From positions 1-64,000 of the forward strand of contig JAFXLL010000011.1 of the NCBI GenBank assembly GCA_017531225.1: a DNA stretch of 64,000 nt. Reading direction: 5' to 3'. This stretch comes from Bacteroidales bacterium (lineage in GTDB: Bacteria > Bacteroidota > Bacteroidia > Bacteroidales > F082). The first letter of the stretch is position 1; the number at the start of each line of letters is the position of its first letter. Below, piece after piece: positions 1 through 64,000 of the stretch. The notes under the pieces are model-generated. The model worked only from the letters and a program-made list of their open reading frames with translations, was not told where the DNA came from and made no database searches. The translations under genes were made by a program, and so were the position numbers.

Positions 1-9
1 TCATTGTAT
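1..9 (-). rRNA. 16S rRNA, extreme 5' end (runs off window)
   Basis: Read on the minus strand, the window ends in AATACAATGA. Bacteroidales 16S genes begin ACAATGAAGAGTTTGATC, so the first bases of a 16S gene probably lie here and the rest lies outside the window. The rRNA-type leader and strong promoter just upstream support this. Only a few bases are visible, so the identification rests on context. Confidence 0.55.
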
Positions 10-188
10 TATTGTTGTACTTTTTCTTTTTCCTGTTTTAGGGCTCCGCTATGATTCTTTGCTGTTCCTTACTCTCGAAACGGTCCGAGCCTCTCGGCTC
101 ACCGCCTCGGACTTATGCTGGCCTCAAGCTTTCAAAGAACTTCCCAAACTTGCTTTCTTCACATTTCCTCTCTCGTTGTTTGGGACCG
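10..188 (-). other. rRNA operon leader transcript
   Basis: This untranslated stretch lies between a strong minus-strand promoter and the presumed 16S start. It contains an AGTTCTTTGAAAG block (about 129-141), of the kind found in Bacteroidales rRNA leaders. It also has a GC-rich stem-loop at 81-104 (CGGT, then GAGCC-TCTC-GGCTC, then ACCG, with a CC bulge), very unlike the AT-rich DNA upstream. The stem could serve rRNA processing or antitermination; that is inference. A short plus-strand frame across it is judged non-coding. Confidence 0.6.
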
Positions 189-218
189 CAAAAGTACAAC
201 CTTTTTTTATTCTGGCAA
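189..218 (-). promoter_or_regulatory. rRNA operon promoter
   Basis: Minus strand: -33 TTG at 218-216, a 19-base spacer, and -7 TACTTTTG at 196-189. This matches the Bacteroidota sigma-A promoter (TTTG, 19-21 bases, TAnnTTTG). An A/T-rich tract lies upstream, as expected for a strong rrn promoter. Confidence 0.75.
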
Positions 219-837
219 GCTTTTTTTGAAGTTTTTTTTCAAAAAAAATCTAATATATTGAAGATCAAAGAAATAATTTTTCAATGACTTTCTGGTTACT
301 TTCTGACCGCTTTTTTAGCGGCTTTCTATATTATAATAGGTGCAATAAAATCACCTTCAAACCCCTTGTCGAAAAAACCGATGAAAAAGGGGAGGCGTTT
401 TAAGGCGGTTTTTAAGCGCTCTGAGCAACGCTAAATTTTAGGCCAAATACACATCAACCAAGGGGAAAATCGTTGAAAATAGAGCATTATTACAAGAGTA
501 AAGTTGTAAAATAATAAAAATTACAAAAATAAATACATGAAATAAAAATAGTTATAAATCAGTAAGTTACAATATAATTTACAATATTAAATATCTTGAA
601 TACATCGGTAATTTACATTATTAAAATAAAAAATCAGTATTTTTGATTAGAATATGTAATAAAATACATAAAATCAGAAAAATATAGCATAATATTTAAA
701 GTAAAATACTAAGAATTAAGCATTTATTAGTGCGAAGATTAGTATGGGATTATTTTCATAATAAAATATTGAAAATAAACGATTTAATTAAATCTAATTA
801 AAGCGACGCTTCATTGAATTAAGAAGGCTTTTCAAAA
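219..837. other. AT-rich intergenic region
   Basis: About 600 bases with no credible gene. A short hairpin, CCGCT-TTTTT-AGCGG, lies at 307-321. From about 440 onward the DNA is extremely AT-rich, with repeated TTACAA/TTGTAA words. TTACAAGAGTAAA (490-502) and TTACAAAAATAAA (521-533) each match the perfect half-site at 838-850 in 12 of 13 positions. These may be extra binding sites for the XRE regulator downstream, or chance in AT-rich DNA. Confidence 0.5.
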
Positions 838-896
838 TTACAAAAGTAAATTTCAAAAAATCGAAATTGTTAACAAATTATTTTTTACTTTTGTAA
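838..896. promoter_or_regulatory. Inverted-repeat operator with divergent promoters
   Basis: TTACAAAAGTAAA (838-850) and its exact reverse complement (884-896) form a perfect 13-bp inverted repeat with a 33-base spacer. Each arm contains a -7 box: TACTTTTG at 886-893 reads right into the XRE gene, and the same box on the minus strand at 848-841 reads left into the AT-rich region. TTGTTAACAA (867-876), a 10-bp perfect palindrome, lies between the arms. The layout suggests autoregulation by the XRE protein; this is inferred. Confidence 0.5.
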
Positions 897-933
897 AAAT
901 TTTCAGAGGTGAAATCAAAATAATCAAGTTTGT

Positions 934-1356
934 ATGAAAGACAGAATTGAGCATATCATGCGAGCAAAAAATCTAAAAGCTTCAGATTTTGCCGCACTTT
1001 TAGGAATCCAACCTTCTGGTGTCTCACATATTCTTGCAGGTAGAAATAAGCCAAGTTTGGAGTTCGTCAAGAAAATCAAAGAGACTTTTCCTGAATATAA
1101 TTTGGACTGGATTATTTTTGGAACTGGACCGATGACGACCTCTGAACCTTTCAATGTTCCAACTACCCCATCATCCAATTCGTCCTCTCCTGATCCTGGA
1201 TCGATTCCCTTTGATTTTGATGACGAACCTCTTCAAGATGACCTTTCGGTGATCGATCCAACCGATGTCTCTGAGAAAGTAATGAATAGCAATACCATAA
1301 AGTCAATGGTAGTGCTGTATGATGACGGCACCTTTGAGAACTATTCGCCTAGATAG
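934..1356 (+). CDS. XRE-family helix-turn-helix regulator
   Basis: 140 residues. Residues 1-65 form a helix-turn-helix domain with LLGIQPSGVSHILAGR at the recognition helix. A Pro/Ser/Asp-rich linker follows (about 70-110), then a short conserved-looking tail with VVLYDDGTFENYSP. It is a small DNA-binding protein of a kind common in Bacteroidota; its targets are unknown. The ATG at 934 follows a TACTTTTG promoter by about 40 bases. The inverted repeat over that promoter suggests autoregulation. nrnA lies downstream in the same direction but has its own promoter, so the two are probably not one operon. Confidence 0.8.
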   Translation: MKDRIEHIMRAKNLKASDFAALLGIQPSGVSHILAGRNKPSLEFVKKIKETFPEYNLDWIIFGTGPMTTSEPFNVPTTPSSNSSSPDPGSIPFDFDDEPLQDDLSVIDPTDVSEKVMNSNTIKSMVVLYDDGTFENYSPR

Positions 1357-1402
1357 CCTCGCTATTTATATAAATAAGGTGCCAGCCACTCAAGAATAAT
1401 GC

Positions 1403-1410
1403 TTATCTTT
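1403..1410 (+). promoter_or_regulatory. -7 box of nrnA promoter
   Basis: TATCTTTG, 21 bases before the nrnA ATG at 1432. An in-frame ATG at 1399 lies inside the promoter and so cannot be the start. Confidence 0.75.
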
Positions 1411-1431
1411 GCAAATTATTTCGGCTGCATC

Positions 1432-2454
1432 ATGCAAAGAAAACAGTTTTTTGAAGCGTTTGACGCTGTAATACAGACACCTAAGCGTTTTGTGGTTGTC
1501 TCACATGTCAACCCTGATGGTGATGCCATTGGATCATCATTGGCATTTGCACAGTTTCTTAAAAAAATGGGACATCAGGCAGAAGTGATGGTTTCCAACG
1601 ATTTTCCTGAGTTTTTGGCATGGATGCCAGGTGCCTGCAATGTCCATATTTATGACAAAGCGCCTGAAGCTTGTGACGAATTGCTGAAATCTGCCGAGGT
1701 GTTGGCTATTTTGGATTTTAACCATGTGTCACGTTCCGGCTTAGTTCAAAATACAATTAAAGAACTGAATATCAATAAGATTCTTATTGATCACCATCGT
1801 GATACCGATTTTGACCAGTTCTTATGCGCTTTGTCGGACACGAATGTCTCCAGCACTTCTGAACTTGTTGCTGAACTCATTCTGCACTATGGAGAACGTT
1901 ATCTTGACGAATCCATCGCTACCAATCTTTTGGTGGGTATCATCACCGATACAGGATCGTTTGCCCATTCCGTATATCATCCTGAAATTTTCTCGATTTG
2001 TGCCAAATTAGTTGATAAATCAGTGTCATACAACCAGATACATCGTCTGATATATGACACCTTCTCTGAAGATAGACTGCGTTTGCTGGGTTATTCCATT
2101 AGTAATAAGATGGAAGTTTTGGATGAATACGCTACGGCTATCATTTTTTTGAGTAAAGAGGAATTGGCTAAGTTTAATTATCAAGTCGGTGACACCGAGG
2201 GCGTCGTTAATTTCCCCCTGTCTATGAAAAAGATCAGGATGTCGGTGTTGGTTACTGAACGTCAAGGGGTTATCAGATTCTCATTCCGTTCCAAAGGCAG
2301 TTTCTCTGTTCATGAATTGGCTAATAAGTACTTCAACGGTGGTGGTCATACCAATGCGGCAGGAGGTACGCTTACATGTAGCCTGGAAGCGGCTTTGGAG
2401 AAATTGCATCAAGTGTTGCCGGAGTATAAGGATTTGCTTAACCAAATGGATTGA
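1432..2454 (+). CDS. nrnA: DHH-family oligoribonuclease/pAp phosphatase NrnA
   Basis: 340 residues from the ATG at 1432. DHH phosphoesterase signatures: HVNPDGDAIGSS near residues 25-36, IDHHRD near 119-124, GIITDTGSF in the middle, and the DHHA1 motif GGGHTNAAGG near 305. NrnA enzymes use Mn2+ to degrade 2-5 nt RNAs to mononucleotides and to dephosphorylate pAp to AMP in the cytoplasm. In many Bacteroidota the gene lies beside FKBP lipoprotein genes, as here. Its stop codon is five bases before the next ATG, indicating an operon. Confidence 0.93.
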   Translation: MQRKQFFEAFDAVIQTPKRFVVVSHVNPDGDAIGSSLAFAQFLKKMGHQAEVMVSNDFPEFLAWMPGACNVHIYDKAPEACDELLKSAEVLAILDFNHVSRSGLVQNTIKELNINKILIDHHRDTDFDQFLCALSDTNVSSTSELVAELILHYGERYLDESIATNLLVGIITDTGSFAHSVYHPEIFSICAKLVDKSVSYNQIHRLIYDTFSEDRLRLLGYSISNKMEVLDEYATAIIFLSKEELAKFNYQVGDTEGVVNFPLSMKKIRMSVLVTERQGVIRFSFRSKGSFSVHELANKYFNGGGHTNAAGGTLTCSLEAALEKLHQVLPEYKDLLNQMD

Positions 2455-2459
2455 AGAGG

Positions 2460-2987
2460 ATGAAAAGGATAGGAAACATAGTCTTGTTTGTGGCATTTAT
2501 CCTGTTTTGCTCTTGTGCTGAAAAGCCAAAAGAAAAGACTCAAGTATCTGATTCACAGATAAAAGAGAGTCTTGAAAAAGCCAATCGTTATTTGGCGAAC
2601 GACGAAGAGGAGGATATCAACAATTACATAGCCCGCCATCAGTTAAACATGGAAGCGACAGGCACGGGCATGCGGTATCAGATTCTTCAGTCTGGAGATG
2701 GACCGCTGATCCGTCCCGGACAAACGGTTACCCTTGAATATGCAATGAACAATATTATGGGGGATATAGTGTATTCTTCTGAAAAAGATGGTGTTATGTC
2801 TTTTGTGGTTGGCTGTGGAGATGTGGTGTCAGGCCTGGATGAAGCCATGAGATACTTGCATCAAGGCGATGTGGCCAAGATCATCGTTCCTTCCCATTTG
2901 GGTTATGGACTTCTTGGTGATCAGAAAGAAATACCTGCACGTTCCACGTTGATTTATACTGTAAAAATTATCAAGGTAGTAGATTAA
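2460..2987 (+). CDS. FKBP-type prolyl isomerase lipoprotein, GldI-like
   Basis: About 175 residues. An N-terminal signal ends in a lipobox (FILFCSC), so the protein is predicted to be lipidated and periplasmic. The FKBP domain covers the second half: GQTVTLEYAMN, GLDEAMRYLHQGD, SHLGYG and STLIYTVKIIKV. It resembles GldI, an FKBP lipoprotein of gliding bacteria that also occurs in non-gliding Bacteroidota, where it probably helps fold exported proteins. The ATG at 2460 is preferred over a TTG nine bases upstream. It sits between nrnA and a second FKBP gene. Confidence 0.85.
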   Translation: MKRIGNIVLFVAFILFCSCAEKPKEKTQVSDSQIKESLEKANRYLANDEEEDINNYIARHQLNMEATGTGMRYQILQSGDGPLIRPGQTVTLEYAMNNIMGDIVYSSEKDGVMSFVVGCGDVVSGLDEAMRYLHQGDVAKIIVPSHLGYGLLGDQKEIPARSTLIYTVKIIKVVD

Positions 2988-3021
2988 TTCATTAAATATC
3001 AATAACTTAAATCTATTAGTA

Positions 3022-3906
3022 ATGAAAAGAAGCATTTATTTGGTGGCGATGAGCCTCCTGCTGTCCGCAACCGTGATGTCTTGCGGTCAGAAGTCTCCTT
3101 TCCCTGGCTATAAGCCTACAGGAACAGGATTGTATTACAAAGAAATCGTCAAAGGTACAGGCGAACAGCTTCAAATCGGCGATGTCATTAAGGTACGTCT
3201 TGCCTATTATGTTAATGATTCCTTGTTGTTCACGACCGACAACCTTCCAGAAGCCGCTTACGATCAAGTTCGCGAGTCGATTTTCCAAGGTGATGTGTAT
3301 GAAGGATTTAGAATGATGCATGTTGGCGACTCCATGTCGTTCATGATCAATGCTGATTCTGTTTTCAGAAAGCAATTCCGTGCTCCTATTATTCCTGAAT
3401 ACATCACTCCTGATGCGTTCCTGCGCTGGGAAGTTATCGTGGATGAAGCCATGACAGAGGAAGCTTTCCAACAGAAGAGAATGGAAGAGGCTGCTGCTTT
3501 GCAACAAAAGGCAAATGAAGAGTTTGATGCATTTATCGCTGCCAACGGCATTACTGAAACTCCCCAAGAGAGCGGTTTGGTTTATGTTTGCACCAAGAAG
3601 GGCAAGGGTCCAAAACCTGGTTACAAACAGACTGTGAAGGTTCACTACACTGGAAAACTGCTTGACGGTACTGTTTTCGACTCCTCATTGGAGCGTGGCG
3701 AACCTATTGAATTTGAACTTGGTGTGGGACATGTGATTCCTGGTTGGGATGAAGGTATCGCCCTGATGTCAAAAGGTGAGAAGGGTATCCTTTACATTCC
3801 TTCAAACCTTGCCTACGGTCCTCGTCAGGCTGGTGAATTAATCAAGCCTTATTCAAATTTGATGTTTGAAGTGGAGTTGGTGGATTTCTATACACCAAAA
3901 GAATAA
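3022..3906 (+). CDS. Lipoprotein with two FKBP domains
   Basis: 294 residues with a signal peptide and lipobox (TVMSC). The first half (about 35-145) looks like a degenerate FKBP fold (GDVIKVRLAYYVND, GFRMMHVGDSMSF). A helical, Glu/Gln-rich linker follows (about 145-180). The C-terminal domain is a canonical FKBP: VKVHYTGKLLDGTVFDSS, GWDEGIALMSKGEK, NLAYGPR and MFEVELVDF. Likely a periplasmic prolyl isomerase or chaperone in which only the second domain is catalytic. It follows the GldI-like gene by 34 bases with no clear promoter between, so probably one operon. Its stop lies two bases from the stop of the convergent gene. Confidence 0.85.
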   Translation: MKRSIYLVAMSLLLSATVMSCGQKSPFPGYKPTGTGLYYKEIVKGTGEQLQIGDVIKVRLAYYVNDSLLFTTDNLPEAAYDQVRESIFQGDVYEGFRMMHVGDSMSFMINADSVFRKQFRAPIIPEYITPDAFLRWEVIVDEAMTEEAFQQKRMEEAAALQQKANEEFDAFIAANGITETPQESGLVYVCTKKGKGPKPGYKQTVKVHYTGKLLDGTVFDSSLERGEPIEFELGVGHVIPGWDEGIALMSKGEKGILYIPSNLAYGPRQAGELIKPYSNLMFEVELVDFYTPKE

Positions 3907-3908
3907 AC

Positions 3909-5345
3909 TTATTGGATTTCCTCGAAACGCTCCTGATTTGAATAATACAAATCGATGACAACAATGAGCGCGGCACAGCTCCAAACCGGAACGGCCAACT
4001 TATCAGTGTCGAGGAAGTTGTTCAGGAATCCATGAACAAAATAACTGAAGAAAGCCAGGGTGGAACCAAGTACCAACACCTTGGCTTTCTTGTTTTTAGC
4101 CTTTTTGTAAGACTTCAAACCGGTGTAAACCACGGTGATGACAAAAGCCAATAATAAGATGGTACCAATGAAACCTTGTTCAGCCAACGTTCCGATGTAT
4201 TCGCTGTGAGCATTGCCTGCGTCGCCAGTATTGGTGCTGATGACGGTTTTTTCCATCGACATTTGATAAGGAGCATAAACGAACTGATAAGTTCCTGGAC
4301 CCCATCCGAATACTGGACGCTCGGCAAATAAACGGAAAGCGGAGTGCCAACGGTTGAAACGCTCCAGATTGGATGCGTCGGTGGAGATATTGGTAATGGA
4401 TTGGATATTCTCAACAATGTCGCCAGAGGCATCTTGGTTGTTATGCTCGAGAGCATCGATGATCTGGTGTTGGAAGGTGAAGAATAGGCCTGCAAGGATG
4501 ATCATAATGCCAAGTATCCATTTGAATTTGATTTTCAGCAATACGCAGGCCAACACGCCGATAGCGGCAGCGAGGCTAACCCAAGCGGCACGGCAGCTTG
4601 AAAGGATCATGGCGACGCTCAGGAGGGCCACAACACCCAATACAATCACTCTTCTGGAGGTCTTTATTCCTGGAATAAAAACGTAGGTGATGGCATAGAT
4701 CAAATATATGGCAAGCGCAGCGCCGTATGCGGTATGGTCATTATAGAATGGCGACATGACCCAGTGGGCGGAGTGGTTGTCAAATCCATGCTGGGAGTGG
4801 ATGATAGTCGTGTAAATCACTACAATACAGAGACCTGCCATATAGAGCCAGATAAACCAGTCGATGTTTTTGGGCTTCTTGAAAAGCAGGGCGCAGAAAA
4901 AGAATGAAGGTACGATGAACCAAAGACGAGATAACATGTACTTCATCGAGACCAACGGAATCTCGCTGGTAACGGTCGTGACAAACATCCAAAGAAACAT
5001 GCAATAGATGGTGATGGCCACAGGATGAATGGTGATGTTTCTGTCATATTTTCCATCGTATAGGAACTTGGCAATGAATAGGACGAGGATACCGGCTAAT
5101 AAGGGCTCTGCTGGTAATGAGACCGCCAGCCCATCAAATGAATCTAAGACCACCGATAGTGGAGTGACAAAACTGACAAGCATCATCACCTTGTCGAAAG
5201 AGAAGATGTAGAGCAGCAGTACGCCTAACACAATAGGGGTGGCGAAGAACATGTAGTTATTGCTCTTTACCACAAAAAACAAAGATATTGCGATAAACAG
5301 CGCCGTTAAGAGATAGACCCAACCTATTTTAGCCTTGTTGCTCAT
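3909..5345 (-). CDS. O-antigen ligase/polymerase family membrane protein
   Basis: 478 residues with about 11-12 hydrophobic segments and a large extracytoplasmic loop around 290-390 containing the RWHSAFRLFAERPVFGWGPG block and a conserved histidine (GNAHSEYIGTLAEQG). This arrangement is typical of Wzy_C proteins (WaaL O-antigen ligases and Wzy polymerases). These join or extend undecaprenyl-linked glycans at the outer face of the inner membrane. Ligase and polymerase cannot be told apart by sequence reading alone. Its ATG overlaps the stop of the upstream Wzz-like gene (ATGA), showing translational coupling in a polysaccharide operon. Confidence 0.82.
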   Translation of the reverse strand: MSNKAKIGWVYLLTALFIAISLFFVVKSNNYMFFATPIVLGVLLLYIFSFDKVMMLVSFVTPLSVVLDSFDGLAVSLPAEPLLAGILVLFIAKFLYDGKYDRNITIHPVAITIYCMFLWMFVTTVTSEIPLVSMKYMLSRLWFIVPSFFFCALLFKKPKNIDWFIWLYMAGLCIVVIYTTIIHSQHGFDNHSAHWVMSPFYNDHTAYGAALAIYLIYAITYVFIPGIKTSRRVIVLGVVALLSVAMILSSCRAAWVSLAAAIGVLACVLLKIKFKWILGIMIILAGLFFTFQHQIIDALEHNNQDASGDIVENIQSITNISTDASNLERFNRWHSAFRLFAERPVFGWGPGTYQFVYAPYQMSMEKTVISTNTGDAGNAHSEYIGTLAEQGFIGTILLLAFVITVVYTGLKSYKKAKNKKAKVLVLGSTLAFFSYFVHGFLNNFLDTDKLAVPVWSCAALIVVIDLYYSNQERFEEIQ

Positions 5346-6277
5346 TTTTCAGCGGGAAGGAGTCTTTTTTTGTTCTCAATGACGAAGAGAATGAGAATAG
5401 TAAGTAAGAAAGCACCCAGACCTGAAAACAGCACGATGATCCATCTGACAGGATAGCATTTTTTGTCGGCGGGGTAAGGCTCAGTAATGATGTTGGAGTA
5501 GGTGAGGTCTGAGAAGAAGAATCTCAGGTTTTGCTCGTAATCCTGTTTGACATCGACGTAAGCAGTAGCCTCTTCAATGATTTTGTTTTCCAGGTCGATT
5601 TGCTCGGGACCATACTGCTGAAGGTTGCGCATCAGTTCAGAAGCTTTGGATGATCCAGAGAGGATGCCTTTGGTGAGTTCCTTGCTTTGTTGTTCGTAAT
5701 TGGTAACACCGTAGTTGGTTCCCAAATCAGCCAATTGCTGTTTCCAATGATCGATGTCTTTTTGTTTATTTTCAAGTTGACGGGCGTACATGTTCACGAC
5801 TTCAGAGGTTTTGATGCGGTGCAGTTCATCAACCTTTTTGTCATAAAAGTACAGGATGTCTTTGGCAATGTTACATGCTGTAACAGGATCCTTGTCTTTG
5901 ACCACAATAGAAACAGCGTCGTATGGGGTTTTGGTGATTTTGATATTCTCGTGGTACATATACATCATGTACGACTTGGCGAACTGGTAGTTGCGGTCGA
6001 TCTTGTAATCAGTCCACAAATCATACTTTTCGATGATGGAGTCGACGATAGACTGTGAATTGATGATTTGAAGCATCTGTTCAGTCTCAGTTTCGTCAGA
6101 ATAGGGACTAATGTTAGCAGGATAGGCGATTGCTTCAGATTTGTACAATGGTGTGATGAATCTGGAGCTTGAGAAAATTGCGCCACAGATAGCGGCTACA
6201 ACCGTAATAATGAGGATGTGCCACTTCCATTTGACAATCAGTCTGATAAGTGAGAGGTTGTTGAAATTGTTATCCAT
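5342..6277 (-). CDS. Wzz-like polysaccharide chain-length determinant (second copy)
   Basis: About 311 residues from the ATG at 6277 (MDNNFNNLSLIRLIVKWKWH). One membrane segment lies near the N-terminus (HILIITVVAAICGAIF). A periplasmic region with predicted coiled coils follows, then a second membrane segment near the C-terminus (WIIVLFSGLGAFLLTILILF). This is the Wzz polysaccharide co-polymerase arrangement; such proteins set chain length together with a Wzy polymerase. It resembles the adjacent upstream gene (shared FITPLYKS, TEQMLQ and YDAVSI/YNAVKI blocks), suggesting an old duplication. A longer reading frame upstream overlaps that gene and is rejected. Confidence 0.82.
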   Translation of the reverse strand: MDNNFNNLSLIRLIVKWKWHILIITVVAAICGAIFSSSRFITPLYKSEAIAYPANISPYSDETETEQMLQIINSQSIVDSIIEKYDLWTDYKIDRNYQFAKSYMMYMYHENIKITKTPYDAVSIVVKDKDPVTACNIAKDILYFYDKKVDELHRIKTSEVVNMYARQLENKQKDIDHWKQQLADLGTNYGVTNYEQQSKELTKGILSGSSKASELMRNLQQYGPEQIDLENKIIEEATAYVDVKQDYEQNLRFFFSDLTYSNIITEPYPADKKCYPVRWIIVLFSGLGAFLLTILILFVIENKKRLLPAEK

Positions 6278-6305
6278 GGTTATACGACTTATTTCTTCTG
6301 TGTTA

Positions 6306-7370
6306 TTAACGATCTTCGGTTTTCTTTTGGGCTTTATTCTGGCCACCGTTGGCCTCTTCATGAAAAAAGCTGCCATAACGGTCAAACAGACCCAACAACA
6401 TGAACATGATTAAGAAAGTAGCGAAGACGGTGAGGAAAACGATGAGTATACGTTTCGGGAAATCCTTCTGTTCTGCAGGAGAAGCTGTATTGACTACGAA
6501 TTTGTGGGGAATCTCTTGAGTGGCATCAACTTTAGCCTCTTCGTACTTGGTCTTGACGAGTGACAGTTGCAGGCGCTCGTGATCAAGCTTTTCACTGATG
6601 GCATAATAGGCACCACCATATTTAGCCAAGATGTCAAGTTGGTTTTGGATGTTCTTCACGCCTTGGTTGTTGCCTTTTCCCAATTCAACAGCGAGTTGCT
6701 GGCTGAGCATCTCAACTTGTGACTCATAGTCGAAAACGCCGTGACTACGCAGCACATTGAGCGAGTCTTCCAAGGCAGCCATCTCAGCGCAAAGGCTGTT
6801 GTATTCGGCTTCAACCAACTCAAAAGCCTTGATAGCCACTTCTTTTTGCATGGCGTTCATGGTGCTGTCATACAAATCAGAAATGTCGTTGGCAATCCTA
6901 GCGGCCAATTCGGGGTCGGCATCCATAACGGAGATCTTTACCGCATTGTACTCGGTCTTACGGAACTTTATCCGCTTGTCGTAAAGCTTGTTGAGTTTAG
7001 TGACGGGATATTTTTGTGTAGGCTTGATGCCGTAATGATCCATCAGGTTGTGGCGCTCGATAATGATGTTGCGTATACGGTCTGAATTGAGGACCTGCAG
7101 CATTTGTTCGGTTTGCTCGGTTTCACCAAATTCCAAAATATCCTTGTCGGCTTTGAAGGTAGTGCTGATCAACACTTTGGAGATGGAATTGCTTGAAGTG
7201 GGGTAAAGGATTACCGAAGACTTATAAAGTGGGGTGATAAACCAAGGGGAGCTAAAAAAGATGGCTAAAAGGGCTGCGACAACCAAAACAATCAAAATAC
7301 TCTTCCTGTATCTCATAAGGAGTCGGCACAAATATTTCGAATTGAATGTGTCGTTTTGAGTTTCGTTCAT
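6306..7370 (-). CDS. Wzz-like polysaccharide chain-length determinant (first copy)
   Basis: About 354 residues from the ATG at 7370 (MNETQNDTFNSKYLCRLLMR). It has an N-terminal membrane segment (ILIVLVVAALLAIFF), a long periplasmic helical region (about 60-290) and a C-terminal membrane segment (RILIVFLTVFATFLIMFMLL), then a charged cytoplasmic tail. No Walker motifs are present, so it is a co-polymerase without a fused tyrosine kinase. It is the first gene after the promoter at 7404-7397 and is followed by its paralogue and the ligase/polymerase. Two paralogues in a row may set two chain-length classes or form a mixed oligomer. Confidence 0.82.
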   Translation of the reverse strand: MNETQNDTFNSKYLCRLLMRYRKSILIVLVVAALLAIFFSSPWFITPLYKSSVILYPTSSNSISKVLISTTFKADKDILEFGETEQTEQMLQVLNSDRIRNIIIERHNLMDHYGIKPTQKYPVTKLNKLYDKRIKFRKTEYNAVKISVMDADPELAARIANDISDLYDSTMNAMQKEVAIKAFELVEAEYNSLCAEMAALEDSLNVLRSHGVFDYESQVEMLSQQLAVELGKGNNQGVKNIQNQLDILAKYGGAYYAISEKLDHERLQLSLVKTKYEEAKVDATQEIPHKFVVNTASPAEQKDFPKRILIVFLTVFATFLIMFMLLGLFDRYGSFFHEEANGGQNKAQKKTEDR

Positions 7371-7396
7371 AAAAAAACATTTTGCGAATAGGGTGC

Positions 7397-7404
7397 CAAA
7401 AATA
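7397..7404 (-). promoter_or_regulatory. -7 box of the wzz-wzz-ligase operon
   Basis: TATTTTTG on the minus strand, 26 bases before the ATG at 7370. Confidence 0.6.
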
Positions 7405-7445
7405 TGAAAAATCATTGAAATGACAATGAAAAAAATGATTTTCGG

Positions 7446-8933
7446 CTATTTTTTTTCGGCGGGAATAATGAGCGAAACAATCTCTTTGATGCTTAAAAGA
7501 CGAGTGACAAAGATCAAGCCTAAATTGATGGCAAAACCTACAGCAAATGAGATCATCCAGTTCCATTGAGGCATTTTAACCAGCCATGAACAAAGGGCGA
7601 CGCTTCCAAGGAACAAAAGCAAATGCATCCAATATCCAGTGCCAAGCTTCAACTTGAAAATCTTTTTGCAAAGTAGGTATTGAGCGAAAGCTGTAAGGAA
7701 CTGAACGCACAGGCTGGTGAAAGCGGCACCCACTGATTGGAAACGAGGGATGACGATGAGGTTGAGCAGGATGTTGATGACCACCCCGGTAGCCGCCACC
7801 AGGTTAAGCTGCTTGAGACTGCCGTTTGCCGTGAGTAGCGTGCCGAAGACATAGGTCGTAGAGAGGCAGAAGAAGCTACCCATCAGGATGGGGAATACTT
7901 TGGCATACTGGCCTACACGCAAGAGATATTCAGCTTCGGACTCTCCCTCTGCAACGCGTGTCACCAACTGCATGATTTCCTGCCTGTAGACGACACACAT
8001 GACCATGACGATGCCCGTCATTGCCACCATGACGTTGAATGAAGTCTTGACCAGATTGGTGAGCTCTTTTTCATTTTTCAACGATGCCGTAAACATTGGC
8101 AACAGCATAATGGCGAATAGGTTGGAGATGTTGTTGCCTGCGTCGAAAAGACGGTAAGCGCGTCCATAGATGCCGGCTTGCACGCCTTGGTCATCAAGAA
8201 GTCGCTCTAACAGGAAAGGCTCGATGCGGCTGTATATGCTCATCAGCAGGACCAACAAGGCAAAAGGCAGGCTCTGAACGAGTATCTCTTTAAAGAACTT
8301 GAAATTGATCTTGAAGCTAAGATGTTCGACGTGCTTAAGCACAAGAAACAGAGCCAAAGCAATGGTACAGAGGTAGGCGAGCGTTTGGACTTGAAGGAAC
8401 CAGACCACATTGAAGTGCCCCAGCGAAAACCATCCCGACCAAAGGACGAGTGACATCAATAGTATGGCAAGGACACGGTCAAAAACGGAGAGGAAACTAT
8501 CAGCCTTGAAAAGCAAAAGCCCTTGCATGTTCGACCTCAAGAACAGGACGAAGGAAAGCAGGATTTGGTTCAAACCGCACCAAAACAGCATCTTTAGCTG
8601 GTAGCCCTCGCGGAAGCCGTTAAGATAGCCGACCGCAAAGATCACGATGGCATAACAAATGCCTAATAATAGCTTGATTTCGGCCAGACCAGCGAAGTGT
8701 TTCGACAGCATCTTGTTGTCACTCGCAATGTTGCGACTGTTGAAGTTGGTGATGCCAAGGTCGAGTAGAATATAAAACAGGTAGGAGAAGTTGAAGATGG
8801 AGAGATACTGCCCGTAGAGCGCGTCACCAAGCCTGTTTTGTACTTCGAGGTCGATGCCAAAATACCAGAAAGGTTTCACCAAGAGGTTCAGAAAGAGCAG
8901 GAATATGATATTCTTGATGAAACGGTTCTGCAT
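7446..8933 (-). CDS. Polysaccharide flippase, Wzx/MOP family
   Basis: About 495 residues from the ATG at 8933 (MQNRFIKNIIFLLFLNLLVK). Roughly 12-14 hydrophobic helices. Family-like features include the N-terminal GDALYGQYLSIFNFSYLFYILLD stretch and a central IYSRIEPFLLERLLD segment. Wzx proteins flip lipid-linked oligosaccharides across the inner membrane. With the two Wzz-like genes and the ligase/polymerase downstream, this forms the export and assembly half of a polysaccharide pathway. No glycosyltransferases are present in the window, so the sugar-building genes must be elsewhere. An upstream extension of the frame crosses the promoter and is rejected. Confidence 0.85.
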   Translation of the reverse strand: MQNRFIKNIIFLLFLNLLVKPFWYFGIDLEVQNRLGDALYGQYLSIFNFSYLFYILLDLGITNFNSRNIASDNKMLSKHFAGLAEIKLLLGICYAIVIFAVGYLNGFREGYQLKMLFWCGLNQILLSFVLFLRSNMQGLLLFKADSFLSVFDRVLAILLMSLVLWSGWFSLGHFNVVWFLQVQTLAYLCTIALALFLVLKHVEHLSFKINFKFFKEILVQSLPFALLVLLMSIYSRIEPFLLERLLDDQGVQAGIYGRAYRLFDAGNNISNLFAIMLLPMFTASLKNEKELTNLVKTSFNVMVAMTGIVMVMCVVYRQEIMQLVTRVAEGESEAEYLLRVGQYAKVFPILMGSFFCLSTTYVFGTLLTANGSLKQLNLVAATGVVINILLNLIVIPRFQSVGAAFTSLCVQFLTAFAQYLLCKKIFKLKLGTGYWMHLLLFLGSVALCSWLVKMPQWNWMISFAVGFAINLGLIFVTRLLSIKEIVSLIIPAEKK

Positions 8934-8950
8934 TTTTTTTAATTTGTGGG

Positions 8951-8979
8951 CAAAATTAGAAAAAATAGTTGTATCTTTA
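8951..8979. promoter_or_regulatory. Divergent promoters, flippase and clpS-relA
   Basis: The minus-strand -7 box TAATTTTG (8958-8951) lies 17 bases before the flippase ATG. The plus-strand TATCTTTA (8972-8979) lies 22 bases before the clpS ATG and differs from consensus only in the last base. The two promoters are back to back within 30 bases. Confidence 0.6.
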
Positions 8980-9001
8980 CATCGAAATACGATTTGTTGA
9001 G

Positions 9002-9274
9002 ATGAATAAGGAACAGGAATCCGTCGACGTGATGACGGAAGAATTAGTTGAAGAAGAAAAGAGTCTGTTGCTCCACAACGACGACCATAATACATTCGAA
9101 TACGTGATCAAAACCCTGGTTGAGGTTTGCGACCATACCTACGAACAGGCCGAGACCTGCGCATGGATTACCCATTATAAGGGGAAGTGTGCTATTAAAC
9201 ACGGCACATTCGAAGAGTTGAAGCCCTATTATGATGCCATGCTGAACCATCAGCTGTATGTCAGTATTCAATAG
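9002..9274 (+). CDS. clpS: ClpS, adaptor for the ClpAP/ClpCP protease
   Basis: 90 residues from the ATG at 9002 (MNKEQESVDV). An acidic, flexible N-terminus is followed by the ClpS core: LLHNDDHNTFEYVIKTL, then CDHTYEQAETCAWITHYKGK. The first contains the Asn-Asp-Asp of the N-degron pocket, the second the His and Met/Trp-side surface. ClpS hands proteins with bulky N-terminal residues to the Clp unfoldase. It lies eight bases upstream of relA and is almost certainly co-transcribed with it. An upstream TTG in frame lies within the promoter and is not used. Confidence 0.92.
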   Translation: MNKEQESVDVMTEELVEEEKSLLLHNDDHNTFEYVIKTLVEVCDHTYEQAETCAWITHYKGKCAIKHGTFEELKPYYDAMLNHQLYVSIQ

Positions 9275-9282
9275 TTTATCTT

Positions 9283-11505
9283 ATGCCCTACACATTAAAA
9301 GAACGGGAATCCATACAGAAAGCGTATGAGTCGTTGTTGGTTGACATTCGGCCGAATGTCAATGATCCTCAGAAACTTAAGGTTGTCGAAGATGCGTATC
9401 AATTCAGCTTGGAGAAGTATGATGGCAAATATTTGGCATCGGGTAAGGCCTATCTTTTCCATTTGATCGAACTGGCCCGCATCGCAGTGCTGGAGGTCGG
9501 TCTGGGCTATATGTCAGTGGTGGCCGCTTTCCTGCATGGCATCACCTACAAGGAGCAGGTCCCCATGGACTATCTCGAGGAACGATATGGCAAGAGAATT
9601 GCCACGGTCTTGAAGGGATTCGACAAAATATCGGCACTGCATACCGAGAGGGTGGCCTATAACTCCGACAACTTCCGCGACCTCTTTTTGTCGCTTGCGG
9701 ATGATATGCGTACGGTGCTGTTGAAAGTAGCCCATCGTGTGTATGATGTACGCAATCAGCAAGATGTCAGCGCCGATCGTCTGGCCAAGTATTTCCACGA
9801 GATCAAGTACATCTACATCCCGATAGTACACCGCCTTGGACTATACAAGATCAAAGCGGAACTCGAGGAACAACTGATGTTGTACGAGAATCCGGAGGTG
9901 TATCATGAGATCAAGGCGAAAATCGAAGCCACCGAAGAAAGCCGAAAGCACATCGCAGAACGTTTCCTGGCCCCGATTCGAAACCGCTTGGATTCGGAGA
10001 TCAAAAACGGGAAATACAAGTTCACCTATCAGATCAAATGGCGCGTCAAGTCCATCCCTTCGATCTATGCCAAAATGAAAGCCCAAAACGTGCCCTTCGA
10101 GAAGGTGTACGACCTTTTGGCGGCCCGCGTGATCATCGATTGTGCCCCAAAGGATGAGATTGGCTACTGTTGGTGCGTTTACGCCGATATCACTAACCTA
10201 TATGAGCCTGTGCCGGAACGCATGCGTGACTGGATTACCGTTCCAAAAGCCTCGGGCTATGAGTCGCTCCACGCCACGGTGAAATTCGATGAAAACGTGT
10301 TTTTTGAGGTGCAAATCCGAACCACGCGGATGGATGAAATCGCTGAGATGGGCCAAGCGGCACACTATCTGTATAAAGGTGACAAACAGAGTTCGGAAGA
10401 TTGGCTTGTCGGAGTCAGGCAGGTGTTGGAAAACCCCGAATTGGTATCGCTGGAGAACTCCTACAAAAAGAACTATAAATCGGACAAGATCTTTATTTTC
10501 ACGCCAGAAGGCGACCTGAAACAACTGCCCGTGGGCTCCACCGTGCTCGACTTTGCCTATGAGATCCATACCCAGGTGGGAGAGACCTGCAGCGGCGCCA
10601 AGATCAACGGTCGAGTGGTACCCATCCGTCACGTGCTCGCCAATGGCGACAAGGTGGAGATCATCACCAACAAAAAGCAGTCGCCTAATGCCGATTGGCT
10701 CAACTGGGTGGCCACCGAGAAATCGAGGAATAGGATCCGACGTTTCTTGAAGGAGCAGGAACTGAAGGAATCGGAGCTGGGCAAAGGCATGTTGCACAGA
10801 AGGCTGAAAAACTGGAAAATTCCCACCACGGAAGATGTCATCGACCTTTTGGTGAGAACGTTCAAGACGGAGAACTCGTTGCAATTATACCACAAGATCG
10901 CTACCGAGCAGATCAATTTGGCCGACATCAAGCATTTCCTTTCCGCCGAGACGGATCAAAAGGAAGAACGTGCTGAGAAGCCAGTAGAGCAGGTGGAGAC
11001 CATAAAAAAGGAGAGTTTTGAGGAAGAATGTCTGTCCATCGGCGAGGATATCAAGAACGTGAATTATAAGTTGGCCAAATGCTGCCATCCTATTCCGGGT
11101 GATAAGGTCTTTGGGTTCGTTACCAACGAAGGCAACATTACCATTCATCGGGTGAATTGTCCCAATGCCAAGAGTCTACAGGATCGTTACGGCTACCGTA
11201 TCATCAAAGTGAGATGGAACGGCATTGAGAACGGCGTGTCGCAGGCTACCATCATGATCATCGGTGAAAACAAGCAGGGGCTGCTCGGAAAGATCACTAA
11301 AGTCATTTCGGAAGACATGCAGGTCGACATGCAGAACGCTATGTTCAATACGAATAAGAAGGGATTGTTTGAAGGTAAAATCGTTGTTCAAATACCTGAT
11401 ATCGAATCACTTGAAAAATTGATGGATCGCATCAAGGGCGTTGATGGCATCACTGAGGTTGTGCGTGTTGACGATGCTTACGCTCCATCCGTTTCAAAAT
11501 ACTGA
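9283..11505 (+). CDS. relA: Long RelA/SpoT homologue, probably (p)ppGpp synthetase only
   Basis: 740 residues with the full long-RSH layout. The HD region (about 40-170) has LHGITYKE where hydrolases have LHDTVEDT, so the His-Asp pair is lost and hydrolysis is unlikely. The synthetase (about 230-350) is intact-looking (WRVKSIPSIYAKM, KVYDLLAARVI, GYESLHATV, FEVQIRT, EMGQAAHYLYKG). TGS follows at about 405-465 (IFIFTPEGDLKQLPVGSTV), then a zinc-finger-like CCHPIPGDKVFGFV near 600 and a C-terminal ACT domain. This fits the synthetase of the RelA/SpoT pairs found in Bacteroidota. It is the second gene of clpS-relA, and its last 56 bases overlap the end of tatC on the other strand. Confidence 0.9.
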   Translation: MPYTLKERESIQKAYESLLVDIRPNVNDPQKLKVVEDAYQFSLEKYDGKYLASGKAYLFHLIELARIAVLEVGLGYMSVVAAFLHGITYKEQVPMDYLEERYGKRIATVLKGFDKISALHTERVAYNSDNFRDLFLSLADDMRTVLLKVAHRVYDVRNQQDVSADRLAKYFHEIKYIYIPIVHRLGLYKIKAELEEQLMLYENPEVYHEIKAKIEATEESRKHIAERFLAPIRNRLDSEIKNGKYKFTYQIKWRVKSIPSIYAKMKAQNVPFEKVYDLLAARVIIDCAPKDEIGYCWCVYADITNLYEPVPERMRDWITVPKASGYESLHATVKFDENVFFEVQIRTTRMDEIAEMGQAAHYLYKGDKQSSEDWLVGVRQVLENPELVSLENSYKKNYKSDKIFIFTPEGDLKQLPVGSTVLDFAYEIHTQVGETCSGAKINGRVVPIRHVLANGDKVEIITNKKQSPNADWLNWVATEKSRNRIRRFLKEQELKESELGKGMLHRRLKNWKIPTTEDVIDLLVRTFKTENSLQLYHKIATEQINLADIKHFLSAETDQKEERAEKPVEQVETIKKESFEEECLSIGEDIKNVNYKLAKCCHPIPGDKVFGFVTNEGNITIHRVNCPNAKSLQDRYGYRIIKVRWNGIENGVSQATIMIIGENKQGLLGKITKVISEDMQVDMQNAMFNTNKKGLFEGKIVVQIPDIESLEKLMDRIKGVDGITEVVRVDDAYAPSVSKY

Positions 11506-12268
11506 TGCTGACTTCAAACAGCAGATAAAGCGGGATCGTTACCAAGATAAGCGTCATCAAGTCGGGTGGGGTGATGATAGCAGCCACCACCATGATTGCG
11601 ACAAAGGCATGTTTGCGGTAACGCTTCAGGAAATCAGATTTCACAATGCCAATCTTGCCTAAGAAGAAGGCGATGACGGGCAATTGAAACACCAGCCCCA
11701 TGATGAGCGTTAGGGTGGTGAAGGTGCTGATGTAGGAATGAAGCGTAATGTTGCTCTCAACCATGTCTGAAACGCTGTAAGTTCCTAAAAACCTGAATGA
11801 GATAGGAAACAGGATGTAATAGGACATCAACACGCCGACGATGAAAAGGACGAATACGATGATTGCAACTCGAACGGAGTACTTGCGTTCGTTTTCGTAC
11901 AATGCAGGCGTGACGAAGCGGAACAACTCGAAGATTATATAAGGTGAGGCGCCCAATAATCCAAGATAAAACGCCGCTGTGACATGGGTCATGAATTGGC
12001 TGGAAAGCTCAGTGGCGATGAGGTTGACGTGGTATTCGTCGAAACTGAAACTTGATCCTAACCAGTGCAGGAACTTTTCGATGTAGCGGTAGGTGATGAA
12101 ATCCCATTGACTGGGAGCCAAGAGCATGCGGAAAGTCCAGTCTTTAAAGCAGAAAACAACAATGGCAATCACCATGACGGCGACCAGGATACGAAGCAAC
12201 ATCTGGCGGAGCTCCTCGAGGTGCTCGCCGAAAGTCATGGCGTTGGAATCGTGGTGTTCTACGCCCAT
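11450..12268 (-). CDS. tatC: Twin-arginine translocase subunit TatC
   Basis: About 272 residues from the ATG at 12268. Signature MTFGEHLEELRQMLLR at the N-terminus, six hydrophobic helices, and FVTPALYENERKYSVR in the first periplasmic/cytoplasmic loop region, all standard for TatC. It forms the receptor for folded Tat substrates in the inner membrane. No tatA/B is nearby. Its start overlaps the end of the AtoE-like gene by 10 bases, so it is coupled to that operon. Its 3' end overlaps the convergent relA by 56 bases, so each C-terminus is encoded opposite the other. Confidence 0.92.
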   Translation of the reverse strand: MGVEHHDSNAMTFGEHLEELRQMLLRILVAVMVIAIVVFCFKDWTFRMLLAPSQWDFITYRYIEKFLHWLGSSFSFDEYHVNLIATELSSQFMTHVTAAFYLGLLGASPYIIFELFRFVTPALYENERKYSVRVAIIVFVLFIVGVLMSYYILFPISFRFLGTYSVSDMVESNITLHSYISTFTTLTLIMGLVFQLPVIAFFLGKIGIVKSDFLKRYRKHAFVAIMVVAAIITPPDLMTLILVTIPLYLLFEVSISILKRMERKHRQHAQPQ

Positions 12269-13608
12269 AGCAACAAACCGCAACAGATGATGAGGCCTGT
12301 GACAAACAGGTCGATGATGCAGAAGCCCATTATATCCTTTGCGTTGAGCTTCGCGATAGCTAAGGCGGGCAGTGCCCAGAAGGGCTGGATGAGGTTAGTC
12401 CAGGCGTCACCCCATGAGATGGCCATTCCTGTTAAGCCGGGATCCACGCCCAAAGCGGCACCAGCGGTGAACATGATAGGTGCTTGGATGGCCCAGTGAC
12501 CGCCACCTGAGGGGACAAACATGTTCAGGATGGCAGCGCAAAGGAAGGTGAACAGGGGATAGGTCTTCGGGGTGGAGATGGCCACACAGGCGTTGCTGAT
12601 GACGGTGCCGAGGCAGATGCCAGAAGCACCCACACCAGTGATGATGCCCATGATGCCAGCATAGAATGGGAATTGCAAAATGATTCCCGCTGCTCCGCTC
12701 ACTGACTTACCAAAGGCTCTCACGTAGGCGAGTGGCGTGCCATGCAAGATGATGCCGGTAAACAGGAAGAGCATGATGACGGAACCCAAGTCGAAGGCAC
12801 CTTTTCTGACGAACAGGTGGATGACCAGGTACGAGAGGCCTAACAAAGCGATGATCCAGGCCAACAGACGGCTGTTCTCCATTTTCTCAGCGGGTGAGCT
12901 TGCCTCGGGGGCAGGAGCGGGTTCCTCTTCGTGTAGTAAAGCAGGATCCACAGCAATTACCATGTCTTTCTTGGGATGCATCAATGCGTTGACCACTACA
13001 ATGGCGATGATGACGATGCCCACCATGATGAGGTTTTGCGGGGCGAGGATGGTTTGACTTACAGGTACTGGGTTCTGCAAGGCTCCTTTGGTAATCTCTT
13101 TCAGTCCTGAGCCAGGGGTAGCCATGGTCAGTGGGATGGAGCCGGAGAGACCAGCGTGCCACACCACGAAGCCACTGTAAGCTGAGGCGATCAGCAGACG
13201 ATAGTCCACGCCGCGCAACTTGCGCGCGATTTCTTTGGCGAAGATGACCCCTACGATGAGACCGAAGCCCCAGTTGATCCAGCAGGCGACGGCGGAGATG
13301 ACCGTCACCAGGGCGATGGCTCCAGCCGGTGTCTTGGGTTTTGAGGCCAATGCACTGATGCCTTTCTTGATGGCGGGGGCGGCTGCCAGAGCAGATCCAC
13401 TCACCAGCACCAAGGCCATCTGCATGGCGAAAGCCAGTAGTGACCAAACGCCGTTGCCCCAGTGCTCGATGACTTCGAGTGGGGTTTGATGGCATACTGG
13501 AATGGCAATGATGAAAGCCAAAAGGGTGAGAATCACCGCAAAGATGAAAGGTTCAGGCAGATATTTCTGAACGAGCTTTACGCAGAATCGGATGAGTCGT
13601 TGAAACAT
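12259..13608 (-). CDS. AtoE-like short-chain fatty acid transporter
   Basis: 449 residues with about 10-12 membrane helices. It matches the AtoE family: an N-terminal amphipathic segment (MFQRLIRFCVKLVQKYLPEPFIFAV), the ACWINWGFGLIVGVIFAKEIAR helix, and the late FVPSGGGHWAIQAP motif. AtoE proteins are proposed short-chain fatty acid permeases of the inner membrane. A charged loop near 220-240 (DPALLHEEEPAPAPEASSP) splits the two halves. It lies 12 bases after the cysteine desulfidase gene and overlaps tatC. The real substrate could be related to the neighbour's chemistry (a thiol amino acid or pyruvate) rather than fatty acids. Confidence 0.85.
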   Translation of the reverse strand: MFQRLIRFCVKLVQKYLPEPFIFAVILTLLAFIIAIPVCHQTPLEVIEHWGNGVWSLLAFAMQMALVLVSGSALAAAPAIKKGISALASKPKTPAGAIALVTVISAVACWINWGFGLIVGVIFAKEIARKLRGVDYRLLIASAYSGFVVWHAGLSGSIPLTMATPGSGLKEITKGALQNPVPVSQTILAPQNLIMVGIVIIAIVVVNALMHPKKDMVIAVDPALLHEEEPAPAPEASSPAEKMENSRLLAWIIALLGLSYLVIHLFVRKGAFDLGSVIMLFLFTGIILHGTPLAYVRAFGKSVSGAAGIILQFPFYAGIMGIITGVGASGICLGTVISNACVAISTPKTYPLFTFLCAAILNMFVPSGGGHWAIQAPIMFTAGAALGVDPGLTGMAISWGDAWTNLIQPFWALPALAIAKLNAKDIMGFCIIDLFVTGLIICCGLLLWA

Positions 13609-13620
13609 GGTATAATGGCT

Positions 13621-14892
13621 TTATTCCACCATGATTTTGAGGATTTCCACGTCGGTTTCCTTCATGCCGAGGCGGCCCAGGCGTCCGATGTGGTCGATGG
13701 TCTCTTCCACGTCGTTGCCCACGATGCCGTCGCCACCGAGGAGTTCGTTGCCTTTCTTGGCCATCTCGTAGCCGAGGATGCCTGACTCCACCGAGACGGC
13801 GATCTTACCGGCGCATGATGGCTTGGCGCCGTCGCACACGATGCCGGCGGCGATGCCGAGGGCGTTCTCCAGAGTATGGTCGATGACGTTTAGGCTCTCG
13901 CCCATGAGGTAGGCGATGCCGCAGCCTGAGGCACAGCCGGCGCTAACTGCACCACAGTAGGCTGATAACCTGCCGATGCCAGTCTTTTGGTGGATGGCCA
14001 CCAGGTTGGAGAGGGCGATGGCGCGGATGGTGCGTTCCTCGTCGATATGGTATTCCTCGGCGTAGGCAAGGATAGGCAGACTGACGGTCATGCCTTGGTT
14101 GCCGCTGCCAGAGTTGATGATTACGGGCATCTCGCAGCCGCTCATGCGGGCGTCGCTTCCTGCGGCTGCCCAAGCTCTGGCCTTGATGCGAATGTCGTTG
14201 CCAAAACTCAGGATAGTGCTTCCGATATTGGCACCCCAGTTGTTCTTGAGGCCTTCCATGGCGATGGCCTTGTTGCACTCGATCTGTGGACCGATGATGG
14301 GCTTCAGCTCTTCGATATCGACCGTATTGGCAAAGTCGTAGATCTTCTTCATGCAAAGGCATTTACGGTCGGTGAGTTTGGCGTTGGCATCGGCTTCATA
14401 ACCTGAGTCGAACAGCACCTGGTCATTCTTCTCGATCTTCACGATGTTGGTATGGTGACCGGCGATGCGGACGCTTGCGGATTGGTTGCCGTCGTAAAGG
14501 GTTACAGTAACGTCGAGTTGAGCGATGACGTTGAGCGGAACGATGGTCATCAGGGTGTCCTCAAGGAACTTGGAGATGGCTTGCTTCTGTTCGGGGGTTA
14601 CCTCAGCAATGACTTCCAGAGCTTTGTCTGGGTTGCCGGCTACGATGCCAGCTGCCACGGAGGCTTTCAGACCTTTCATGCCCTTGGTGTTGGGCACGAT
14701 GACACTCTTCACATTCTTGATGATGTTGCCGCTGGCTTTGATCTCCACCCGTTTAGGCAGGGCACCCAGCACCTCGCGCGCCTTGGCGGCGGCGTAGGCA
14801 AGGCAGATGGGTTCAGTACAGCCCATGGCGGGCACAAGTTCTTCTTTCAGGATAGCCAGATAGGACTGGTAACAACAATCAGATTTATCCAT
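13621..14892 (-). CDS. cyuA: L-cysteine desulfidase family protein (CyuA/YhaM-like)
   Basis: 423 residues of the serine dehydratase alpha-like UPF0597 family. Conserved cysteines that would hold a [4Fe-4S] cluster are visible: MGCTEP near residue 25, and SAGCASGCG and CDGAKPSCAGK in the last third. INSGSGNQGMTVSLP is the family glycine-rich block. CyuA enzymes split L-cysteine into pyruvate, ammonia and sulfide and are oxygen-sensitive, fitting an anaerobe. It is first in a cyuA-atoE-tatC run. One base separates its start from the stop of the upstream TPR gene. Confidence 0.87.
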   Translation of the reverse strand: MDKSDCCYQSYLAILKEELVPAMGCTEPICLAYAAAKAREVLGALPKRVEIKASGNIIKNVKSVIVPNTKGMKGLKASVAAGIVAGNPDKALEVIAEVTPEQKQAISKFLEDTLMTIVPLNVIAQLDVTVTLYDGNQSASVRIAGHHTNIVKIEKNDQVLFDSGYEADANAKLTDRKCLCMKKIYDFANTVDIEELKPIIGPQIECNKAIAMEGLKNNWGANIGSTILSFGNDIRIKARAWAAAGSDARMSGCEMPVIINSGSGNQGMTVSLPILAYAEEYHIDEERTIRAIALSNLVAIHQKTGIGRLSAYCGAVSAGCASGCGIAYLMGESLNVIDHTLENALGIAAGIVCDGAKPSCAGKIAVSVESGILGYEMAKKGNELLGGDGIVGNDVEETIDHIGRLGRLGMKETDVEILKIMVE

Positions 14893-14893
14893 A

Positions 14894-16777
14894 TTAATTA
14901 CTTCTTGAAATCATCACTAAGCTAACTTCCACATCGTCGTTTTCGGAGATCAGCTCGATCCAGGTGTTGTTCTCGCTGAACCATTTATATTGGCCGCCGA
15001 TGCGGAAGATATAAGTCTTTTCTTCTTCGCTCTCGTTGATGGCGAGCACGAAACCGCCGTTCTTGCCGCTTTCGCTGCCGAAGGAGACAATCATCGGGAA
15101 GCTCTTGCCTGGAGTGAGGTTGCGGGCCTTCAGGATGATGTAGTTGGAACGACGCGAAGCCACATCAACAGGGTTGAAGGTGAAACGGCGAGGCGTGTTG
15201 GCCGTCATGGTGAAGGCATCCTTGTTGAGCTCATAAAGCTTGTTGTCTTCAATGATCTTGTTGATGCGGGCGATCATCTCAGCAGGGTAGGTCTCACCAA
15301 TGTTCAACTCATCAGCCTTGACGTAGTTCTCCACAGCCTTATCGAAGGCCTTGGCGGCATATTGCTTGTCGCCTTCCTTGACGAATGCGTTATACTGTGG
15401 ACGGAGCGATTCTATTCTTTCGCGTTCCAGGCGCTCAGCCTCCGCTAAACGTTCACGTTCAATGCGTGCGGCTTCCTCTGCGGCGGCGATTTGAGCCAAA
15501 ATACCGTCAATCTCTGCGATCTTTGCAGTGGCGGTGGCATTCCCAGCGTCAACGGCGAAGACCTCTTGGTATTTGTTTTTGGCTTCCACGTATTTTTCTT
15601 CGGCAAGGAGTCCGTTGGCTGTGCCGAGGATGTCTTGGATTTGGGCCTGACGTGCTGCTTCAGCAGCTGCTGCGGCTTCTGCTGCTAAACGTGCTGCCTC
15701 GGCCTCTGCGGCGAGTCGTGCCGCCTCTTCCTCGGCAGCTTTTCGGGCAGCTTCCTCAGCGGCCAGACGAGCAGCTTCCTGTTCTGCTGCGATACGTGCG
15801 GCCTCAGCCTCAGCAGCTAAACGGGCAGCTTCTTGCTCTGCAGCGATTCGAGCAGCCTCTTCAGCGTCTTGTTGAGCGATAAGAGGATCGAGTCGAGCGA
15901 TCATTTCGGTGGCGTAAGCATCACCGGCAACAACAGCCAATGCGTTCTGGTATTGCACCTTAGCATCTTTGTATGACTTGCTTTCATACATGCGGTCGGC
16001 CTCGGCGATGATGGCGTTGTAACGGTCGTTGATGTCCTTTGAACCTTGTAGCTCTTGTAGCTTTTGTTGTGCCTGAACATTGTCAGGGAAGATTTCCAAG
16101 GCCTGGTTCAGCTTTTGGATGGCACCGTCGAAGTTTTTGCGGAGTGCGAGGTTGTTGGCCTCCTCGGTCAACGTGTTGAAACGGGTCACTTTCTCGTTGT
16201 AGAGCGACTGGAGGCGTTTGGCTTCAGCAATGCGTTCTTTCGGAAGGTTGTCGTTGGGGAAGATCTCCTTGGCGGTCTCAAACTGCATGATGGCAGCATC
16301 GAAATTCTCTTCTTCCAACAGCGTGTTGCCTTGAGCGATAGCGGTATCGTAGGCATCTTGCTTATCTTGGCGTTCCTTGAGGATGGCTCTAATGGTCTCG
16401 GCCTGAGTGCCAACATACTTGTCGTCAGGGAAGATGGCCAAAGCCTTGTCGTATTCAGCCAAAGCCTCAGCATATTTATTCTGTGCGTTGAAGGCGTCGC
16501 CAGCATCGAGGTGGGCATAGAAGATCTCCTGACGCTCGCTGTCTTCCTGAATCTTCACCAAGGTCTGGTCAAGCTTTTTCTTGGCTTCGGCATCGTTGGG
16601 TTTCCGTTTCAATGCCATTTCATAATAGGTTTTGGCACTGATATAATCCTTGTCTGAAAACTTCGTATTGCCGCTGCGCATCAGCGATTCGTAACTCTCG
16701 TTATTTTGTGCCTGAATACCATTGGAACACAGTACCGATGCACCAAATAAAATCCCAAATATGATATATCTTCTCAT
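14894..16777 (-). CDS. Exported TPR protein with Ala/Glu-rich helical repeats
   Basis: 627 residues with a signal peptide ending near AQA. Several tetratricopeptide-like units occupy about 25-310 (for example SGNTKFSDKDYISAKTYYEMAL and GDAFNAQNKYAEALAEYDKAL). Residues about 310-380 are a run of EAARLAAE/EAARIAAE octad-like repeats predicted to form a long single helix or coiled coil. Further TPRs follow, then a beta-rich C-terminal domain of about 110 residues (FTFNPVDVASRR onward). Probably a periplasmic scaffold; no function is known to me. The repetitive DNA (about 15640-15870) is prone to length change. It may share a transcript with lolD and cyuA. Confidence 0.8.
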   Translation of the reverse strand: MRRYIIFGILFGASVLCSNGIQAQNNESYESLMRSGNTKFSDKDYISAKTYYEMALKRKPNDAEAKKKLDQTLVKIQEDSERQEIFYAHLDAGDAFNAQNKYAEALAEYDKALAIFPDDKYVGTQAETIRAILKERQDKQDAYDTAIAQGNTLLEEENFDAAIMQFETAKEIFPNDNLPKERIAEAKRLQSLYNEKVTRFNTLTEEANNLALRKNFDGAIQKLNQALEIFPDNVQAQQKLQELQGSKDINDRYNAIIAEADRMYESKSYKDAKVQYQNALAVVAGDAYATEMIARLDPLIAQQDAEEAARIAAEQEAARLAAEAEAARIAAEQEAARLAAEEAARKAAEEEAARLAAEAEAARLAAEAAAAAEAARQAQIQDILGTANGLLAEEKYVEAKNKYQEVFAVDAGNATATAKIAEIDGILAQIAAAEEAARIERERLAEAERLERERIESLRPQYNAFVKEGDKQYAAKAFDKAVENYVKADELNIGETYPAEMIARINKIIEDNKLYELNKDAFTMTANTPRRFTFNPVDVASRRSNYIILKARNLTPGKSFPMIVSFGSESGKNGGFVLAINESEEEKTYIFRIGGQYKWFSENNTWIELISENDDVEVSLVMISRSN

Positions 16778-16786
16778 TTTCTAAAC

Positions 16787-16821
16787 TCTTATCTTTTATC
16801 TTTTATCTTTTATCTCTTAAC
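16787..16821. repeat. Heptamer tandem repeat, 5 units
   Basis: Three perfect TTTTATC units (16794-16814) flanked by one imperfect unit on each side (TCTTATC and TCTTAAC). The array fills the 39-base gap between lolD and the TPR gene, and its last unit overlaps the lolD stop codon. On the coding (minus) strand it reads GATAAAA repeats about 10-40 bases before the TPR start codon, where slippage could change translation or transcription. Confidence 0.8.
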
Positions 16822-17467
16822 TGATAACGCCGTCTTTTATTGTGATGGTTCGGTCTGACATGGCGGCTAAGTCGGGGTTGTGGGTGACGATGACGAAGGT
16901 CTGTCCCAACTCATCGCGGAGCCTGAAAAACAGCTGATGCAGCTCTTGGGCCGATTTTGAGTCGAGGTTGCCTGAAGGCTCGTCGGCAAGCACCACGGCT
17001 GGCTTGTTGATCAAGGCACGGGCCACGGCGATGCGTTGTTGCTCACCGCCCGAAAGCTCTGAAGGCTTATGATCTTTTCTATTTGTTAGATTTAGATAAT
17101 CGAGGAGTTGCATGGCGTGCTTGACGGCTTCGTCTTTTGGCGTTCCTCCGATATAGGCGGGAATGCAGATGTTCTCTAAGGCCGTGAACTCGGGCAGCAA
17201 GTGGTGGAATTGAAACACAAAACCGATGTTCTTATTCCTGAACTCTGCCAAAGCTTTGTCGTTGAGTTTGTTGACCTCTGTGCCGTCGATGTGGAGCGAT
17301 CCTTGGTCGGCGCGATCGAGTGTGCCGATAATGTGGAGTAGGGTGGATTTGCCAGCTCCCGAAGCTCCCACGATGCTCACAATCTCTTGCTTTGCGATAT
17401 GCAGGTCGATCCCCTTGAGCACTTCAAGGTTCCCGTATGACTTATGGATGTCTGTCGCTTGAATCAT
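16817..17467 (-). CDS. lolD: ABC transporter ATPase, LolD-like
   Basis: 216 residues. Walker A GASGAGKS near 34-41, Q-loop at [12 protein letters not shown], signature LSGGEQQR, Walker [11 protein letters not shown] and the switch histidine in VTHN. Length and the [15 protein letters not shown] stretch match LolD, the ATPase that powers release of lipoproteins from the inner membrane to LolA. The membrane partners LolC/E are not adjacent, so MacB-type or other MlaF-like roles are not excluded. Transcribed from its own promoter at 17493-17486, divergent from nth. Confidence 0.8.
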
Positions 17468-17485
17468 ACCGATGATTTAAAGTTG

Positions 17486-17533
17486 CAAAAATACGGATAT
17501 TTCTTGAATGTAGGTTCAAAAACTGTATCTTTG
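17486..17533. promoter_or_regulatory. Divergent promoters, lolD and nth
   Basis: TATTTTTG on the minus strand (17493-17486) precedes lolD by 18 bases. TATCTTTG on the plus strand (17526-17533) precedes the nth ATG by 21 bases. Confidence 0.65.
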
Positions 17534-17554
17534 CCTTTTCAAAGCACTTTCCCC

Positions 17555-18223
17555 ATGGCAAATACAAAGATTCAGCAGAAGTATGACGCATTTGTGGCCT
17601 ATTTCGAGGAACACATGCCCTTGGCGACGTCGGAACTGAAGTTCCGTAATTCATACGAGTTGCTTGTGGCAGTCATCCTCTCCGCCCAATGTACTGACAA
17701 GCGGGTAAACATGACCACCCCGGCGCTGTTTGAGCGTTTCCCTGATCCTGAAACGATGGCGGCATCGACAGAGGAGGAGATTTATACCTATATTAAATCG
17801 ATCTCGTATCCGAACAACAAGGCTAAGAATCTGTTGGGTATGGCCAAGACTTTGGTGAGTGATTACGGTGGGGTAGTGCCTGATAATATGGAGGATCTGC
17901 AACGGTTGCCCGGCGTGGGTCGTAAGACGGCTAACGTGATGATGGCGGTGGCTTTCAACCAGCCTGCTATGCCGGTTGATACGCATGTATTCCGTGTGGC
18001 CAATAGGATAGGGTTGACCAAGAATTCGAAGAATGTGATGACGACGGAGCGTACCTTGGTGCAGTATTTCCCGAAAGAGGTGCTTTCCAATGCGCACCAT
18101 TGGCTGATTTTGCACGGACGTTACGTCTGTCATGCCCGCAAACCGATGTGTGAAAAATGTGGAATTATTAATATTTGTGATTATTATAAGAAAAAAATAT
18201 TATCTTTGCAACTGGATAAATAG
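17555..18223 (+). CDS. nth: Endonuclease III, DNA glycosylase/AP lyase
   Basis: 222 residues from the ATG at 17555 (MANTKIQQKYDAF). The helix-hairpin-helix LPGVGRKTAN carries the catalytic lysine. PVDTHVFRV carries the catalytic aspartate. A C-terminal C-x6-C-x2-C-x5-C (CHARKPMCEKCGIINIC) binds the [4Fe-4S] cluster. It removes oxidised pyrimidines and nicks the strand. An earlier in-frame ATG at 17444 is rejected because it lies upstream of the promoter and inside lolD. The recA promoter lies within its final codons. Confidence 0.93.
   Translation: MANTKIQQKYDAFVAYFEEHMPLATSELKFRNSYELLVAVILSAQCTDKRVNMTTPALFERFPDPETMAASTEEEIYTYIKSISYPNNKAKNLLGMAKTLVSDYGGVVPDNMEDLQRLPGVGRKTANVMMAVAFNQPAMPVDTHVFRVANRIGLTKNSKNVMTTERTLVQYFPKEVLSNAHHWLILHGRYVCHARKPMCEKCGIINICDYYKKKILSLQLDK
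18201..18208 (+). promoter_or_regulatory. -7 box of recA promoter, inside nth
   Basis: TATCTTTG lies within the last eight codons of nth, 49 bases before the recA ATG. No clear SOS-type box was recognised nearby. Confidence 0.65.
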
Positions 18224-18257
18224 TGTGTAAATAATTAATAATTAAAAATAAATAGTT

Positions 18258-19286
18258 ATGACTACAGAAAAATCACAGGAAGATGCCCAAAAAATCAAGC
18301 AGGAGAAGCTGAAAGCTTTGGAAGCTACATTGGGCAACATTGAGAAAAACTTTGGCAAAGGCAGCATCATGCGTTTGGGCGCCGAGGCCGAAAAGATGGA
18401 GTCCATCTCCACCGGTTCGTTGGGCCTTGACTATGCCTTAGGCGTAGGCGGTTTGCCCAAAGGCAGGATCATTGAGATCTATGGTCCCGAGAGTTCAGGT
18501 AAGACAACCCTGGCTTTGCACGTTGTCGCCGAGGCACAGAAAAAGGGTGGCATTGCCGCTTTTATTGACGCTGAGCATGCCTTCGACCGTTTCTATGCCG
18601 CTAAGCTCGGCGTGGATATCGAAAACTTGCTGATCTCGCAACCCGACTACGGTGAGCAGGCTTTGGAAATCGCTGAGAACCTGATCCGCTCAGGCGCCAT
18701 CGATGTCATCGTGGTTGACTCTGTCGCCGCTTTGACACCAAAGAGTGAACTCGAAGGTGAGATGGGCGACAGCAAGATGGGGCTGCAAGCCCGCTTGATG
18801 TCACAGGCTATGCGTAAGCTGACCGCCACCATCAACAAGACAGGATGCATCTGCATTTTCATCAACCAGTTGCGTGAGAAACTCGGTGTGTTGTTTGGCA
18901 ACCCCGAGACGACCACTGGTGGTAACGCCCTGAAGTTCTACAGCTCTGTCCGTCTCGACATCCGCAAGGTCAGCCAGATCAAGGAAGGTGAGAATGTGAT
19001 CGGTAGCCGTGTGAAGGTGAAAGTGGTGAAAAACAAGGTGGCTCCTCCGTTCCGCAAGGCTGAGTTCGACATCCTCTATGGCGAAGGTATCTCACGCACC
19101 GGCGAAATCGTGGATCTCGGCGTGGAGACCGGCATCATCAAGAAGAGCGGCTCGTGGTTCAGCTATGGCGACGCCAAGTTGGCTCAAGGTCGCGATGCTG
19201 TGAAACGCCTTATCGACGACAATCCCGAACTGGCCGAGGAACTGTCAGAAAAAATCCTGGAAGCGCTTGACAAGATTGAAGAATAA
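18258..19286 (+). CDS. recA: Recombinase RecA
   Basis: 342 residues, normal RecA length. GPESSGKTT Walker A near 74-82, [15 protein letters not shown] before it, [15 protein letters not shown] Walker B region, the L1/L2 DNA-binding loops ([18 protein letters not shown] and [15 protein letters not shown]), and an acidic C-terminus. It catalyses strand exchange and LexA-type cleavage. A TPR lipoprotein gene starts three bases after it and is likely co-transcribed. Confidence 0.97.
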
Positions 19287-19289
19287 AGT

Positions 19290-20330
19290 ATGAGAAAGAG
19301 CTTATTTTTCGTGGTCTCGTTGGGGATGGTGGTAATGGGCCTGACGGCTTGCCACAATAATCCTCCGAAAGATAATCCGGGAAACAAAGAACAAGTGGAG
19401 GAAGTGGATTCCGAAAGGGATCCACTTGCCCTCTTGAACGACTCCATCGCCATGGACGAGAACCGTGCAGACCTTTATCTGAAAAGGGCGTACGTGTATA
19501 TGGAAAAGGAACAGGTGGGCTTGGCCATGGTGGACGTGAATCACGCTATTCAGCTGGATCCAAATAATGTGGATGCCTACCTGCTGTTATCGGACATTTA
19601 TTACCTCTTGGGCGACGAGGCCAACATTACGGCAGCCCTGAACAAGGCTTTGGAAGTCGACCCGTATGATGCCCGCCCGATGGTGAAGCTTGCTGAGCTG
19701 AACCTCTTGCAGCAGAACTACAACCTCTGCTTTGGATATATCGACAATGCCCTGAAGGTCAGTAGCTATAATCCCAAAGCTTATTTTGTCCGTGGCATGG
19801 CTTATATGGCCAAGCAGGATACGGTGTCAGCCATGAAGAATTTCATGATTGCCCGTGAGCAGGATGCCAACTTCTTGGATCCTCAGCGTGAGATTTGTGC
19901 GATTTATCAGGCGCAAAACAATCCGTTGACAGAGGATTTCATGCGTTCCATGCTGGTCAACTTTCCTGATGAGCCGATGGTGCGTTACGACCTCGCTTTG
20001 TATATTCAGGATCATGGAAAACCCGAAGAGGCTTTGGCACATTACGACACTTTGCTGATGTTACAGCCGAGCAATAGCCGTTTGCTGTTTAACAAGGGCT
20101 ATGTGTATTTCGTCTATTTAGGCGATAACGAGCAGGCACTGGATTATTTCAACCAGTCACTCCAGAGTGATCCGACTTATACCGACGCTTTGTACAACAA
20201 AGGCCACGTCTATGAGCAGATGGGCGACTACGTCCAAGCCAAGGCCATCTACAAGCAGGTATTACAGCAGGAACCCGGCTATAGCCTGGCTATTGCAGGT
20301 ATGAACCGGGTTTCTAACCAAGTGGAATAA
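19290..20330 (+). CDS. TPR-repeat lipoprotein
   Basis: 346 residues with signal peptide and lipobox (LTACHN). At least seven tetratricopeptide repeats follow, for example ADLYLKRAYVYMEKEQVGLA and VDAYLLLSDIYYLLGDEANI. Likely anchored in the periplasm as a protein-interaction scaffold; partners unknown. It is three bases downstream of recA. Its stop codon directly abuts the stop codon of the convergent phosphohexomutase, with no intergenic base between. Confidence 0.82.
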   Translation: MRKSLFFVVSLGMVVMGLTACHNNPPKDNPGNKEQVEEVDSERDPLALLNDSIAMDENRADLYLKRAYVYMEKEQVGLAMVDVNHAIQLDPNNVDAYLLLSDIYYLLGDEANITAALNKALEVDPYDARPMVKLAELNLLQQNYNLCFGYIDNALKVSSYNPKAYFVRGMAYMAKQDTVSAMKNFMIAREQDANFLDPQREICAIYQAQNNPLTEDFMRSMLVNFPDEPMVRYDLALYIQDHGKPEEALAHYDTLLMLQPSNSRLLFNKGYVYFVYLGDNEQALDYFNQSLQSDPTYTDALYNKGHVYEQMGDYVQAKAIYKQVLQQEPGYSLAIAGMNRVSNQVE

Positions 20331-22052
20331 TTATTCAGTCAGCAGCTTTGCAGCGGCGTTGAGCTTTTCGTCGAGACGGTTCATCGATTCGTCGATACCG
20401 CCTTCGATCTTACCTTTCATGCTGAAATAGAACTTAATCTTGGGTTCGGTGCCTGAGGGACGGATGCTAATTTTCGATCCGGTCTCGGTGAAGAACTGCA
20501 GCACATCCGATTTCGGGAGGTCGATAGGTGTGACCTTACCGGTGAGCAGGTCTTTGGCTTCCAAGGTCTTGTAGTCGCGGATTTCCACCACTTTCTCGCC
20601 GACGATCTCGGTAGGCGGGGTGTTGCGGAACTTGGCCATCATGGCCTTGATCTCTTCGGTGCCGCTGATGCCTTTCTTGGTGAGGGAGACGAGTTTCTCC
20701 TTGTAGAGGCCGAACTCACGGTAGATGTCGCAGAGCAGCTCGTAGAAGGTCTTGCCTTGTTCGGCGGCCCAAGCCATAGCCTCCGCCAGGAGGCTGGTGG
20801 CTATGACGGCGTCTTTGTCGCGGACAAAGTCGCCTGCGAGGTAACCGTAGCTTTCCTCGCCGCCGCCGATGAACTGTTTCTTGCCCTCAAGTTCCAAGAT
20901 CTTGCTGGCGATGTATTTGAATCCAGTCAGCACGTCGTAGCGGTCTACGTCGAACTTCTTGGCGATTTCGAACAGCAACTCGGTAGTGACGATGGTCTTC
21001 ACCACGAACTCCTTGCCGGTGAGCTTGCCCAACTCATGCCAACGGGTCAGCAGGTAGTAGAGGAACACGCTGGCGGCCTGGTTGCCGTTGAGCAGGATGA
21101 ATTCGCCATTTTCTTTTTTCACGGCGACACCCACGCGGTCGGCGTCAGGGTCGGTGGCCAATACCAAGTCGGCGTTGATTTCCTGAGCCTTCTTCACGGC
21201 TAAAGCCATGGCAGCTGGCTCTTCTGGATTGGGTGACTTCACTGTCGGGAAGTCGCCATCGACTACCATCTGTTCCTCAACGCAGTAAACGTTCTCAAAG
21301 CCTTTGCGTCTCAGGATTTCGGGCACCAAGCGACGGCCTGTGCCGTGGATGGGTGTATAAACGATCTTCAGGTCTTTGTGCTTCTTGATGAGATCCAAGG
21401 AGAGCGAAAGGCCGAATACCTTATTCAAATAGATGTCGTCGAAGTCTTCACCCAAAACGGTGATGAGTTCGGGGTTGCGTTTGAAGTTGACCATCGAGGG
21501 ATCGAGGATCTTCTCAACTTCGGCGATCACGTTCTTGTCGTGCGGGCTGACCAGCTGTCCGCCGTCGTTCCAATAGGCTTTGTAGCCATTGTATTCCTTG
21601 GGGTTGTGCGAGGCGGTGACCATCACGCCGGCGTGGCAGTGCAGCTCACGGACGGCGAACGAAAGTTCCGGAGTGGGGCGGAGGCAGTCGAAGATGAACA
21701 CTTTGATGCCGTTAGCCGACATGACGTCGGCAGTGATGTTGGCAAACGCGGGACTGTTGTTGCGGCAGTCGTAAGCGATGGCAACGCGTAAGTCAGAAAC
21801 ACCGGGATTCATCAGCTTGATGTAGTTGGCAAAGCCTTGGGTGGCCATGGCCACGGTGTAGATATTCATGCGGTTGGTGCCGACGCCCATGATGCCACGG
21901 AGACCTCCGGTGCCGAATTCCAAGTTGCGATAGAAGCTCTCAGTCAACTCATTGGGGTCATTGTCAATGAGATACTGGACCTTTTTGCGGGTCTCTTCGT
22001 CGTATTGGTCAGTGAGCCAAGCTTGGGCTCTTCCAAGTATTTTTTGATCCAT
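20331..22052 (-). CDS. Phosphoglucomutase/phosphomannomutase
   Basis: 573 residues from the ATG at 22052 (MDQKILGRAQAWL). Alpha-D-phosphohexomutase signatures in order: FGTGGLRGIMG, the catalytic phosphoserine loop TASHNPKEYNG, Mg2+ loop DPDADRVG, sugar-binding GGGEESYGYL, and phosphate-binding RPSGTEPKIK. It interconverts hexose 1- and 6-phosphates, feeding glycogen and nucleotide-sugar synthesis. It follows rfbD by one base, placing sugar activation and dTDP-rhamnose synthesis together. Confidence 0.93.
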   Translation of the reverse strand: MDQKILGRAQAWLTDQYDEETRKKVQYLIDNDPNELTESFYRNLEFGTGGLRGIMGVGTNRMNIYTVAMATQGFANYIKLMNPGVSDLRVAIAYDCRNNSPAFANITADVMSANGIKVFIFDCLRPTPELSFAVRELHCHAGVMVTASHNPKEYNGYKAYWNDGGQLVSPHDKNVIAEVEKILDPSMVNFKRNPELITVLGEDFDDIYLNKVFGLSLSLDLIKKHKDLKIVYTPIHGTGRRLVPEILRRKGFENVYCVEEQMVVDGDFPTVKSPNPEEPAAMALAVKKAQEINADLVLATDPDADRVGVAVKKENGEFILLNGNQAASVFLYYLLTRWHELGKLTGKEFVVKTIVTTELLFEIAKKFDVDRYDVLTGFKYIASKILELEGKKQFIGGGEESYGYLAGDFVRDKDAVIATSLLAEAMAWAAEQGKTFYELLCDIYREFGLYKEKLVSLTKKGISGTEEIKAMMAKFRNTPPTEIVGEKVVEIRDYKTLEAKDLLTGKVTPIDLPKSDVLQFFTETGSKISIRPSGTEPKIKFYFSMKGKIEGGIDESMNRLDEKLNAAAKLLTE

Positions 22053-22053
22053 G

Positions 22054-22923
22054 TTATTTAGTTTTTTTGTTGATTTCTTCGATGCATTTTTCAAGACTAT
22101 CGCGCCAAAATGGGATCTCCATCCCTGTAAAAGCCTTGATTTTGTTTAGATCCAGAACGCTGTATGCTGGGCGTTTGGCCTTGGTGGGGTATTGGTCCGT
22201 GGCGATAGGGCTCACCTTGCAGTGCTTTCCGCCAATTTCCATGATGGCGCAGGCGAAGTCGTACCAGGTGATCTGTCCTTCGTTGGTGAAATGGAAGGTC
22301 TCGTGGACGGGCTCCTTTCCATACTTCTCAACCAGCTTGTCAATGGCATTGGCCAAGTCCGAAGCCCAGGTAGGGCAGCCTTTTTGGTCGTTCACCACGT
22401 TGATCTCGTCTTTGGTGTCGCCAAGCATGAGCATGGTCTTCACGAAGTTCTTTCCGGTGGAGGAATAGAGCCATGCCGTCCGAACGATGCAATAACGGCA
22501 ACCGGTCTGGATGACGGCTTGTTCTCCGTCGAGTTTAGTCTGTCCGTAGACAGAGGTGGGACCGGTGGCGTCGCTTTCGCGGTAGGGGAGCGTGCCATGT
22601 CCATCGAAAACGTAGTCGGTGGAGACGTGAATCAGTAACGCATTATGGCGCTGGCAACACTCGGCGAGGTTTTTGGCAGCCTCGACGTTCACTTTGGCGG
22701 CCAGGTCTGGCTCGTCTTCGGCTTTGTCGACGGCTGTGTAGGCGGCGCAGTTGATACAAACCTCAATGCCGTTGGCGGCAAAATAGCGCTCAACGGCATT
22801 GAGGTCACAGATGTCTAATGTGTCGATGTCAGTGAAAAACCACTGATGTGAGCCGTAGTCAACGGCTACTTTTTGCAATTCGGTGCCGAGTTGTCCGTAA
22901 CATCCTGTCACTAAAATATTCAT
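22054..22923 (-). CDS. rfbD: dTDP-4-dehydrorhamnose reductase
   Basis: 289 residues. The N-terminal Rossmann motif reads VTGCYGQLGTEL, and the SDR catalytic residues appear as STDYVFDG and YGQTKLDGE (Tyr-x3-Lys). The C-terminal part has the RPAYSVLD motif typical of RfbD/RmlD. It catalyses the last step of dTDP-L-rhamnose synthesis with NAD(P)H. rfbA/B/C are not in the window. It overlaps nothing but is tightly packed with the phosphohexomutase downstream and a cyclase-like gene upstream (15 bases). Confidence 0.92.
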   Translation of the reverse strand: MNILVTGCYGQLGTELQKVAVDYGSHQWFFTDIDTLDICDLNAVERYFAANGIEVCINCAAYTAVDKAEDEPDLAAKVNVEAAKNLAECCQRHNALLIHVSTDYVFDGHGTLPYRESDATGPTSVYGQTKLDGEQAVIQTGCRYCIVRTAWLYSSTGKNFVKTMLMLGDTKDEINVVNDQKGCPTWASDLANAIDKLVEKYGKEPVHETFHFTNEGQITWYDFACAIMEIGGKHCKVSPIATDQYPTKAKRPAYSVLDLNKIKAFTGMEIPFWRDSLEKCIEEINKKTK

Positions 22924-22938
22924 CGCGGCACAACGTGA

Positions 22939-23658
22939 TTATTCTTCCTCGAATGACTTCTGGAAGTTGGTCTGATAGAGATGCTTTTTGATGTTGTCAT
23001 ATTCGTATGACACACGGTTCCATATATCCACCTCTTTCTTGATGCCCAAAATGCGTTTCGAGGTTTTTTTCAAGCTGTCGTCCAGATGATGGTAGACGGT
23101 GCCGGAGATGCCGACGAAGAATGGACGCTGACACTCATTGGCGATGGTCTTGGCTTTTTCAATATCGGGACTGAACCAAACGATATGGCTGAATTTGCCG
23201 TTATTGATGACCTTAGTGCCTAGGACATTCCCATAGTCAATGCCCATCGAGAAGCTGAGATGGCTATGTTTCTCGATGCTGTCCCTGAGTGTAGTGCAGA
23301 ACAATGTCGCGGTCTTGACGGCTATGTCCACCACATAATTGACATTGTAGTTGTGCTTTGGATAAATCATCAGGAAGCTGTATGGAGAATTGCTGCTAAA
23401 GTAGCCGCCAGTGCTCTTGCAGATTTCCTGAAGCGCATTGTAGTAAATCTTGTACATCCTTGCGGCGAGACGTTTACCGGTCTTCAGCAGCAATGGGACA
23501 TTCTTGATTCTGAAATAAATCACAGTGGCCTCCATGACGATGGCACTGCAGTCTGTATCAAGGGTGTCGATGTAATTGAAGTCGCTGGTGTTGGTGTAGG
23601 TGACATCAACATTTGACAATTCGGCTGTTTTAGTTAAAATGTCCTGAGTTAAACTCAT
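22939..23658 (-). CDS. Degenerate class III nucleotide cyclase-like protein
   Basis: 239 residues. The order of secondary structure and motifs resembles a class III adenylate/guanylate cyclase domain: AIVMEATVIYFRIKN at the place of the first strand and metal aspartate, GGYFSSNSPYSFLMIYP at the second, SMGIDYGNVLGTKVI at the usual GI..G.v..G strand, and DIEKAKTIANECQ at the vn.A.rl helix. Both metal-binding aspartates appear to be replaced, so it is probably not a cyclase and may bind a ligand or protein. There is no transmembrane or output domain. Identification is by pattern only. Confidence 0.5.
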   Translation of the reverse strand: MSLTQDILTKTAELSNVDVTYTNTSDFNYIDTLDTDCSAIVMEATVIYFRIKNVPLLLKTGKRLAARMYKIYYNALQEICKSTGGYFSSNSPYSFLMIYPKHNYNVNYVVDIAVKTATLFCTTLRDSIEKHSHLSFSMGIDYGNVLGTKVINNGKFSHIVWFSPDIEKAKTIANECQRPFFVGISGTVYHHLDDSLKKTSKRILGIKKEVDIWNRVSYEYDNIKKHLYQTNFQKSFEEE

Positions 23659-23689
23659 GATACAATTGATTTAGGGTTAGTAAATCAAA

Positions 23690-24418
23690 TTATTCCATAT
23701 TGGTGTAGACGGCTTGGATGTCTTCGTCCTCGTCGAGTTTGTCGAGGAACTTCTCGATATCCACCATCTGTTCATCAGTGAAGCTGACGGTGCTGTTGGG
23801 GAAGCGTTGGAGGTTGGCTTTGATGATGTTGATTTTACGTTCTTCAAGGGCGTCGTGCATCATGCCGTAGTCAGTCCAGGCAGTGTAGACGGTAGTTGTG
23901 GTGGTGCCTTCTTCTTCGTCGGTTTCGGTGACGATCTCGTCCAGACCGAAGTCGATGAGTTCAAGCTCCAGCTCGTCTTTGTCCATGCCAGCGGGCATCT
24001 CAATCTCGAACACAGCCTTGCGGGTGAACATGAATTCCAATGAACCCATGGGGAGGAAGGAGCCTCCGCACTTGTTGAAGTATGATTTTACATTGGCCAC
24101 GGTACGGGTGGTGTTATCGGTGGCGCAATCCAACATGCATTGGATACCGTGAGGGCCTTTGCCTTCGTAGGTGATTTCCACGAGGTTGGCGGCGTCCTTA
24201 TCGGAGGCGCGCTTAATGGCGGCATCGATGTTGTCCTTTGGCATGTTCTCAGCCTTGGCGTTCAGGATGGCCTGGCGGAGTTTGGGGTTCATGTCAGGAT
24301 CTGGACCGCCTTCCTTGGCAGCGATGGTAATCAGTTTTCCGAGTTTCGGGAACACTCTTGACATGTGTCCCCATCTTTTCATTTTAGCCGCTTTGCGGTA
24401 TTCAAATGCTCTTCCCAT
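23690..24418 (-). CDS. yebC: YebC/PmpR-family protein
   Basis: 242 residues. Typical N-terminus MGRAFEYRKAAKMKRWGHMSRVF (families elsewhere have MAGHSKW), followed by GGPDPDMNPKLRQAILNAKAENMPKDNIDAAIKRA and YEGKGPHG, all standard for YebC. The protein family has been described both as DNA-binding regulators and as factors that relieve ribosome stalling. It is transcribed alone from the TAACTTTG box at 24473-24466. Confidence 0.92.
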   Translation of the reverse strand: MGRAFEYRKAAKMKRWGHMSRVFPKLGKLITIAAKEGGPDPDMNPKLRQAILNAKAENMPKDNIDAAIKRASDKDAANLVEITYEGKGPHGIQCMLDCATDNTTRTVANVKSYFNKCGGSFLPMGSLEFMFTRKAVFEIEMPAGMDKDELELELIDFGLDEIVTETDEEEGTTTTTVYTAWTDYGMMHDALEERKINIIKANLQRFPNSTVSFTDEQMVDIEKFLDKLDEDEDIQAVYTNME

Positions 24419-24465
24419 ATTGAGTATTATTTTTGTTTATTATTTTTGTTTTTAATTAGAGAGTG

Positions 24466-24494
24466 CAAAGTTAAAAAATATTTTTTTACTTTCG
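24466..24494. promoter_or_regulatory. Divergent promoters, yebC and phosphatase-like gene
   Basis: TAACTTTG on the minus strand (24473-24466) for yebC; TACTTTCG on the plus strand (24487-24494), one base off consensus, 17 bases before the ATG at 24512. Confidence 0.5.
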
Positions 24495-24511
24495 CAAAGA
24501 AATTTGCAATC

Positions 24512-24844
24512 ATGAAAATACTGGTTCTTACCGAGCATGACGATTGTTGCGGACCGATGGCGGCAGCTTTTCTCAGCGATTATTCCGAGAAGCTGGAGGT
24601 GGTTTCGGCGGGAAGGCATCCTGCAGAGGCATTGCCAACGATGCTTGTTGCCGTGATGCGCGAGTGCCTCATTGATTTGGGACCTTATGTGCCGTGCGAT
24701 GTGTCCACGGTTGATTTCGATGATTTCGATGCGGTGTATGAATGTCCCGACTTGCCCTGTCCCACAGAGGTTCAGGCTTGCCGTGACCTCCGCGATTTCA
24801 TTAAGAACGAAGCGTTTTTGTACTACAAAAAAAGCCGCTTGTGA
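24512..24844 (+). CDS. Degenerate low-molecular-weight phosphatase/ArsC-like protein
   Basis: 110 residues from the ATG at 24512. The fold pattern of the LMW tyrosine phosphatase/arsenate reductase family is visible: a first strand MKILVLTEHDDCCGPMAAAF, then VVSAGRHPAEALP and MRECLIDLGPYVP, and a final FDDFDAVYEC. The catalytic loop C-x5-R is not preserved: the two cysteines at the loop are followed by Gly-Pro-Met and no arginine. It may be a redox or binding variant. The stop codon lies in the stem of a terminator. Confidence 0.6.
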   Translation: MKILVLTEHDDCCGPMAAAFLSDYSEKLEVVSAGRHPAEALPTMLVAVMRECLIDLGPYVPCDVSTVDFDDFDAVYECPDLPCPTEVQACRDLRDFIKNEAFLYYKKSRL

Positions 24845-24857
24845 CAGCGGCTTTTTT
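24827..24857. terminator. Bidirectional intrinsic terminator
   Basis: GCCGCT (24834-24839), 6-base loop, AGCGGC (24846-24851), with A-rich DNA on the left and TTTTTT on the right, so it works in both directions between two convergent genes. Its left arm overlaps the last codons of the phosphatase-like gene. It is the clearest intrinsic terminator in the window. Confidence 0.85.
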
Positions 24858-24881
24858 ATTCGATTTAGAAGAATGTTTCTC

Positions 24882-25445
24882 TTAAGCTTCGGCGTTTTCT
24901 GCAGGAGCTTCAGCTGCTGGAGCCTCTTCGGCAGGAGTTTCAGCGGCCTCAGCGGCAGCTTCCTCAGCCTTCTTGGCTTCGAGCTCAGCGAGTCTCTTCT
25001 TAGCAAGTTCCTCAGCGCGGGCTTCATTGACTTTCTTCTCAGCTTCCAGACGGGTCTTCTTTTCGCCTCTGACCTTTTCTTCCTTGGTCTTAGCGACTTG
25101 TTCCATCTTAGCTTCCTTTTCCTTCATCCAGTTCTGGAACTTGACTTCGGCTTGTTCCTCAGTCATAGCGCCTTTCTTCACGCCCTGGAGGAGGTGGTAC
25201 TTCAGCATAACACCCTTCTGGGAAAGCAGTGAACGCACGGTGTCAGTAGGAACAGCACCAACGCTGTACCAATACAGGGCGCGGTCGAACTTCAGGTTGA
25301 TCTGAGCGGGCTCAGTCAAAGGGTTGTAGGTACCGATCTTTTCAATGAATTTACCGTCACGTGGTGAACGGCCATCAGCAATTACAATGTGATAGAAAGG
25401 CTGACCCTTCTTACCATGTCTTTGCAATCTGATTTTTGCTGGCAT
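24882..25445 (-). CDS. rpsP: 30S ribosomal protein S16 with long C-terminal extension
   Basis: 187 residues; S16 is usually about 80-90. The canonical part is residues 1-80 ([34 protein letters not shown]). The remaining 100 residues are Lys/Glu-rich helix, then an Ala/Glu/Pro-rich tail. Such extensions are typical of Bacteroidota S16. It assembles early into the small subunit. It is transcribed alone from a TACTTTTG promoter at 25514-25507 and ends at the bidirectional terminator. Confidence 0.93.
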
Positions 25446-25506
25446 AATTTAATGTTTTAAGTTGATTATGAATGAATTAACTAAAACCTACCCGAGGTTT
25501 CGGCTG

Positions 25507-25514
25507 CAAAAGTA
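25507..25514 (-). promoter_or_regulatory. -7 box of rpsP promoter
   Basis: TACTTTTG on the minus strand, 61 bases before the rpsP ATG. The sequence around it closely resembles the rRNA promoter at 189-218 (GTTGTACTTTTGC), suggesting a shared growth-rate promoter type. Confidence 0.65.
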
Positions 25515-25580
25515 CAACTTTTTATCGGACTAACAATCAAATAAAACAAAAAAATTGCTTCGCATGTTTAAATCAGACCA

Positions 25581-25787
25581 TCAATCATATTTGCATACGA
25601 CGGTCACGTCTCCTTCTTCAATGATGGTTCCCTCGTCAGCAAGTTTGACACAGTCTTTGTAATATTTGTCAACCATTTCTTCTGATCCTGGGCCATAACC
25701 GACGCAGTAGCATCTCATTTTTTTGCAGGAAGAGAATCCAACTAACAGTAGGGCGGCAAAAGCCATAAGTAATAACGTCTTTTTCAT
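25581..25787 (-). CDS. Small cysteine-rich lipoprotein
   Basis: 68 residues. Signal peptide with lipobox VGFSSC, leaving a mature peptide of about 48 residues with further cysteines (CYC, DC, VCKYD). I do not recognise the family. It is a single-gene unit with a TAAATTTG promoter box (25842-25835). Confidence 0.65.
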   Translation of the reverse strand: MKKTLLLMAFAALLLVGFSSCKKMRCYCVGYGPGSEEMVDKYYKDCVKLADEGTIIEEGDVTVVCKYD

Positions 25788-25834
25788 ATAATTTTAGGGT
25801 TTAATTGATGATTGAATCAGAGGTAATTGACACG

Positions 25835-25842
25835 CAAATTTA
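25835..25842 (-). promoter_or_regulatory. -7 box of small lipoprotein gene
   Basis: TAAATTTG on the minus strand, 47 bases before the ATG at 25787. Confidence 0.45.
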
Positions 25843-25913
25843 CAAAAAGAACATGAATGTCAAGTAAAAAAAGGAAAACTTTGACTTTTCCCGATTACTG
25901 AGTGACAAATTCT

Positions 25914-25921
25914 TATTTTTG
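25914..25921 (+). promoter_or_regulatory. -7 box of DMT permease gene
   Basis: TATTTTTG, 15 bases before the ATG at 25937. An upstream TTG that would extend the frame lies inside this box. Confidence 0.55.
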
Positions 25922-25936
25922 CAGCCGGTTTTAAAT

Positions 25937-26821
25937 ATGGAAAAGACGAATTCACTTCATTGGGGCTATCTCGCCGGCATCATTTCGGGCATCACCTATG
26001 GCATGAACCCGTTGTTCGGCGTGCCCGTTATTAACAAAGGATTGGATGTCAACTCCTTGCTGTTTTACCGCTATGGTTTGGCTACCTTGTTGATGTTGGC
26101 TTTTATGCTGGTGGCGAAGAAGCAGATTCGCATCACACGGAAGCAATTCGGTCTGATGGCGATACTCGGTATCCTATTTACAGGCTGTAGCATCACCTTG
26201 TTCGAGGCTTATAAATACATTCCCTCAGGCGTCGCTACAAGCATCCTTTACGTGTATCCGATAATGGTTGCGCTTATCATGATGCTGTTTGGGCAATTTC
26301 CAAGTTGGCGAACTTGGATCTCCATCTTTGCTGGCGTTGCGGGTGCCGTCTTGCTCTCTGTCAAAGGGGAGGGAGGCTTCATCGACTGGAAAGGCATTGT
26401 TTTAGTAGTGGCTTCAGGGCTGTGCTATACATTGTTTATCGTCATTGTCAACCAAAGCAAGCAAATCAAGGCGTTGCCAAGTCTCACCTTGACATTCTAT
26501 TGTTTTTTCATCGGCTCGATCATGCTGTTCTGCCTCTCCGGGTTTGGCGTCAAGCTGAATCCAGTGCCTGATGCCATTAGCTGGCTGAATGTGTTGGGAT
26601 TGGCGGTACTGCCTACAGCGGTAGCTACCATCACGTTGGCGGCTGCAACCAAATCGGTGGGTGCTACCAAGACCTCTGTGTTGGGTATCCTGGAACCTTT
26701 GACGGCAATTGTCGTAGGTACCTTGGTATTTCATGAGGCCTTCACTGTCAACGTGGCACTGGGTGTGGCGTTGATCTTGTTCGCGATTTTGTTTATGATA
26801 TTGACGGAAAAGAAAGCTTAA
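25937..26821 (+). CDS. EamA/DMT-family permease
   Basis: About 294 residues from the ATG at 25937, with ten hydrophobic helices in two EamA halves. The second ends with SVLGILEPLTAIVVGTLVF, the usual EamA signature. Drug/metabolite transporters export or import small metabolites; the substrate cannot be read from sequence. The CDF transporter gene follows nine bases later, probably in the same transcript. Confidence 0.85.
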   Translation: MEKTNSLHWGYLAGIISGITYGMNPLFGVPVINKGLDVNSLLFYRYGLATLLMLAFMLVAKKQIRITRKQFGLMAILGILFTGCSITLFEAYKYIPSGVATSILYVYPIMVALIMMLFGQFPSWRTWISIFAGVAGAVLLSVKGEGGFIDWKGIVLVVASGLCYTLFIVIVNQSKQIKALPSLTLTFYCFFIGSIMLFCLSGFGVKLNPVPDAISWLNVLGLAVLPTAVATITLAAATKSVGATKTSVLGILEPLTAIVVGTLVFHEAFTVNVALGVALILFAILFMILTEKKA

Positions 26822-26829
26822 TCGATCAT

Positions 26830-28035
26830 ATGAATAGGGAAAAAGAGGTTTATAAGGTAACCCTTTGGGGTAGTGTGGTCAATCTGGTGCTCGTGGCATT
26901 CAAGTTCTTGGCGGGCATCATAGGCCATAGTTCTGCCATGATTGCCGATGCCATTCATTCCGTGTCGGATTTTGCCACTGATATTATCGTGCTTGCGTTT
27001 GTGCGTATCAGTCATAAGCCTAAGGACAAATCGCACGACTATGGTCACGGCAAGTTTGAGACGTTAGCCACTACGTTGATTGGCGTTGCCCTTTTCGCTG
27101 TGGCGGTGGGCATCTTTGTTGATGGTGCCAAGAAGATTGCTTTTTGGGCCAAAGGTGGCACGTTGACCCAACCTGGCGTATTGGCTTTGGTGGCCGCTTT
27201 GGTCTCCATCGCTTTGAAGGAGGTTGTATTTCAATATACTAAACGTAAGGCGGATCAGTTGGATTCACAGGCGATGCGTGCCAACGCATGGCATCATCGC
27301 AGCGACGCCTTATCGTCAATCGGCACTGCCATAGGCATCAGTGGCGCTATTCTTTTGGGTGAACGTTGGGCCGTGCTGGATCCCATCGCTTCAATCGTCG
27401 TCGGGGCTCTCATCGTAAAGGTGGCTTTCGACTTGCTCAAAAATGGCATGGGAGAGCTGATGGAACAGTCACTTCCAGAAGTGATTGAAAACGAGATCAT
27501 GGACATCGTTAGGGGAGTTCCTGGAGTTGCGGAGCCGCACGATCTATGCACGCGTCGTATCGGTAACCATTACGCCATTGAGATGCATGTCTTGATGGAT
27601 GGCGCTATGCCGTTGCGCGAGGCTCATGACAAAGCGACCGAGATGGAACGACTGTTGAAGGATCGCTATGGCGAGGAGACTCATATCTCCATTCATGTGG
27701 AGTCCAAAGAAGAGATACCTATGGCTGAGCTAAAGAAAGTACGCATCACTGCGATTCGCCAGACGGTATATCCCGAGCTGATGGCTCGTTACGAGAATCC
27801 CATCCAACATGCTTGCGAGGTAAGAGAGGGTCAGCAATGGATTTCGGTCAACGGCCAATGTCCCAATGGCCTGTGTCCCTCGGCTTGGGACTCCATGCGG
27901 CCTTTTGTGGAAGCTTTGGCTCGTGGCGAAGGTAATTTCTATGACGGTTGGATGCAAGACCCTATGAGCGCGATGATTAGCTGCAATGATGGGTTCCGTC
28001 CAGTATCCTTTTATATTGAAATAATCAATGAATGA
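26830..28035 (+). CDS. CDF metal transporter fused to TIGR04076-like domain
   Basis: 401 residues. Residues 1-295 are a cation diffusion facilitator: six helices, metal sites DAIHSVSD and HHRSD, KSHDYGHGKFETLA, and a cytoplasmic C-terminal domain ending near HVESKEE. After KKVRITAIRQTVYPELMARY (about 305) a second domain of about 95 residues carries GQCPNGLCPSAWDSMRPFVEAL and MISCNDGFRPVSFYIE, the pattern of TIGR04076 proteins, normally separate. CDF proteins export Zn2+/Fe2+/Mn2+ in exchange for protons. The cysteine-rich extra domain may sense or hand on metal; that is inference. No frameshift is visible at the joint. Confidence 0.82.
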   Translation: MNREKEVYKVTLWGSVVNLVLVAFKFLAGIIGHSSAMIADAIHSVSDFATDIIVLAFVRISHKPKDKSHDYGHGKFETLATTLIGVALFAVAVGIFVDGAKKIAFWAKGGTLTQPGVLALVAALVSIALKEVVFQYTKRKADQLDSQAMRANAWHHRSDALSSIGTAIGISGAILLGERWAVLDPIASIVVGALIVKVAFDLLKNGMGELMEQSLPEVIENEIMDIVRGVPGVAEPHDLCTRRIGNHYAIEMHVLMDGAMPLREAHDKATEMERLLKDRYGEETHISIHVESKEEIPMAELKKVRITAIRQTVYPELMARYENPIQHACEVREGQQWISVNGQCPNGLCPSAWDSMRPFVEALARGEGNFYDGWMQDPMSAMISCNDGFRPVSFYIEIINE

Positions 28036-28037
28036 AA

Positions 28038-28520
28038 TCAGCACAGGTCGGCCACGGTCATCTCGGCTGCCTGAATCAGGTCTTGTGGGTTGATTTTGAA
28101 CTGGAGTCCACGCACGCCGGCGCTCACGTAGATAATGTCGAACAGCTCGCAAGTCTCGTGGATGAAGGTAGGGAAGGGCTTCTTCATGCCGATGGGTGAG
28201 CAACCACCGCGGATGTAGCCGGTCAAGGGTAGCAATTCCTTCATTGGGATGAGGTCGCAGCTCTTGTTGCCAGTGACTTTGGCGGTCTTTTTCAGGTCTA
28301 CCTCTTCGTTGCCAGGTATCACGCAAACAAAATGCCCCGTCTTGTCACCTTTCAGCACTAAAGTCTTGAACACTTGGTCGATGTCTTCGCCCAATTGATC
28401 TGCGATATGCTGTGCCCCGAGGTCGTCTTCGTCGACTTCATAGGGAATCAGCTCGTATGGGACTTTCTTCTGGTCGAGAAGTCGGCAGGCATTGGTTTTA
28501 TTGATTTTTTCTTTCGGCAT
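28038..28520 (-). CDS. ybaK: Cys-tRNA(Pro)/Cys-tRNA(Cys) deacylase, YbaK/EbsC
   Basis: 160 residues from the ATG at 28520 (MPKEKINKTNACRLLD). The YbaK core is clear: FKTLVLKGDKTGHFVCVIPGNEEVDLKKTAK, with the catalytic lysine, and GYIRGGCSPIGMKKPFPTFI. It removes Cys wrongly attached to tRNA-Pro. Its start overlaps the end of the MscS-type channel gene by 23 bases, so it is translationally coupled. Its stop is two bases from that of the convergent CDF gene. Confidence 0.9.
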   Translation of the reverse strand: MPKEKINKTNACRLLDQKKVPYELIPYEVDEDDLGAQHIADQLGEDIDQVFKTLVLKGDKTGHFVCVIPGNEEVDLKKTAKVTGNKSCDLIPMKELLPLTGYIRGGCSPIGMKKPFPTFIHETCELFDIIYVSAGVRGLQFKINPQDLIQAAEMTVADLC

Positions 28521-31245
28521 TATAATTCTCTTCTTTTTCTTTGTCATCTTGGATCAGATGCACATCGCACTGCGGGAACGGGATGGTGATGCCATTGGCG
28601 TTGAGTGCCTCGTAGATTACTTCCTTTGAGCGGTCTATAAAGCCAAGGCGTTCGGCAACCAAAACGTATTGTTTCACAGCAATGTCAACAGAACTGTCGC
28701 TCATGTCGCTTACGACCACCTTGATGCCATAGTTGGGATCCACGATATCTCGGCCGTAGGAGTCCTTGGTGCGTAGTTTCTCCATAGCCGCCATTAGTAC
28801 CTCACGCACTTTCTTGACATCGGTCTTATAAGCTACCCCGACAACGATTCTGGTATATTCGTAGGAGTTATTGCGGGTGAGGTTGTTGAAGTTCTTTCCG
28901 AAGAGCGAAGAGTTGAGGAAGGACATCTCAGTGCCTTCAGGGATGGTCTCCACCTGTACGCATTGGTAGTTGATGGCAACGACACGTCCGCGCACGCCAT
29001 CACATTCAATCCAGTCGCCCACGCGCAAACGACCGCCCATCAGTTGGATGCCATAAATGAAGTTGTTGATGATATCCTTGAGGGCCAAACCGATACCAGC
29101 CGACAGACCTCCAGCTACAAGAGTTAAAGAACCCATCGGGATCTTCAACACGGCAACCACCACGATGGTGTAAGTCATCCAAATCAGAACGCTGAGGATG
29201 CTGTTGCCCAATGAAAGGTTGATTTCATTAGCACGGATGCTGTTGCGGTTGTGCTTGCGCATGAATGTGGCGTAGCGTACATATTGCCAAATGGCGTGAA
29301 TGGCTCTGTTGAAATAACGCAGGGCGAAAAACAGAATCAGAAGGCCAATGATGCTTCTGCCGGAGATACAAAGCGAATCATATCCATCCTTATCCATCAT
29401 GTGAACGAAGGGTTCGTTGAATATCTTTACGTAAAGATCATTGAAGTCGAAGACATTCAGTGACATTTTTATGCAGAAAGGCAGGGAGACCAGAACCAAG
29501 GCGGGGATGGCCACATCCTTGATGAGGTCATGGAACCAAGTAGCTCCAAACAGCAATGATTCTCGGTCGTTGCCCGTAACATAGGTAATGCGCTCTCGCA
29601 TTGAATCCACGCGTTTGTTCAACCTCTTTTCCTTGTAACGGCCTAACAAGTCCGAAATGCATACAATGGTCAGCAAGACGGCCAGTTGGAAATACCACCA
29701 AACCAGGATAAGCAAAGCTGCGAAAGTATAGCCGTAAAATGAGAATCCAAAGGTGACAAGATAGATGAACAGTGAAACCCAGCCTAAAGCACTGTCAATG
29801 GGCGTGGCCTTCCCGCTTTCCCTGATGCTGAATAGCAACTGCCTCAGTACGGCAAAGGCAAGCATCGGTGGAAACAGGATAGTTATCAGTCGGTCGGGAA
29901 CGAAAGAGATACGGCAAATAATGATCACCAACGCGATGATGAAGGTCGGGATATAAAGCCGGAAGCCATTCCTGATTTGCTCAGGTTTCACACGCAGCAG
30001 CAACGATCCGGAGATGGCGATGAGCAGCCATAAGAAAGTGTTGATGTGTTTGACACCCAGCTGGATGTACTCGTCGCCTTTCAAGAAGAAACCAATCATA
30101 AAGAAGTACAGAATCGTTCCCACGAACACAGAAAAAATCGGCAGCTTATTCTTGGGAATGATGCGTTGAACAAAGCTATTGCGTCTGAAAATACGACTGA
30201 TCAACAGCAGCAATAAGAAAGTCAAGATCCAGAAGATAGCCAAGGCAATAATCTGGAGGGAAGCGACGACCACCAACAATGAATTCTCACCCTTGCTGGA
30301 AAGATTGGCATAAAACGAATCATCTACCTCCTCATAGACTTCCTCGGTAGCAGCGGTAGCAGTGGAATCGGCAGGTGGCGTGTTATCTTTGAGAAATTCT
30401 GTAAAATCATACTGTCCGCGTAAATCCACCATGACCTTATCCCAATAGTACCCGGGATTCGCCAAGATTTCCAGGACGGAAGTCTGTCCCTCAACAAAGA
30501 TATAGTTTTCCAATTCTTGATAACGGGTCTGGGCGTAGTCGTAAGTTTCCTTCATGCGCAAATAGGCTTCCTGATAGTGTGTGCTGTCGGCAATCACGGT
30601 AGCACGGTTGTCAGCATACATCTTCAATAGTTCTGAAGAGTAGCGGATGCAGGAGTCGCGGAAGCGTTCTCCTTCTGCGTCCAAAATGAAAGGTGCGAGC
30701 GTGTCTTTGACAGCAATACGGATGACCTCTCTCTCTAAGGTAGAAGCCGCGTTGGAGAAATGCAAGTCCAGTGAGTCGTTGTGATACATCAAGCTGTCGG
30801 GCAGGATTTCGATTTCAATTTCCTTCATCACTGGAGGAAGTCGGCGAAGAGCCTCAATGAGGCGAGCGTAGCGGTCGATTTCAATGTTCAGCCCTTTCAC
30901 GATGCGCGAATACGGTTTCACGTCTTTATTGAAATCCTTGTAGTCGGAAGTCACTTTTTTCAAGGCGTAGGCCAAGTCGAAAGTCATATTCTGTTCCTGC
31001 GTATATAACAGGATGGAAAGCTCGTTGGAATTGGTGATGACGTCAATCATCTTTTGATGTTGACGCTCATAATCTTCCACGAAACGTTCTTGCGCATCCG
31101 AACGCTGAAAATAGGCCAATTGTAGTTCATCCCAAAGGTCTTTAAGAGTGTTGGTCAAGGAATGACCGCTTACAACGGCATAGAGGGGGAAGGATAGCAC
31201 CATGAGTGCAATTACAACAGCCAGAAATCTATTCTTTTTGTTCAT
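28498..31245 (-). CDS. Large MscS-family mechanosensitive channel
   Basis: 915 residues. A signal peptide is followed by a helical periplasmic domain of about 270 residues, then about 10-11 membrane helices, the last of which forms the pore (LVAGGLSAGIGLALKDIINNF). A beta domain (GRLRVGDWIECDGVRGRVVAI, FLNSSLFGKNFNNLTRN) and a C-terminal alpha/beta domain complete the fold. The size and periplasmic domain resemble MscK/MscM types more than MscS. It opens on hypo-osmotic shock. It is first in an operon with ybaK. Confidence 0.88.
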   Translation of the reverse strand: MNKKNRFLAVVIALMVLSFPLYAVVSGHSLTNTLKDLWDELQLAYFQRSDAQERFVEDYERQHQKMIDVITNSNELSILLYTQEQNMTFDLAYALKKVTSDYKDFNKDVKPYSRIVKGLNIEIDRYARLIEALRRLPPVMKEIEIEILPDSLMYHNDSLDLHFSNAASTLEREVIRIAVKDTLAPFILDAEGERFRDSCIRYSSELLKMYADNRATVIADSTHYQEAYLRMKETYDYAQTRYQELENYIFVEGQTSVLEILANPGYYWDKVMVDLRGQYDFTEFLKDNTPPADSTATAATEEVYEEVDDSFYANLSSKGENSLLVVVASLQIIALAIFWILTFLLLLLISRIFRRNSFVQRIIPKNKLPIFSVFVGTILYFFMIGFFLKGDEYIQLGVKHINTFLWLLIAISGSLLLRVKPEQIRNGFRLYIPTFIIALVIIICRISFVPDRLITILFPPMLAFAVLRQLLFSIRESGKATPIDSALGWVSLFIYLVTFGFSFYGYTFAALLILVWWYFQLAVLLTIVCISDLLGRYKEKRLNKRVDSMRERITYVTGNDRESLLFGATWFHDLIKDVAIPALVLVSLPFCIKMSLNVFDFNDLYVKIFNEPFVHMMDKDGYDSLCISGRSIIGLLILFFALRYFNRAIHAIWQYVRYATFMRKHNRNSIRANEINLSLGNSILSVLIWMTYTIVVVAVLKIPMGSLTLVAGGLSAGIGLALKDIINNFIYGIQLMGGRLRVGDWIECDGVRGRVVAINYQCVQVETIPEGTEMSFLNSSLFGKNFNNLTRNNSYEYTRIVVGVAYKTDVKKVREVLMAAMEKLRTKDSYGRDIVDPNYGIKVVVSDMSDSSVDIAVKQYVLVAERLGFIDRSKEVIYEALNANGITIPFPQCDVHLIQDDKEKEENYNAERKNQ

Positions 31246-31267
31246 AGAAAGCTACTTAAATAAAGTA

Positions 31268-31275
31268 CAAAAATA
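31268..31275 (-). promoter_or_regulatory. -7 box of mechanosensitive channel gene
   Basis: TATTTTTG on the minus strand, 22 bases before the ATG at 31245. Confidence 0.6.
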
Positions 31276-31319
31276 CGAACAAAAGCTGAAAGTTCGACGA
31301 ATACCGACAAATTTTTGCT

Positions 31320-31327
31320 TATCTTTG
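31320..31327 (+). promoter_or_regulatory. Orphan promoter -7 box facing the XRE gene antisense
   Basis: A consensus TATCTTTGCAAAC box on the plus strand. It is followed by an ATG at 31351 that opens a frame antisense to the XRE gene, with no recognisable protein. Either an antisense RNA start or the leftover start of a lost gene. Confidence 0.45.
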
Positions 31328-31377
31328 CAAACAAAAGGGAAAGTGATAATAATGCCGTTCCGATTTGTTAACGGAAA

Positions 31378-31692
31378 TTATGCGAACTCGTACTGCAAAA
31401 TAGGCACATTGAGAGCGCTCTCCAGTTTGCAGATGGTCTCAAGTGATAAATTTTCCTCGCCTTTCAACAAGCGTGAAATATATTGTGGAGAGCACCCCAT
31501 CCTCTCTGCTAATTCTTGTCGAGAAATGTTTTGCTGCTTCATTGCCATGGCGATTTTGATGGCTATTCTGCGGGAATATCGCAGCCAGCCTTCTTCCTTG
31601 GCACGACGGTGCTCTTCTTCTTTTTCGCGCCACTTCGATGGTTCATTTGTTTGGTACCGGCTCAAACGAGCGATGGCTTCTTCTTGTGTCAT
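31378..31692 (-). CDS. XRE-family regulator, antitoxin-like
   Basis: 104 residues. An N-terminal Lys/Glu-rich helix (about 15-40) is followed by a HTH_3 domain: ISRQELAERMGCSPQYISRLLKGEENLSLETICKLESAL. The layout resembles HigA-type antitoxins. No RelE-like partner adjoins on the same strand. The gene has a roughly 90-base leader with a 12-bp palindrome over its -33 region. A 16-codon frame from GTG at 31739 (...SFTDYQKEIEP) ends with a stop that overlaps this ATG (ATGA) and may be a remnant of an upstream partner. Confidence 0.78.
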   Translation of the reverse strand: MTQEEAIARLSRYQTNEPSKWREKEEEHRRAKEEGWLRYSRRIAIKIAMAMKQQNISRQELAERMGCSPQYISRLLKGEENLSLETICKLESALNVPILQYEFA

Positions 31693-31782
31693 GGTTCGAT
31701 CTCTTTTTGGTAATCTGTAAAGCTATCTTCGTCAAACACCCGCTCTAAAAGTCATAACATTGCTTTTTTTAGTTTAATGCTG

Positions 31783-31823
31783 CAAAGATAAAACAAAAAA
31801 CCAATATTCGCAACCTATAGGTT
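31783..31823. promoter_or_regulatory. XRE gene promoter and 12-bp palindromic operator
   Basis: The minus-strand -7 box TATCTTTG (31790-31783), a 20-base spacer and -33 TTG (31813-31811). The perfect palindrome AACCTATAGGTT (31812-31823) overlaps the -33 element and ends six bases before the start of the divergent unknown gene. It is well placed to control both directions. Confidence 0.55.
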
Positions 31824-31828
31824 TCATT

Positions 31829-32179
31829 TTGTCAAAAAAGAGCAAAAATCGCAAATCCATATCTCTTAGCCGCACCCTAGAGCCTGTTTACAAGGCATTA
31901 TACCACGAAACAACCCGTAATCAAGCCATCAATCTTATTAAAAGCCATCAACTGTTTGATCCCAAGTCTGTCCTAAAGCTTATCAGCGAAGGGAGGGTTA
32001 GTATGGCTATTGAAATCTTGAATGTAGAGAAGGCTTATTACGATAAGTTCGACTTGAACGATATGGAAGCCATAATTGACGCATTAGCCGACCGTCTCGA
32101 CTTTGGCCGTGTTGGAATCACTCCTGATCCAATTAAGATGGCTACTGCAAAAGGCAAGGAACTGGCCAGTCACCTATAA
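31829..32179 (+). CDS. Hypothetical protein, divergent from XRE gene
   Basis: 116 residues starting at TTG 31829; no ATG lies near the 5' end of the frame. Basic N-terminus (KKSKNRKSISLSRTL), then helical: YHETTRNQAINLIKSHQLF, VEKAYYDKFDLNDMEAIIDALADRL, GITPDPIKMATAKGKEL. I do not recognise the family. Its position across a palindromic operator from an antitoxin-like XRE gene makes it a candidate partner. Its last six bases overlap the end of the convergent gene. Confidence 0.55.
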   Translation: MSKKSKNRKSISLSRTLEPVYKALYHETTRNQAINLIKSHQLFDPKSVLKLISEGRVSMAIEILNVEKAYYDKFDLNDMEAIIDALADRLDFGRVGITPDPIKMATAKGKELASHL

Positions 32180-32401
32180 CAGTTCGCAAATCCTATCTTC
32201 CCGGATGATTTTCGGTGCCGACTTTCCTGCCAGCACCAGCACCTTCTTGCCATTACGGTAAATATGAAGCTGCCTGGAGCGAACCACAGCTGTCAGCTCA
32301 GGGTCGTCCTGCATCGCCATCCAAAGGCGATGGTAAACGCCATCCTCATCAAACAGTTTCTTTTGCAGGTGTGAACACATATTGGTGGTGTCAATGTTCA
32401 T
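32174..32401 (-). CDS. Small conserved-looking hypothetical protein
   Basis: 75 residues: an N-terminal helical part (CSHLQKKLFDEDGVYHRLW) and a beta-rich part (LHIYRNGKKVLVLAGKSAP). I cannot assign a family. It starts three bases after the stop of the flavin-reductase-like gene, so both are likely on one transcript. Confidence 0.55.
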   Translation of the reverse strand: MNIDTTNMCSHLQKKLFDEDGVYHRLWMAMQDDPELTAVVRSRQLHIYRNGKKVLVLAGKSAPKIIREDRICELL

Positions 32402-32404
32402 CGT

Positions 32405-33010
32405 TCATCTCCTCCATGCTCCAATGATTTCGCCGACATAGACGGTGTGGATGCCGGCATCAAAGCCATCGTACCATTTTTTAGGCGTGTCGTTGCGGAA
32501 GTCTTGCTCTGTTTGGTGCCATACGGACATGGTCTCACATTCGATGACCAGATTGGCTTCTTCGTAATAAGGGGTGCCGTGTTCGGTATAAGCCACGTGA
32601 AGGCCGAGAGCGGCGGCTTTGTCGCCATCACGTCCGCTATTCCTGCCCAAATAAACCCAAATGTCGGGGTCATCGAACTGCATGATGGTGAATCGCGGAT
32701 ACTTCTCCATAAACTCCCAGGTGTAGCGACCCGGAGCCACATACACCGTCACCGCTGGACGGTCGTGGCCCAGATAGTTGCCGATGCCGCCCCAACCGAT
32801 GGTCATGGCGTTATTGCGTGTAGTGTCGCCACTGCAGAGGATGAGGTTTTCGGTAAACCAAGTGAATCCGTTCTTTTCAAATTCCTTTTGAACGTCAAAG
32901 GCGGTCAGTTCTCTATTCTCTTTATTCATGGTTTGTTTTTCTTGTTTCTGTTGGTTACAGCCCGTGGCAATCAATAGGGCGAGGGCTGTGATGATGAGTT
33001 GTTGTTTCAT
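32405..33010 (-). CDS. Flavin reductase-like protein with lipoprotein signal
   Basis: 201 residues. The N-terminus is a signal with lipobox IATGCNQ; residues about 30-200 match the FMN-binding split-barrel flavin reductase (flavoredoxin) family: NAMTIGWGGIGNYLGHDRPAVTVYV, then GLHVAYTEHGTPYYEEANLVIECE. Flavin reductases are normally cytoplasmic, so the lipid anchor would place this one in the periplasm or on the cell surface. An internal ATG (MNKENRELTAF, residue 28) could yield a cytoplasmic form. Its promoter TATTTTTG is at 33042-33035. Confidence 0.78.
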   Translation of the reverse strand: MKQQLIITALALLIATGCNQQKQEKQTMNKENRELTAFDVQKEFEKNGFTWFTENLILCSGDTTRNNAMTIGWGGIGNYLGHDRPAVTVYVAPGRYTWEFMEKYPRFTIMQFDDPDIWVYLGRNSGRDGDKAAALGLHVAYTEHGTPYYEEANLVIECETMSVWHQTEQDFRNDTPKKWYDGFDAGIHTVYVGEIIGAWRR

Positions 33011-33034
33011 TTCGTTTCAATCCAAAGATTAAGG

Positions 33035-33080
33035 CAAAAATAGTCATTTTTTCAATTGGTTGAAAAATTGCTTAATTTTG
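33035..33080. promoter_or_regulatory. Divergent promoters, flavin reductase-like and C_GCAxxG genes
   Basis: TATTTTTG on the minus strand (33042-33035), 24 bases before the ATG at 33010. TAATTTTG on the plus strand (33073-33080), 31 bases before the ATG at 33112. Confidence 0.6.
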
Positions 33081-33111
33081 CAAGCAATAGGGAAGAAGTC
33101 AATAATCACTT

Positions 33112-33540
33112 ATGGAAAGTAGAAAACAAATCGCAGCCGAAAAACTGATGTGTGGCACCCATAATTGTGCCCAAGCGGTTATTTGCACATACGCGGATAT
33201 CATTGGAATCGACGAAGAAACAGCCCGCAACTTAGGCAATTCCTTTGGCGCAGGTATGGGAAATATGGAAGGCACTTGCGGAGCACTCGTTGGCGCAGGC
33301 ATTGTGCTGGGCATGGCCACCAAGGATAAGACTATGGCACGAAAAGGAATGAGGCAGATCATGACTCAGTTCCAACAAAGTAACGGAGCCACTCAATGCA
33401 AGCTGTTAAAAGGCGTCGGGACGGGTGTCGCCCTTCGTGAGTGTTCAGGCTGCGTAGCTGATGCAGCTGAGTTTTTAGAGGAGCAGTTATTGGCTATTCA
33501 ATCCATCGGTTACTCAGCGTCTCAAACACCGCTGGAATGA
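33112..33540 (+). CDS. C_GCAxxG_C_C family redox protein
   Basis: 142 residues. Cysteines at positions matching the family: CGTHNCAQAV, then GTCGALVGAGIVLG (the GCAxxG-type core), CKLL and CSGCVADAAEFLEE. These proteins are thought to hold redox cysteines or a metal cluster; function is not established. It is transcribed alone. Its last 47 bases overlap the 3' end of the convergent serine hydrolase gene. Confidence 0.85.
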   Translation: MESRKQIAAEKLMCGTHNCAQAVICTYADIIGIDEETARNLGNSFGAGMGNMEGTCGALVGAGIVLGMATKDKTMARKGMRQIMTQFQQSNGATQCKLLKGVGTGVALRECSGCVADAAEFLEEQLLAIQSIGYSASQTPLE

Positions 33541-34663
33541 CAGGACCATTGTTGCTCAAGCCGATTCTAACCATAATTAGGTTTTTGTACGGGTTGACAT
33601 AAAGAACCTGATTACAAATGCCTAATGCGTAAAAGCCCGGATACGGCCCTGTTCTAAAGTTTTCATACCGAACATCATACCAACTGTAATGATAGCACAA
33701 TTTGGGATTAAAATCGGTAGTCAGGTGTATCCATTCCTCGCTGACGATGCGTTTTCCGTTCCATACGCCAAGGTTCAGATAGAGGCGGCCGATTTTTGCC
33801 AGGTCTTTCAAGGTACAGGTAATGCCACCAAAGGCGTGAGCAACATGGTGTTTGCGGCTGTCGATATTGATTAGCGCCACCGACTCCATCTGGAGGGGTT
33901 TCCACACCTTCTCACTGAGATAATCGGCATAGTGTATGCCCGTAGCTCGCTCGATGACCACGCCGAGGATGGCGGTGGTCATACTCTCATAACGGAACTC
34001 GGTTCCAGGCTCACAGCGGAATTTCAGCCCTTTGATTTGCCCCATGATGTTGTGACCGTAGTTCAATCTTGCGATGGCGTTGACCGTTTTCAACTCCTTG
34101 ATATTGAACTCATATTCGTCATCGAAGTCCAGCCCGCTCTCCATATTCAGCAGATGGCGGATGGTGAGGCGCTCCCACCTTGGGTCTTCCTTTTTCAGTT
34201 CCGGCAAATACTTGGTGACTGGGTCGTCGATGCTTTCGATATACCCCTCGTCCACTGCGATGCCGCACAGAAGTGAGGTGATGGATTTGGATACGGAGAA
34301 GATGGTGGCCAGTCGGTTGGCCGAAAAGTCGCCCCAGTACTTCTCGTACACGATGCTGTCGTTGTGGATAATCAGCACTCCTTGAGTTTTACTGGCATCT
34401 TTGATCGCCTCTTCAAAGGTCATATTGACGCATCTCTGTGCCTCATTGTAGAAATGCAGTGTGTCAAGCCATTCGGGTTTATTCGTGGCGACAGGAAACT
34501 GGAACGATTGATCGCCTTTGGCAATGGTATCGTGTTCGCAATGCTCAAAGCTGAAGATATTCGGTCCGTTCAAGCCATCTGCTCGATAGCCTCTGATGAT
34601 GGCACAGGAGGACAGAAATAGCGCGCATAAGGCGACAGTAATGGTCTTGATGAAGGATTTCAT
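33494..34663 (-). CDS. Beta-lactamase-class-C-like serine hydrolase lipoprotein
   Basis: 389 residues with lipobox FLSSCA. Catalytic S-x-x-K as SVSKS near residue 125, the Tyr motif RYESM near 225, and a weak third motif (FYALG) in place of K-T-G. Family members are penicillin-binding-protein-like esterases or peptidases; beta-lactamase activity is not implied. The gene begins eight bases after the stop of the TlpA-like gene and is probably co-transcribed with it. Confidence 0.85.
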   Translation of the reverse strand: MKSFIKTITVALCALFLSSCAIIRGYRADGLNGPNIFSFEHCEHDTIAKGDQSFQFPVATNKPEWLDTLHFYNEAQRCVNMTFEEAIKDASKTQGVLIIHNDSIVYEKYWGDFSANRLATIFSVSKSITSLLCGIAVDEGYIESIDDPVTKYLPELKKEDPRWERLTIRHLLNMESGLDFDDEYEFNIKELKTVNAIARLNYGHNIMGQIKGLKFRCEPGTEFRYESMTTAILGVVIERATGIHYADYLSEKVWKPLQMESVALINIDSRKHHVAHAFGGITCTLKDLAKIGRLYLNLGVWNGKRIVSEEWIHLTTDFNPKLCYHYSWYDVRYENFRTGPYPGFYALGICNQVLYVNPYKNLIMVRIGLSNNGPVIPAVFETLSNRWIE

Positions 34664-34671
34664 AATAGCCT

Positions 34672-35715
34672 TTATTTTTGGAGCAGTTCATCAAGCATTA
34701 CGTCTAATTCGTCGGTTTTTTTGTCGCGGGCGATGATGATTCCAGTATGACAATCAATCAGCACCGTTGTTGGGATGCCTGAAAGGGAATAATCGTACCA
34801 TGCCTTGCTGTGTTGCTTTCCTCCTCCGCAACCTTCGCACACGTTGATCCAGGCATAGTTTTTTGCCTTTACATATTTTTCCCATTCCTTTGGATAAACA
34901 TCCATGGAGACGCCGTATAATTCCAGTCCCTTCTCGTGGTATTTCGCATAAATCTCTGCCAATTCAGGTAACTTGACTACGCAGGAACTGCACCATGTCG
35001 CCCAAAAATCAACGAGGACATAACGGTTGTTGGGGTTGTTGACGACCGAACTCAAGCTGATCGGGTTGCCGTCCACGTCCGGATACTCCATGTCGATATA
35101 CATGCCGCCAGCTTCAGTATTCAGGCGGCGGATCAAATCTTCCCTAAACTCGGCGACAAATTCCAGTTTGGCCAACTCGGGCGTCAAACGGTCCAATACA
35201 CCTAACATCTGTGCGGTTGAATCGCAAATGTTATGAGCGAAATCCAAGGCCAAAGCACCTGTTTGTTCGGTACCTAGAATAGAGTCCATTATAGCTTTGG
35301 CGGCCTCGTAATCTCCATTGTCGGCAAGTGCTCTAAATTTGCGTTCTATATCGTTAGAAGGAGTTCCTTGGGCACCATAACGGTAATCCTCCTCATCGTC
35401 GGCATCCACTTCTACGAAAATGGTTCCCGGCTCCAGAATGAAGTCTTTCAATTGTTTTTTGTTAGTTACATACAAATATACATGAGTGGGTGACGAAATG
35501 TCGGGATGAAACTCGAAGGCTCCATCTTTCACAGTGGTGTTCGCTATCACTTTATAATGCTGGAACTCGTCCTGCAGTTCCAGTTTTGTTCCGTTTTTTA
35601 GGCCTTTAACAGTACCTTTGACAGTGCAGTAATCAGAATGGTTTTGATTTGAATGGCATCCGCTAATAGCAATGAGTAGCAATAATGCAATAGTTGATAA
35701 TAGTTTTGTTTTCAT
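34672..35715 (-). CDS. TlpA-like thiol-disulfide lipoprotein with DUF4369 region
   Basis: 347 residues; lipobox ISGCHS. The N-terminal beta domain (TVKGTVKGLKNGTKLEL, residues about 30-125) fits DUF4369. A helical spacer follows, then a thioredoxin/AhpC-TSA fold (about 200-345) with the active site WATWCSSC and the cis-proline SGIPTTVL. Likely a periplasmic thiol-disulfide oxidoreductase. It sits beside a membrane ferredoxin, which might supply electrons. Confidence 0.88.
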   Translation of the reverse strand: MKTKLLSTIALLLLIAISGCHSNQNHSDYCTVKGTVKGLKNGTKLELQDEFQHYKVIANTTVKDGAFEFHPDISSPTHVYLYVTNKKQLKDFILEPGTIFVEVDADDEEDYRYGAQGTPSNDIERKFRALADNGDYEAAKAIMDSILGTEQTGALALDFAHNICDSTAQMLGVLDRLTPELAKLEFVAEFREDLIRRLNTEAGGMYIDMEYPDVDGNPISLSSVVNNPNNRYVLVDFWATWCSSCVVKLPELAEIYAKYHEKGLELYGVSMDVYPKEWEKYVKAKNYAWINVCEGCGGGKQHSKAWYDYSLSGIPTTVLIDCHTGIIIARDKKTDELDVMLDELLQK

Positions 35716-35723
35716 ATAAATAG

Positions 35724-36542
35724 TTATTTAAGAGCTTTCACAGGACATTCTTTGGTGCACTTATGGCATAAGATGCACTCAGTGGCGTTTTCCCGTTTTC
35801 GAGAATCCTTGTTTACTTCTACATTCATTGGACAGACTTTCAGGCATTTGCCGCATTTGATGCATTTGCTTTCGTCGCAATGGATGCGGAGCAAGGAGAA
35901 GTAACTCATCGGCTTGAGGAAGACCGTGATGGGGCAGATATATTTGCAAAAGGCGCGATTGTCCTTGAAAAGGATGGCGAGGAGGATGCCCACCACGTAA
36001 TAGATCAGGTTGCCGATAAGGAAGAGTATGAACATGGTATGCTTGGTGGCTTTACCAAAATGAAATAGCAGTAGGACGATGATAAGTGCCAGCGCGAACA
36101 TGATGTATCGGATGAAACCGATCTTCTTTCTTGGGCCTTGCGGCTGTTTATATGGAAGTAGGTCGAGAATCATGGCCGTCCAACAGGCATAGCCACACCA
36201 ACCGCGACCGAAGAGCAAGGGTCCAAAGATCTTGGCGATGGCGTAATGCAACACGCCTGCTCCGAAAACCCCGGATAGTAGATAGTACCAAAAGCCTTCA
36301 ATCTGCATGTTCTCCCTGCAGATCAGTCCGAGGAAAACGAGCATGTAGGTGCCCACGCCGAACTGGATAAACTCCCTGGCATATTTCCATCCCGCCCTTG
36401 ACAAGGCCAATCCAACACCGATGCAGAGTCCGATATAGCTGAAGTTGAGTAAGTAGAAGAGGCTTCCCGTTTTCAGCCAAAGTGAAATGGCGATGGCCTC
36501 GAATACGGCAAATAGAATAATAGCGGTTTTGAATTTTTTCAT
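35724..36542 (-). CDS. NapH/CcoG-like membrane 4Fe-4S protein
   Basis: 272 residues from the ATG at 36542 (MKKFKTAIILFAVFEA). Five or so membrane helices, with a C-x3-C in FGRGWCGYACW and C-x3-CP in FCKYICPITVFL. Two C-terminal [4Fe-4S] ferredoxin motifs follow (CIKCGKCLKVCP and CILCHKCTKECP). This layout moves electrons across the membrane, as in NapH or CcoG-type proteins. Neighbours on both sides are redox proteins. The upstream GNAT gene ends two bases before its start. Confidence 0.87.
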   Translation of the reverse strand: MKKFKTAIILFAVFEAIAISLWLKTGSLFYLLNFSYIGLCIGVGLALSRAGWKYAREFIQFGVGTYMLVFLGLICRENMQIEGFWYYLLSGVFGAGVLHYAIAKIFGPLLFGRGWCGYACWTAMILDLLPYKQPQGPRKKIGFIRYIMFALALIIVLLLFHFGKATKHTMFILFLIGNLIYYVVGILLAILFKDNRAFCKYICPITVFLKPMSYFSLLRIHCDESKCIKCGKCLKVCPMNVEVNKDSRKRENATECILCHKCTKECPVKALK

Positions 36543-36544
36543 TA

Positions 36545-36838
36545 TTAAGATTTTTGCTTGAAAAAGTTTACGTCGTCGTATTCCGGATTTTGGAATTCCT
36601 TGACGGCGTATGAGCAAACGGCATGGATAAGGATTCCGTTTTCGCGGGCGTAATTGACAGTGGCATCAAGCAAGGCTTTGGCTACGCCACGTCCACGGTA
36701 CTCAGGATTCACCACGGTATGCATCAAGCCGAGAAGGTCGGGCTCAAACCAATCGTATGAAATATAGCCGATTCTTTGACCGTCCTCCTGGGCGATGAAC
36801 AAGCCGTTCTTGGCACTGTTTTTATGAACAATCTCCAT
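36545..36838 (-). CDS. YjdJ-like GNAT acetyltransferase
   Basis: 97 residues, the short GNAT family (Acetyltransf_CG). IGYISYDWFEPDLLGLMHTVVNPEYRGRGVAKALLD includes the acetyl-CoA loop RGRGVAKAL. In E. coli yjdJ lies beside yjdI; the same pair occurs here. The substrate is unknown. Confidence 0.88.
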   Translation of the reverse strand: MEIVHKNSAKNGLFIAQEDGQRIGYISYDWFEPDLLGLMHTVVNPEYRGRGVAKALLDATVNYARENGILIHAVCSYAVKEFQNPEYDDVNFFKQKS

Positions 36839-36843
36839 GGTCG

Positions 36844-37053
36844 TTAGTTGTTCAGTTTATAAGTCAGAGCGCCAGAAGGACAAGCCTCAATGGTTGCTAT
36901 CAACTCTTCGGTGGAGGCGTTGTCAGGTTGGCACCAGGGTCTTGTCTGGAGATTGAAAACTTTTGGTAAAGTGCGTACGCAGATTCCTGCATGTGTGCAT
37001 TTTTCAGGTTGCCAAATGATGGTCAAATCCTTAGTTTTGTATTCTTTAATCAT
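36844..37053 (-). CDS. YjdI-like divergent ferredoxin
   Basis: 69 residues. C-x5-C (CTHAGIC) and a downstream CP (EACPSGAL) plus WCQP are the pattern of the Fer4_19 family, which is thought to bind an iron-sulfur cluster. It precedes the GNAT gene by five bases, as in enteric yjdIJ. Confidence 0.87.
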   Translation of the reverse strand: MIKEYKTKDLTIIWQPEKCTHAGICVRTLPKVFNLQTRPWCQPDNASTEELIATIEACPSGALTYKLNN

Positions 37054-37079
37054 AACTTAAATTGTTTTAATTGGTGGCT

Positions 37080-38117
37080 TTAATTCGTCATTGCTTTTTT
37101 ATATTCTTTCCAAGCTTCTTGAATCTCTTCGGCGCCAAAATCGCCATTGAAAAACTCCACTTGACAATCTTCCTTAAATGGAGTCCAGTTGCCGCATACG
37201 ATGCCGTCGTGGGTGATGATAGGTTGGAAGATGCCGCTGTTGTTGTGGGCACGGTGACGGTGTTCAGGAGGTAGCACGATATCGCGACTCTTATAGCCGA
37301 TAAGGTATTCGTCGTAAGGAGGTATCAAGAGGAACTTGTCTTTTCGGAACCCTCGTGTGCGGCAATCATCGGTCAAATAGAAGTCGCGACCTTTCCACCG
37401 TTCGATGTGGATGGTGTCGCCCAAAAGCTCGATGCCTTTACGGCAGTCGCTAATGTTCAAGCCTGACCACCAGACGAAATCTTCCAGCGTGGCGGGCTGT
37501 CGGCTTTGGAAATACTTCCGGGTGAAGCGCTTCAAGGTTTTGTCACGATCCGTTTGCCCTTTGGGCTTTACCTTGCAGGCTGTGAGAGCGTATGAGGCTT
37601 TCATGGGGAGGAGATCGCCACTGCACAGCGTTCCTGAGAGCTCGGCCATGCGGATGTGATAAGACAGTCGATGGTCGTCCATGTGGATGTCTTTCTCAGC
37701 CAGTGCTTGAACGAAATCCTCCTTGATGACGCTCCTTTTATCAGCTGCCGTTTGAGCCAATATCTCGCGGATGCGCATCAGTTCGTCGTCAGGGATGCTG
37801 ATTTTATTGCTGCTCATCCAGCCTTTGGTCACGGCGATGGCTTTGGCTGCACAAAGCTCAAGCATCGGCCAATAGTCCTCGGCTGTCACTAACTGCCAGG
37901 TCCCTCGCATCAGGTGCAGACGGATGATGCGCCCATCGTCGAAGGCCTTTTTAAAAGCCTTCGACGATGGCTTCTTGGTGCGCATTGCCACTGCCCATCG
38001 CATCAGACGGAATTCCTGAGCCTGGATGGCGCCTAGATGGTTTACCACTTCGGCGGGATTACTGAACTGAGGCGCGGCAAGTTGCTGGTTGAGCAAACGG
38101 ATGGCGACGGGATTCAT
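37080..38117 (-). CDS. Winged-helix protein of the AlkZ-like (HTH_42) family
   Basis: 345 residues. LGAIQAQEFRLMRWAVAMR near residues 28-46 carries the Gln-x-Gln (QAQ) motif used for catalysis in AlkZ-type DNA glycosylases, and RLHLMRGTWQLV follows. These proteins excise or bind damaged bases, including cross-link intermediates. The three winged-helix-like units expected of the family fit the length. The start lies one base after the stop of a tiny HTH gene, so the two form an operon. Confidence 0.82.
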   Translation of the reverse strand: MNPVAIRLLNQQLAAPQFSNPAEVVNHLGAIQAQEFRLMRWAVAMRTKKPSSKAFKKAFDDGRIIRLHLMRGTWQLVTAEDYWPMLELCAAKAIAVTKGWMSSNKISIPDDELMRIREILAQTAADKRSVIKEDFVQALAEKDIHMDDHRLSYHIRMAELSGTLCSGDLLPMKASYALTACKVKPKGQTDRDKTLKRFTRKYFQSRQPATLEDFVWWSGLNISDCRKGIELLGDTIHIERWKGRDFYLTDDCRTRGFRKDKFLLIPPYDEYLIGYKSRDIVLPPEHRHRAHNNSGIFQPIITHDGIVCGNWTPFKEDCQVEFFNGDFGAEEIQEAWKEYKKAMTN

Positions 38118-38118
38118 C

Positions 38119-38298
38119 TTATTTTGCCGGTTCCCATTTGCAGCGGACGGGCGACACGATGGCGCCTTCTTTCTTCAGTGCGTCAAAGGCCTTGTCCACC
38201 ACCTTACGGTCGAGACCGGTTACTTCAGCGATCTTACCAGCGTTCACAGGTGTGCCAATTTCGCGCATGGCTTGTAGTACTTGTTCTTTAGCTTCCAT
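38119..38298 (-). CDS. Small helix-turn-helix protein (59 aa)
   Basis: 59 residues: MEAKEQVLQAMREIGTPVNA, then GKIAEVTGLDRKVVDKAF (a winged-helix recognition region) and KEGAIVSPVRCKWEPAK. Start ATG at 38298; stop TAA at 38121-38119, one base before the AlkZ-like start. The spacing, composition and the promoter upstream (38354-38347) support a real gene. Possibly a MarR-like mini-domain. Confidence 0.72.
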   Translation of the reverse strand: MEAKEQVLQAMREIGTPVNAGKIAEVTGLDRKVVDKAFDALKKEGAIVSPVRCKWEPAK

Positions 38299-38346
38299 AG
38301 TTTATTTATTAAAGGTTTAAAAGTGATAACTGACTAAATCGTGGGC

Positions 38347-38407
38347 CAAAAATACAAAAAAATGCAAACATTAGCTATTTGGAGGTAGGTAAGTTGTGCT
38401 ATCTTTG
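38347..38407. promoter_or_regulatory. Divergent promoters, small HTH gene and DMT permease
   Basis: TATTTTTG on the minus strand (38354-38347), 48 bases before the ATG at 38298. TATCTTTG on the plus strand (38400-38407), 14 bases before the ATG at 38422. Confidence 0.6.
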
Positions 38408-38421
38408 CAAAAAAATCACCC

Positions 38422-39312
38422 ATGCTGAAGCGAGAAGAAAAGAAAGTCCACACCTTGATTCTGCTGCATCTGGCTGTTTTCCTGGCTGGATGGACCGGCA
38501 TCTTCGGTCGTTTGATCTCTCTGAGTGGGCTGCCGCTGGTGTGGTACCGCATGTTTATCAGCATCGTTACGCTGGCTCTGGCCCTGCTTTTCATGCGTAG
38601 GTTGCACGTCCCAAAATGGAGACAGTTGGTCCGTATTTTCGGTTGTGGCTGCATCTTAGCCACGCACTGGGTAGCATTTTACGCCAGCATCCAGGCGTCG
38701 AACGTCTCAGTCGGGGTAGCATGCATCGCTACCACCAGCTTCTTCACCGCTCTCTTGAATGTTTTTTTCAATCGTAAGGAGGCGTCGTGGAAGGAGTTCT
38801 TGATCAGCTTCATTTCCATTGTCGGCGTCATGCTCATCTTCAGTTTAGATGTGCGCTACAGGCTCGGCATAGCTTTGGGCCTGCTTTGCTCCTTGGCTTA
38901 CGCTGTCTTTGCGTTGACGCATATCAAGACGGCTGAAAAGGTAGGGGAGGACAGCGCCACTATGTTGCTATATGAACTTGTCGGCGGATACATTTTCCTT
39001 TCACTTTGCATCCCTCTATTCCTGAAACTGATGCCTGATGAGGCCATTATTCCAACAGGGAAAGATGTCGTATGGCTACTGCTCTTAGGTTCTATCTTTA
39101 CAGTTTTGCCTTTCCTCTTGCAATTGCATGCGTTCCGTCGGGTCTCGGCTTTCACGGTAAACCTCGTTTACAACCTGGAGCCCGTTTACAGCATCGCTTT
39201 CGCCGCCCTCATCTTCAACGAATTGCAAGAGCTCGATTGGTCCTTCTGGCTTGGCATCGCGCTTATTGTTACCTCAGTGGGTATCCAGACGTTTCGGGTG
39301 AAAGACAGGTGA
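38422..39312 (+). CDS. EamA/DMT-family permease (second)
   Basis: 296 residues with ten hydrophobic helices. WVAFYASIQASNVSVGVACIATTSFFTALLN in the first half and VNLVYNLEPVYSIAFAALIF in the second are EamA signatures. It is transcribed alone, with a very short 5' leader. Substrate unknown. It is only a distant paralogue of the permease at 25937. Confidence 0.87.
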   Translation: MLKREEKKVHTLILLHLAVFLAGWTGIFGRLISLSGLPLVWYRMFISIVTLALALLFMRRLHVPKWRQLVRIFGCGCILATHWVAFYASIQASNVSVGVACIATTSFFTALLNVFFNRKEASWKEFLISFISIVGVMLIFSLDVRYRLGIALGLLCSLAYAVFALTHIKTAEKVGEDSATMLLYELVGGYIFLSLCIPLFLKLMPDEAIIPTGKDVVWLLLLGSIFTVLPFLLQLHAFRRVSAFTVNLVYNLEPVYSIAFAALIFNELQELDWSFWLGIALIVTSVGIQTFRVKDR

Positions 39313-39332
39313 ATGAAATTACCATTCGGTGC

Positions 39333-40025
39333 TTAAAGCCATTCAAAGTTTTCCTTTCCGGCGCCGATTTCGAAATGGCATTTGGCGATGCCGAGGTCGA
39401 TGGGCGCGTAGCCGTTGAGCAGGGTAAAACGGGTGCGGGTCTCCACCTTGTTGTCGTCGTGGAGAACGAACGCAAACTTTTGCTGGTTGATGGCTGTGGG
39501 CGCCAGCAAGGCAGCCTCCATGCCGCGGGTGAACCAGTCGGGGAGAGGAAGTCCTTTTTCTGTTGAACGCTTATCTTCCGTCACATCGGCAATCGTTTTC
39601 CGTTGAGGATGTTGCCTTCCCTGGTTTTCGCCATAGCCGAGCGACACCACGCAAACCAGCTTTTCGTCGGGAAGTACTTGGTATTGGTCAGGTTGTTTGC
39701 TAAACGACATCGCCACCCAACAGGTGTTCAGTCTGAGGCATTGGGCCAGTAGCACCACTTTTTCGCCGAAATAGCCGAGATTGACGTCGTCGCCTTTCTT
39801 GCCGATCATGGCGATATAATTGCTCACGCCGCGGAACTTGCTGTAATGGGCGATGCCGCTGGCGAAAGCCTTCGGTTCATTGGTGACCAATTGGAGGTGA
39901 AGGCCTCCTTCGCGGTTGCATTCATCGATGAGGTCTTGCAGTTGTTGAATCTTTTCTGCCTCAATGGGCTTTTCGAGGTATTGCCGCACGCTGTGTCGGG
40001 TGCGGATGGCTTCTTCGAGTGTCAT
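39333..40025 (-). CDS. Nitroreductase-family protein
   Basis: 230 residues. RHSVRQYLEKPIE at the N-terminus, GYFGEKVVLLAQCLRLNTCWVAM in the middle and APTAINQQKFAFVL near residue 175 are nitroreductase features (FMN-binding). It resembles the putative nitroreductase TM1586 group. Promoter TATGTTTG at 40052-40045. Confidence 0.85.
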   Translation of the reverse strand: MTLEEAIRTRHSVRQYLEKPIEAEKIQQLQDLIDECNREGGLHLQLVTNEPKAFASGIAHYSKFRGVSNYIAMIGKKGDDVNLGYFGEKVVLLAQCLRLNTCWVAMSFSKQPDQYQVLPDEKLVCVVSLGYGENQGRQHPQRKTIADVTEDKRSTEKGLPLPDWFTRGMEAALLAPTAINQQKFAFVLHDDNKVETRTRFTLLNGYAPIDLGIAKCHFEIGAGKENFEWL

Positions 40026-40044
40026 GGGTAATCAATTGAAAATG

Positions 40045-40111
40045 CAAACATAATGAAAAGGAGTGAATGTTTTATCGAGTAGGTTTTGAAAAATTTTCAT
40101 TCTGAATGAAA
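40045..40111. promoter_or_regulatory. Nitroreductase promoter and a 17-base palindrome
   Basis: TATGTTTG on the minus strand (40052-40045) serves the nitroreductase. TTTCATTC-T-GAATGAAA (40095-40111) is a perfect 8-bp inverted repeat around one base, 68 bases before the RhuM-Fic start. It may be an operator for the RhuM-Fic gene. No TAnnTTTG box was found there. Confidence 0.4.
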
Positions 40112-40178
40112 CATTTCCATAATTCAAACTACATAACAATAGAAATGTTTGTTATAAAACCTTTTTAAAAATTTAATT

Positions 40179-41168
40179 ATGGAAAACCAAATTGTTATTT
40201 ATCAGGCTGATAATGGTCAGACTTCGATTGAGGTCCGTTTGGAAAATGAAATGATATGGCTTACTCGTGATCAGATTGCGGTTTTGTTTGGCCGTGATTA
40301 CAAAACTATTAGTAAGCATATCAACAATGCGCTTCGGGAGGAATTGGCAGGTTCAATGGTAGTCGCAAAATTTGCGAATACCACTCAACACGGTGCTATA
40401 GAAGGAAAAACACAGACTCGCGACAAAGAGTATTTCAACCTTGAAATGATTACCTCTGTTGGATATCGTGTCAAAAGTCAACGAGGTGTCCAATTCCGTC
40501 AATGGGCTAACCAAGTATTGAAAGACTATCTTTTGAAAGGTTATGCGATAAATGATAGAATCCGCAAAACCCAAATCAAAGAACTCCGTCAGTTGGTCCA
40601 GATGGTTGGGAGAACGATCCAAAACCAACCTTTGTTGAAAACCGATGAAAACCAAGCCTTGTTTGACATTGTTGTGGATTACACTTACGCCCTCGATACG
40701 CTTGATGATTACGACTACCAACGCTTGGGGGTGAAAGAGACCACGCAGGAGGAGAAGTTCCAAGCGACATACGACAACGCCATGCAGGCTATTGCTGCCT
40801 TACGAAAAAAGTTTGGAGGTAGTTCGTTGTTTGGTAACGAGAAAGACGATTCCTTTAAAAGCAGCATAGGTCAAATCTATCAGACGTTTGACGGCAATGA
40901 TCTTTATCCCAGCGTGGAAGAGAAAGCAGCCATGCTGTTGTATCTCGTCACTAAGAATCATTCGTTCAGCGACGGTAACAAACGCATTGCCGCAACGCTG
41001 TTCCTGTGGTTCCTCAACAACAACGGCATCCTCTACCGCGAGGATGGCGGCAAACGTATTGCCGATAATACCCTTGTCGCCCTAACTTTGATGATTGCAG
41101 AAAGCAAGCCCGAGGAGAAGGATGTGATGGTAAAGGTGGTGGTTAACCTTATTAATCAAAGGAATTAA
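40179..41168 (+). CDS. RhuM-like protein fused to Fic/Doc domain
   Basis: 329 residues. Residues 1-125 resemble the RhuM virulence family (IWLTRDQIAVLFGRDYKTISKHINN, EYFNLEMITSVGYRV). After a helical linker, a C-terminal Fic/Doc domain has HSFSDGNKRIAATLFLWFL at 261-279. In Doc-type proteins this motif (H-x-F-x-D/N-x-N-K-R) acts as a kinase or AMP-transferase toxin. No inhibitory motif S-x-x-x-E-G was recognised. The N-terminal part probably binds DNA and may autoregulate. A 38-codon frame starts five bases after its stop. Confidence 0.83.
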   Translation: MENQIVIYQADNGQTSIEVRLENEMIWLTRDQIAVLFGRDYKTISKHINNALREELAGSMVVAKFANTTQHGAIEGKTQTRDKEYFNLEMITSVGYRVKSQRGVQFRQWANQVLKDYLLKGYAINDRIRKTQIKELRQLVQMVGRTIQNQPLLKTDENQALFDIVVDYTYALDTLDDYDYQRLGVKETTQEEKFQATYDNAMQAIAALRKKFGGSSLFGNEKDDSFKSSIGQIYQTFDGNDLYPSVEEKAAMLLYLVTKNHSFSDGNKRIAATLFLWFLNNNGILYREDGGKRIADNTLVALTLMIAESKPEEKDVMVKVVVNLINQRN

Positions 41169-41172
41169 GGAT

Positions 41173-41289
41173 ATGAATGGAATAATAAATGACGAGCTGG
41201 ACATTGACGAATACTACGAAAAACACAAAGAGGCCATAGAAGCAGCTATACCGCCATCAGTTCTTTCCCAACTTCCCGGATGGTATTAA
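41173..41289 (+). CDS. Possible 38-aa protein downstream of RhuM-Fic
   Basis: ATG at 41173, stop TAA at 41287-41289. The peptide begins MNGIINDELDIDEYYEKHKE and ends in an AIPPSVLSQLPGWY-like segment. Its 3' 44 bases overlap the end of the convergent DUF2442-HTH gene, so part of its sequence is constrained by that gene. The first 24 codons are not overlapped and look acidic and helical, as small antitoxins do. It could also be a chance frame. Confidence 0.35.
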   Translation: MNGIINDELDIDEYYEKHKEAIEAAIPPSVLSQLPGWY

Positions 41290-41644
41290 GAATTTGTTCC
41301 AGTCGATTTGCGCTAGGTTTCTTCTTTCCGCTGATATACTGCGCCATTAGACTTTGTGAGATACCCATTCGGCGTGCCAATGCAGACACGTTCAATTCGG
41401 GGTGGGCCATGAATAGTTTGTAGAGCATTGTCGGTTCGGGTTTGTTAAAGAAGCCTTCAAAGCTAAGATCTTCGTCCAATGCTTCCCAATGAAGGCCGAA
41501 TTCGTCGGCCATGTAATCTAACCGTTGCTCTTGTGAGGCATTTCGTAGTCTTGGGTAATCCGAAAATAGCTCGCAGGCTTCTTTTCCGTCATCCGTTCTA
41601 ATCCAGATAGCAGTGTCGGTGATCCAAATTTTTGTGATGTTCAT
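41246..41644 (-). CDS. DUF2442 domain plus XRE helix-turn-helix
   Basis: 132 residues. Residues 1-65 fit DUF2442 (ITKIWITDTAIWIRTDDGKE, LFSDYPRLRNASQEQR). Residues 75-132 are an XRE HTH (LNVSALARRMGISQSLMAQYISGKKKPS). DUF2442 and DUF4160 proteins are commonly paired in toxin-antitoxin-like operons. Here the DUF4160 gene lies 21 bases upstream, so this would be the antitoxin/regulator. Confidence 0.82.
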   Translation of the reverse strand: MNITKIWITDTAIWIRTDDGKEACELFSDYPRLRNASQEQRLDYMADEFGLHWEALDEDLSFEGFFNKPEPTMLYKLFMAHPELNVSALARRMGISQSLMAQYISGKKKPSANRLEQILNTIREVGKELMAV

Positions 41645-41665
41645 AATTGTATCTCAGTTGTATTG

Positions 41666-41905
41666 TTATTCGTTGTTATTAAAAAAGTTGTTCCAATGCT
41701 CTGAAATGGTTTCCACATTTTCTTCAATAATTGATTCAATCAGTTTGAGTTCCCCTGTTTTAAAGCCTTGATTTTCTACGAGTTCAATTGGAAACAATTG
41801 ATATTTTGCTCTTGCTCCACCTTTTTCCACATGAACATGGATGGGTGTATGGTCGTTCGAGTAGAACTTGAACTTAAAACCAAAAATTATGAATATGGTT
41901 GGCAT
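41666..41905 (-). CDS. DUF4160 protein, putative toxin partner
   Basis: 79 residues from the ATG at 41905 (MPTIFIIFGFKFKFYSNDHTP). The DHTPIHVHVEKGGARAKY block is the DUF4160 signature. The biochemical role is not established. First gene of the DUF4160/DUF2442 pair, with TATTTTTG at 41928-41921. Confidence 0.82.
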   Translation of the reverse strand: MPTIFIIFGFKFKFYSNDHTPIHVHVEKGGARAKYQLFPIELVENQGFKTGELKLIESIIEENVETISEHWNNFFNNNE

Positions 41906-41920
41906 TATTTCTTTTTTTTG

Positions 41921-41928
41921 CAAAAATA
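41921..41928 (-). promoter_or_regulatory. -7 box of DUF4160 operon
   Basis: TATTTTTG on the minus strand, 15 bases before the ATG at 41905. The shared element copy E0 lies 47 bases upstream. Confidence 0.55.
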
Positions 41929-41974
41929 GGTAATAAAAATATTACCATGCAACTTTTTTAGGATTCTTTTTTAA

Positions 41975-42012
41975 TTGTGCCATTAATTGGCACAATCATT
42001 CGTTTATTTCGC
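41975..42012 (+). promoter_or_regulatory. Shared promoter-operator element, copy E0
   Basis: TTGTGC (41975-41980), 9 bases, GCACAA (41990-41995), 12 bases, TTCGC (42008-42012). The palindrome extends to ATTGTGCC/GGCACAAT. It lies 32 bases before the AAA+ ATPase ATG. The -7 part (TTATTTCG) is weak. It lacks a T-run, so it is not a terminator. Confidence 0.65.
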
Positions 42013-42043
42013 ACCGTAATTCAAACCTTAAAAGGAAATTGTT

Positions 42044-43699
42044 ATGGAAGCGAAAAAGCAAAACACCCGTAAAATGGATCTGCTCTCGGCAGTGGAACAG
42101 ATTGTTGAACTTTCAAAAGACTCTCGTCTTGCAAAGGAGTTCTATACCAAGGCTGCTCGGCCTTTGAAGTATCTGTCGGAAAAGATGGAACTTTCCAAGG
42201 AGCAAAGCCTGATGTTGTCTCTCTTCATCGACAACTGTAGCAACAACCGTATCACCGTCAGCGATTTTGCCTCGTTTCTCGATTGCAGCACCACACGGAT
42301 TATCCGATTAATGAACGAAATCGACGTTTTGGAACAACGGGGTCTTGTGTGCCGTAGCTATACCCGCAGCGGCATTACTTTTCGTGTTCCGATGGAGGTA
42401 ATCGACGCTTTCCGTAAGGACGAGAAATTTGTCCCCAAGGATTTGTCTGGGATGAACTGCTTGCAGCTTTTTGGCGAGTTGCACGAAATCTTTGAGATGC
42501 GCGACGACAACGAACTTTCCTACAATTTGGTCAAGCAACGCATCCAGTCGCTGTTTAGCAGCAATAGCCAGTTGCTCTATGTCCAAAAGGTAAGGAGCTT
42601 CCAGCTCGGAGAAGACGAGGAAATTCTTCTGGTTCTGATTTCGCACTTGTTCGTCAACAACAACGACAACATCATCGGTTATCACGACCTTGAATTCTTA
42701 TATGATCATAAGAGCCAATGGAAGTATGTTTGCCGAGAGCTCAACAGCAATACTCACATCTTACAGTTAAACAATATTATTGAGTTCAACAACGACGAAG
42801 GCTTGGCTGACCGGGAATCGTTTAGAATGACTTGGACGGCAAAACAAGCCCTCTTTCCGGAACTCAACCTGGCCTCGCTTGAACAGGACAAAAACCGCAG
42901 CAATGTCCTCCAGCATGAGAAGATTACTGCTAAGCAACTCTTCTATGACCCGGCGGTTGCCGCCCAAGTGGAGAATCTGACTCAACTATTGGACCAGCAG
43001 CATTACAAAGAGGTGTGCGACCGATTAAAGGACAAAGGCTATCGCTGTGGCTTTACTTGCCTCTTTTACGGCGCTCCCGGCACGGGTAAAACTGAGACGG
43101 TGCTTCAGTTGGCGCGTCAAACGGGTCGCGACATCCTTCAGGTCAATATTCCCGATATCAAGAGCGCATGGGTAGGAGAGAGCGAGAAGAACATCAAGCA
43201 TGTGTTCGACCAATACCGCGAAAAGGTTGAAGCACTTCAAACCACGCCCATTCTGCTCTTCAACGAAGCCGATGCCATCATTGGCAAACGTCAGGAAGGT
43301 GCGGAACGTGCTGTGGATAAGATGGAAAACGCCATCCAAAACATCATACTTCAGGAGATGGAAAACCTCAACGGCATCTTGATCGCCACCACCAACCTTG
43401 CCCAGAACATGGACAAGGCCTTCGAGCGTCGTTTTCTCTATAAGATCAAGTTCAACAAGCCCACCTTGGACGCAAGGATTCATATTTGGAAGACGATGCT
43501 GCCTGACTTACCAGAGGCCGACATCAAAGCATTGGCTGAGCGTTACGATTTCAGTGGAGGCCAAATCGAGAACGTTGCCCGCCATTATGCCATCGACACC
43601 GTCTTGCATGGCGATGAACCTGTTTCCTTGGAAAAACTCATTTCGCATTGTGATGGTGAGCGCCTGGAACAAAAGGAAAGTAGAAAAATCGGTTTTTAA
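42044..43699 (+). CDS. AAA+ ATPase with N-terminal winged-helix region
   Basis: 551 residues. Residues 1-130 contain a winged-helix-like region (NRITVSDFASFLDCSTTRIIRLMNEI). The AAA+ module begins near 300: Walker A GAPGTGKT (343-350), Walker B ILLFNEADAII (about 403-413, with Asn where Asp-Glu is usual), DKAFERRFLYKIKF with candidate arginine finger, and a C-terminal lid domain. It resembles FtsH/p97-type AAA+ remodelling ATPases rather than helicases. It is the first gene under the shared element and may work with the GmrSD-like gene downstream. The Walker B glutamate is kept, so ATPase activity is plausible. Confidence 0.82.
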   Translation: MEAKKQNTRKMDLLSAVEQIVELSKDSRLAKEFYTKAARPLKYLSEKMELSKEQSLMLSLFIDNCSNNRITVSDFASFLDCSTTRIIRLMNEIDVLEQRGLVCRSYTRSGITFRVPMEVIDAFRKDEKFVPKDLSGMNCLQLFGELHEIFEMRDDNELSYNLVKQRIQSLFSSNSQLLYVQKVRSFQLGEDEEILLVLISHLFVNNNDNIIGYHDLEFLYDHKSQWKYVCRELNSNTHILQLNNIIEFNNDEGLADRESFRMTWTAKQALFPELNLASLEQDKNRSNVLQHEKITAKQLFYDPAVAAQVENLTQLLDQQHYKEVCDRLKDKGYRCGFTCLFYGAPGTGKTETVLQLARQTGRDILQVNIPDIKSAWVGESEKNIKHVFDQYREKVEALQTTPILLFNEADAIIGKRQEGAERAVDKMENAIQNIILQEMENLNGILIATTNLAQNMDKAFERRFLYKIKFNKPTLDARIHIWKTMLPDLPEADIKALAERYDFSGGQIENVARHYAIDTVLHGDEPVSLEKLISHCDGERLEQKESRKIGF

Positions 43700-43717
43700 C
43701 TCATAAAACAACGTACT

Positions 43718-43873
43718 ATGAAATACAGACACAAAGTAAAACAACAAACCAACAATTACAAACGCTATGAGAAACACCTCTATTCAAACTACTCACTCCG
43801 CAAGGAAAAAGCCTAGCACGTCTTGTTCCTCTATCTGGAATGCCGTATGAAAGATTGGTGGGAATTGTTTTAG
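43718..43873 (+). pseudogene. Small gene interrupted by an in-frame TAG
   Basis: A 51-codon frame from ATG 43718 to TAG 43871-43873, broken by one in-frame TAG at 43814-43816 (codon 33). Before it: a basic 32-residue peptide beginning MKYRHKVKQQTNNYKRYEKH. After it the same frame continues HVLFLYLECRMKDWWELF, also protein-like. Either a small gene disabled by one nonsense change, or a separate 32-residue protein with unrelated downstream DNA. The promoter for the next gene overlaps its last codon. Confidence 0.45.
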
Positions 43874-43881
43874 TACCTTTG
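43874..43881 (+). promoter_or_regulatory. -7 box of the DUF262/DUF1524 gene
   Basis: TACCTTTG, 31 bases before the ATG at 43913. No copy of the shared palindromic element is present here, unlike at the neighbouring genes. Confidence 0.5.
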
Positions 43882-43912
43882 CCTAATTGGTATTATTTGG
43901 GAACAATAGAAT

Positions 43913-45955
43913 ATGTCGTATATGAAAACAGATTATAAACAGTATTTAATAAGCGAAGTGGCAAACTGGTTGGTTCCAGAAAGTGAAGTTCAGCTGCCTG
44001 TAGTGCAACGAGGCTTTGTTTGGAAGGTGTCTCAAATAGAACGTTTATGGGATTCTCTGTTTAGAGGATATCCTATCGGTGCTATGATGTTGTCACGCGA
44101 AGGTCAGAACTTGATGTTGCTTGACGGTCAGCAACGTGCTACTTCTATCGCATTAGGCTTCTACAATCCCTGGAAAGAAGAAAAGAATCAAATAGGGAAC
44201 GCAAACAATCTCCCTGTTGTTTGGATAGATGTCAATCCGAGGAAAAAAACCGACACTCAAGAATATGTTTTTCGTGTTGTAACTCGTTCACATCCTTGGG
44301 GTTATCAAATCCAACACAATGAAAGCATATTGTCGGTCCCAGCAAGAAGAGATGCTTCAGCCCAATATTATGAATTATTTGGACAGTCGGTTTATACAAA
44401 TTATACAAAACTCCTACCAACACAGCGGCTCCCTTATGATGCTACTTGTCCTATCCCGCTTTGTTTATTACTTGAGACTGCGTACAATGGTCATGACACA
44501 GGATGGTTAATAGATAAGTGCAAAGAATACATCCCAAATGAATACCGTACTTTGGGAATGGTGGAGGATGAGAATTATTATTCAATGCTCGAAACCACGG
44601 ACTTGTTGCCTATTATTAAAACCGTAAAAGAGAAGGTTCTTCCCATGAAAATACCGGCCATAGTTTTTCCAGAAGAATTGCTGTTGGATAAGTCTGATAC
44701 ATCCCCAGATGAATCTACTTTGTTTGTGCGCCTCAATTCACAGGGTACAAAGATTGAAGGAGAGGAATTAATGTACTCAATGTTTAAAGCGGCATGTCCA
44801 GAAGTCAAAAACCTTGTGGATTGTTTAGGGATGAACATCATTCCGCCTTCACGAGTAATCACTCTCACTTCACGCTTAATATTATCCTCCGAAAACTTTG
44901 TCTCTGGATTGTCATTGGCTCAGTTCAGAAAGTATGTACAAGACGAATCTTTCATCAATAAGATAAGAGAGCTTATCGGCGATGAAATAAATAGTCCAAT
45001 AAAGCATAAAATAGAATGTGCTATTTGGATTCTAAAATATAGCAACGTCCCGGACGTTGTTGTCAAGAAATATATTAGAGAATCCCCTAATGGATTCATG
45101 TTGCTACTTCACTGGCTGCTCGAAAACGATGGAGTTCAGATTGATGAAAACAAGAGAAAAGAGATATGTTCACGACTTTACAGGAATCATTGGTTTGGGA
45201 ACGATTTCGACTTTTATGTTCGAGAGAATTGGAATAATGTATCAGAACCTGACTTTTGGAGTGATAAGTATTTTGTGAACAATGATTGGATTAGGCAACA
45301 CCCACTAATTAGTCCAGAGCAATTATTGTCTTTCTTGAAACAACGAGCCCAAAGCCCTTCGGAAAACCACGATATCAGTCCTAATGCGCCCGAATGTAGC
45401 GATATTTGGCAAATATGGGAAGCTTCTTTACCACGACCTGATAATCTTACTGATGAACAATATCAAGGCAGAATAATGGATGCGTGGAGAAACTTTTTAT
45501 GGAAACTATTAAGCACAAGAGATAAGTCTTTAATCTTGTTAGCTCAGAGAGACTATATCAATCGTACATTTAAAGATTTTAACCAACTGGAGGATCTTGA
45601 GGATACCAACACACCTTGGGATTGGGATCATATTTATCCTAATAGTTGGGTTTATGGCCAATGGTATATTGATCCGCGTACAAGGGCATGGGAAAACCGT
45701 GTTGGTAATTTCCGTGCTATGTCATTAACAGATAATAGAAGTGAGAATTGTTATAAATCTCCAGCAGAGCGTTTTGATGCTCCAAATACGGACTATTTTA
45801 TCTGCGAAAACGATTTAAAATATTGGTCTTTATTGGACGAAGCACATAAGTACATCAAGGAAGATAATGCCGAATATGTACTAATTCATGCAAAAGCTAT
45901 TATCACGCGGACCATAAACATATATAAGAACTTCTTAGAGGAATTTGTCTTTTGA
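43913..45955 (+). CDS. GmrSD-like DUF262/DUF1524 restriction protein
   Basis: 680 residues. N-terminal DUF262: VVQRGFVWKVSQIERLWDSLFRGYPIG near 30-55 and LLDGQQRATS near 69-78, the pattern of the ParB-like nucleotide-binding GmrS half. C-terminal DUF1524: DWDHIYPNSW near 570-580 and NRVGNFRAMSLTDNRSENCY, the His-Me/HNH-like GmrD half. GmrSD is a type IV system that cuts glucosylated hydroxymethylcytosine DNA of phages. Here both halves are in one chain. Base composition is lower in GC than the flanking core genes, suggesting transfer. It has its own promoter. Confidence 0.87.
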   Translation: MSYMKTDYKQYLISEVANWLVPESEVQLPVVQRGFVWKVSQIERLWDSLFRGYPIGAMMLSREGQNLMLLDGQQRATSIALGFYNPWKEEKNQIGNANNLPVVWIDVNPRKKTDTQEYVFRVVTRSHPWGYQIQHNESILSVPARRDASAQYYELFGQSVYTNYTKLLPTQRLPYDATCPIPLCLLLETAYNGHDTGWLIDKCKEYIPNEYRTLGMVEDENYYSMLETTDLLPIIKTVKEKVLPMKIPAIVFPEELLLDKSDTSPDESTLFVRLNSQGTKIEGEELMYSMFKAACPEVKNLVDCLGMNIIPPSRVITLTSRLILSSENFVSGLSLAQFRKYVQDESFINKIRELIGDEINSPIKHKIECAIWILKYSNVPDVVVKKYIRESPNGFMLLLHWLLENDGVQIDENKRKEICSRLYRNHWFGNDFDFYVRENWNNVSEPDFWSDKYFVNNDWIRQHPLISPEQLLSFLKQRAQSPSENHDISPNAPECSDIWQIWEASLPRPDNLTDEQYQGRIMDAWRNFLWKLLSTRDKSLILLAQRDYINRTFKDFNQLEDLEDTNTPWDWDHIYPNSWVYGQWYIDPRTRAWENRVGNFRAMSLTDNRSENCYKSPAERFDAPNTDYFICENDLKYWSLLDEAHKYIKEDNAEYVLIHAKAIITRTINIYKNFLEEFVF

Positions 45956-45972
45956 ACGGTTTCTATAATAGC

Positions 45973-46010
45973 CTGCGCTTCATTTCGGCACAGGCTTTCT
46001 TTTTCTTCGC
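45973..46010 (+). promoter_or_regulatory. Shared promoter-operator element, copy E1
   Basis: CTGCGC (45973-45978), 9 bases, GCACAG (45988-45993), 12 bases, TTCGC (46006-46010). It lies 32 bases before the metallopeptidase ATG. The outer GCC/GGC pairs and T-rich tail would also let it act as a terminator for the gene upstream. Confidence 0.7.
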
Positions 46011-46042
46011 AACGTGAACTGAAAAGAAAATAACAACATGAC

Positions 46043-47080
46043 ATGAAAGAATTAAGCTCGTTATTTGAAGTTAGTCTGCAGTGCCAAGAAATCGCAAACA
46101 TGTCCCTAGTTGAGATTGAGGCAATTCCACCAGAAGACGTTGCTTATCTTTATTGTTCTGCGGAAAAATTCGTTTTGGAAGAAATAAACCAATTGGCAAA
46201 AGAATTCGGTTTCCCTTATCCTGTTTTGACAGAAATACAAGTTTTCGTGCGTAAAGAGAGATGGTATCTTGCGGCTAATTGTGGAAGGATTATTGTGCCT
46301 TTTCAAACAATATTTGAAACCGACTATAATGAACTAGTTAGTATTTTAATCCATGAATTATGCCATTTTGAGTACACAACCCATTGTAAGTCTTTTTGGG
46401 AGTTGTTTGAAAAGTGTTTGAAAGAAAAAAAGCTTGTACCAAGTGATTATATTGGTTATAAGTATAAGAAGTATCTAACAGTTTACGTAACCCCATTTCG
46501 TTGGCGAGAAAGACAGAAACAGTATAAAGTTGTATTCAAGAAAAACTTCTTGAATTACTGTAGTCAATTTGATTATTTGACACAACCAGAATTTGAAAAA
46601 TTTCAAGAGTACAAGAGAATTCAAGGCCGTTTCCTGCTCGAATCTCCACAAGAATACTCTGGAGAGATAGTGTATGTGATATTTTGTGCATTGATAAGAA
46701 TATTTCATAATAAATATATTCAATTCTATCTTTTTGATTCTGGTCGGTTTATTAAAACAGATAACAAGGAATTATTGTATCTAAAAGATGAAAACCAAAT
46801 CTTATGCTTGCGTTATGACTCTAGGGTAAAAAATGATGATGTGCGAATTGCCTATATTGTTGATCGGATGAAAGCAGATAACACATGTGTTTTTTCATCC
46901 TATAACAAATGCCTCATTATTCTTGAAGTTGATGAGTCACATCCATTGAATATAATTGAATTGAATAAGTTAAAAGAAATACCGATGACTAAAGGTATGG
47001 ATTTGAAAATAATCTATAGTATTACTCATCGCTACCGCAATCTGAACAAATGCGAAATGATTGTTGTGTTTAGCAAATAA
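46043..47080 (+). CDS. Putative zinc metallopeptidase (YgjP/SprT-like)
   Basis: 345 residues. HELCH at residues 104-108 within LVSILIHELCHFEYTTHCKSFWELF: the second H and the later His/Trp-containing HCKSFWELFEKCL fit the YgjP-like (DUF45) arrangement H-E-x2-H...H-x3-F-W. The C-terminal 200 residues have no recognised domain. Proteases occur in several defence systems as effectors; that role is inference. Low GC like its neighbours. Confidence 0.65.
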   Translation: MKELSSLFEVSLQCQEIANMSLVEIEAIPPEDVAYLYCSAEKFVLEEINQLAKEFGFPYPVLTEIQVFVRKERWYLAANCGRIIVPFQTIFETDYNELVSILIHELCHFEYTTHCKSFWELFEKCLKEKKLVPSDYIGYKYKKYLTVYVTPFRWRERQKQYKVVFKKNFLNYCSQFDYLTQPEFEKFQEYKRIQGRFLLESPQEYSGEIVYVIFCALIRIFHNKYIQFYLFDSGRFIKTDNKELLYLKDENQILCLRYDSRVKNDDVRIAYIVDRMKADNTCVFSSYNKCLIILEVDESHPLNIIELNKLKEIPMTKGMDLKIIYSITHRYRNLNKCEMIVVFSK

Positions 47081-47092
47081 TAGTTTTTTATC

Positions 47093-47130
47093 CTGTGCTT
47101 CAATCTGGCACAGGCTTTCTTTTTATTTGC
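47093..47130 (+). promoter_or_regulatory. Shared promoter-operator element, copy E2
   Basis: CTGTGC (47093-47098), 9 bases, GCACAG (47108-47113), 12 bases, TTTGC (47126-47130). 24 bases before the ATG at 47155. A T-rich stretch follows the palindrome. Confidence 0.72.
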
Positions 47131-47154
47131 AGCCTAATTCTAAAACAAATTATT

Positions 47155-47376
47155 ATGAGTAAAGTATTCAAAGTATGGCCCAAGCGGGTCAAGAGAACCA
47201 ACGGAACAGTTCTAACTCCAGAAATGGTCGTCATCGTGACCACCAAAAACCATGTCTCCAGCCCCTTTGTTAACGGAGCCCAGGAAGTCAAAGACACCTA
47301 CATGCGCCTCTACCAATTCGACTACAAAAAAGCCTGTTGTACCCAATCGGATTTTGAGTACGTGGCGTTGGATTAA
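47155..47376 (+). CDS. Small conserved-looking basic protein (73 aa)
   Basis: 73 residues from ATG 47155: MSKVFKVWPKRVKRTNGTVL, then TPEMVVIVTTKNHVSSPFVNG and YMRLYQFDYKKACCTQSDFEY. A single alpha/beta mini-domain; family not known to me. It precedes the PD-(D/E)XK nuclease gene under the same element. Confidence 0.6.
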   Translation: MSKVFKVWPKRVKRTNGTVLTPEMVVIVTTKNHVSSPFVNGAQEVKDTYMRLYQFDYKKACCTQSDFEYVALD

Positions 47377-47439
47377 GAAGACTAATCATGAAATAAGAAC
47401 AAATGATATGCGTCTGATATGGATTATTAACAAAAAAAG

Positions 47440-47478
47440 TTGCTTAATTGCAGCAAATGAAAAAAATGAGTTATTTTG
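47440..47478 (+). promoter_or_regulatory. Possible second promoter before the nuclease gene
   Basis: A short inverted repeat TTGCT-N7-AGCAA (47440-47456) and a weak -7 box TTATTTTG (47471-47478), 19 bases before the ATG at 47498. It differs from the shared element. Confidence 0.35.
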
Positions 47479-47497
47479 CAATTAAATCTAGAATAAA

Positions 47498-48481
47498 ATG
47501 CCAGTTATCGATTTTTTTCAATCTCTTTCATCAAAATATCACAAAGAAAATGATTTGTCGGATATCACATGGGCCATGTGTCTCTCTTGTGAATCCTTTA
47601 GAGTTGCTTTTCTAAAGTTTTTTTTCCCCGAAATGATAATAAAGCCTTCATTAACCATTGAAAGAGAAAAGGCCGAGGATGATAGTCGTCCAGATTTCTA
47701 TATAGAGAATGGCGATGATCGTTATTTAATTGAAAATAAAATAAATGACACAAACCACCATTTTGGACAATATGATGAGACTTTTAATATTAAACCCGTT
47801 CATTTTGGTTATATCACAAACTATGTGATTTATGATAATGATGTTCGAAATAAAGGTTATAGGTTGCATACCTGGGAAGAGCTATATAAGTCTTTTTTAA
47901 ATAATCTTCCGAATAATGTTGAAGAGCAACAACTTTGGAAAGGATACCTTGAATTTGTTAAAAACGTATGTGGAATAATTAAAATTGAAAAGCCAATGAA
48001 CTTAGAAGGCCTTTACTCTTTGTATTCGCTAGTGGAAATTCTTGATAAGCCACTTTCAAACAGAAGCGAAACTGAATTTTCCTTATCCATTTATGACAAA
48101 CTCAAGAAATGTGGTGGTGGTTATGCCAGCGGGGTAACTGGAGTTAATTTTGAACTGAATTATAAATCATTGACCCAAAATAAAATTTGGGGATGGATAG
48201 GAATCTTTTATTATTGTGAGAGACCAACAATTGCGATTGGTTTTCCTGACACCCCCTCCTGGGGAAAGGGTTTTATTGATTTAATCAGGCCATTTAAGAA
48301 TAATTGGTCAGATCAAAGTTTCTTTAAGAAGCCCTACTTTGACGAAGGCTGTCTTTGGTTTGAATTATTAGAAACACATTTCGAAGAGTTTAATAAACTG
48401 CAAAATATTGATGATCAAATTACCTTACTGAAAAACTATATGGACGAAGTAATACTTTATCCCAAGGTGTTGTTTGAATAA
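47498..48481 (+). CDS. PD-(D/E)XK nuclease superfamily protein
   Basis: 327 residues. RPDFYIENGDDRYLIENKIND contains Asp66 and E79-x-K81, the PD-(D/E)xK catalytic signature. The preceding helical region and following FGYITNYVIYDND fit the fold core. The C-terminal half has aromatic-rich segments of unknown role (KIWGWIGIFYYCERP). Probably a restriction-type or defence nuclease. No methylase is adjacent. Confidence 0.75.
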   Translation: MPVIDFFQSLSSKYHKENDLSDITWAMCLSCESFRVAFLKFFFPEMIIKPSLTIEREKAEDDSRPDFYIENGDDRYLIENKINDTNHHFGQYDETFNIKPVHFGYITNYVIYDNDVRNKGYRLHTWEELYKSFLNNLPNNVEEQQLWKGYLEFVKNVCGIIKIEKPMNLEGLYSLYSLVEILDKPLSNRSETEFSLSIYDKLKKCGGGYASGVTGVNFELNYKSLTQNKIWGWIGIFYYCERPTIAIGFPDTPSWGKGFIDLIRPFKNNWSDQSFFKKPYFDEGCLWFELLETHFEEFNKLQNIDDQITLLKNYMDEVILYPKVLFE

Positions 48482-48510
48482 AGATTATTTTCTGTATGAT
48501 TTATTTTAGC

Positions 48511-48548
48511 CTGTGCTTCAATTCGGCACAGGCTTTCTTTTTCTTTGC
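48511..48548 (+). promoter_or_regulatory. Shared promoter-operator element, copy E3
   Basis: CTGTGC (48511-48516), 9 bases, GCACAG (48526-48531), 12 bases, TTTGC (48544-48548). 35 bases before the ATG at 48584. Nearly identical to E1 and E2 over 40 bases. Confidence 0.72.
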
Positions 48549-48583
48549 AGCGAAAATAAGTCTAATCCCAAATATAAAGCACA

Positions 48584-49270
48584 ATGGGTATCATAGAAAT
48601 ACTTCGAGATTACAAAATACAAAGCACATTGAGTATCAAAGAAACACTTCAGGATTATGCCTTGCAGGAAATTGAAAAACAAATCATACTAGTTTATAAC
48701 AGCCCGATTGATATAGACCATAGCTATATGGATGAACCAAGCTTGCTCCGTGTCAGGAAAAACATTATCAATCATTATATGCTGCAACGCCAAGAAGAAT
48801 TGCTTCCCGACATTATCGCTTTCAACGATGCATTGCGCGAGGCTTTGCGAAAGGTGTATGACAGGGCTCATGATGATTATGAAAACAATAAAGAACTGGG
48901 AAAGGATGAATTAGTGGATGCTTGCTGCTTTTTGGATGGAGACTATCCAGCTTTACATCCTTTGCAAACGGAGAACCGCCAAGAACTTTGGGAAGCCTTG
49001 CTGGATTCAGGCTGGAATCGGCAATATGAAGGTGTGACTCATCATCCACTTGTGGTCAATCAGGAGTCCAAAGAGACCTTCGACGAGTTCATTGGAATGA
49101 AATCTCCTTCAGCAAATTGGAACGAAGGCCTTGACCCGGAGCTGACTAAAGACCTGCATTTAATCAACGCCTTCCATCATCTGCTCAATGATACAGAATT
49201 CGCTATCACCGACTTCATCTATTGTCGAGACTTTTGCTATTATGGTCCAGACTATTGTCTTTTGTTATGA
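48584..49270 (+). CDS. Hypothetical protein in defence-like cluster
   Basis: 228 residues, largely helical: DYALQEIEKQIILVYN near the N-terminus, RQEELLPDIIAFNDALREALRKVYDRA in the middle, and an aromatic/cysteine-rich end (FIYCRDFCYYGPDYCLLL). I recognise no family. It is under copy E3, so probably co-regulated with the ATPase, metallopeptidase, nuclease and WYL genes. Confidence 0.65.
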   Translation: MGIIEILRDYKIQSTLSIKETLQDYALQEIEKQIILVYNSPIDIDHSYMDEPSLLRVRKNIINHYMLQRQEELLPDIIAFNDALREALRKVYDRAHDDYENNKELGKDELVDACCFLDGDYPALHPLQTENRQELWEALLDSGWNRQYEGVTHHPLVVNQESKETFDEFIGMKSPSANWNEGLDPELTKDLHLINAFHHLLNDTEFAITDFIYCRDFCYYGPDYCLLL

Positions 49271-49302
49271 GATTAAAGTGGTGATAAGCGAATATTTTTT
49301 AC

Positions 49303-49340
49303 TTGTGCTATGATTTGGCACAGTCTTTTTGTATCTTTGC
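49303..49340 (+). promoter_or_regulatory. Shared promoter-operator element, copy E4 (WYL gene)
   Basis: TTGTGC (49303-49308), 9 bases, GCACAG (49318-49323), 12 bases containing a consensus -7 box TATCTTTG (49332-49339), ending TTTGC. 20 bases before the WYL gene ATG. It shows that the last part of the shared element is a true promoter. Confidence 0.75.
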
Positions 49341-49360
49341 CACATCAAAACTCAATTGCC

Positions 49361-50266
49361 ATGTCTAAAAACCTCATCAACAAATACGTCTGGCTTGTAG
49401 AAACCCTCTACAAAGCCAAGAAAATCACCCTGAAGGAAATCAACCGGAAATGGACGCAAACCGAGTTGAGCGAAGGGGAGGAGATTCCTCGCCGCACCTT
49501 CGACAATTGGAAGAAAGCAGTAGAGGATATGTTTGGTCTTGTCATTATGTGTGATAAGCGCGATGGTGACCGCTATTACATCGAGAACAGCGAGGTGCTT
49601 GAGGACGACGGCCTGCAACGCTGGCTGCTCAGCACCATGTCGGTCAACAACACGCTGTTGGAAAACAAGTCGCTAAGCGACCGCATCCTGCTGGAAAGCA
49701 TCCCATCGGGCCAAGACTTCCTTGCCACCGTCATGGAAGCGATGAAGAAAAACCGTTTGCTGGAAATCACCTACAAAGGCTATTGGAGCGAAAACGAGCA
49801 CACCTTCCCCGTGGCACCCTATTGCGTGAAGCTGTTCCGTCAGCGGTGGTACATGGTGGGCAACAGCGTCTATGAAGACAAAATCCGCATCTATTCCTTG
49901 GACCGCATACAGGAAGCCCAGCTGTCGGAGGAAACCTTCAAATACCCCAAGAAATTCAACCCGGAGAATTATTTCAAAGGCTGTTTCGGGATTATCCGTG
50001 ACGAGGATTGCACCATCGAGACCGTAAAGATTAAAGTGAGCACTAACCAAGCCAACTATTTGCGCTCCTTGCCGCTACACACTTCGCAAGAAGAAGTGGA
50101 ACGCAATGATAATTTCAGCATCTTTACCCTGCAAGTCAGGCCAACTTTCGATTTCCAGCAGGAGCTTCTTTGGAATGGTGATGCGCTTGAAGTGCTGGAA
50201 CCGCTGTGGCTTCGCAAAGAAATGGCCAGCAAGGTCAAGCAGATGTGGAACCACTACAAAAAGTGA
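49361..50266 (+). CDS. WYL-domain transcriptional regulator
   Basis: 301 residues from the ATG at 49361 (MSKNLINKYVWLVETLYKAK). An N-terminal winged-helix region (about 1-75: ITLKEINRKWTQTELSEGEEIPRRTFDNWKKAVE) is followed by a WYL domain (about 125-220: LLEITYKGYWSENEHTFPVAPYCVKLFRQRWYMVG) and a C-terminal extension domain. WYL proteins of the CapW/BrxR type repress phage-defence genes until a nucleic-acid or nucleotide ligand binds. Its promoter carries copy E4, so autoregulation is likely. It is the best candidate regulator for all five element copies. Confidence 0.88.
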   Translation: MSKNLINKYVWLVETLYKAKKITLKEINRKWTQTELSEGEEIPRRTFDNWKKAVEDMFGLVIMCDKRDGDRYYIENSEVLEDDGLQRWLLSTMSVNNTLLENKSLSDRILLESIPSGQDFLATVMEAMKKNRLLEITYKGYWSENEHTFPVAPYCVKLFRQRWYMVGNSVYEDKIRIYSLDRIQEAQLSEETFKYPKKFNPENYFKGCFGIIRDEDCTIETVKIKVSTNQANYLRSLPLHTSQEEVERNDNFSIFTLQVRPTFDFQQELLWNGDALEVLEPLWLRKEMASKVKQMWNHYKK

Positions 50267-50281
50267 TTTCAACACAAAATC

Positions 50282-50342
50282 TTGCCGATATCGGCAAAAA
50301 TCACTATCTTTGCAGCGGAATTTGAAGGAAAACTTGCCGATA
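50282..50342 (+). promoter_or_regulatory. Fic gene promoter with palindromic operator
   Basis: TTGCCGATATCGGCAA (50282-50297) is a 16-bp perfect palindrome covering the -33 TTG; a 20-base spacer leads to TATCTTTG (50305-50312). A repeated half-site CTTGCCGATA lies at 50333-50342, directly before the ATG at 50344. The two sites flank the transcription start, as in loop-forming autorepression by the HTH-Fic protein. Confidence 0.65.
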
Positions 50343-50343
50343 A

Positions 50344-51225
50344 ATGGAATATATCTCAGTTAGTCAGTTTGCCCAGAAGTATGGTATCAGCGAGCGTACC
50401 GCCCGTAACTATTGCGCTATGGGAAAGATAGAAGGGGCGTTCCTCACAGGAAAGACATGGAACATCCCCGCCGAGGCTGCTTTGCCCAAACGAGGCAAAA
50501 AGAAGCTGTCTCCTTTGCTTTCCGCTTTGCGCGAACAGAAAGAGTCTGGAATGAAAGGTGGGATTTACCATCGGGTTCAAATCGACTTGACGTACAATTC
50601 CAATCATATTGAAGGAAGCCGCCTGACCAAAGAACAAACCCGTTTTATCTTTGAAACGAGCACTCTTGGCGTCACCACAGAGAATACACGTATCGATGAC
50701 ATCATGGAGACCGTCAACCATTTCCGCTGCATCGATTACGTGATCGATCATGCCACCGACAAAATAACAGAAGCTCATGTTAAACAGCTACATTTGTTGT
50801 TGAAAACCAATACTTCTGACAGCCAGAAGTCATGGTTTGCCGTAGGCGATTACAAACGATTGGCAAATTCAGTGGGAGAGGAAGAAACCGCACGACCTAA
50901 GGAGGTCCATGACCAAATGAAATCGATACTTGCTGATTATAACGCCTTAAAGAAGGGCGCTTTTGACGATTTGTTGGATTTCCATGTTCGCTTCGAACGC
51001 ATCCATCCTTTCCAAGATGGCAATGGACGCGTGGGGAGACTGCTTCTGTTTTGGCAATGTCTGCAAACGGGCGTCGTTCCGTTCATCATCACCGAGGATT
51101 TGCGTTTGTTCTATTACCGAGGCATCCAGAATTGGGGAAAAATCAACGGCTACCTACGTGATACCTGTCTGACAGCACAGGATAGTTTTAAGGGGTTACT
51201 TGACTATTTCGGGATAAAACAGTAA
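50344..51225 (+). CDS. HTH-Fic family protein with inhibitory motif
   Basis: 293 residues. N-terminal HTH (ISVSQFAQKYGISERTARNYCAMGKIEGAF). Then TYNSNHIEGSRLT (about 83-95), the (S/T)-x-x-x-E-(G/N) inhibitory helix, and HPFQDGNGRVGRL at 221-233, the canonical Fic active site. It transfers AMP to target proteins and is self-inhibited; the HTH suggests that it also regulates its own gene through the palindrome upstream. Probably a stress or phage-linked toxin-regulator. Confidence 0.9.
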   Translation: MEYISVSQFAQKYGISERTARNYCAMGKIEGAFLTGKTWNIPAEAALPKRGKKKLSPLLSALREQKESGMKGGIYHRVQIDLTYNSNHIEGSRLTKEQTRFIFETSTLGVTTENTRIDDIMETVNHFRCIDYVIDHATDKITEAHVKQLHLLLKTNTSDSQKSWFAVGDYKRLANSVGEEETARPKEVHDQMKSILADYNALKKGAFDDLLDFHVRFERIHPFQDGNGRVGRLLLFWQCLQTGVVPFIITEDLRLFYYRGIQNWGKINGYLRDTCLTAQDSFKGLLDYFGIKQ

Positions 51226-51238
51226 AAGTTTTGGAATC

Positions 51239-51502
51239 ATGAAAAAACACTATACCTTCAGCACAGGCGAAACCATTGAGGCCGACTCTGACGACCTGCG
51301 TCGGCTCTTGGCGGAGAACCAGCGATATCTGGATAATTATGAAGAGGTCTATAGTTCCTTTGAGGACGATGATTATATAGCCCGAGGCAATGGCTTCTGT
51401 GACCGCAAGTTCAGCGATGACTTCATCGAGGGACAGATGGAGAAATATGCCCAACGGGTGAATGAGATTGAAGCCTGGATCAAAAAAGAGGAGAAAAAAT
51501 GA
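51239..51502 (+). CDS. Small acidic hypothetical protein
   Basis: 87 residues: TFSTGETIEADSDDLRRLLAENQRYL, an acidic middle (SSFEDDDY) and a helical C-terminus (QMEKYAQRVNEIEAWIKKEEKK). Its stop overlaps the start of the exonuclease gene (ATGA), so it is probably translated with it. No family recognised. Confidence 0.65.
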   Translation: MKKHYTFSTGETIEADSDDLRRLLAENQRYLDNYEEVYSSFEDDDYIARGNGFCDRKFSDDFIEGQMEKYAQRVNEIEAWIKKEEKK

Positions 51503-51993
51503 AGAATTTCGCTGCCATCGATTTTGAGACCGCCAATAACGAGCGTACCAGCGTGTGTAGCGTGGGCGTGGTGATCGTGAGGGAAGGGGAGTTCGTGGAT
51601 TCGTTCTACTCGCTCATCCAGCCGGAGCCGAACTATTACCTCTATTGGAATACGATGGTTCATGGCATCACACAAGCGGATACCGAAGATGCTCCCGTGT
51701 TCCCATACGTTTGGGAAAAGATAGAACCACTCATCGAAGGCCTGCCATTGGTGGCTCACAACAGTCCTTTCGACGAGGGTTGCCTCAAAGCCGTCATGCG
51801 CTGCTACCAAATGGATTATCCTGACTACCAGTTTTACTGCACCTGTCGGGCGTCAAGAAGGCATTTCGGGAAACAATTGCCCAATCACCAACTTCACACC
51901 GTTGCTGCCGCTTGTGGCTATGATCTTATCAATCATCATAACGCCTTGGCCGACGCCGAAGCCTGCGCTTGGATCGCCAGGGAGATTTTATAG
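51499..51993 (+). CDS. DEDDh 3'-5' exonuclease (DnaQ-like)
   Basis: 164 residues. ExoI FAAIDFETAN, ExoII VAHNSPFDEGCL, ExoIII HHNALADAEACAW, the four acidic residues and histidine of the DEDDh family. Short single-domain exonucleases of this type occur in many Bacteroidales. It may repair ends or act in the defence island. It lies 126 bases upstream of the dnaE fusion gene, which has its own exonuclease domain. Confidence 0.88.
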   Translation: MKNFAAIDFETANNERTSVCSVGVVIVREGEFVDSFYSLIQPEPNYYLYWNTMVHGITQADTEDAPVFPYVWEKIEPLIEGLPLVAHNSPFDEGCLKAVMRCYQMDYPDYQFYCTCRASRRHFGKQLPNHQLHTVAAACGYDLINHHNALADAEACAWIAREIL

Positions 51994-52056
51994 TTTTCAA
52001 CACTGCTATTTGATAAAAACACTTTTTGAGATGTTGCGCCATTCTCAAAAACTCCC

Positions 52057-52064
52057 TATTTTTG
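52057..52064 (+). promoter_or_regulatory. -7 box of dnaE promoter
   Basis: TATTTTTG, 55 bases before the dnaE ATG at 52120. The leader contains short CAACTCT-like repeats (52087-52115). Confidence 0.5.
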
Positions 52065-52119
52065 AAAATTGAAAACGGAGAATAGCTCTCAACTCTAACC
52101 TCCCAACTCTCAACTACTT

Positions 52120-55100
52120 ATGTTTTTGATCTTCGATACCGAGACCACGGGTCTCCCGAAACAATATAACGCGCCGCTCACCGATTTCGACAACTGGCCG
52201 AGGTTGGTGCAACTGGCTTGGCAACTCCATGACGACAAAGGTCGGCTCATCGAGAATTACAACCTGATAGTGAAGCCTGAAGGGTTCGTCATCCCCATTG
52301 ATGCCAAGATGGTGCATGGCATCTCCACCGAACATGCCTTGAAGTACGGCCAGCCGCTGCATGAGGTGCTCGACATCTTCCTGCAATCGGCTCAAAAAGC
52401 CAAGTACTTCGTGGGCCACAACATCGACTTCGACCTCTGCGTGGTGGGCTGCGAGTTCCTTCGCGACCGCAACGCAAACCCGCTGTTGGCTTGGCCTCGC
52501 GTGGATACCTGCACTGAGAAAACCGCTGAGTTCTGCAAGCTCCCAGGTGGTAAAGGCGGACGCTTCAAATTGCCTAAACTGAACGAGTTCCACGAGATCT
52601 TGTTTGGCTCAAGATTCGACTCGGCACATAACGCTTCTGCCGACGTTCAGGCTACTGCCCGAGTGTTCCTTGAACTCATCCGCATTGGCGTTCTTGGTCG
52701 CAATGAGATGCCTGAATCGGAGCAGTTTTTCGAGGATTTCCGTGCAGCGAACCCCGATAAGATTCAACCTGCGGACATCATAGTCACCAGCAACTTCGAC
52801 GAAGAGGAACTGGCTGAAGAACAGCAAGAGGAGCAGCGTGAGGCAGGGAATTATGTGCCAGAACACTTCACCCATCTTCATGTCCACTCGCATTACTCCA
52901 TCCTCGACGGCATGTCTAAAGTGCCGGATCTGGTGGACAAATGCCTCAAGAACGGGATGTATTCCATCGCTCTGACTGACCACGGTAACATGTTTGGCAT
53001 CAAGGAGTTTGCCGATTATGTAGGGAAAGTCAACGGAAAAGTCAAGGATAAGATCAAGGAGCAGGAAGCCATCCTGAAGAAGGAAGAGGCTACCGAGGAA
53101 GAGAAACAACAAGCCCAAGAGGAGATCGAGAAGCTGAAAACACAGTTCTTTAAGCCAATCTACGGCATCGAGACCTATTGCGCTCCGGTGAGCATCGACA
53201 AACGTGACGGCCGTCAGGATCGTGGTTGGCACCTCATTCTGTTGGCAAAGAATAAACAGGGATACCACAGCCTCTGCAAACTCAGCTCCATAGCCTACAC
53301 GGATGGCTTTTACTACAACCCGCGTATCGACCATAGCCTGTTGGAGAAATATCATGAAGGCTTGATTTGCTGCTCAGCGTGCCTTGGTGGCGAATTGCCC
53401 CAGAAAATCCAAAATGGCGACATGGTGGGTGCCGGTCAAACGGTGATGTGGTTCAAGAATCTCTTTGGAGATGACTATTACATTGAGTTGCAACGGCATA
53501 AAACCGACAAGCCTGGCGGTGATACGCAAGTGTATGAACGTCAGAAAGAGGTGAACAAGGTGTTGATTGATCTGGCGCGCAAGACCAATACCAAGATCAT
53601 TGCCACCAACGATGTCCACTTCGTGGAAGAGGACCACGCCGAAGCCCATGACCGACTCATTTGCCTTAGCACGGGCAAGGATCTCGACGATCCCACTCGT
53701 ATGCACTACACCAAGCAGGAATGGCTGAAGACTCCTGCCGAGATGGGTGCCATCTTCAGCGACCTTCCGGAAGCGCTTGAAAACACTCAGGAGATCGTTG
53801 ACAAGGTGGAGACTTATAGCATCGACTCCGACCCGATCATGCCAGTGTTTCCCATCCCAGAGGACTTCGGTACCGAAGAGGAATACCGCCAGAAATTTAC
53901 CGAGGAAGACCTCTTCAATGAGTTTACCCGCGATGAGCACGGCAACGTGATCATGAGTCAGGAAGATGCCGAGAAGAAGATCAAGAAACTGGGTGGCTAT
54001 AACCGCTTATACCGTATCAAGTTAGAGGCCGACTATCTTGCCAAGTTGACTTGGGAAGGGGCCAAGATGCGCTATGGCGATCCACTCACCGACGAGCAAA
54101 AGGAACGTATCATCTTCGAGCTTCATGTGATGAAGACCATGGGTTTCCCAGGCTACTTCCTTATCGTGAGTGACTACATCCGTGCCGCTCGTGAGGAATT
54201 AGGGGTGTCAGTCGGTCCCGGCCGTGGTTCTGCGGCTGGTTCTGTGGTGGCATACTGCTTGAAAATCACCGACCTCGACCCGTTGACCTACGACCTCCTG
54301 TTTGAGCGTTTCCTCAACCCCGACCGTATCTCACTGCCTGATATCGACGTGGACTTCGACGACGATGGCCGTGAACGAGTGCTCGACTGGGTAACAAAAA
54401 AATATGGAAAAGAGAAGGTGGCACACATCATCACATACGGCACCATGGCGGCCAAATCGGCTATCCAGGACGTGGGTCGTGTGCAGAAGGTACCGCTCTC
54501 GGAAGTGGCTCAGATCAAGAGCTTCATCCCTGATCGTGACTTCGACGAGGCAGCGGTGAAGGCCGTGGAAGGCGAGCTCCCGAAGAAGATGCCTAAGGTC
54601 AACCTGAAGAATTGCTACAAGTACGTCAAGCCACTCAAAGACATGCTCGAAGGCAATGATCCTAACATCACGTCTATGCTAACTTATGCTCAGGAGCTTG
54701 AGGACACCAACCGTCAGGTGGGTATCCACGCTTGCGGCGTCATTATCGGCGCCAAGGACCTCACCGAGGTAGCTCCCGTGGCTACTGTGGAGGATCGCGA
54801 GACCAAGGAACGTGTAGTGGTGACGCAATACGACGGCCATGTGATTGAGACCGTTGGCCTCATCAAGATGGACTTCTTGGGACTGAAGACATTGACGTTG
54901 ATCAAAGATGCCTTGAAGAATATTAAGAAGACACGAGGCGACGACATTGATATTGACCATATCCCGATTGACGACCCAGAAACCTACGCTTTGTATTCCG
55001 CTGGCAACACCATTGGCACGTTCCAGTTCGAATCGCCCGGCATGCAGAAATACCTTCGTGAGCTGCAGCCTTCAGTGATCGGTGACATCATCGCTATGAA

Positions 55101-56745
55101 CGCCCTCTACCGTCCAGGGCCGATGGATAACATCCCTGACTTCATCGCCCGTAAGCAAGGTAGGCAGGAAATCAGCTACGACTTCGACTGCATGGAGAAG
55201 TACCTGAAGGATACTTATGGCATCTGCGTGTATCAGGAGCAGGTGATGTTGCTCTCACGTGAGCTGGCCAATTTCACCCGTGGTGAGTCCGACACCCTTC
55301 GTAAGGCTATGGGTAAGAAGCAGCTGGCTAAGATGGAAGAGCTTTACGGCAAGTTCATGAAACAAGGCGTGGAGAAACTGACCAAGACGGAGAACCTGCC
55401 TGAAGACGAGGTGAAGAAACGTCTGGAGAAAATTTGGGAAGAGTGGAAAAAGTTCGCTTCGTATGCCTTCAACAAGTCACATGCCGCTTGCTATTCATGG
55501 GTGTCGTATCAAACGGCCTATTTGAAAGCCCATTATCCCGCCGAGTTCATGGCGGCGGTGCTCAACAACGAATTGGGCGACATCAAGAAGGTGACCTTTA
55601 TGATGGAGGAGTGCAAGCGCATGAAGATAGAAGTGCTTGGCCCCGATGTCAACGAGTCAGAATACGAGTTCTCCGTCAACGATAAAGGCCAGATCCGCTT
55701 CGGTATGGGTGGCATCCGTAACGTGGGCGAGGCGGCCATATCAGGCATTATCGAAGAGCGTTCAAGTGGTGGCAAGTTCAAGGACTTCACAGACTTCCTG
55801 TTGCGTTGCGCCGATAAGGGCTTGAACCGTCGTGCTTTGGAAAGCATGGATACAGCGGGTTGCTTCGACTCGTTCCCCGGCTTCCATCGTGCCATGTTGT
55901 TCTATGTGCCAATGAACGACTCGGTGCCATTCAGCGAAAGGGCACTGCGTATGGTGGCTTCATACAACGAGCGTAAGAATTCGTCCCAGATGGATCTCTT
56001 CGGCATGGGCGGCGGTAGCTCAACCGAGACACTTACGCTGCCATTCCCAGAATGTGAGCGCTGGTCGAAATTGAAGGAACTACAGATGGAGCTCGAGAGC
56101 ATCGGCTTCTACATCAGCTCGCATCCCATGGATTCATTCAAGATACAGCTTAAGTTCTTTACCAATACCACGGTAGAGGCCATGAAGGCTGCCATGGGCA
56201 ATCCAGAGAAATACGACCGTTTCAATGTGCGACTTGGTGGACAGATCACCAAGGTCGAGCATCTGGTCTCGAAGAAAGACACGCCTTACGGGAAATTTAC
56301 CATTGAAGACAAGACAGGAGCTTTCACGTTTAGCCTTTTCAAGGAGAACTACCTGAATTATAGAAATCTGCTTGTGGAAGGCCAGTTTGTGCTCCTGATG
56401 GGAACCCTCGCAAAGTCGTATTGGAAACAAGGGCAGGAGCAGGATGCAGTGCCGAAGGATCTGGAGTTCCGCATCTCCGAAGTACGGCTCCTTGACTCGC
56501 TTTTGGAGAACACCGGTAAGAAAATCCTGTTCAAACTCGATGTGGCTCAGATGAACTCCGAGGCCATTGACGACTTCATTAAGATCGTGAAGGAACATCC
56601 TGGCAAGCAGTCGTTTAGCGTGCAGATCTTCGACTCCAATATGAAGCTCTCATGTAACATGACGCCTTTCACCGGCGGTGTGGCCGCACACGAGATTTTG
56701 CCTATCGTGGATGCGTTGCCATATGCTGATTTTGATTTGAAATAG
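52120..56745 (+). CDS. dnaE: DNA polymerase III alpha subunit with fused exonuclease
   Basis: 1541 residues, about 300 longer than usual DnaE. Residues 1-195 form a complete DEDDh exonuclease: DTETTG (Asp6, Glu8), VGHNIDFD (Asp103) and HNASADVQATA (His170, Asp174). An acidic linker (about 200-245) leads to the PHP domain at 250 (THLHVHSHYSILDGMSK). The polymerase palm has PGRGSAAGS and PDIDVDFDDDGRERV. The helix-hairpin-helix and OB domain follow (DRFNVRLGGQITKVEHLV). It is the main replicative polymerase, with proofreading built in. The same frame runs through the junction without interruption. The LMW phosphatase gene starts two bases after the stop. Confidence 0.93.
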   Translation: MFLIFDTETTGLPKQYNAPLTDFDNWPRLVQLAWQLHDDKGRLIENYNLIVKPEGFVIPIDAKMVHGISTEHALKYGQPLHEVLDIFLQSAQKAKYFVGHNIDFDLCVVGCEFLRDRNANPLLAWPRVDTCTEKTAEFCKLPGGKGGRFKLPKLNEFHEILFGSRFDSAHNASADVQATARVFLELIRIGVLGRNEMPESEQFFEDFRAANPDKIQPADIIVTSNFDEEELAEEQQEEQREAGNYVPEHFTHLHVHSHYSILDGMSKVPDLVDKCLKNGMYSIALTDHGNMFGIKEFADYVGKVNGKVKDKIKEQEAILKKEEATEEEKQQAQEEIEKLKTQFFKPIYGIETYCAPVSIDKRDGRQDRGWHLILLAKNKQGYHSLCKLSSIAYTDGFYYNPRIDHSLLEKYHEGLICCSACLGGELPQKIQNGDMVGAGQTVMWFKNLFGDDYYIELQRHKTDKPGGDTQVYERQKEVNKVLIDLARKTNTKIIATNDVHFVEEDHAEAHDRLICLSTGKDLDDPTRMHYTKQEWLKTPAEMGAIFSDLPEALENTQEIVDKVETYSIDSDPIMPVFPIPEDFGTEEEYRQKFTEEDLFNEFTRDEHGNVIMSQEDAEKKIKKLGGYNRLYRIKLEADYLAKLTWEGAKMRYGDPLTDEQKERIIFELHVMKTMGFPGYFLIVSDYIRAAREELGVSVGPGRGSAAGSVVAYCLKITDLDPLTYDLLFERFLNPDRISLPDIDVDFDDDGRERVLDWVTKKYGKEKVAHIITYGTMAAKSAIQDVGRVQKVPLSEVAQIKSFIPDRDFDEAAVKAVEGELPKKMPKVNLKNCYKYVKPLKDMLEGNDPNITSMLTYAQELEDTNRQVGIHACGVIIGAKDLTEVAPVATVEDRETKERVVVTQYDGHVIETVGLIKMDFLGLKTLTLIKDALKNIKKTRGDDIDIDHIPIDDPETYALYSAGNTIGTFQFESPGMQKYLRELQPSVIGDIIAMNALYRPGPMDNIPDFIARKQGRQEISYDFDCMEKYLKDTYGICVYQEQVMLLSRELANFTRGESDTLRKAMGKKQLAKMEELYGKFMKQGVEKLTKTENLPEDEVKKRLEKIWEEWKKFASYAFNKSHAACYSWVSYQTAYLKAHYPAEFMAAVLNNELGDIKKVTFMMEECKRMKIEVLGPDVNESEYEFSVNDKGQIRFGMGGIRNVGEAAISGIIEERSSGGKFKDFTDFLLRCADKGLNRRALESMDTAGCFDSFPGFHRAMLFYVPMNDSVPFSERALRMVASYNERKNSSQMDLFGMGGGSSTETLTLPFPECERWSKLKELQMELESIGFYISSHPMDSFKIQLKFFTNTTVEAMKAAMGNPEKYDRFNVRLGGQITKVEHLVSKKDTPYGKFTIEDKTGAFTFSLFKENYLNYRNLLVEGQFVLLMGTLAKSYWKQGQEQDAVPKDLEFRISEVRLLDSLLENTGKKILFKLDVAQMNSEAIDDFIKIVKEHPGKQSFSVQIFDSNMKLSCNMTPFTGGVAAHEILPIVDALPYADFDLK

Positions 56746-56747
56746 TT

Positions 56748-57200
56748 ATGAAACATAAAATCCTTTTCGTCTGTCACGGCAACATCTGCCGGAGCCCCAT
56801 GGCGGAGTTCGTGATGAAATATTTGGTGAAAGAGGCTGGTTTGGAAGACCAGTTTGAAATCGCTTCAGCGGCGACTTCCACTGAGGAGATCGGCAATCCC
56901 GTTTATCCGCCTGCGCGACGCAAATTGGAAGAGCATGGCATCAGTTGCGAGGGCAAAAGAGCTCGAGTGATCACAAGGGATGATTACCATTATTATGACC
57001 AAATTGTTGTCATGGACAACGAAAACCTTCAAAGTTTGAGATGGCTGTTCGGGAAAGATAAAGATCGTAAGGTCAAGCTTTTAATGGATTATACTGATCG
57101 ACCCGGCGAAGTGGCCGACCCGTGGTATACGGGAGATTTCGAAGCCACCTGGCAGGATGTGTCGGAAGGATGCAAATCATTGTTAAACACATATAAATAG
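56748..57200 (+). CDS. Low-molecular-weight protein tyrosine phosphatase
   Basis: 150 residues. LFVCHGNICRSPMAE carries the C-x5-R loop (Cys9 to Arg15) and DPWYTGDFEAT the general-acid Asp. It is an intact enzyme of the Wzb/Etp type and might act on tyrosine kinases in polysaccharide production. It directly follows dnaE and is probably co-transcribed. Confidence 0.92.
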   Translation: MKHKILFVCHGNICRSPMAEFVMKYLVKEAGLEDQFEIASAATSTEEIGNPVYPPARRKLEEHGISCEGKRARVITRDDYHYYDQIVVMDNENLQSLRWLFGKDKDRKVKLLMDYTDRPGEVADPWYTGDFEATWQDVSEGCKSLLNTYK

Positions 57201-57218
57201 ACTCTAAAACACTTTCTA

Positions 57219-58913
57219 ATGAAACGAAAACTCCTTCTTCTTGTTATGGCTATTGCCCTTGGCTTTCAGTCGGCCTGGGCCTGTACCAATTTGATTGTTG
57301 GTAAGAAAGCGTCTGCCGATGGCAGTGTGATGTGTACATATAACTGTGACGGATTCGGTTTTTCAGGATCCTTATTCTATAGTCCGGCGGGACGACATGC
57401 CGAAGGTGAACTCATCGCCATCCATGGCTGGGGCCCTTCGCACGAAGGACAATTCGTCAAGCAGGTGCCATATACTTACAATGTGGTTGGCTTGATGAAC
57501 GAGCGTCAAGTGACCATTGTGGAGACCACTTTCGACGGACGTTTGGAGTTGGTCAACAACGAGGGCTTGCTTGATTATTTCAGCTTGATGCGCTTGGCAT
57601 TGCAACGTTCGTCCACGGCTCGTGAGGCTATCAAGTGTATGGCAGAGCTGGTGGAGGAATACGGCTATAACAGCAGCGGCGAGACCATCACCGTTTGTGA
57701 TCCCAACGAAGCTTGGATCATGGAAATCGTTGGCAAAGGTCTGGGTAGAAAAGGTGCCGTTTGGGTGGCTTTACGAATTCCGGATGACTGCATCTGCGCT
57801 CATGCTAACCTGAGCCGTATTAGGCAGTTCCCACAAGAAAAGGGGAGGAGCATCAATAGCAAGCAGCTCAATAAGATCGACAAGCCCGAAGTGGAGTGTG
57901 TCTACGCATACGACGTTATTTCCTTCGCTCGTGAAAAGGGCTTTTTCAACGGCAAAGATCAAGATTTTTCGTTCCGTGACGCTTATTGCCCCATCGACTT
58001 CGAGAACGTGCGCTACGCCGATGCCCGCGTGTGGAGTTTCTTCCGCCATCATTACAGCCATGAGGAGATGGATAAATACCTGCCTTACATCAATGGCGAC
58101 TTCGAACAATACGATCACCTGCCTTTATGGATCAAACCTGATAAACCGCTTACAATGAGAGATCTGCAGAACGACATGCGTGATCATTTTGAAGGCACCG
58201 CCCTTGATATGACCGCTGATATGACCGCGGGTCCTTGGGGAATGCCTATCCGTCCGTTACCCATGCATTTCAAGGACAGCGACAGCATCCCATATTTCCG
58301 TGAGCGTCCCATCGCCACCCAGCAAAGTGGCTTCACGATGACCTGCCAGATGCGTTCATGGTTGCCCGACGATGTGGGTGGCGTCACCTGGTTCAACTGC
58401 GACGATGCCAACATGGTGGCTTACGTGCCGCTCTATTGCTGCAACACTCAGATGCCTGACGCTTTCAGGCCTGAGAACAACCCTCGCAATGAGTTCAGCG
58501 ATCAATCTGCTTTCTGGATGAACAACTGGGTGGCCAACATGGTCTATCCCCGTTACTCGATGATGATTGGCGACCTGCGCAAGGCTCAAAATGAGTTGGA
58601 GGACTATTACTTCGCCGATCAAGACCAGGTGCTCGATGCCATCAAGGACATGATGCCCGCCGACCGGCAGAGTTACCTCAATAAGAAAAGCATCGCCTAC
58701 ACCGAAAAGATGATGCAACGCTGGGACAAGCTAGCAAAATACCTCATTGTGAAATACAACGATCAGGTCGAGAAACGTACCGACGAGAACGGACAATTGA
58801 CTCGTTGGGGCTATAATACGCCTGGCTACGACCAACAGTTTATTGATGCTATTGGCAAGTCTACCGGCGACCGTTATCGCCTGAAGGAAGTGATCGATAG
58901 GAGGGAGCGGTAA
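57219..58913 (+). CDS. Peptidase C69-family dipeptidase
   Basis: 564 residues. A signal peptide is cut at FQSAWA, which would expose Cys22 (CTNLIVGKKASADGSVM) as the catalytic N-terminal nucleophile of this Ntn-hydrolase family. The central part contains PWGMPIRPLP, and TWFNCDDANMVAYVPLY is the family's later block. C69 enzymes cut dipeptides in the periplasm, fitting an amino-acid-fermenting anaerobe. It lies 18 bases after the phosphatase gene. Confidence 0.9.
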   Translation: MKRKLLLLVMAIALGFQSAWACTNLIVGKKASADGSVMCTYNCDGFGFSGSLFYSPAGRHAEGELIAIHGWGPSHEGQFVKQVPYTYNVVGLMNERQVTIVETTFDGRLELVNNEGLLDYFSLMRLALQRSSTAREAIKCMAELVEEYGYNSSGETITVCDPNEAWIMEIVGKGLGRKGAVWVALRIPDDCICAHANLSRIRQFPQEKGRSINSKQLNKIDKPEVECVYAYDVISFAREKGFFNGKDQDFSFRDAYCPIDFENVRYADARVWSFFRHHYSHEEMDKYLPYINGDFEQYDHLPLWIKPDKPLTMRDLQNDMRDHFEGTALDMTADMTAGPWGMPIRPLPMHFKDSDSIPYFRERPIATQQSGFTMTCQMRSWLPDDVGGVTWFNCDDANMVAYVPLYCCNTQMPDAFRPENNPRNEFSDQSAFWMNNWVANMVYPRYSMMIGDLRKAQNELEDYYFADQDQVLDAIKDMMPADRQSYLNKKSIAYTEKMMQRWDKLAKYLIVKYNDQVEKRTDENGQLTRWGYNTPGYDQQFIDAIGKSTGDRYRLKEVIDRRER

Positions 58914-58952
58914 GGAATCTTCCCTAAAGGGGTGTTTTTTTGAAAAAATGCT

Positions 58953-58960
58953 TATCTTTG
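58953..58960 (+). promoter_or_regulatory. -7 box of trxA promoter
   Basis: TATCTTTG, 54 bases before the trxA ATG at 59015. A short CCC-TAAA-GGG hairpin and T-run (58922-58941) just upstream may terminate the dipeptidase transcript. Confidence 0.6.
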
Positions 58961-59014
58961 CAATTCAAATTTTGAAAACGAATTTAATTTATAATCATCT
59001 AAATTGACTTAAAA

Positions 59015-59335
59015 ATGGCTGTAATTCAAATGACTGACGACCGTTTCGAAGAAGTCGTCCTGAAATCAGAACTTCCCGTGATGGTGGACTTTGGCGCTAC
59101 CTGGTGTGGCCCTTGCAAGAAAGTGGAACCCATCGTTGATGAGATCTCAGAGGAGTATGCCGGCAAGATGATCGCCGTGAAGTGCGACGTTGAGGAATGC
59201 CCTGACACCGCTGCCAAGTTCGGTATCATGAACATCCCAACCGTGATCTATTTCAAAGGCGGTCAGCCCGTTGACAAAAACGTTGGCGCAGCCCCCAAGA
59301 AGGTTTTCGTTGAAAAGCTGGAAAAACTGTTTTAA
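59015..59335 (+). CDS. trxA: Thioredoxin
   Basis: 106 residues. Active site WCGPCKK near residue 30, the cis-proline IPTVIYF, and the MVDFGATWCGPC core. Cytoplasmic disulfide reductase. The DUF58 gene begins immediately at its stop codon, so the two are coupled. Confidence 0.95.
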   Translation: MAVIQMTDDRFEEVVLKSELPVMVDFGATWCGPCKKVEPIVDEISEEYAGKMIAVKCDVEECPDTAAKFGIMNIPTVIYFKGGQPVDKNVGAAPKKVFVEKLEKLF

Positions 59336-60271
59336 TTGAATTTTTCGATTGATCGGAATCGGCTTGCCCAGTTCGGGAGCCTTGAATTTTTAGCGCGACA
59401 GATTGTGGAGGGCTTCATCACAGGCCTCCACAAGAGTCCGTTTCATGGTTTCTCGGTGGAGTTTGCAGAGCATCGGCTCTACAACACGGGCGAGCCGATT
59501 CGTCATATCGACTGGAAGCTTTACGGTCGTACCGAAAAGCTTTTCGTGAAACGCTACGAGGAAGAGACCAACCTCCGTTGCCAGCTGGTGATCGACAAGA
59601 GCTCCAGCATGTGTTTCCCGGTGCGGAACAAAATCGATTTAGAGCATCCCAACAAGTTGTTTTTCAGCGTGTATGCCGCAGCCTCGTTGATTGAGCTGAT
59701 GCGCCGTCAACGCGATGCCGTAGGCTTGGATTTGTTTGACGAGACCCTTGCGTTTCACGAGCCAGCCAAGATGTCGGCAGTTCACAATAAGCTTATTTAT
59801 AGCGAGCTGGAGAAGCTGATTGACAATTACGACAAAGACCAAAAGAAGACCACTTCAACCGTCCAGTGCCTGCATCAGATTGCCGAGATGACCCACAAGC
59901 GTAGCCTGGTGGTGATCTTCACCGATATGCTTGACAGTCTGGAAGACCACAACAAGCTTTTCGAGGCCCTTGAACACCTGAAATACAACAAACACGAGGT
60001 CATTTTGTTTCATGTCTATGACGGACAACTGGAGCAGAACCTCGATTTCGAGAACCGCCCGTATCGTTTTGTCGATTTGGAGACGGGCGACACCCTTAAA
60101 CTGAATCCCGTGGAGGTGCAGGAACGCTACCGTCAGCTGATGGCTGAGCGCAAGGACGACATCCTGAAGCACTGCTACCAATACCAAATCGACTACGTCG
60201 AAGCCGACATCAACAAGGACTACAATCAGATCCTTACGAGCTACCTGATCAAGCGGTCGAAGCTGTATTGA
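59336..60271 (+). CDS. DUF58 protein, vWA-like
   Basis: 311 residues from TTG 59336, which directly follows the trxA stop; the next in-frame ATG is far downstream and would cut the domain. EPIRHIDWKLYGRTEKLFVKRYEEET is the DUF58 signature. VIDKSSSM is a MIDAS-like metal site, and a vWA-like fold follows (VIFTDMLDSL). These proteins commonly pair with MoxR ATPases, but none is present here. Confidence 0.85.
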   Translation: MNFSIDRNRLAQFGSLEFLARQIVEGFITGLHKSPFHGFSVEFAEHRLYNTGEPIRHIDWKLYGRTEKLFVKRYEEETNLRCQLVIDKSSSMCFPVRNKIDLEHPNKLFFSVYAAASLIELMRRQRDAVGLDLFDETLAFHEPAKMSAVHNKLIYSELEKLIDNYDKDQKKTTSTVQCLHQIAEMTHKRSLVVIFTDMLDSLEDHNKLFEALEHLKYNKHEVILFHVYDGQLEQNLDFENRPYRFVDLETGDTLKLNPVEVQERYRQLMAERKDDILKHCYQYQIDYVEADINKDYNQILTSYLIKRSKLY

Positions 60272-60436
60272 TTTAGGCACTTGATTCTTCTTGTGTTATT
60301 TATGAATCAATAATGTAATAATAATTTTTCTAAATAATACTTGATAATTAATATAAAACTGTTATTTTTGCGAAATAAAGTGGATTGAGAAAACGATAAA
60401 AATTCGCAAAAAATCGAATTATTTAAAATCTTTTAT

Positions 60437-60444
60437 TATTTTTG
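60437..60444 (+). promoter_or_regulatory. -7 box of higBA promoter
   Basis: TATTTTTG, four bases before the GTG start of higB, so the message is nearly leaderless. Confidence 0.55.
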
Positions 60445-60448
60445 CTCC

Positions 60449-60763
60449 GTGATAGTAACATTTGACATGGTTTATCTTCAAGAATTATATGAAATAGGGA
60501 AGACCAGTGATAAAAAGCACCGTTATCAACCTGATATTGTGAAGCGATACCAACAGAGGATTAAGATTTTGGAGTCGGCTCCTCGGATTGAGACGTTGTT
60601 TCAGTTGAATTCGTTGAATTATGAGGTGTTAGAAGGAGATAAGGCTGGGATTTCATCCATACGTGTCAATGATAAATATCGTATTGAGTTCACCGTAAGC
60701 TATCAAGAAGAACCTGTCGTGACTATTTGTAATATACTTGAGTTGTCAAACCATTATAAATGA
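60449..60763 (+). CDS. higB: HigB/RelE-family mRNA interferase toxin
   Basis: 104 residues from a GTG start at 60449 (MIVTFDMVYLQELYE). KYRIEFTVSYQEEPVVTICNILELSNHYK at the end is the HigB pattern; conserved basic residues include the KHRYQPDIVKRYQQRI block. The toxin cuts mRNA on the ribosome and is held by HigA. A start at ATG 60467 would remove the first strand and is less likely. Toxin first, antitoxin second is the normal HigBA order. Confidence 0.88.
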   Translation: MIVTFDMVYLQELYEIGKTSDKKHRYQPDIVKRYQQRIKILESAPRIETLFQLNSLNYEVLEGDKAGISSIRVNDKYRIEFTVSYQEEPVVTICNILELSNHYK

Positions 60764-60770
60764 CGCTGAA

Positions 60771-61115
60771 ATGATTAAGTTGAAAGATATTGATCCTCAA
60801 ATGATCGCCAACAATCTGAAACCGTCCGAACCGGTTCACCCAGGGCTTCTATTAAAGGAAGAGATTGAATGTCGTGGTATCACACAGAAGAGTCTGGCAA
60901 AACAGATGGGGGTTTCCTATACGGTGCTGAATGAGATCCTCAACGGCAAACGTCCCATTTCGGTGGAATATGCTTTGTATCTTGAGGCAGTGTTAGGAGT
61001 GGATGCTCAATTATGGATTCAAATGCAGGCGGATTACAACCTTCAGGTTGCCAAAAGCGATAAAACCATCATGCGTCGCATCAAAGAAATCCGAAAGATG
61101 GCGGCGGTATTGTGA
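60771..61115 (+). CDS. higA: HigA-family antitoxin
   Basis: 114 residues from the ATG at 60771 (MIKLKDIDPQMIANNLKPSE). VHPGLLLKEEIECRGITQKSLAKQMGVSYTVLNEILNGKRPI is the HigA HTH. It starts seven bases after the toxin stop. It binds HigB and represses the operon. Confidence 0.9.
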   Translation: MIKLKDIDPQMIANNLKPSEPVHPGLLLKEEIECRGITQKSLAKQMGVSYTVLNEILNGKRPISVEYALYLEAVLGVDAQLWIQMQADYNLQVAKSDKTIMRRIKEIRKMAAVL

Positions 61116-61131
61116 TTCTCCGAATAATTAT

Positions 61132-61139
61132 TATATTTG
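61132..61139 (+). promoter_or_regulatory. -7 box of structured RNA
   Basis: TATATTTG, inside the higA-zinc-ribbon gap, followed by a transcript without a reading frame until 61420. Confidence 0.55.
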
Positions 61140-61145
61140 CAAACG

Positions 61146-61385
61146 AATAACCATTTAAACAATCGAACAAAAGAAAAAGATAAACACAAAAGACATATTT
61201 TAAGATAGCGTTTGTAGCTGTCCTTGAACACCAAAGTTCCATTTAGTCCCCCGTTTTGGCGGGGCAACATTCCAAGGATAAGTCAACAAATGCCGTATTT
61301 GTTACGGCGTGGATGACTTGTTAGGAATGTAGGGCGTGGAACCCCTGGTGTTCAAGCAAGGTTAAATCCACGCTGTTTTTGTTTT
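61146..61385 (+). ncRNA. Structured RNA, possible 6S-like or leader RNA
   Basis: No reading frame, but nested stems are visible: P1 CTTGAACACCA (61223-61233) with TGGTGTTCAAG (61346-61356); P2 GTTCCA (61236-61241) with TGGAAC (61337-61342); hairpin CCCCG-TTTTGG-CGGGG (61249-61264); P4 ACATTCC (61267-61273) with GGAATGT (61324-61330); P5 AAGTCA (61280-61285) with TGACTT (61314-61319); hairpin GCCGTA-TTTGT-TACGGC (61292-61308). ATCCACGC (61366-61373) before a T-rich tail can pair with 61307-61314 or, as TCCACGC, with 61334-61340, giving a terminator that would break the inner stems. It may be a Bacteroidales-1/6S-like RNA or a regulatory leader of the zinc-ribbon gene. Confidence 0.62.
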
Positions 61386-61419
61386 GTGTAAATAGTTGAA
61401 CCATTAAAACAATAGGATC

Positions 61420-62481
61420 ATGAAAGCGATTAAATGTGAAATGTGCGGAAGCAATGACGTAGTCAAGCAAGATGGACTTTTTGTTTGTCAGAATTGTGGC
61501 ACGAAGTATTCTGTTGAGGAAGCAAAGAAACTAATGATTGAGGGAACTGTGGATGTGAAAGGTACGGTTAAGGTTGATACATCAGATGAGTTGCAGAATT
61601 TATATAAATTGGCACGAGCCGCATCCATTGAGAAGAATACCGAGAATGCTGCGAGGTATTATAACCAAATACTTGTTAAAGATCCTGATAGTTGGGAGGC
61701 GAATTATTATGCAGTATACTATAAATCTATGAGTTGCAGGCTCGGAGAGATACGAAAAGCGGCAAAAAATTTGGCGAATTGCCTTCCTCGTGTAATGAAA
61801 TTGGTGAAAGCATACGTAACCGAAGAAGCGGAACAAAAAAGAATAGTTGAAGAAATCTGTGTGAAAAACTGTGAGATTTCGACTATGTTATACGGAGCGG
61901 CTACTGAGCATTATAATGGCATTGCAGAATCTATCAAATATGAATACGAAGAGGAGTATATCCATAATGTGATAGAAATTCAGCAAATAATGTATTTTTA
62001 TGGAGTGGTTCTTGAGAAAGAGTTTAAGGATGCATACATGTCCGTCGCTGTAGAAAGTTGGAAATTTGGAGTGAGAATACATGTGAAACTGTTTAAATAC
62101 CTTAATTCAGAGGCGCGACAGGAGCAACTGAAAGATTTAGAAAGCGTTGTGGAGAAGATTCAAGAATACGAGCCGACCTATGAAATGCCTGAAATCGATT
62201 ATGGAAAAAGTAGTTCTGGCTGTTATGTTGCTACGGCAGTATATGGTTCGTACAATTGCCCCGAAGTCTGGACCCTTCGCCGTTTTCGCGACAACACTTT
62301 GGACGAGACATGGTATGGCCGTGCTTTCATAAAGACTTATTATGCCATTAGCCCGACATTGGTAAGCTGGTTTGGTAATACCGAATGGTTCAAAAAAATG
62401 TGGCGGAAACCATTAGATAGAATGGTGGATTCGCTTCGCAAGAAAGGGGTGGAGTCAACGCCGTATCAGGATAAATATTGA
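61420..62481 (+). CDS. Zinc-ribbon protein with CFI-box C-terminal domain
   Basis: 353 residues. N-terminal zinc ribbon C-x2-C...C-x2-C (CEMCGSND, CQNCGTKYS). The middle is helical with a TPR-like unit (ENAARYYNQILVKDPDSWEANYYAVYY). The C-terminal part from about 265 (SGCYVATAVYGSYNCPEVWTLRRFRD) is the CFI-box domain found at the end of assorted bacterial proteins. Function is unknown. It follows the structured RNA and may be read through from it. Confidence 0.75.
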   Translation: MKAIKCEMCGSNDVVKQDGLFVCQNCGTKYSVEEAKKLMIEGTVDVKGTVKVDTSDELQNLYKLARAASIEKNTENAARYYNQILVKDPDSWEANYYAVYYKSMSCRLGEIRKAAKNLANCLPRVMKLVKAYVTEEAEQKRIVEEICVKNCEISTMLYGAATEHYNGIAESIKYEYEEEYIHNVIEIQQIMYFYGVVLEKEFKDAYMSVAVESWKFGVRIHVKLFKYLNSEARQEQLKDLESVVEKIQEYEPTYEMPEIDYGKSSSGCYVATAVYGSYNCPEVWTLRRFRDNTLDETWYGRAFIKTYYAISPTLVSWFGNTEWFKKMWRKPLDRMVDSLRKKGVESTPYQDKY

Positions 62482-62513
62482 GAAGTACGAATACAAATGC
62501 TATTGTGATAGCA

Positions 62514-62725
62514 GCATGCCAAAGGCACGCAATTTAAGTAACCCCACACTAAGCGTAGCGCAGTGTGGGGTAGGGGGACGCTCCTATCATCTATGGCGTG
62601 TCGAAGACATGCTACGGAAACCCAATTGTGGAGATGTAGCGTGCTTTCAGCACGCCTGAGCAGACTCTCATTGTGACACCCCACACTTCGTGCGGGGTTA
62701 ATAAAATAACGTGCCTCCGGCACGT
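62514..62725. repeat. Cluster of five REP-like palindromes
   Basis: H1 GCATGCC-AAA-GGCACGC (62514-62530, one mismatch); H2 ACCCCACACT...AGTGTGGGGT (62541-62571, perfect 10-bp arms); H3 GCGTGC-TTTCA-GCACGC (62639-62655); H4 ACCCC-A-CAC...GTG-C-GGGGT (62678-62698); H5 ACGTGCC-TCC-GGCACGT (62709-62725). H2 and H4 share ACCCCACACT; H1, H3 and H5 share a GTGC...GCAC core. The 320-base gap between the zinc-ribbon gene and etfB holds these and no gene. Confidence 0.75.
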
Positions 62726-62762
62726 CAATAAAATAAAAAATCGAGACTAAGAAAAAAAAGCC

Positions 62763-62770
62763 TATCTTTG
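62763..62770 (+). promoter_or_regulatory. -7 box of etfBA promoter
   Basis: TATCTTTG, 31 bases before the etfB ATG at 62802. Confidence 0.65.
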
Positions 62771-62801
62771 CCGCCGATTTGAAAACGAGATTTTTTATTT
62801 T

Positions 62802-63689
62802 ATGACAAAAGCATTGAAAATCGTGGTGCTTGCCAAGCAAGTGCCCGATACGAGAAATGTGGGTAAGGACGCCATGACGCCTGAAGGCACCGTGAATCGC
62901 GCCGCCCTGCCCGCTATCTTTAACCCTGAGGACCTTAACGCCCTCGAACAGGCGCTTCGTCTGAAGGAACAAAACCCCGGCAGCACCGTCGGCGTGCTCA
63001 CCATGGGCCCACCCCGTGCCGGCGAAATCATCCGCCAAGGCCTCTTCCGTGGCGCCGACACAGGTTGGCTGCTCACAGACAGACTTTTTGCAGGTGCCGA
63101 TACCTTAGCTACATCATACGCATTGGCCACCGCCATCAAGAAGATCGGTGATGTGGATATCGTCATCGGAGGCCGTCAGGCTATCGATGGTGACACTGCC
63201 CAAGTGGGTCCACAAGTGGCTCAGAAATTAGGCCTCAACCAAGTGACCTACGCTGAGGAAATCCTCAAGATCGAAAATAACATCGCCACCATCCGCCGTC
63301 ATATTGATGGGGGAGTGGAGACTGTGGAAGTGCCGCTGCCTTGCGTGATTACCGTGAACGGTAGTGCAGCCCCCTGCCGTCCTTGCAACGCCAAGTTGGT
63401 GATGAAATACAAGTACGCTATGTGCCCACTTGAAGTGGATGTGAATACTGAAGCCGGAAGACGGAATTCAGAATTGAGCGCTGAGCGTCCTTACCTGAAG
63501 CTGAACCAGTGGAGCGTAGCCGACGTGGATGGCGACCCAGAACAGTGTGGTCTCTCAGGAAGCCCCACCAAGGTGAAGACCGTGCAAAACATCGTGTTCC
63601 AGGCCAAGGAGAGCAAAACCCTCACTGCCAGCGACGCCGATGTGGAAGGCTTGATTAAAGAATTGTTGGACGAAAAGATTATCGGATAA
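62802..63689 (+). CDS. etfB: Electron transfer flavoprotein beta subunit
   Basis: 295 residues. LKIVVLAKQVPDTRNVG at the N-terminus, VTMGPPRAGEIIRQG-like LTMGPPRAGEI, and IVIGGRQAIDGDTAQVGPQVAQKLG mark EtfB (AMP/FAD-binding ETF). It pairs with EtfA and shuttles electrons from acyl-CoA or similar dehydrogenases. C-terminal length exceeds E. coli-type FixA by about 30 residues, as in many anaerobes. Followed two bases later by etfA. Confidence 0.93.
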   Translation: MTKALKIVVLAKQVPDTRNVGKDAMTPEGTVNRAALPAIFNPEDLNALEQALRLKEQNPGSTVGVLTMGPPRAGEIIRQGLFRGADTGWLLTDRLFAGADTLATSYALATAIKKIGDVDIVIGGRQAIDGDTAQVGPQVAQKLGLNQVTYAEEILKIENNIATIRRHIDGGVETVEVPLPCVITVNGSAAPCRPCNAKLVMKYKYAMCPLEVDVNTEAGRRNSELSAERPYLKLNQWSVADVDGDPEQCGLSGSPTKVKTVQNIVFQAKESKTLTASDADVEGLIKELLDEKIIG

Positions 63690-63691
63690 CC

Positions 63692-64000
63692 ATGAACAAC
63701 GTATTCGTATATATCGAGACCGAAGGCACACAGGTGGCCGAAGTCTCACAGGAGTTGCTCACCAAAGGGCGTAAACTGGCCGACCAACTGGGCGTGGAAC
63801 TGCACGCTGTTGTGGCTGGCACAGGCATCAAGGGCAAGGTGGAAGACCAGATCCTGCCTTATGGCGTGGATAAGCTGTTCGCTTTCGACGGCGAAGGCCT
63901 GTTCCCCTACACCTCAGCACCGCATACCGATATCCTCGTCAACCTCTTCAAGGAAGAACAACCACAGATCTGCTTGATGGGCGCTACCGTCATCGGTCGT
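63692..64000 (+). CDS. etfA: Electron transfer flavoprotein alpha subunit, 5' part
   Basis: 103 codons from the ATG at 63692 (MNNVFVYIETEGTQVAEVSQ) to the window edge with no stop. ELLTKGRKLADQLGVELHAVVAG and QICLMGATVIGR match the N-terminal domain of EtfA. The FAD-binding C-terminal domain lies outside the window. It starts two bases after etfB and forms its usual operon. Confidence 0.9.
   Translation, partial: MNNVFVYIETEGTQVAEVSQELLTKGRKLADQLGVELHAVVAGTGIKGKVEDQILPYGVDKLFAFDGEGLFPYTSAPHTDILVNLFKEEQPQICLMGATVIGR

Follow-up and report, generated by a model that had tools for sequence, protein, structure and literature searches.

In a defence-like island of the window, as we call the whole 64,000-nucleotide stretch of DNA that was analysed, five copies of one sequence element were found, and from sequence comparison we consider it probable (roughly 0.7) that each of them is a control element which binds the WYL protein of the island and sets the activity of the regulator's own operon and of separate genes. 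In this model each copy would combine a two-fold-symmetric WYL site, covering the -33 region, with a Bacteroidetes -7 box at constant spacing; a WYL dimer would set how active its own operon is, as well as many separate and mostly defence-like genes, and one signal would move all element-headed genes together. How changing sets of bacterial defence genes are kept under common control is largely an open question, and here the control element and the joint of exchange appear to be one sequence; this would account for the way in which gained genes come under the shared response. A literature search, with most subscription papers outside its coverage, found no description of the element or of a multi-copy WYL operator in Bacteroidales.

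Five copies of the element and the genes behind them

The pattern YTGYGC-N9-GCACAR-N12-TTYGC, reported in an earlier note on this DNA, indeed occurs five times as an exact match, at 41975, 45973, 47093, 48511 and 49303 (E0 to E4), always on the plus strand, and the window yields the same five matches and no others when up to two mismatches are allowed. Dinucleotide shuffles of the window gave a mean of 0.20 matches with none of 100 reaching five. When the 2.58 Mb genome was scanned, as that note had proposed, all five exact matches lay within the island, two more with one mismatch were found outside it and the reversed pattern gave none. The copies end 31, 32, 24, 35 and 20 bases (E0 to E4) before a start codon, in agreement with the 20–35 bases claimed before.

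All genes of the island described here are encoded on the plus strand. E0 (41975–42012) is located between divergent genes and has a near-perfect dyad (TTGTGCC-N7-GGCACAA), the box TTATTTCGC and a hairpin of -12.9 kcal/mol; it precedes an AAA+ ATPase gene (42044–43699, Pfam AAA 3.5e-25) that is weakly IetA-like in its ATPase part (PADLOC IetA 3.4e-33, residues 291–539). The GmrSD/DUF262-type gene (43913–45955, Pfam GmrSD_N 5e-22, PADLOC HEC-05) has no element copy upstream and an ordinary TACCTTTGC box at 43874–43882. E1 (45970–46010, including an AGC extension) stands before a YgjP/WLM-type metallopeptidase gene (46043–47080, Pfam YgjP-like 4.9e-07), and the terminator-like E2 (47093–47130, without the extension) before the gene of a small DUF6140 protein (47155–47376, Pfam DUF6140 1.1e-09). 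The gene at 47498–48481, with TTATTTTGC at 47471–47479 upstream and no dyad, had been called a PD-(D/E)XK nuclease; a PD...EXK-like motif can be seen by eye in its translation but Pfam gives no nuclease family for it, leaving a possible nuclease. E3 (48508–48548, with the AGC extension and terminator-like with 10 pairs) precedes a gene of family f1 (48584–49270) with no match in Pfam or PADLOC, whose relatives head 14 elements in 14 stretches, the window's own included. E4 (49303–49340), which has the consensus TA-class -7 box TATCTTTGC, stands before the gene of the 301-aa WYL regulator (49361–50266, Pfam WYL 8.2e-15, WCX 2.9e-12), the proposed binding protein. An alternative, longer ORF start of this gene at 49310 falls inside E4. 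A DnaQ-like exonuclease gene (51499–51993, Pfam RNase_T 2.2e-17) follows the WYL family of the window in 16 of 19 cases.

Across genomes the element is about 45 bp long and consists of AGC-YTGYGC-N9-GCACAR-GCT, a T-rich stretch and the Bacteroidetes -7 box. The arms and the spacing had been described correctly before, but the element had been drawn too short, as the AGC/GCT flanks make the consensus dyad 27 bp. The distance between dyad and -7 box is the same in 111 elements and one base longer in 13. Two other readings, a known RNA family and a phage origin, were rejected: among known RNA families the sole match was U4, below threshold (E 0.37), and a collection of viral sequences gave 19 stretches with one match each, which by a rough estimate is about what chance would give.

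Link between the element and the WYL gene

Exact copies are present in 43 of 174 genomes of the family, all 43 belonging to the genus of the window, and the reversed control gave none. A WYL gene of at least 75% identity occurs in 34 of the 43 element genomes versus 5 of 57 others (Fisher 3e-13), a co-occurrence that can also stem from joint inheritance. Among the nine exceptions three (G075, G090 and G100) carry a WYL of 54% identity, two (G064, 95% complete, and G131, 78% complete, with two copies each) have distant WYLs only, and the remaining ones hold one copy each.

Exact element sites sit before WYL genes in many relatives. In the window E4 places a palindrome before the regulator gene. 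In 16 of 21 relatives of at most 62% identity (one of them a 35% paralogue; 14 of 35 regions were excluded for lack of a box) a dyad with other letters but in the same register precedes the WYL gene itself, compared to 9.3% of 236 ordinary promoters. The own-promoter set is slightly favoured here, since among several boxes only the best one counted there and every box was counted in the controls. Collapsing near-identical promoters by eye gives 11 of 15.

The letters of the operator vary between WYL clades. The variant ATGTGC-N9-GCACAT was found in 6 of 100 genomes, all six with a WYL of 56–60% identity encoded on the same contig and strand 1.2–3.1 kb downstream of the variant site. Within the 56–62% clade six of 13 genomes have their own variant and seven have no exact site; G136 shows a one-letter variant of it, and the examined stretches of G106, G082, G062 and G094 gave no dyad. 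In the genus of the window CTGTGC-type copies stand before 13 of the 15 members of the AAA+ family, and elsewhere this family is headed by ATGTGC (L158) or CTCTGCC (L060, L078 and L204). In L063 and L204 the WYL gene's own site has the CTCTGCC type, as have the nearby copies; in L060, L066, L078 and L067 the types of the two differ. Across the order, CTCTGCC matches exactly in 3 of 295 genomes. Such letter differences lend themselves to a test of how the specificity of WYL proteins evolves.

The sites are specific for the island, they track the WYL gene, they precede the WYL genes of relatives and their letters are specific for the clade, and for these reasons the comparison supports the small, autoregulated WYL regulon of defence-like genes that the earlier note had suggested, with the WYL protein as the most likely binder of the element. 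It is improbable that another regulator reads the site and the WYL protein merely travels with the island, as might be concluded from the arrays located away from the WYL locus (L137, L142 and L145) and from the few genomes with copies and no close WYL. The co-occurrence, where WYL was the one gene tested for such a link, the clade-specific letters and the dyad that WYL genes from other genera carry upstream in the same register all argue for the WYL protein instead.

Proposed direction of control

One part of the earlier proposal, the assignment of the protein to the CapW/BrxR group, is not supported. A profile of the window's WYL family searched against the PDB gave PafBC as best match (1.6e-12) followed by DriD (2e-11; entries 7TZV, 9PFQ, 9PFV and 9PGA), far ahead of CapW (0.076) and BrxR (7QFZ, 0.18), so that PafBC and DriD, both activators, are its nearest relatives of solved structure. 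Repressors of the CapW/BrxR type are wHTH-WYL-WCX proteins of about 300 aa; in the protein of the window, at a threshold of 0.05, Pfam finds no HTH family next to WYL and WCX, and only by eye does the N-terminal part look helical and winged. Also the position of the site differs: judged from the sequence alone, the dyad is centred 19 nt before the -7 box, over the -33 region, neither over the -10/-7 box nor just downstream of the promoter, while the accessible text of the respective papers places CapW sites over the -10 box (PMC9122588) and BrxR sites just downstream of the promoter (PMC9122601).

Transcription would start at the -7 box of the element, and two classes of this box can be distinguished. 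Counting distinct sequences only (as for the column table of the element and the upstream contexts below), all 20 copies before regulator operons match TAnnTTTG, the primary-promoter consensus at -7 in Bacteroidetes, whereas 102 of the 108 others, which head target genes, carry the non-consensus TT. TTnnTTTGC boxes lie upstream of ORFs in 28 of 272 cases versus 159 of 361 for TAnnTTTGC, and the target box TTnnTTTGC agrees poorly with the -7 consensus known from Bacteroidetes, which counts against the control-element model. In ordinary promoters the gap to a -33 TTG/TTTG peaks at 19–20 nt. A -33 TTTG inside the element was rejected, as the consensus holds no TTG at this gap, and the TTYG that is present has a gap of 14 and does not fit. 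Sigma-54 promoters have a GG-to-GC spacing of 10; here it is 20, and such a promoter was rejected on the sequence.

As the site overlaps the -33 region, the target boxes are non-consensus compared to the consensus box of the regulator, and the nearest solved relatives are activators, we prefer, at about even odds, an activating WYL protein. The accessible parts of the literature describe related cases. DriD from Caulobacter crescentus is a WYL-WCX activator that senses single-stranded DNA and acts at several promoters, which are non-optimal as those with a TT box may be here, from a site over -35 at a constant distance from -10; it differs by its role in the DNA-damage response and its asymmetric binding, and the available text describes neither a repeated 45-bp element nor defence modules (PMC12340889). 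PafBC likewise is a WYL activator and replaces -35 recognition, but has two fused or paired subunits, a -26 motif and a mycobacterial DNA-damage regulon (PMC11804915, as far as accessible).

The same regulon might also be governed by a repressor of the CapW/BrxR kind that occupies the promoters as long as the cell is quiet and is released on infection, which is possible but in our view doubtful. According to the accessible text CapW and BrxR are WYL regulators that repress defence operons and their own genes via palindromes, also located before the regulator gene (PMC9122588, PMC9122601), and in one island, that of BrxR from pEFER, two sites of the type 11-N5-11 (27 bp) are present (PMC9122601); a dyad over -33 would block the polymerase just as well. 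On the other hand these repressors have one or two sites as described there and not an array of modules, their profile scores stand against 1e-12 to 1e-11 for PafBC and DriD, the site is neither over nor downstream of the -10/-7 box, and a repressor has no need of the weak-looking target boxes. RptR likewise is a small regulator of a defence island acting via a palindrome, but it is a different protein, and its 6-bp sites (TAGCTA) form three direct repeats at a single promoter (PMC12255303).

Possible terminator function and apparent exchange of modules

With its stem and T-rich stretch the element also resembles an intrinsic terminator. A terminator scan lists four of the five copies (E0, E2, E3 and E4, with a poor T tail in E0), hairpins fold at -9.3 to -16.9 kcal/mol, 89 of 103 copies lie within 60 nt after a plus-strand stop, and the AGC extension is present in 59 of 85 copies behind a co-directional gene versus 10 of 29 where the preceding gene is divergent (p 0.0017; 16 of the 130 distinct elements belong to neither group). 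That the copies are mainly terminators of the preceding gene and the promoter reading is secondary or wrong is nevertheless unlikely. A terminator does not need the exact spacing to the -7 box, the gene before E0 and before 28 further distinct copies is divergent, the letters of the loop are conserved, and the GCT side is alike in both contexts (67 of 85 and 21 of 29). Within the preferred control-element model, copies behind a co-directional gene may double as the terminator of that gene.

Similarity between islands breaks at the element (116 TT-class elements compared in pairs that are not independent, some same-upstream pairs such as L113 vs L120 resting on simple gene calls), and element and gene therefore behave as an exchangeable module. 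Genes appear to be swapped at elements in a group of Bacteroidales, and any gene that arrives at an element in this way would therefore join the regulon. Tentatively, at somewhat less than even odds, we propose a cassette system free of a recombinase in which the 45-bp element serves as operator, promoter, often terminator and exchange joint and wires captured defence genes to one WYL sensor, while WYL lineages, of which the genome of the window itself has two, each read related gene sets through operator letters of their own and thereby form insulated parallel regulons.

Modules bounded by the element and recurring in different orders recall cassette arrays, and the copies could then be joints of the integron or rAID kind on which a dedicated site-specific recombinase acts, with the regulation being incidental. 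This is very unlikely: a search for PF00589 in 21 genomes found no tyrosine recombinase inside the arrays, the nearest one being about 12 kb away from an array in one genome (G126), crossovers seem to be spread over the element with the -7 box and its class being kept, and homologous exchange is the simpler account. The rAID systems of Bacteroidales share with the arrays analysed here the co-oriented genes and conserved intergenic motifs, but their defining features are a tyrosine recombinase and orphan immunity genes of short length (PMC12247911), whereas no such recombinase was found in the arrays here and the genes scanned belong to other families.

So far 36 gene families have been found behind elements, among which f1, f11, f17 and f23 match nothing in Pfam or PADLOC, and unknown defence genes could be found by reading whatever follows an element. 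Genes across the compared genomes were called by simply picking ORFs, which can give errors in small genes and in starts. Counted without collapsing to distinct sequences, 11 of 134 elements lack a plus-strand ORF start within 150 nt, and on the left of 14 there is a minus-strand ORF start; both counts speak against the control-element model.

Structure and placement of the element

The earlier note had described five plus-strand copies of YTGYGC-N9-GCACAR-N12-TTYGC, and the window indeed holds five exact matches, at 41975, 45973, 47093, 48511 and 49303 (E0 to E4), all on the plus strand and finishing 20–35 bases upstream of the start codons of the AAA+, metallopeptidase, DUF6140, f1 and WYL genes, respectively. 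Shuffled windows gave a mean of 0.20 matches with two mismatches tolerated. The sequences also bear out that E1–E3 are mutually close while E0 and E4 retain only arms, spacing and box. A scan of the genome assembly (2.58 Mb, 14 contigs) found no exact match outside these five, and two matches with one mismatch.

Its structure was derived from 20 kb of the window together with 41 other stretches. These had been selected for an element copy or a WYL gene, and the counts therefore describe the element and not its frequency. There were 107 exact matches, of which 103 were distinct when the flanks were included, and they follow the extended consensus AGC-YTGTGC-TTCAATTCG-GCACAG-GCT-TTYKTTTTCTTTGC-AGC, a 27-bp dyad with a T-rich spacer behind it and then a -7 box. 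When the spacer was allowed to vary, 111 matches on the element strand kept the main spacing, 13 had a spacer one base longer and 4 had other lengths; the opposite strand gave 5, scattered. A relaxed pattern identified 134 elements, spread over 39 of the 42 stretches. For 123 of them a plus-strand ORF starts at most 150 nt away (median 28), and for 11 none does; a minus-strand ORF starts to the left of 14, and 36 protein families lie directly behind elements. In the stretch L127 (near 3833; G126:C1:42129-42183) a single dyad is flanked by a matching box on both sides, and one site may serve two divergent promoters there.

Two classes of -7 box can be distinguished. The box contains TA in all elements ahead of the WYL gene (15/15) and ahead of the RhuM-Fic gene (5/5), which precedes the WYL gene in some islands, and TT in 102 of the 108 remaining distinct elements; the -7 consensus is given as TAnnTTTG (PMC7366714). 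Outside elements, TTnnTTTGC sits before ORFs in 28/272 cases and TAnnTTTGC in 159/361 (TGnn variant 18/274, TCnn variant 7/236). Ordinary promoters in these loci carry TTG 19–20 nt ahead of the box (10.6% and 8.1% of 236), and the element consensus has no TTG at this distance. Judged by the TT boxes, the rarity of TTnnTTTGC before ORFs and the missing TTG, the target elements look like weak promoters and that of the regulator like a more normal one. In the window a RhuM-Fic fusion protein is encoded immediately outside the array (40179-41168); in several islands a TA-class element heads a relative of this gene, which there precedes the WYL gene.

Termination may be a second role of the element. 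Its AGC extension is commoner behind a co-directional gene (59/85) than a divergent one (10/29; p 0.0017), the GCT side showing no such difference (67/85 and 21/29). A terminator scan lists four of the five window copies, the T tail of E0 being poor. The outer pair is preserved by a double substitution (AGA...TCT) in 5 distinct copies, which fits a stem or a DNA dyad.

Association with the WYL gene and kind of regulator

Of 174 genomes of the family, 43 contain exact matches, all of them in the genus of the window (100 genomes), several matches often sharing one contig and orientation; the reversed pattern gave zero across the 174. WYL relatives of at least 75% identity are present in 39 of the 100 genus genomes, namely in 34/43 with the element versus 5/57 without. 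Two of these five (G081, G067) carry near-matches, and in G050, G108 and G135 the WYL gene lies close to a contig end. Among the nine element genomes without a close WYL relative, G090 and G105 have lone copies without the extended consensus, which look like chance matches. One copy each in G084 and G092 (L203, L206), where a close WYL relative is likewise absent, lies near genes flanking arrays in other genomes and could perhaps be the remnant of a lost array.

More distant WYL relatives (≤62% identity) provided 35 distinct upstream regions, many from other genera. A TAnnTTYG box lies within 110 nt in 21, of which 16 have their best dyad in exactly the register of the window, with differing letters (CTTGTGCC, CTATGCCC, CATATGCC and others); 9.3% of 236 ordinary promoters have a dyad in this register. 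ATGTGC-N9-GCACAT was found in 6 of the 100 genus genomes, always with a 56–60% WYL gene 1.2–3.1 kb downstream on the same contig; 7 other genomes with a 56–62% WYL gene lack it. In the genus, 13 of 15 members of the AAA+ family are headed by a CTGTGC-type copy; the L158 member has ATGTGC instead, and those of L060, L078 and L204 have CTCTGCC. Agreement between the WYL gene's own site and nearby copies is incomplete, being seen in L063 and L204 and not in L060, L066, L078 and L067. A second WYL set in the genome of the window (L199, contig C9) comprises paralogues of WYL (37%), AAA (41%) and f1 (37%), with a CTCTGCC dyad ahead of the AAA gene and a different one, CTTTGCC, further on. Co-occurrence with WYL, own-promoter dyads and clade-specific letters together support, by comparison, the regulon that had been proposed.

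The assignment to the CapW/BrxR group, in contrast, was not supported. A profile from 16 WYL sequences matches PafBC (1.6e-12) and DriD (2e-11), on the WYL-WCX part, and hardly CapW (0.076) or BrxR (0.18). The position of the site differs as well: as described, CapW binds at the -10 (PMC9122588) and BrxR downstream of the promoter (PMC9122601), whereas the dyad better fits the arrangement of DriD, whose site overlaps the -35 at the same distance from the -10 and which acts at poor promoters (PMC12340889). Because of profile, position and the weak-looking target promoters we lean towards the WYL protein (49361..50266, plus strand) being an activator of the element-headed genes, with a probability of about 0.5; that it represses them instead, as CapW and BrxR do defence genes, we consider possible but less probable.

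Of 19 distinct loci of this WYL family (at least 47% identity, 2.6 kb of downstream sequence; 63 further distinct WYL matches with too little downstream sequence were left out), 16 have a DnaQ-like 3'-5' exonuclease gene behind the WYL gene (window 51499-51993; also L041, L063, L204 and others), against none of 7 paralogues below 45%. As PafBC (PMC11804915) and DriD (PMC12340889) are described to sense single-stranded DNA and the PafBC reaction was tried with exonuclease I added (PMC11804915), our guess is that the exonuclease might reset the WYL signal.

Island genes and proposed exchange at the element

The window encodes AAA+ (IetA-like ATPase part), GmrSD/DUF262, YgjP/WLM metallopeptidase, DUF6140, a possible nuclease, f1 (no Pfam or PADLOC match), WYL, Fic and the exonuclease. 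PADLOC matched four of the first eight (AAA+, DUF262, WYL, Fic) and not the other four. Other islands contain PLD nuclease (DrmC-like), FtsK-like (SspH-like), GmrSD-like (HEC-06/SspE-like), PDDEXK_4 (PDC-S26), bpMoxR AAA, tubulin-like GTPase and UDG-like proteins; the families f1, f11, f17 and f23 had no match. Because of these family matches the element-headed genes likely serve defence. The region ahead of the DUF262 gene (43700-43912) contains an ordinary TACCTTTGC box (43874-43882) and no element, and the gene may for this reason lie outside the regulon.

In 163 pairs sharing the downstream family (≥80% identity) with different upstream families, mean identity was 0.90 for the gene, 0.84 for the element and, immediately upstream of it, 0.48–0.51, as between unrelated sequences. 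For the leader the mean was 0.69; the 65 WYL pairs stood at 0.42 and most other families higher. The 4 RhuM-Fic pairs showed no break at the element. Within the TT class, the piece from upstream stop to element was at 0.48 in 50 pairs with the same downstream and different upstream genes and at 0.79 in 37 pairs of the reverse kind, in which similarity drops past the box. No tyrosine recombinase was found inside arrays in the 21 genomes searched, the nearest being about 12 kb off (G126). The same modules recur across islands in differing gene order, often with the same genes on either side, and homologous exchange at the repeated element would be the simplest account, an addition to what had initially been observed.
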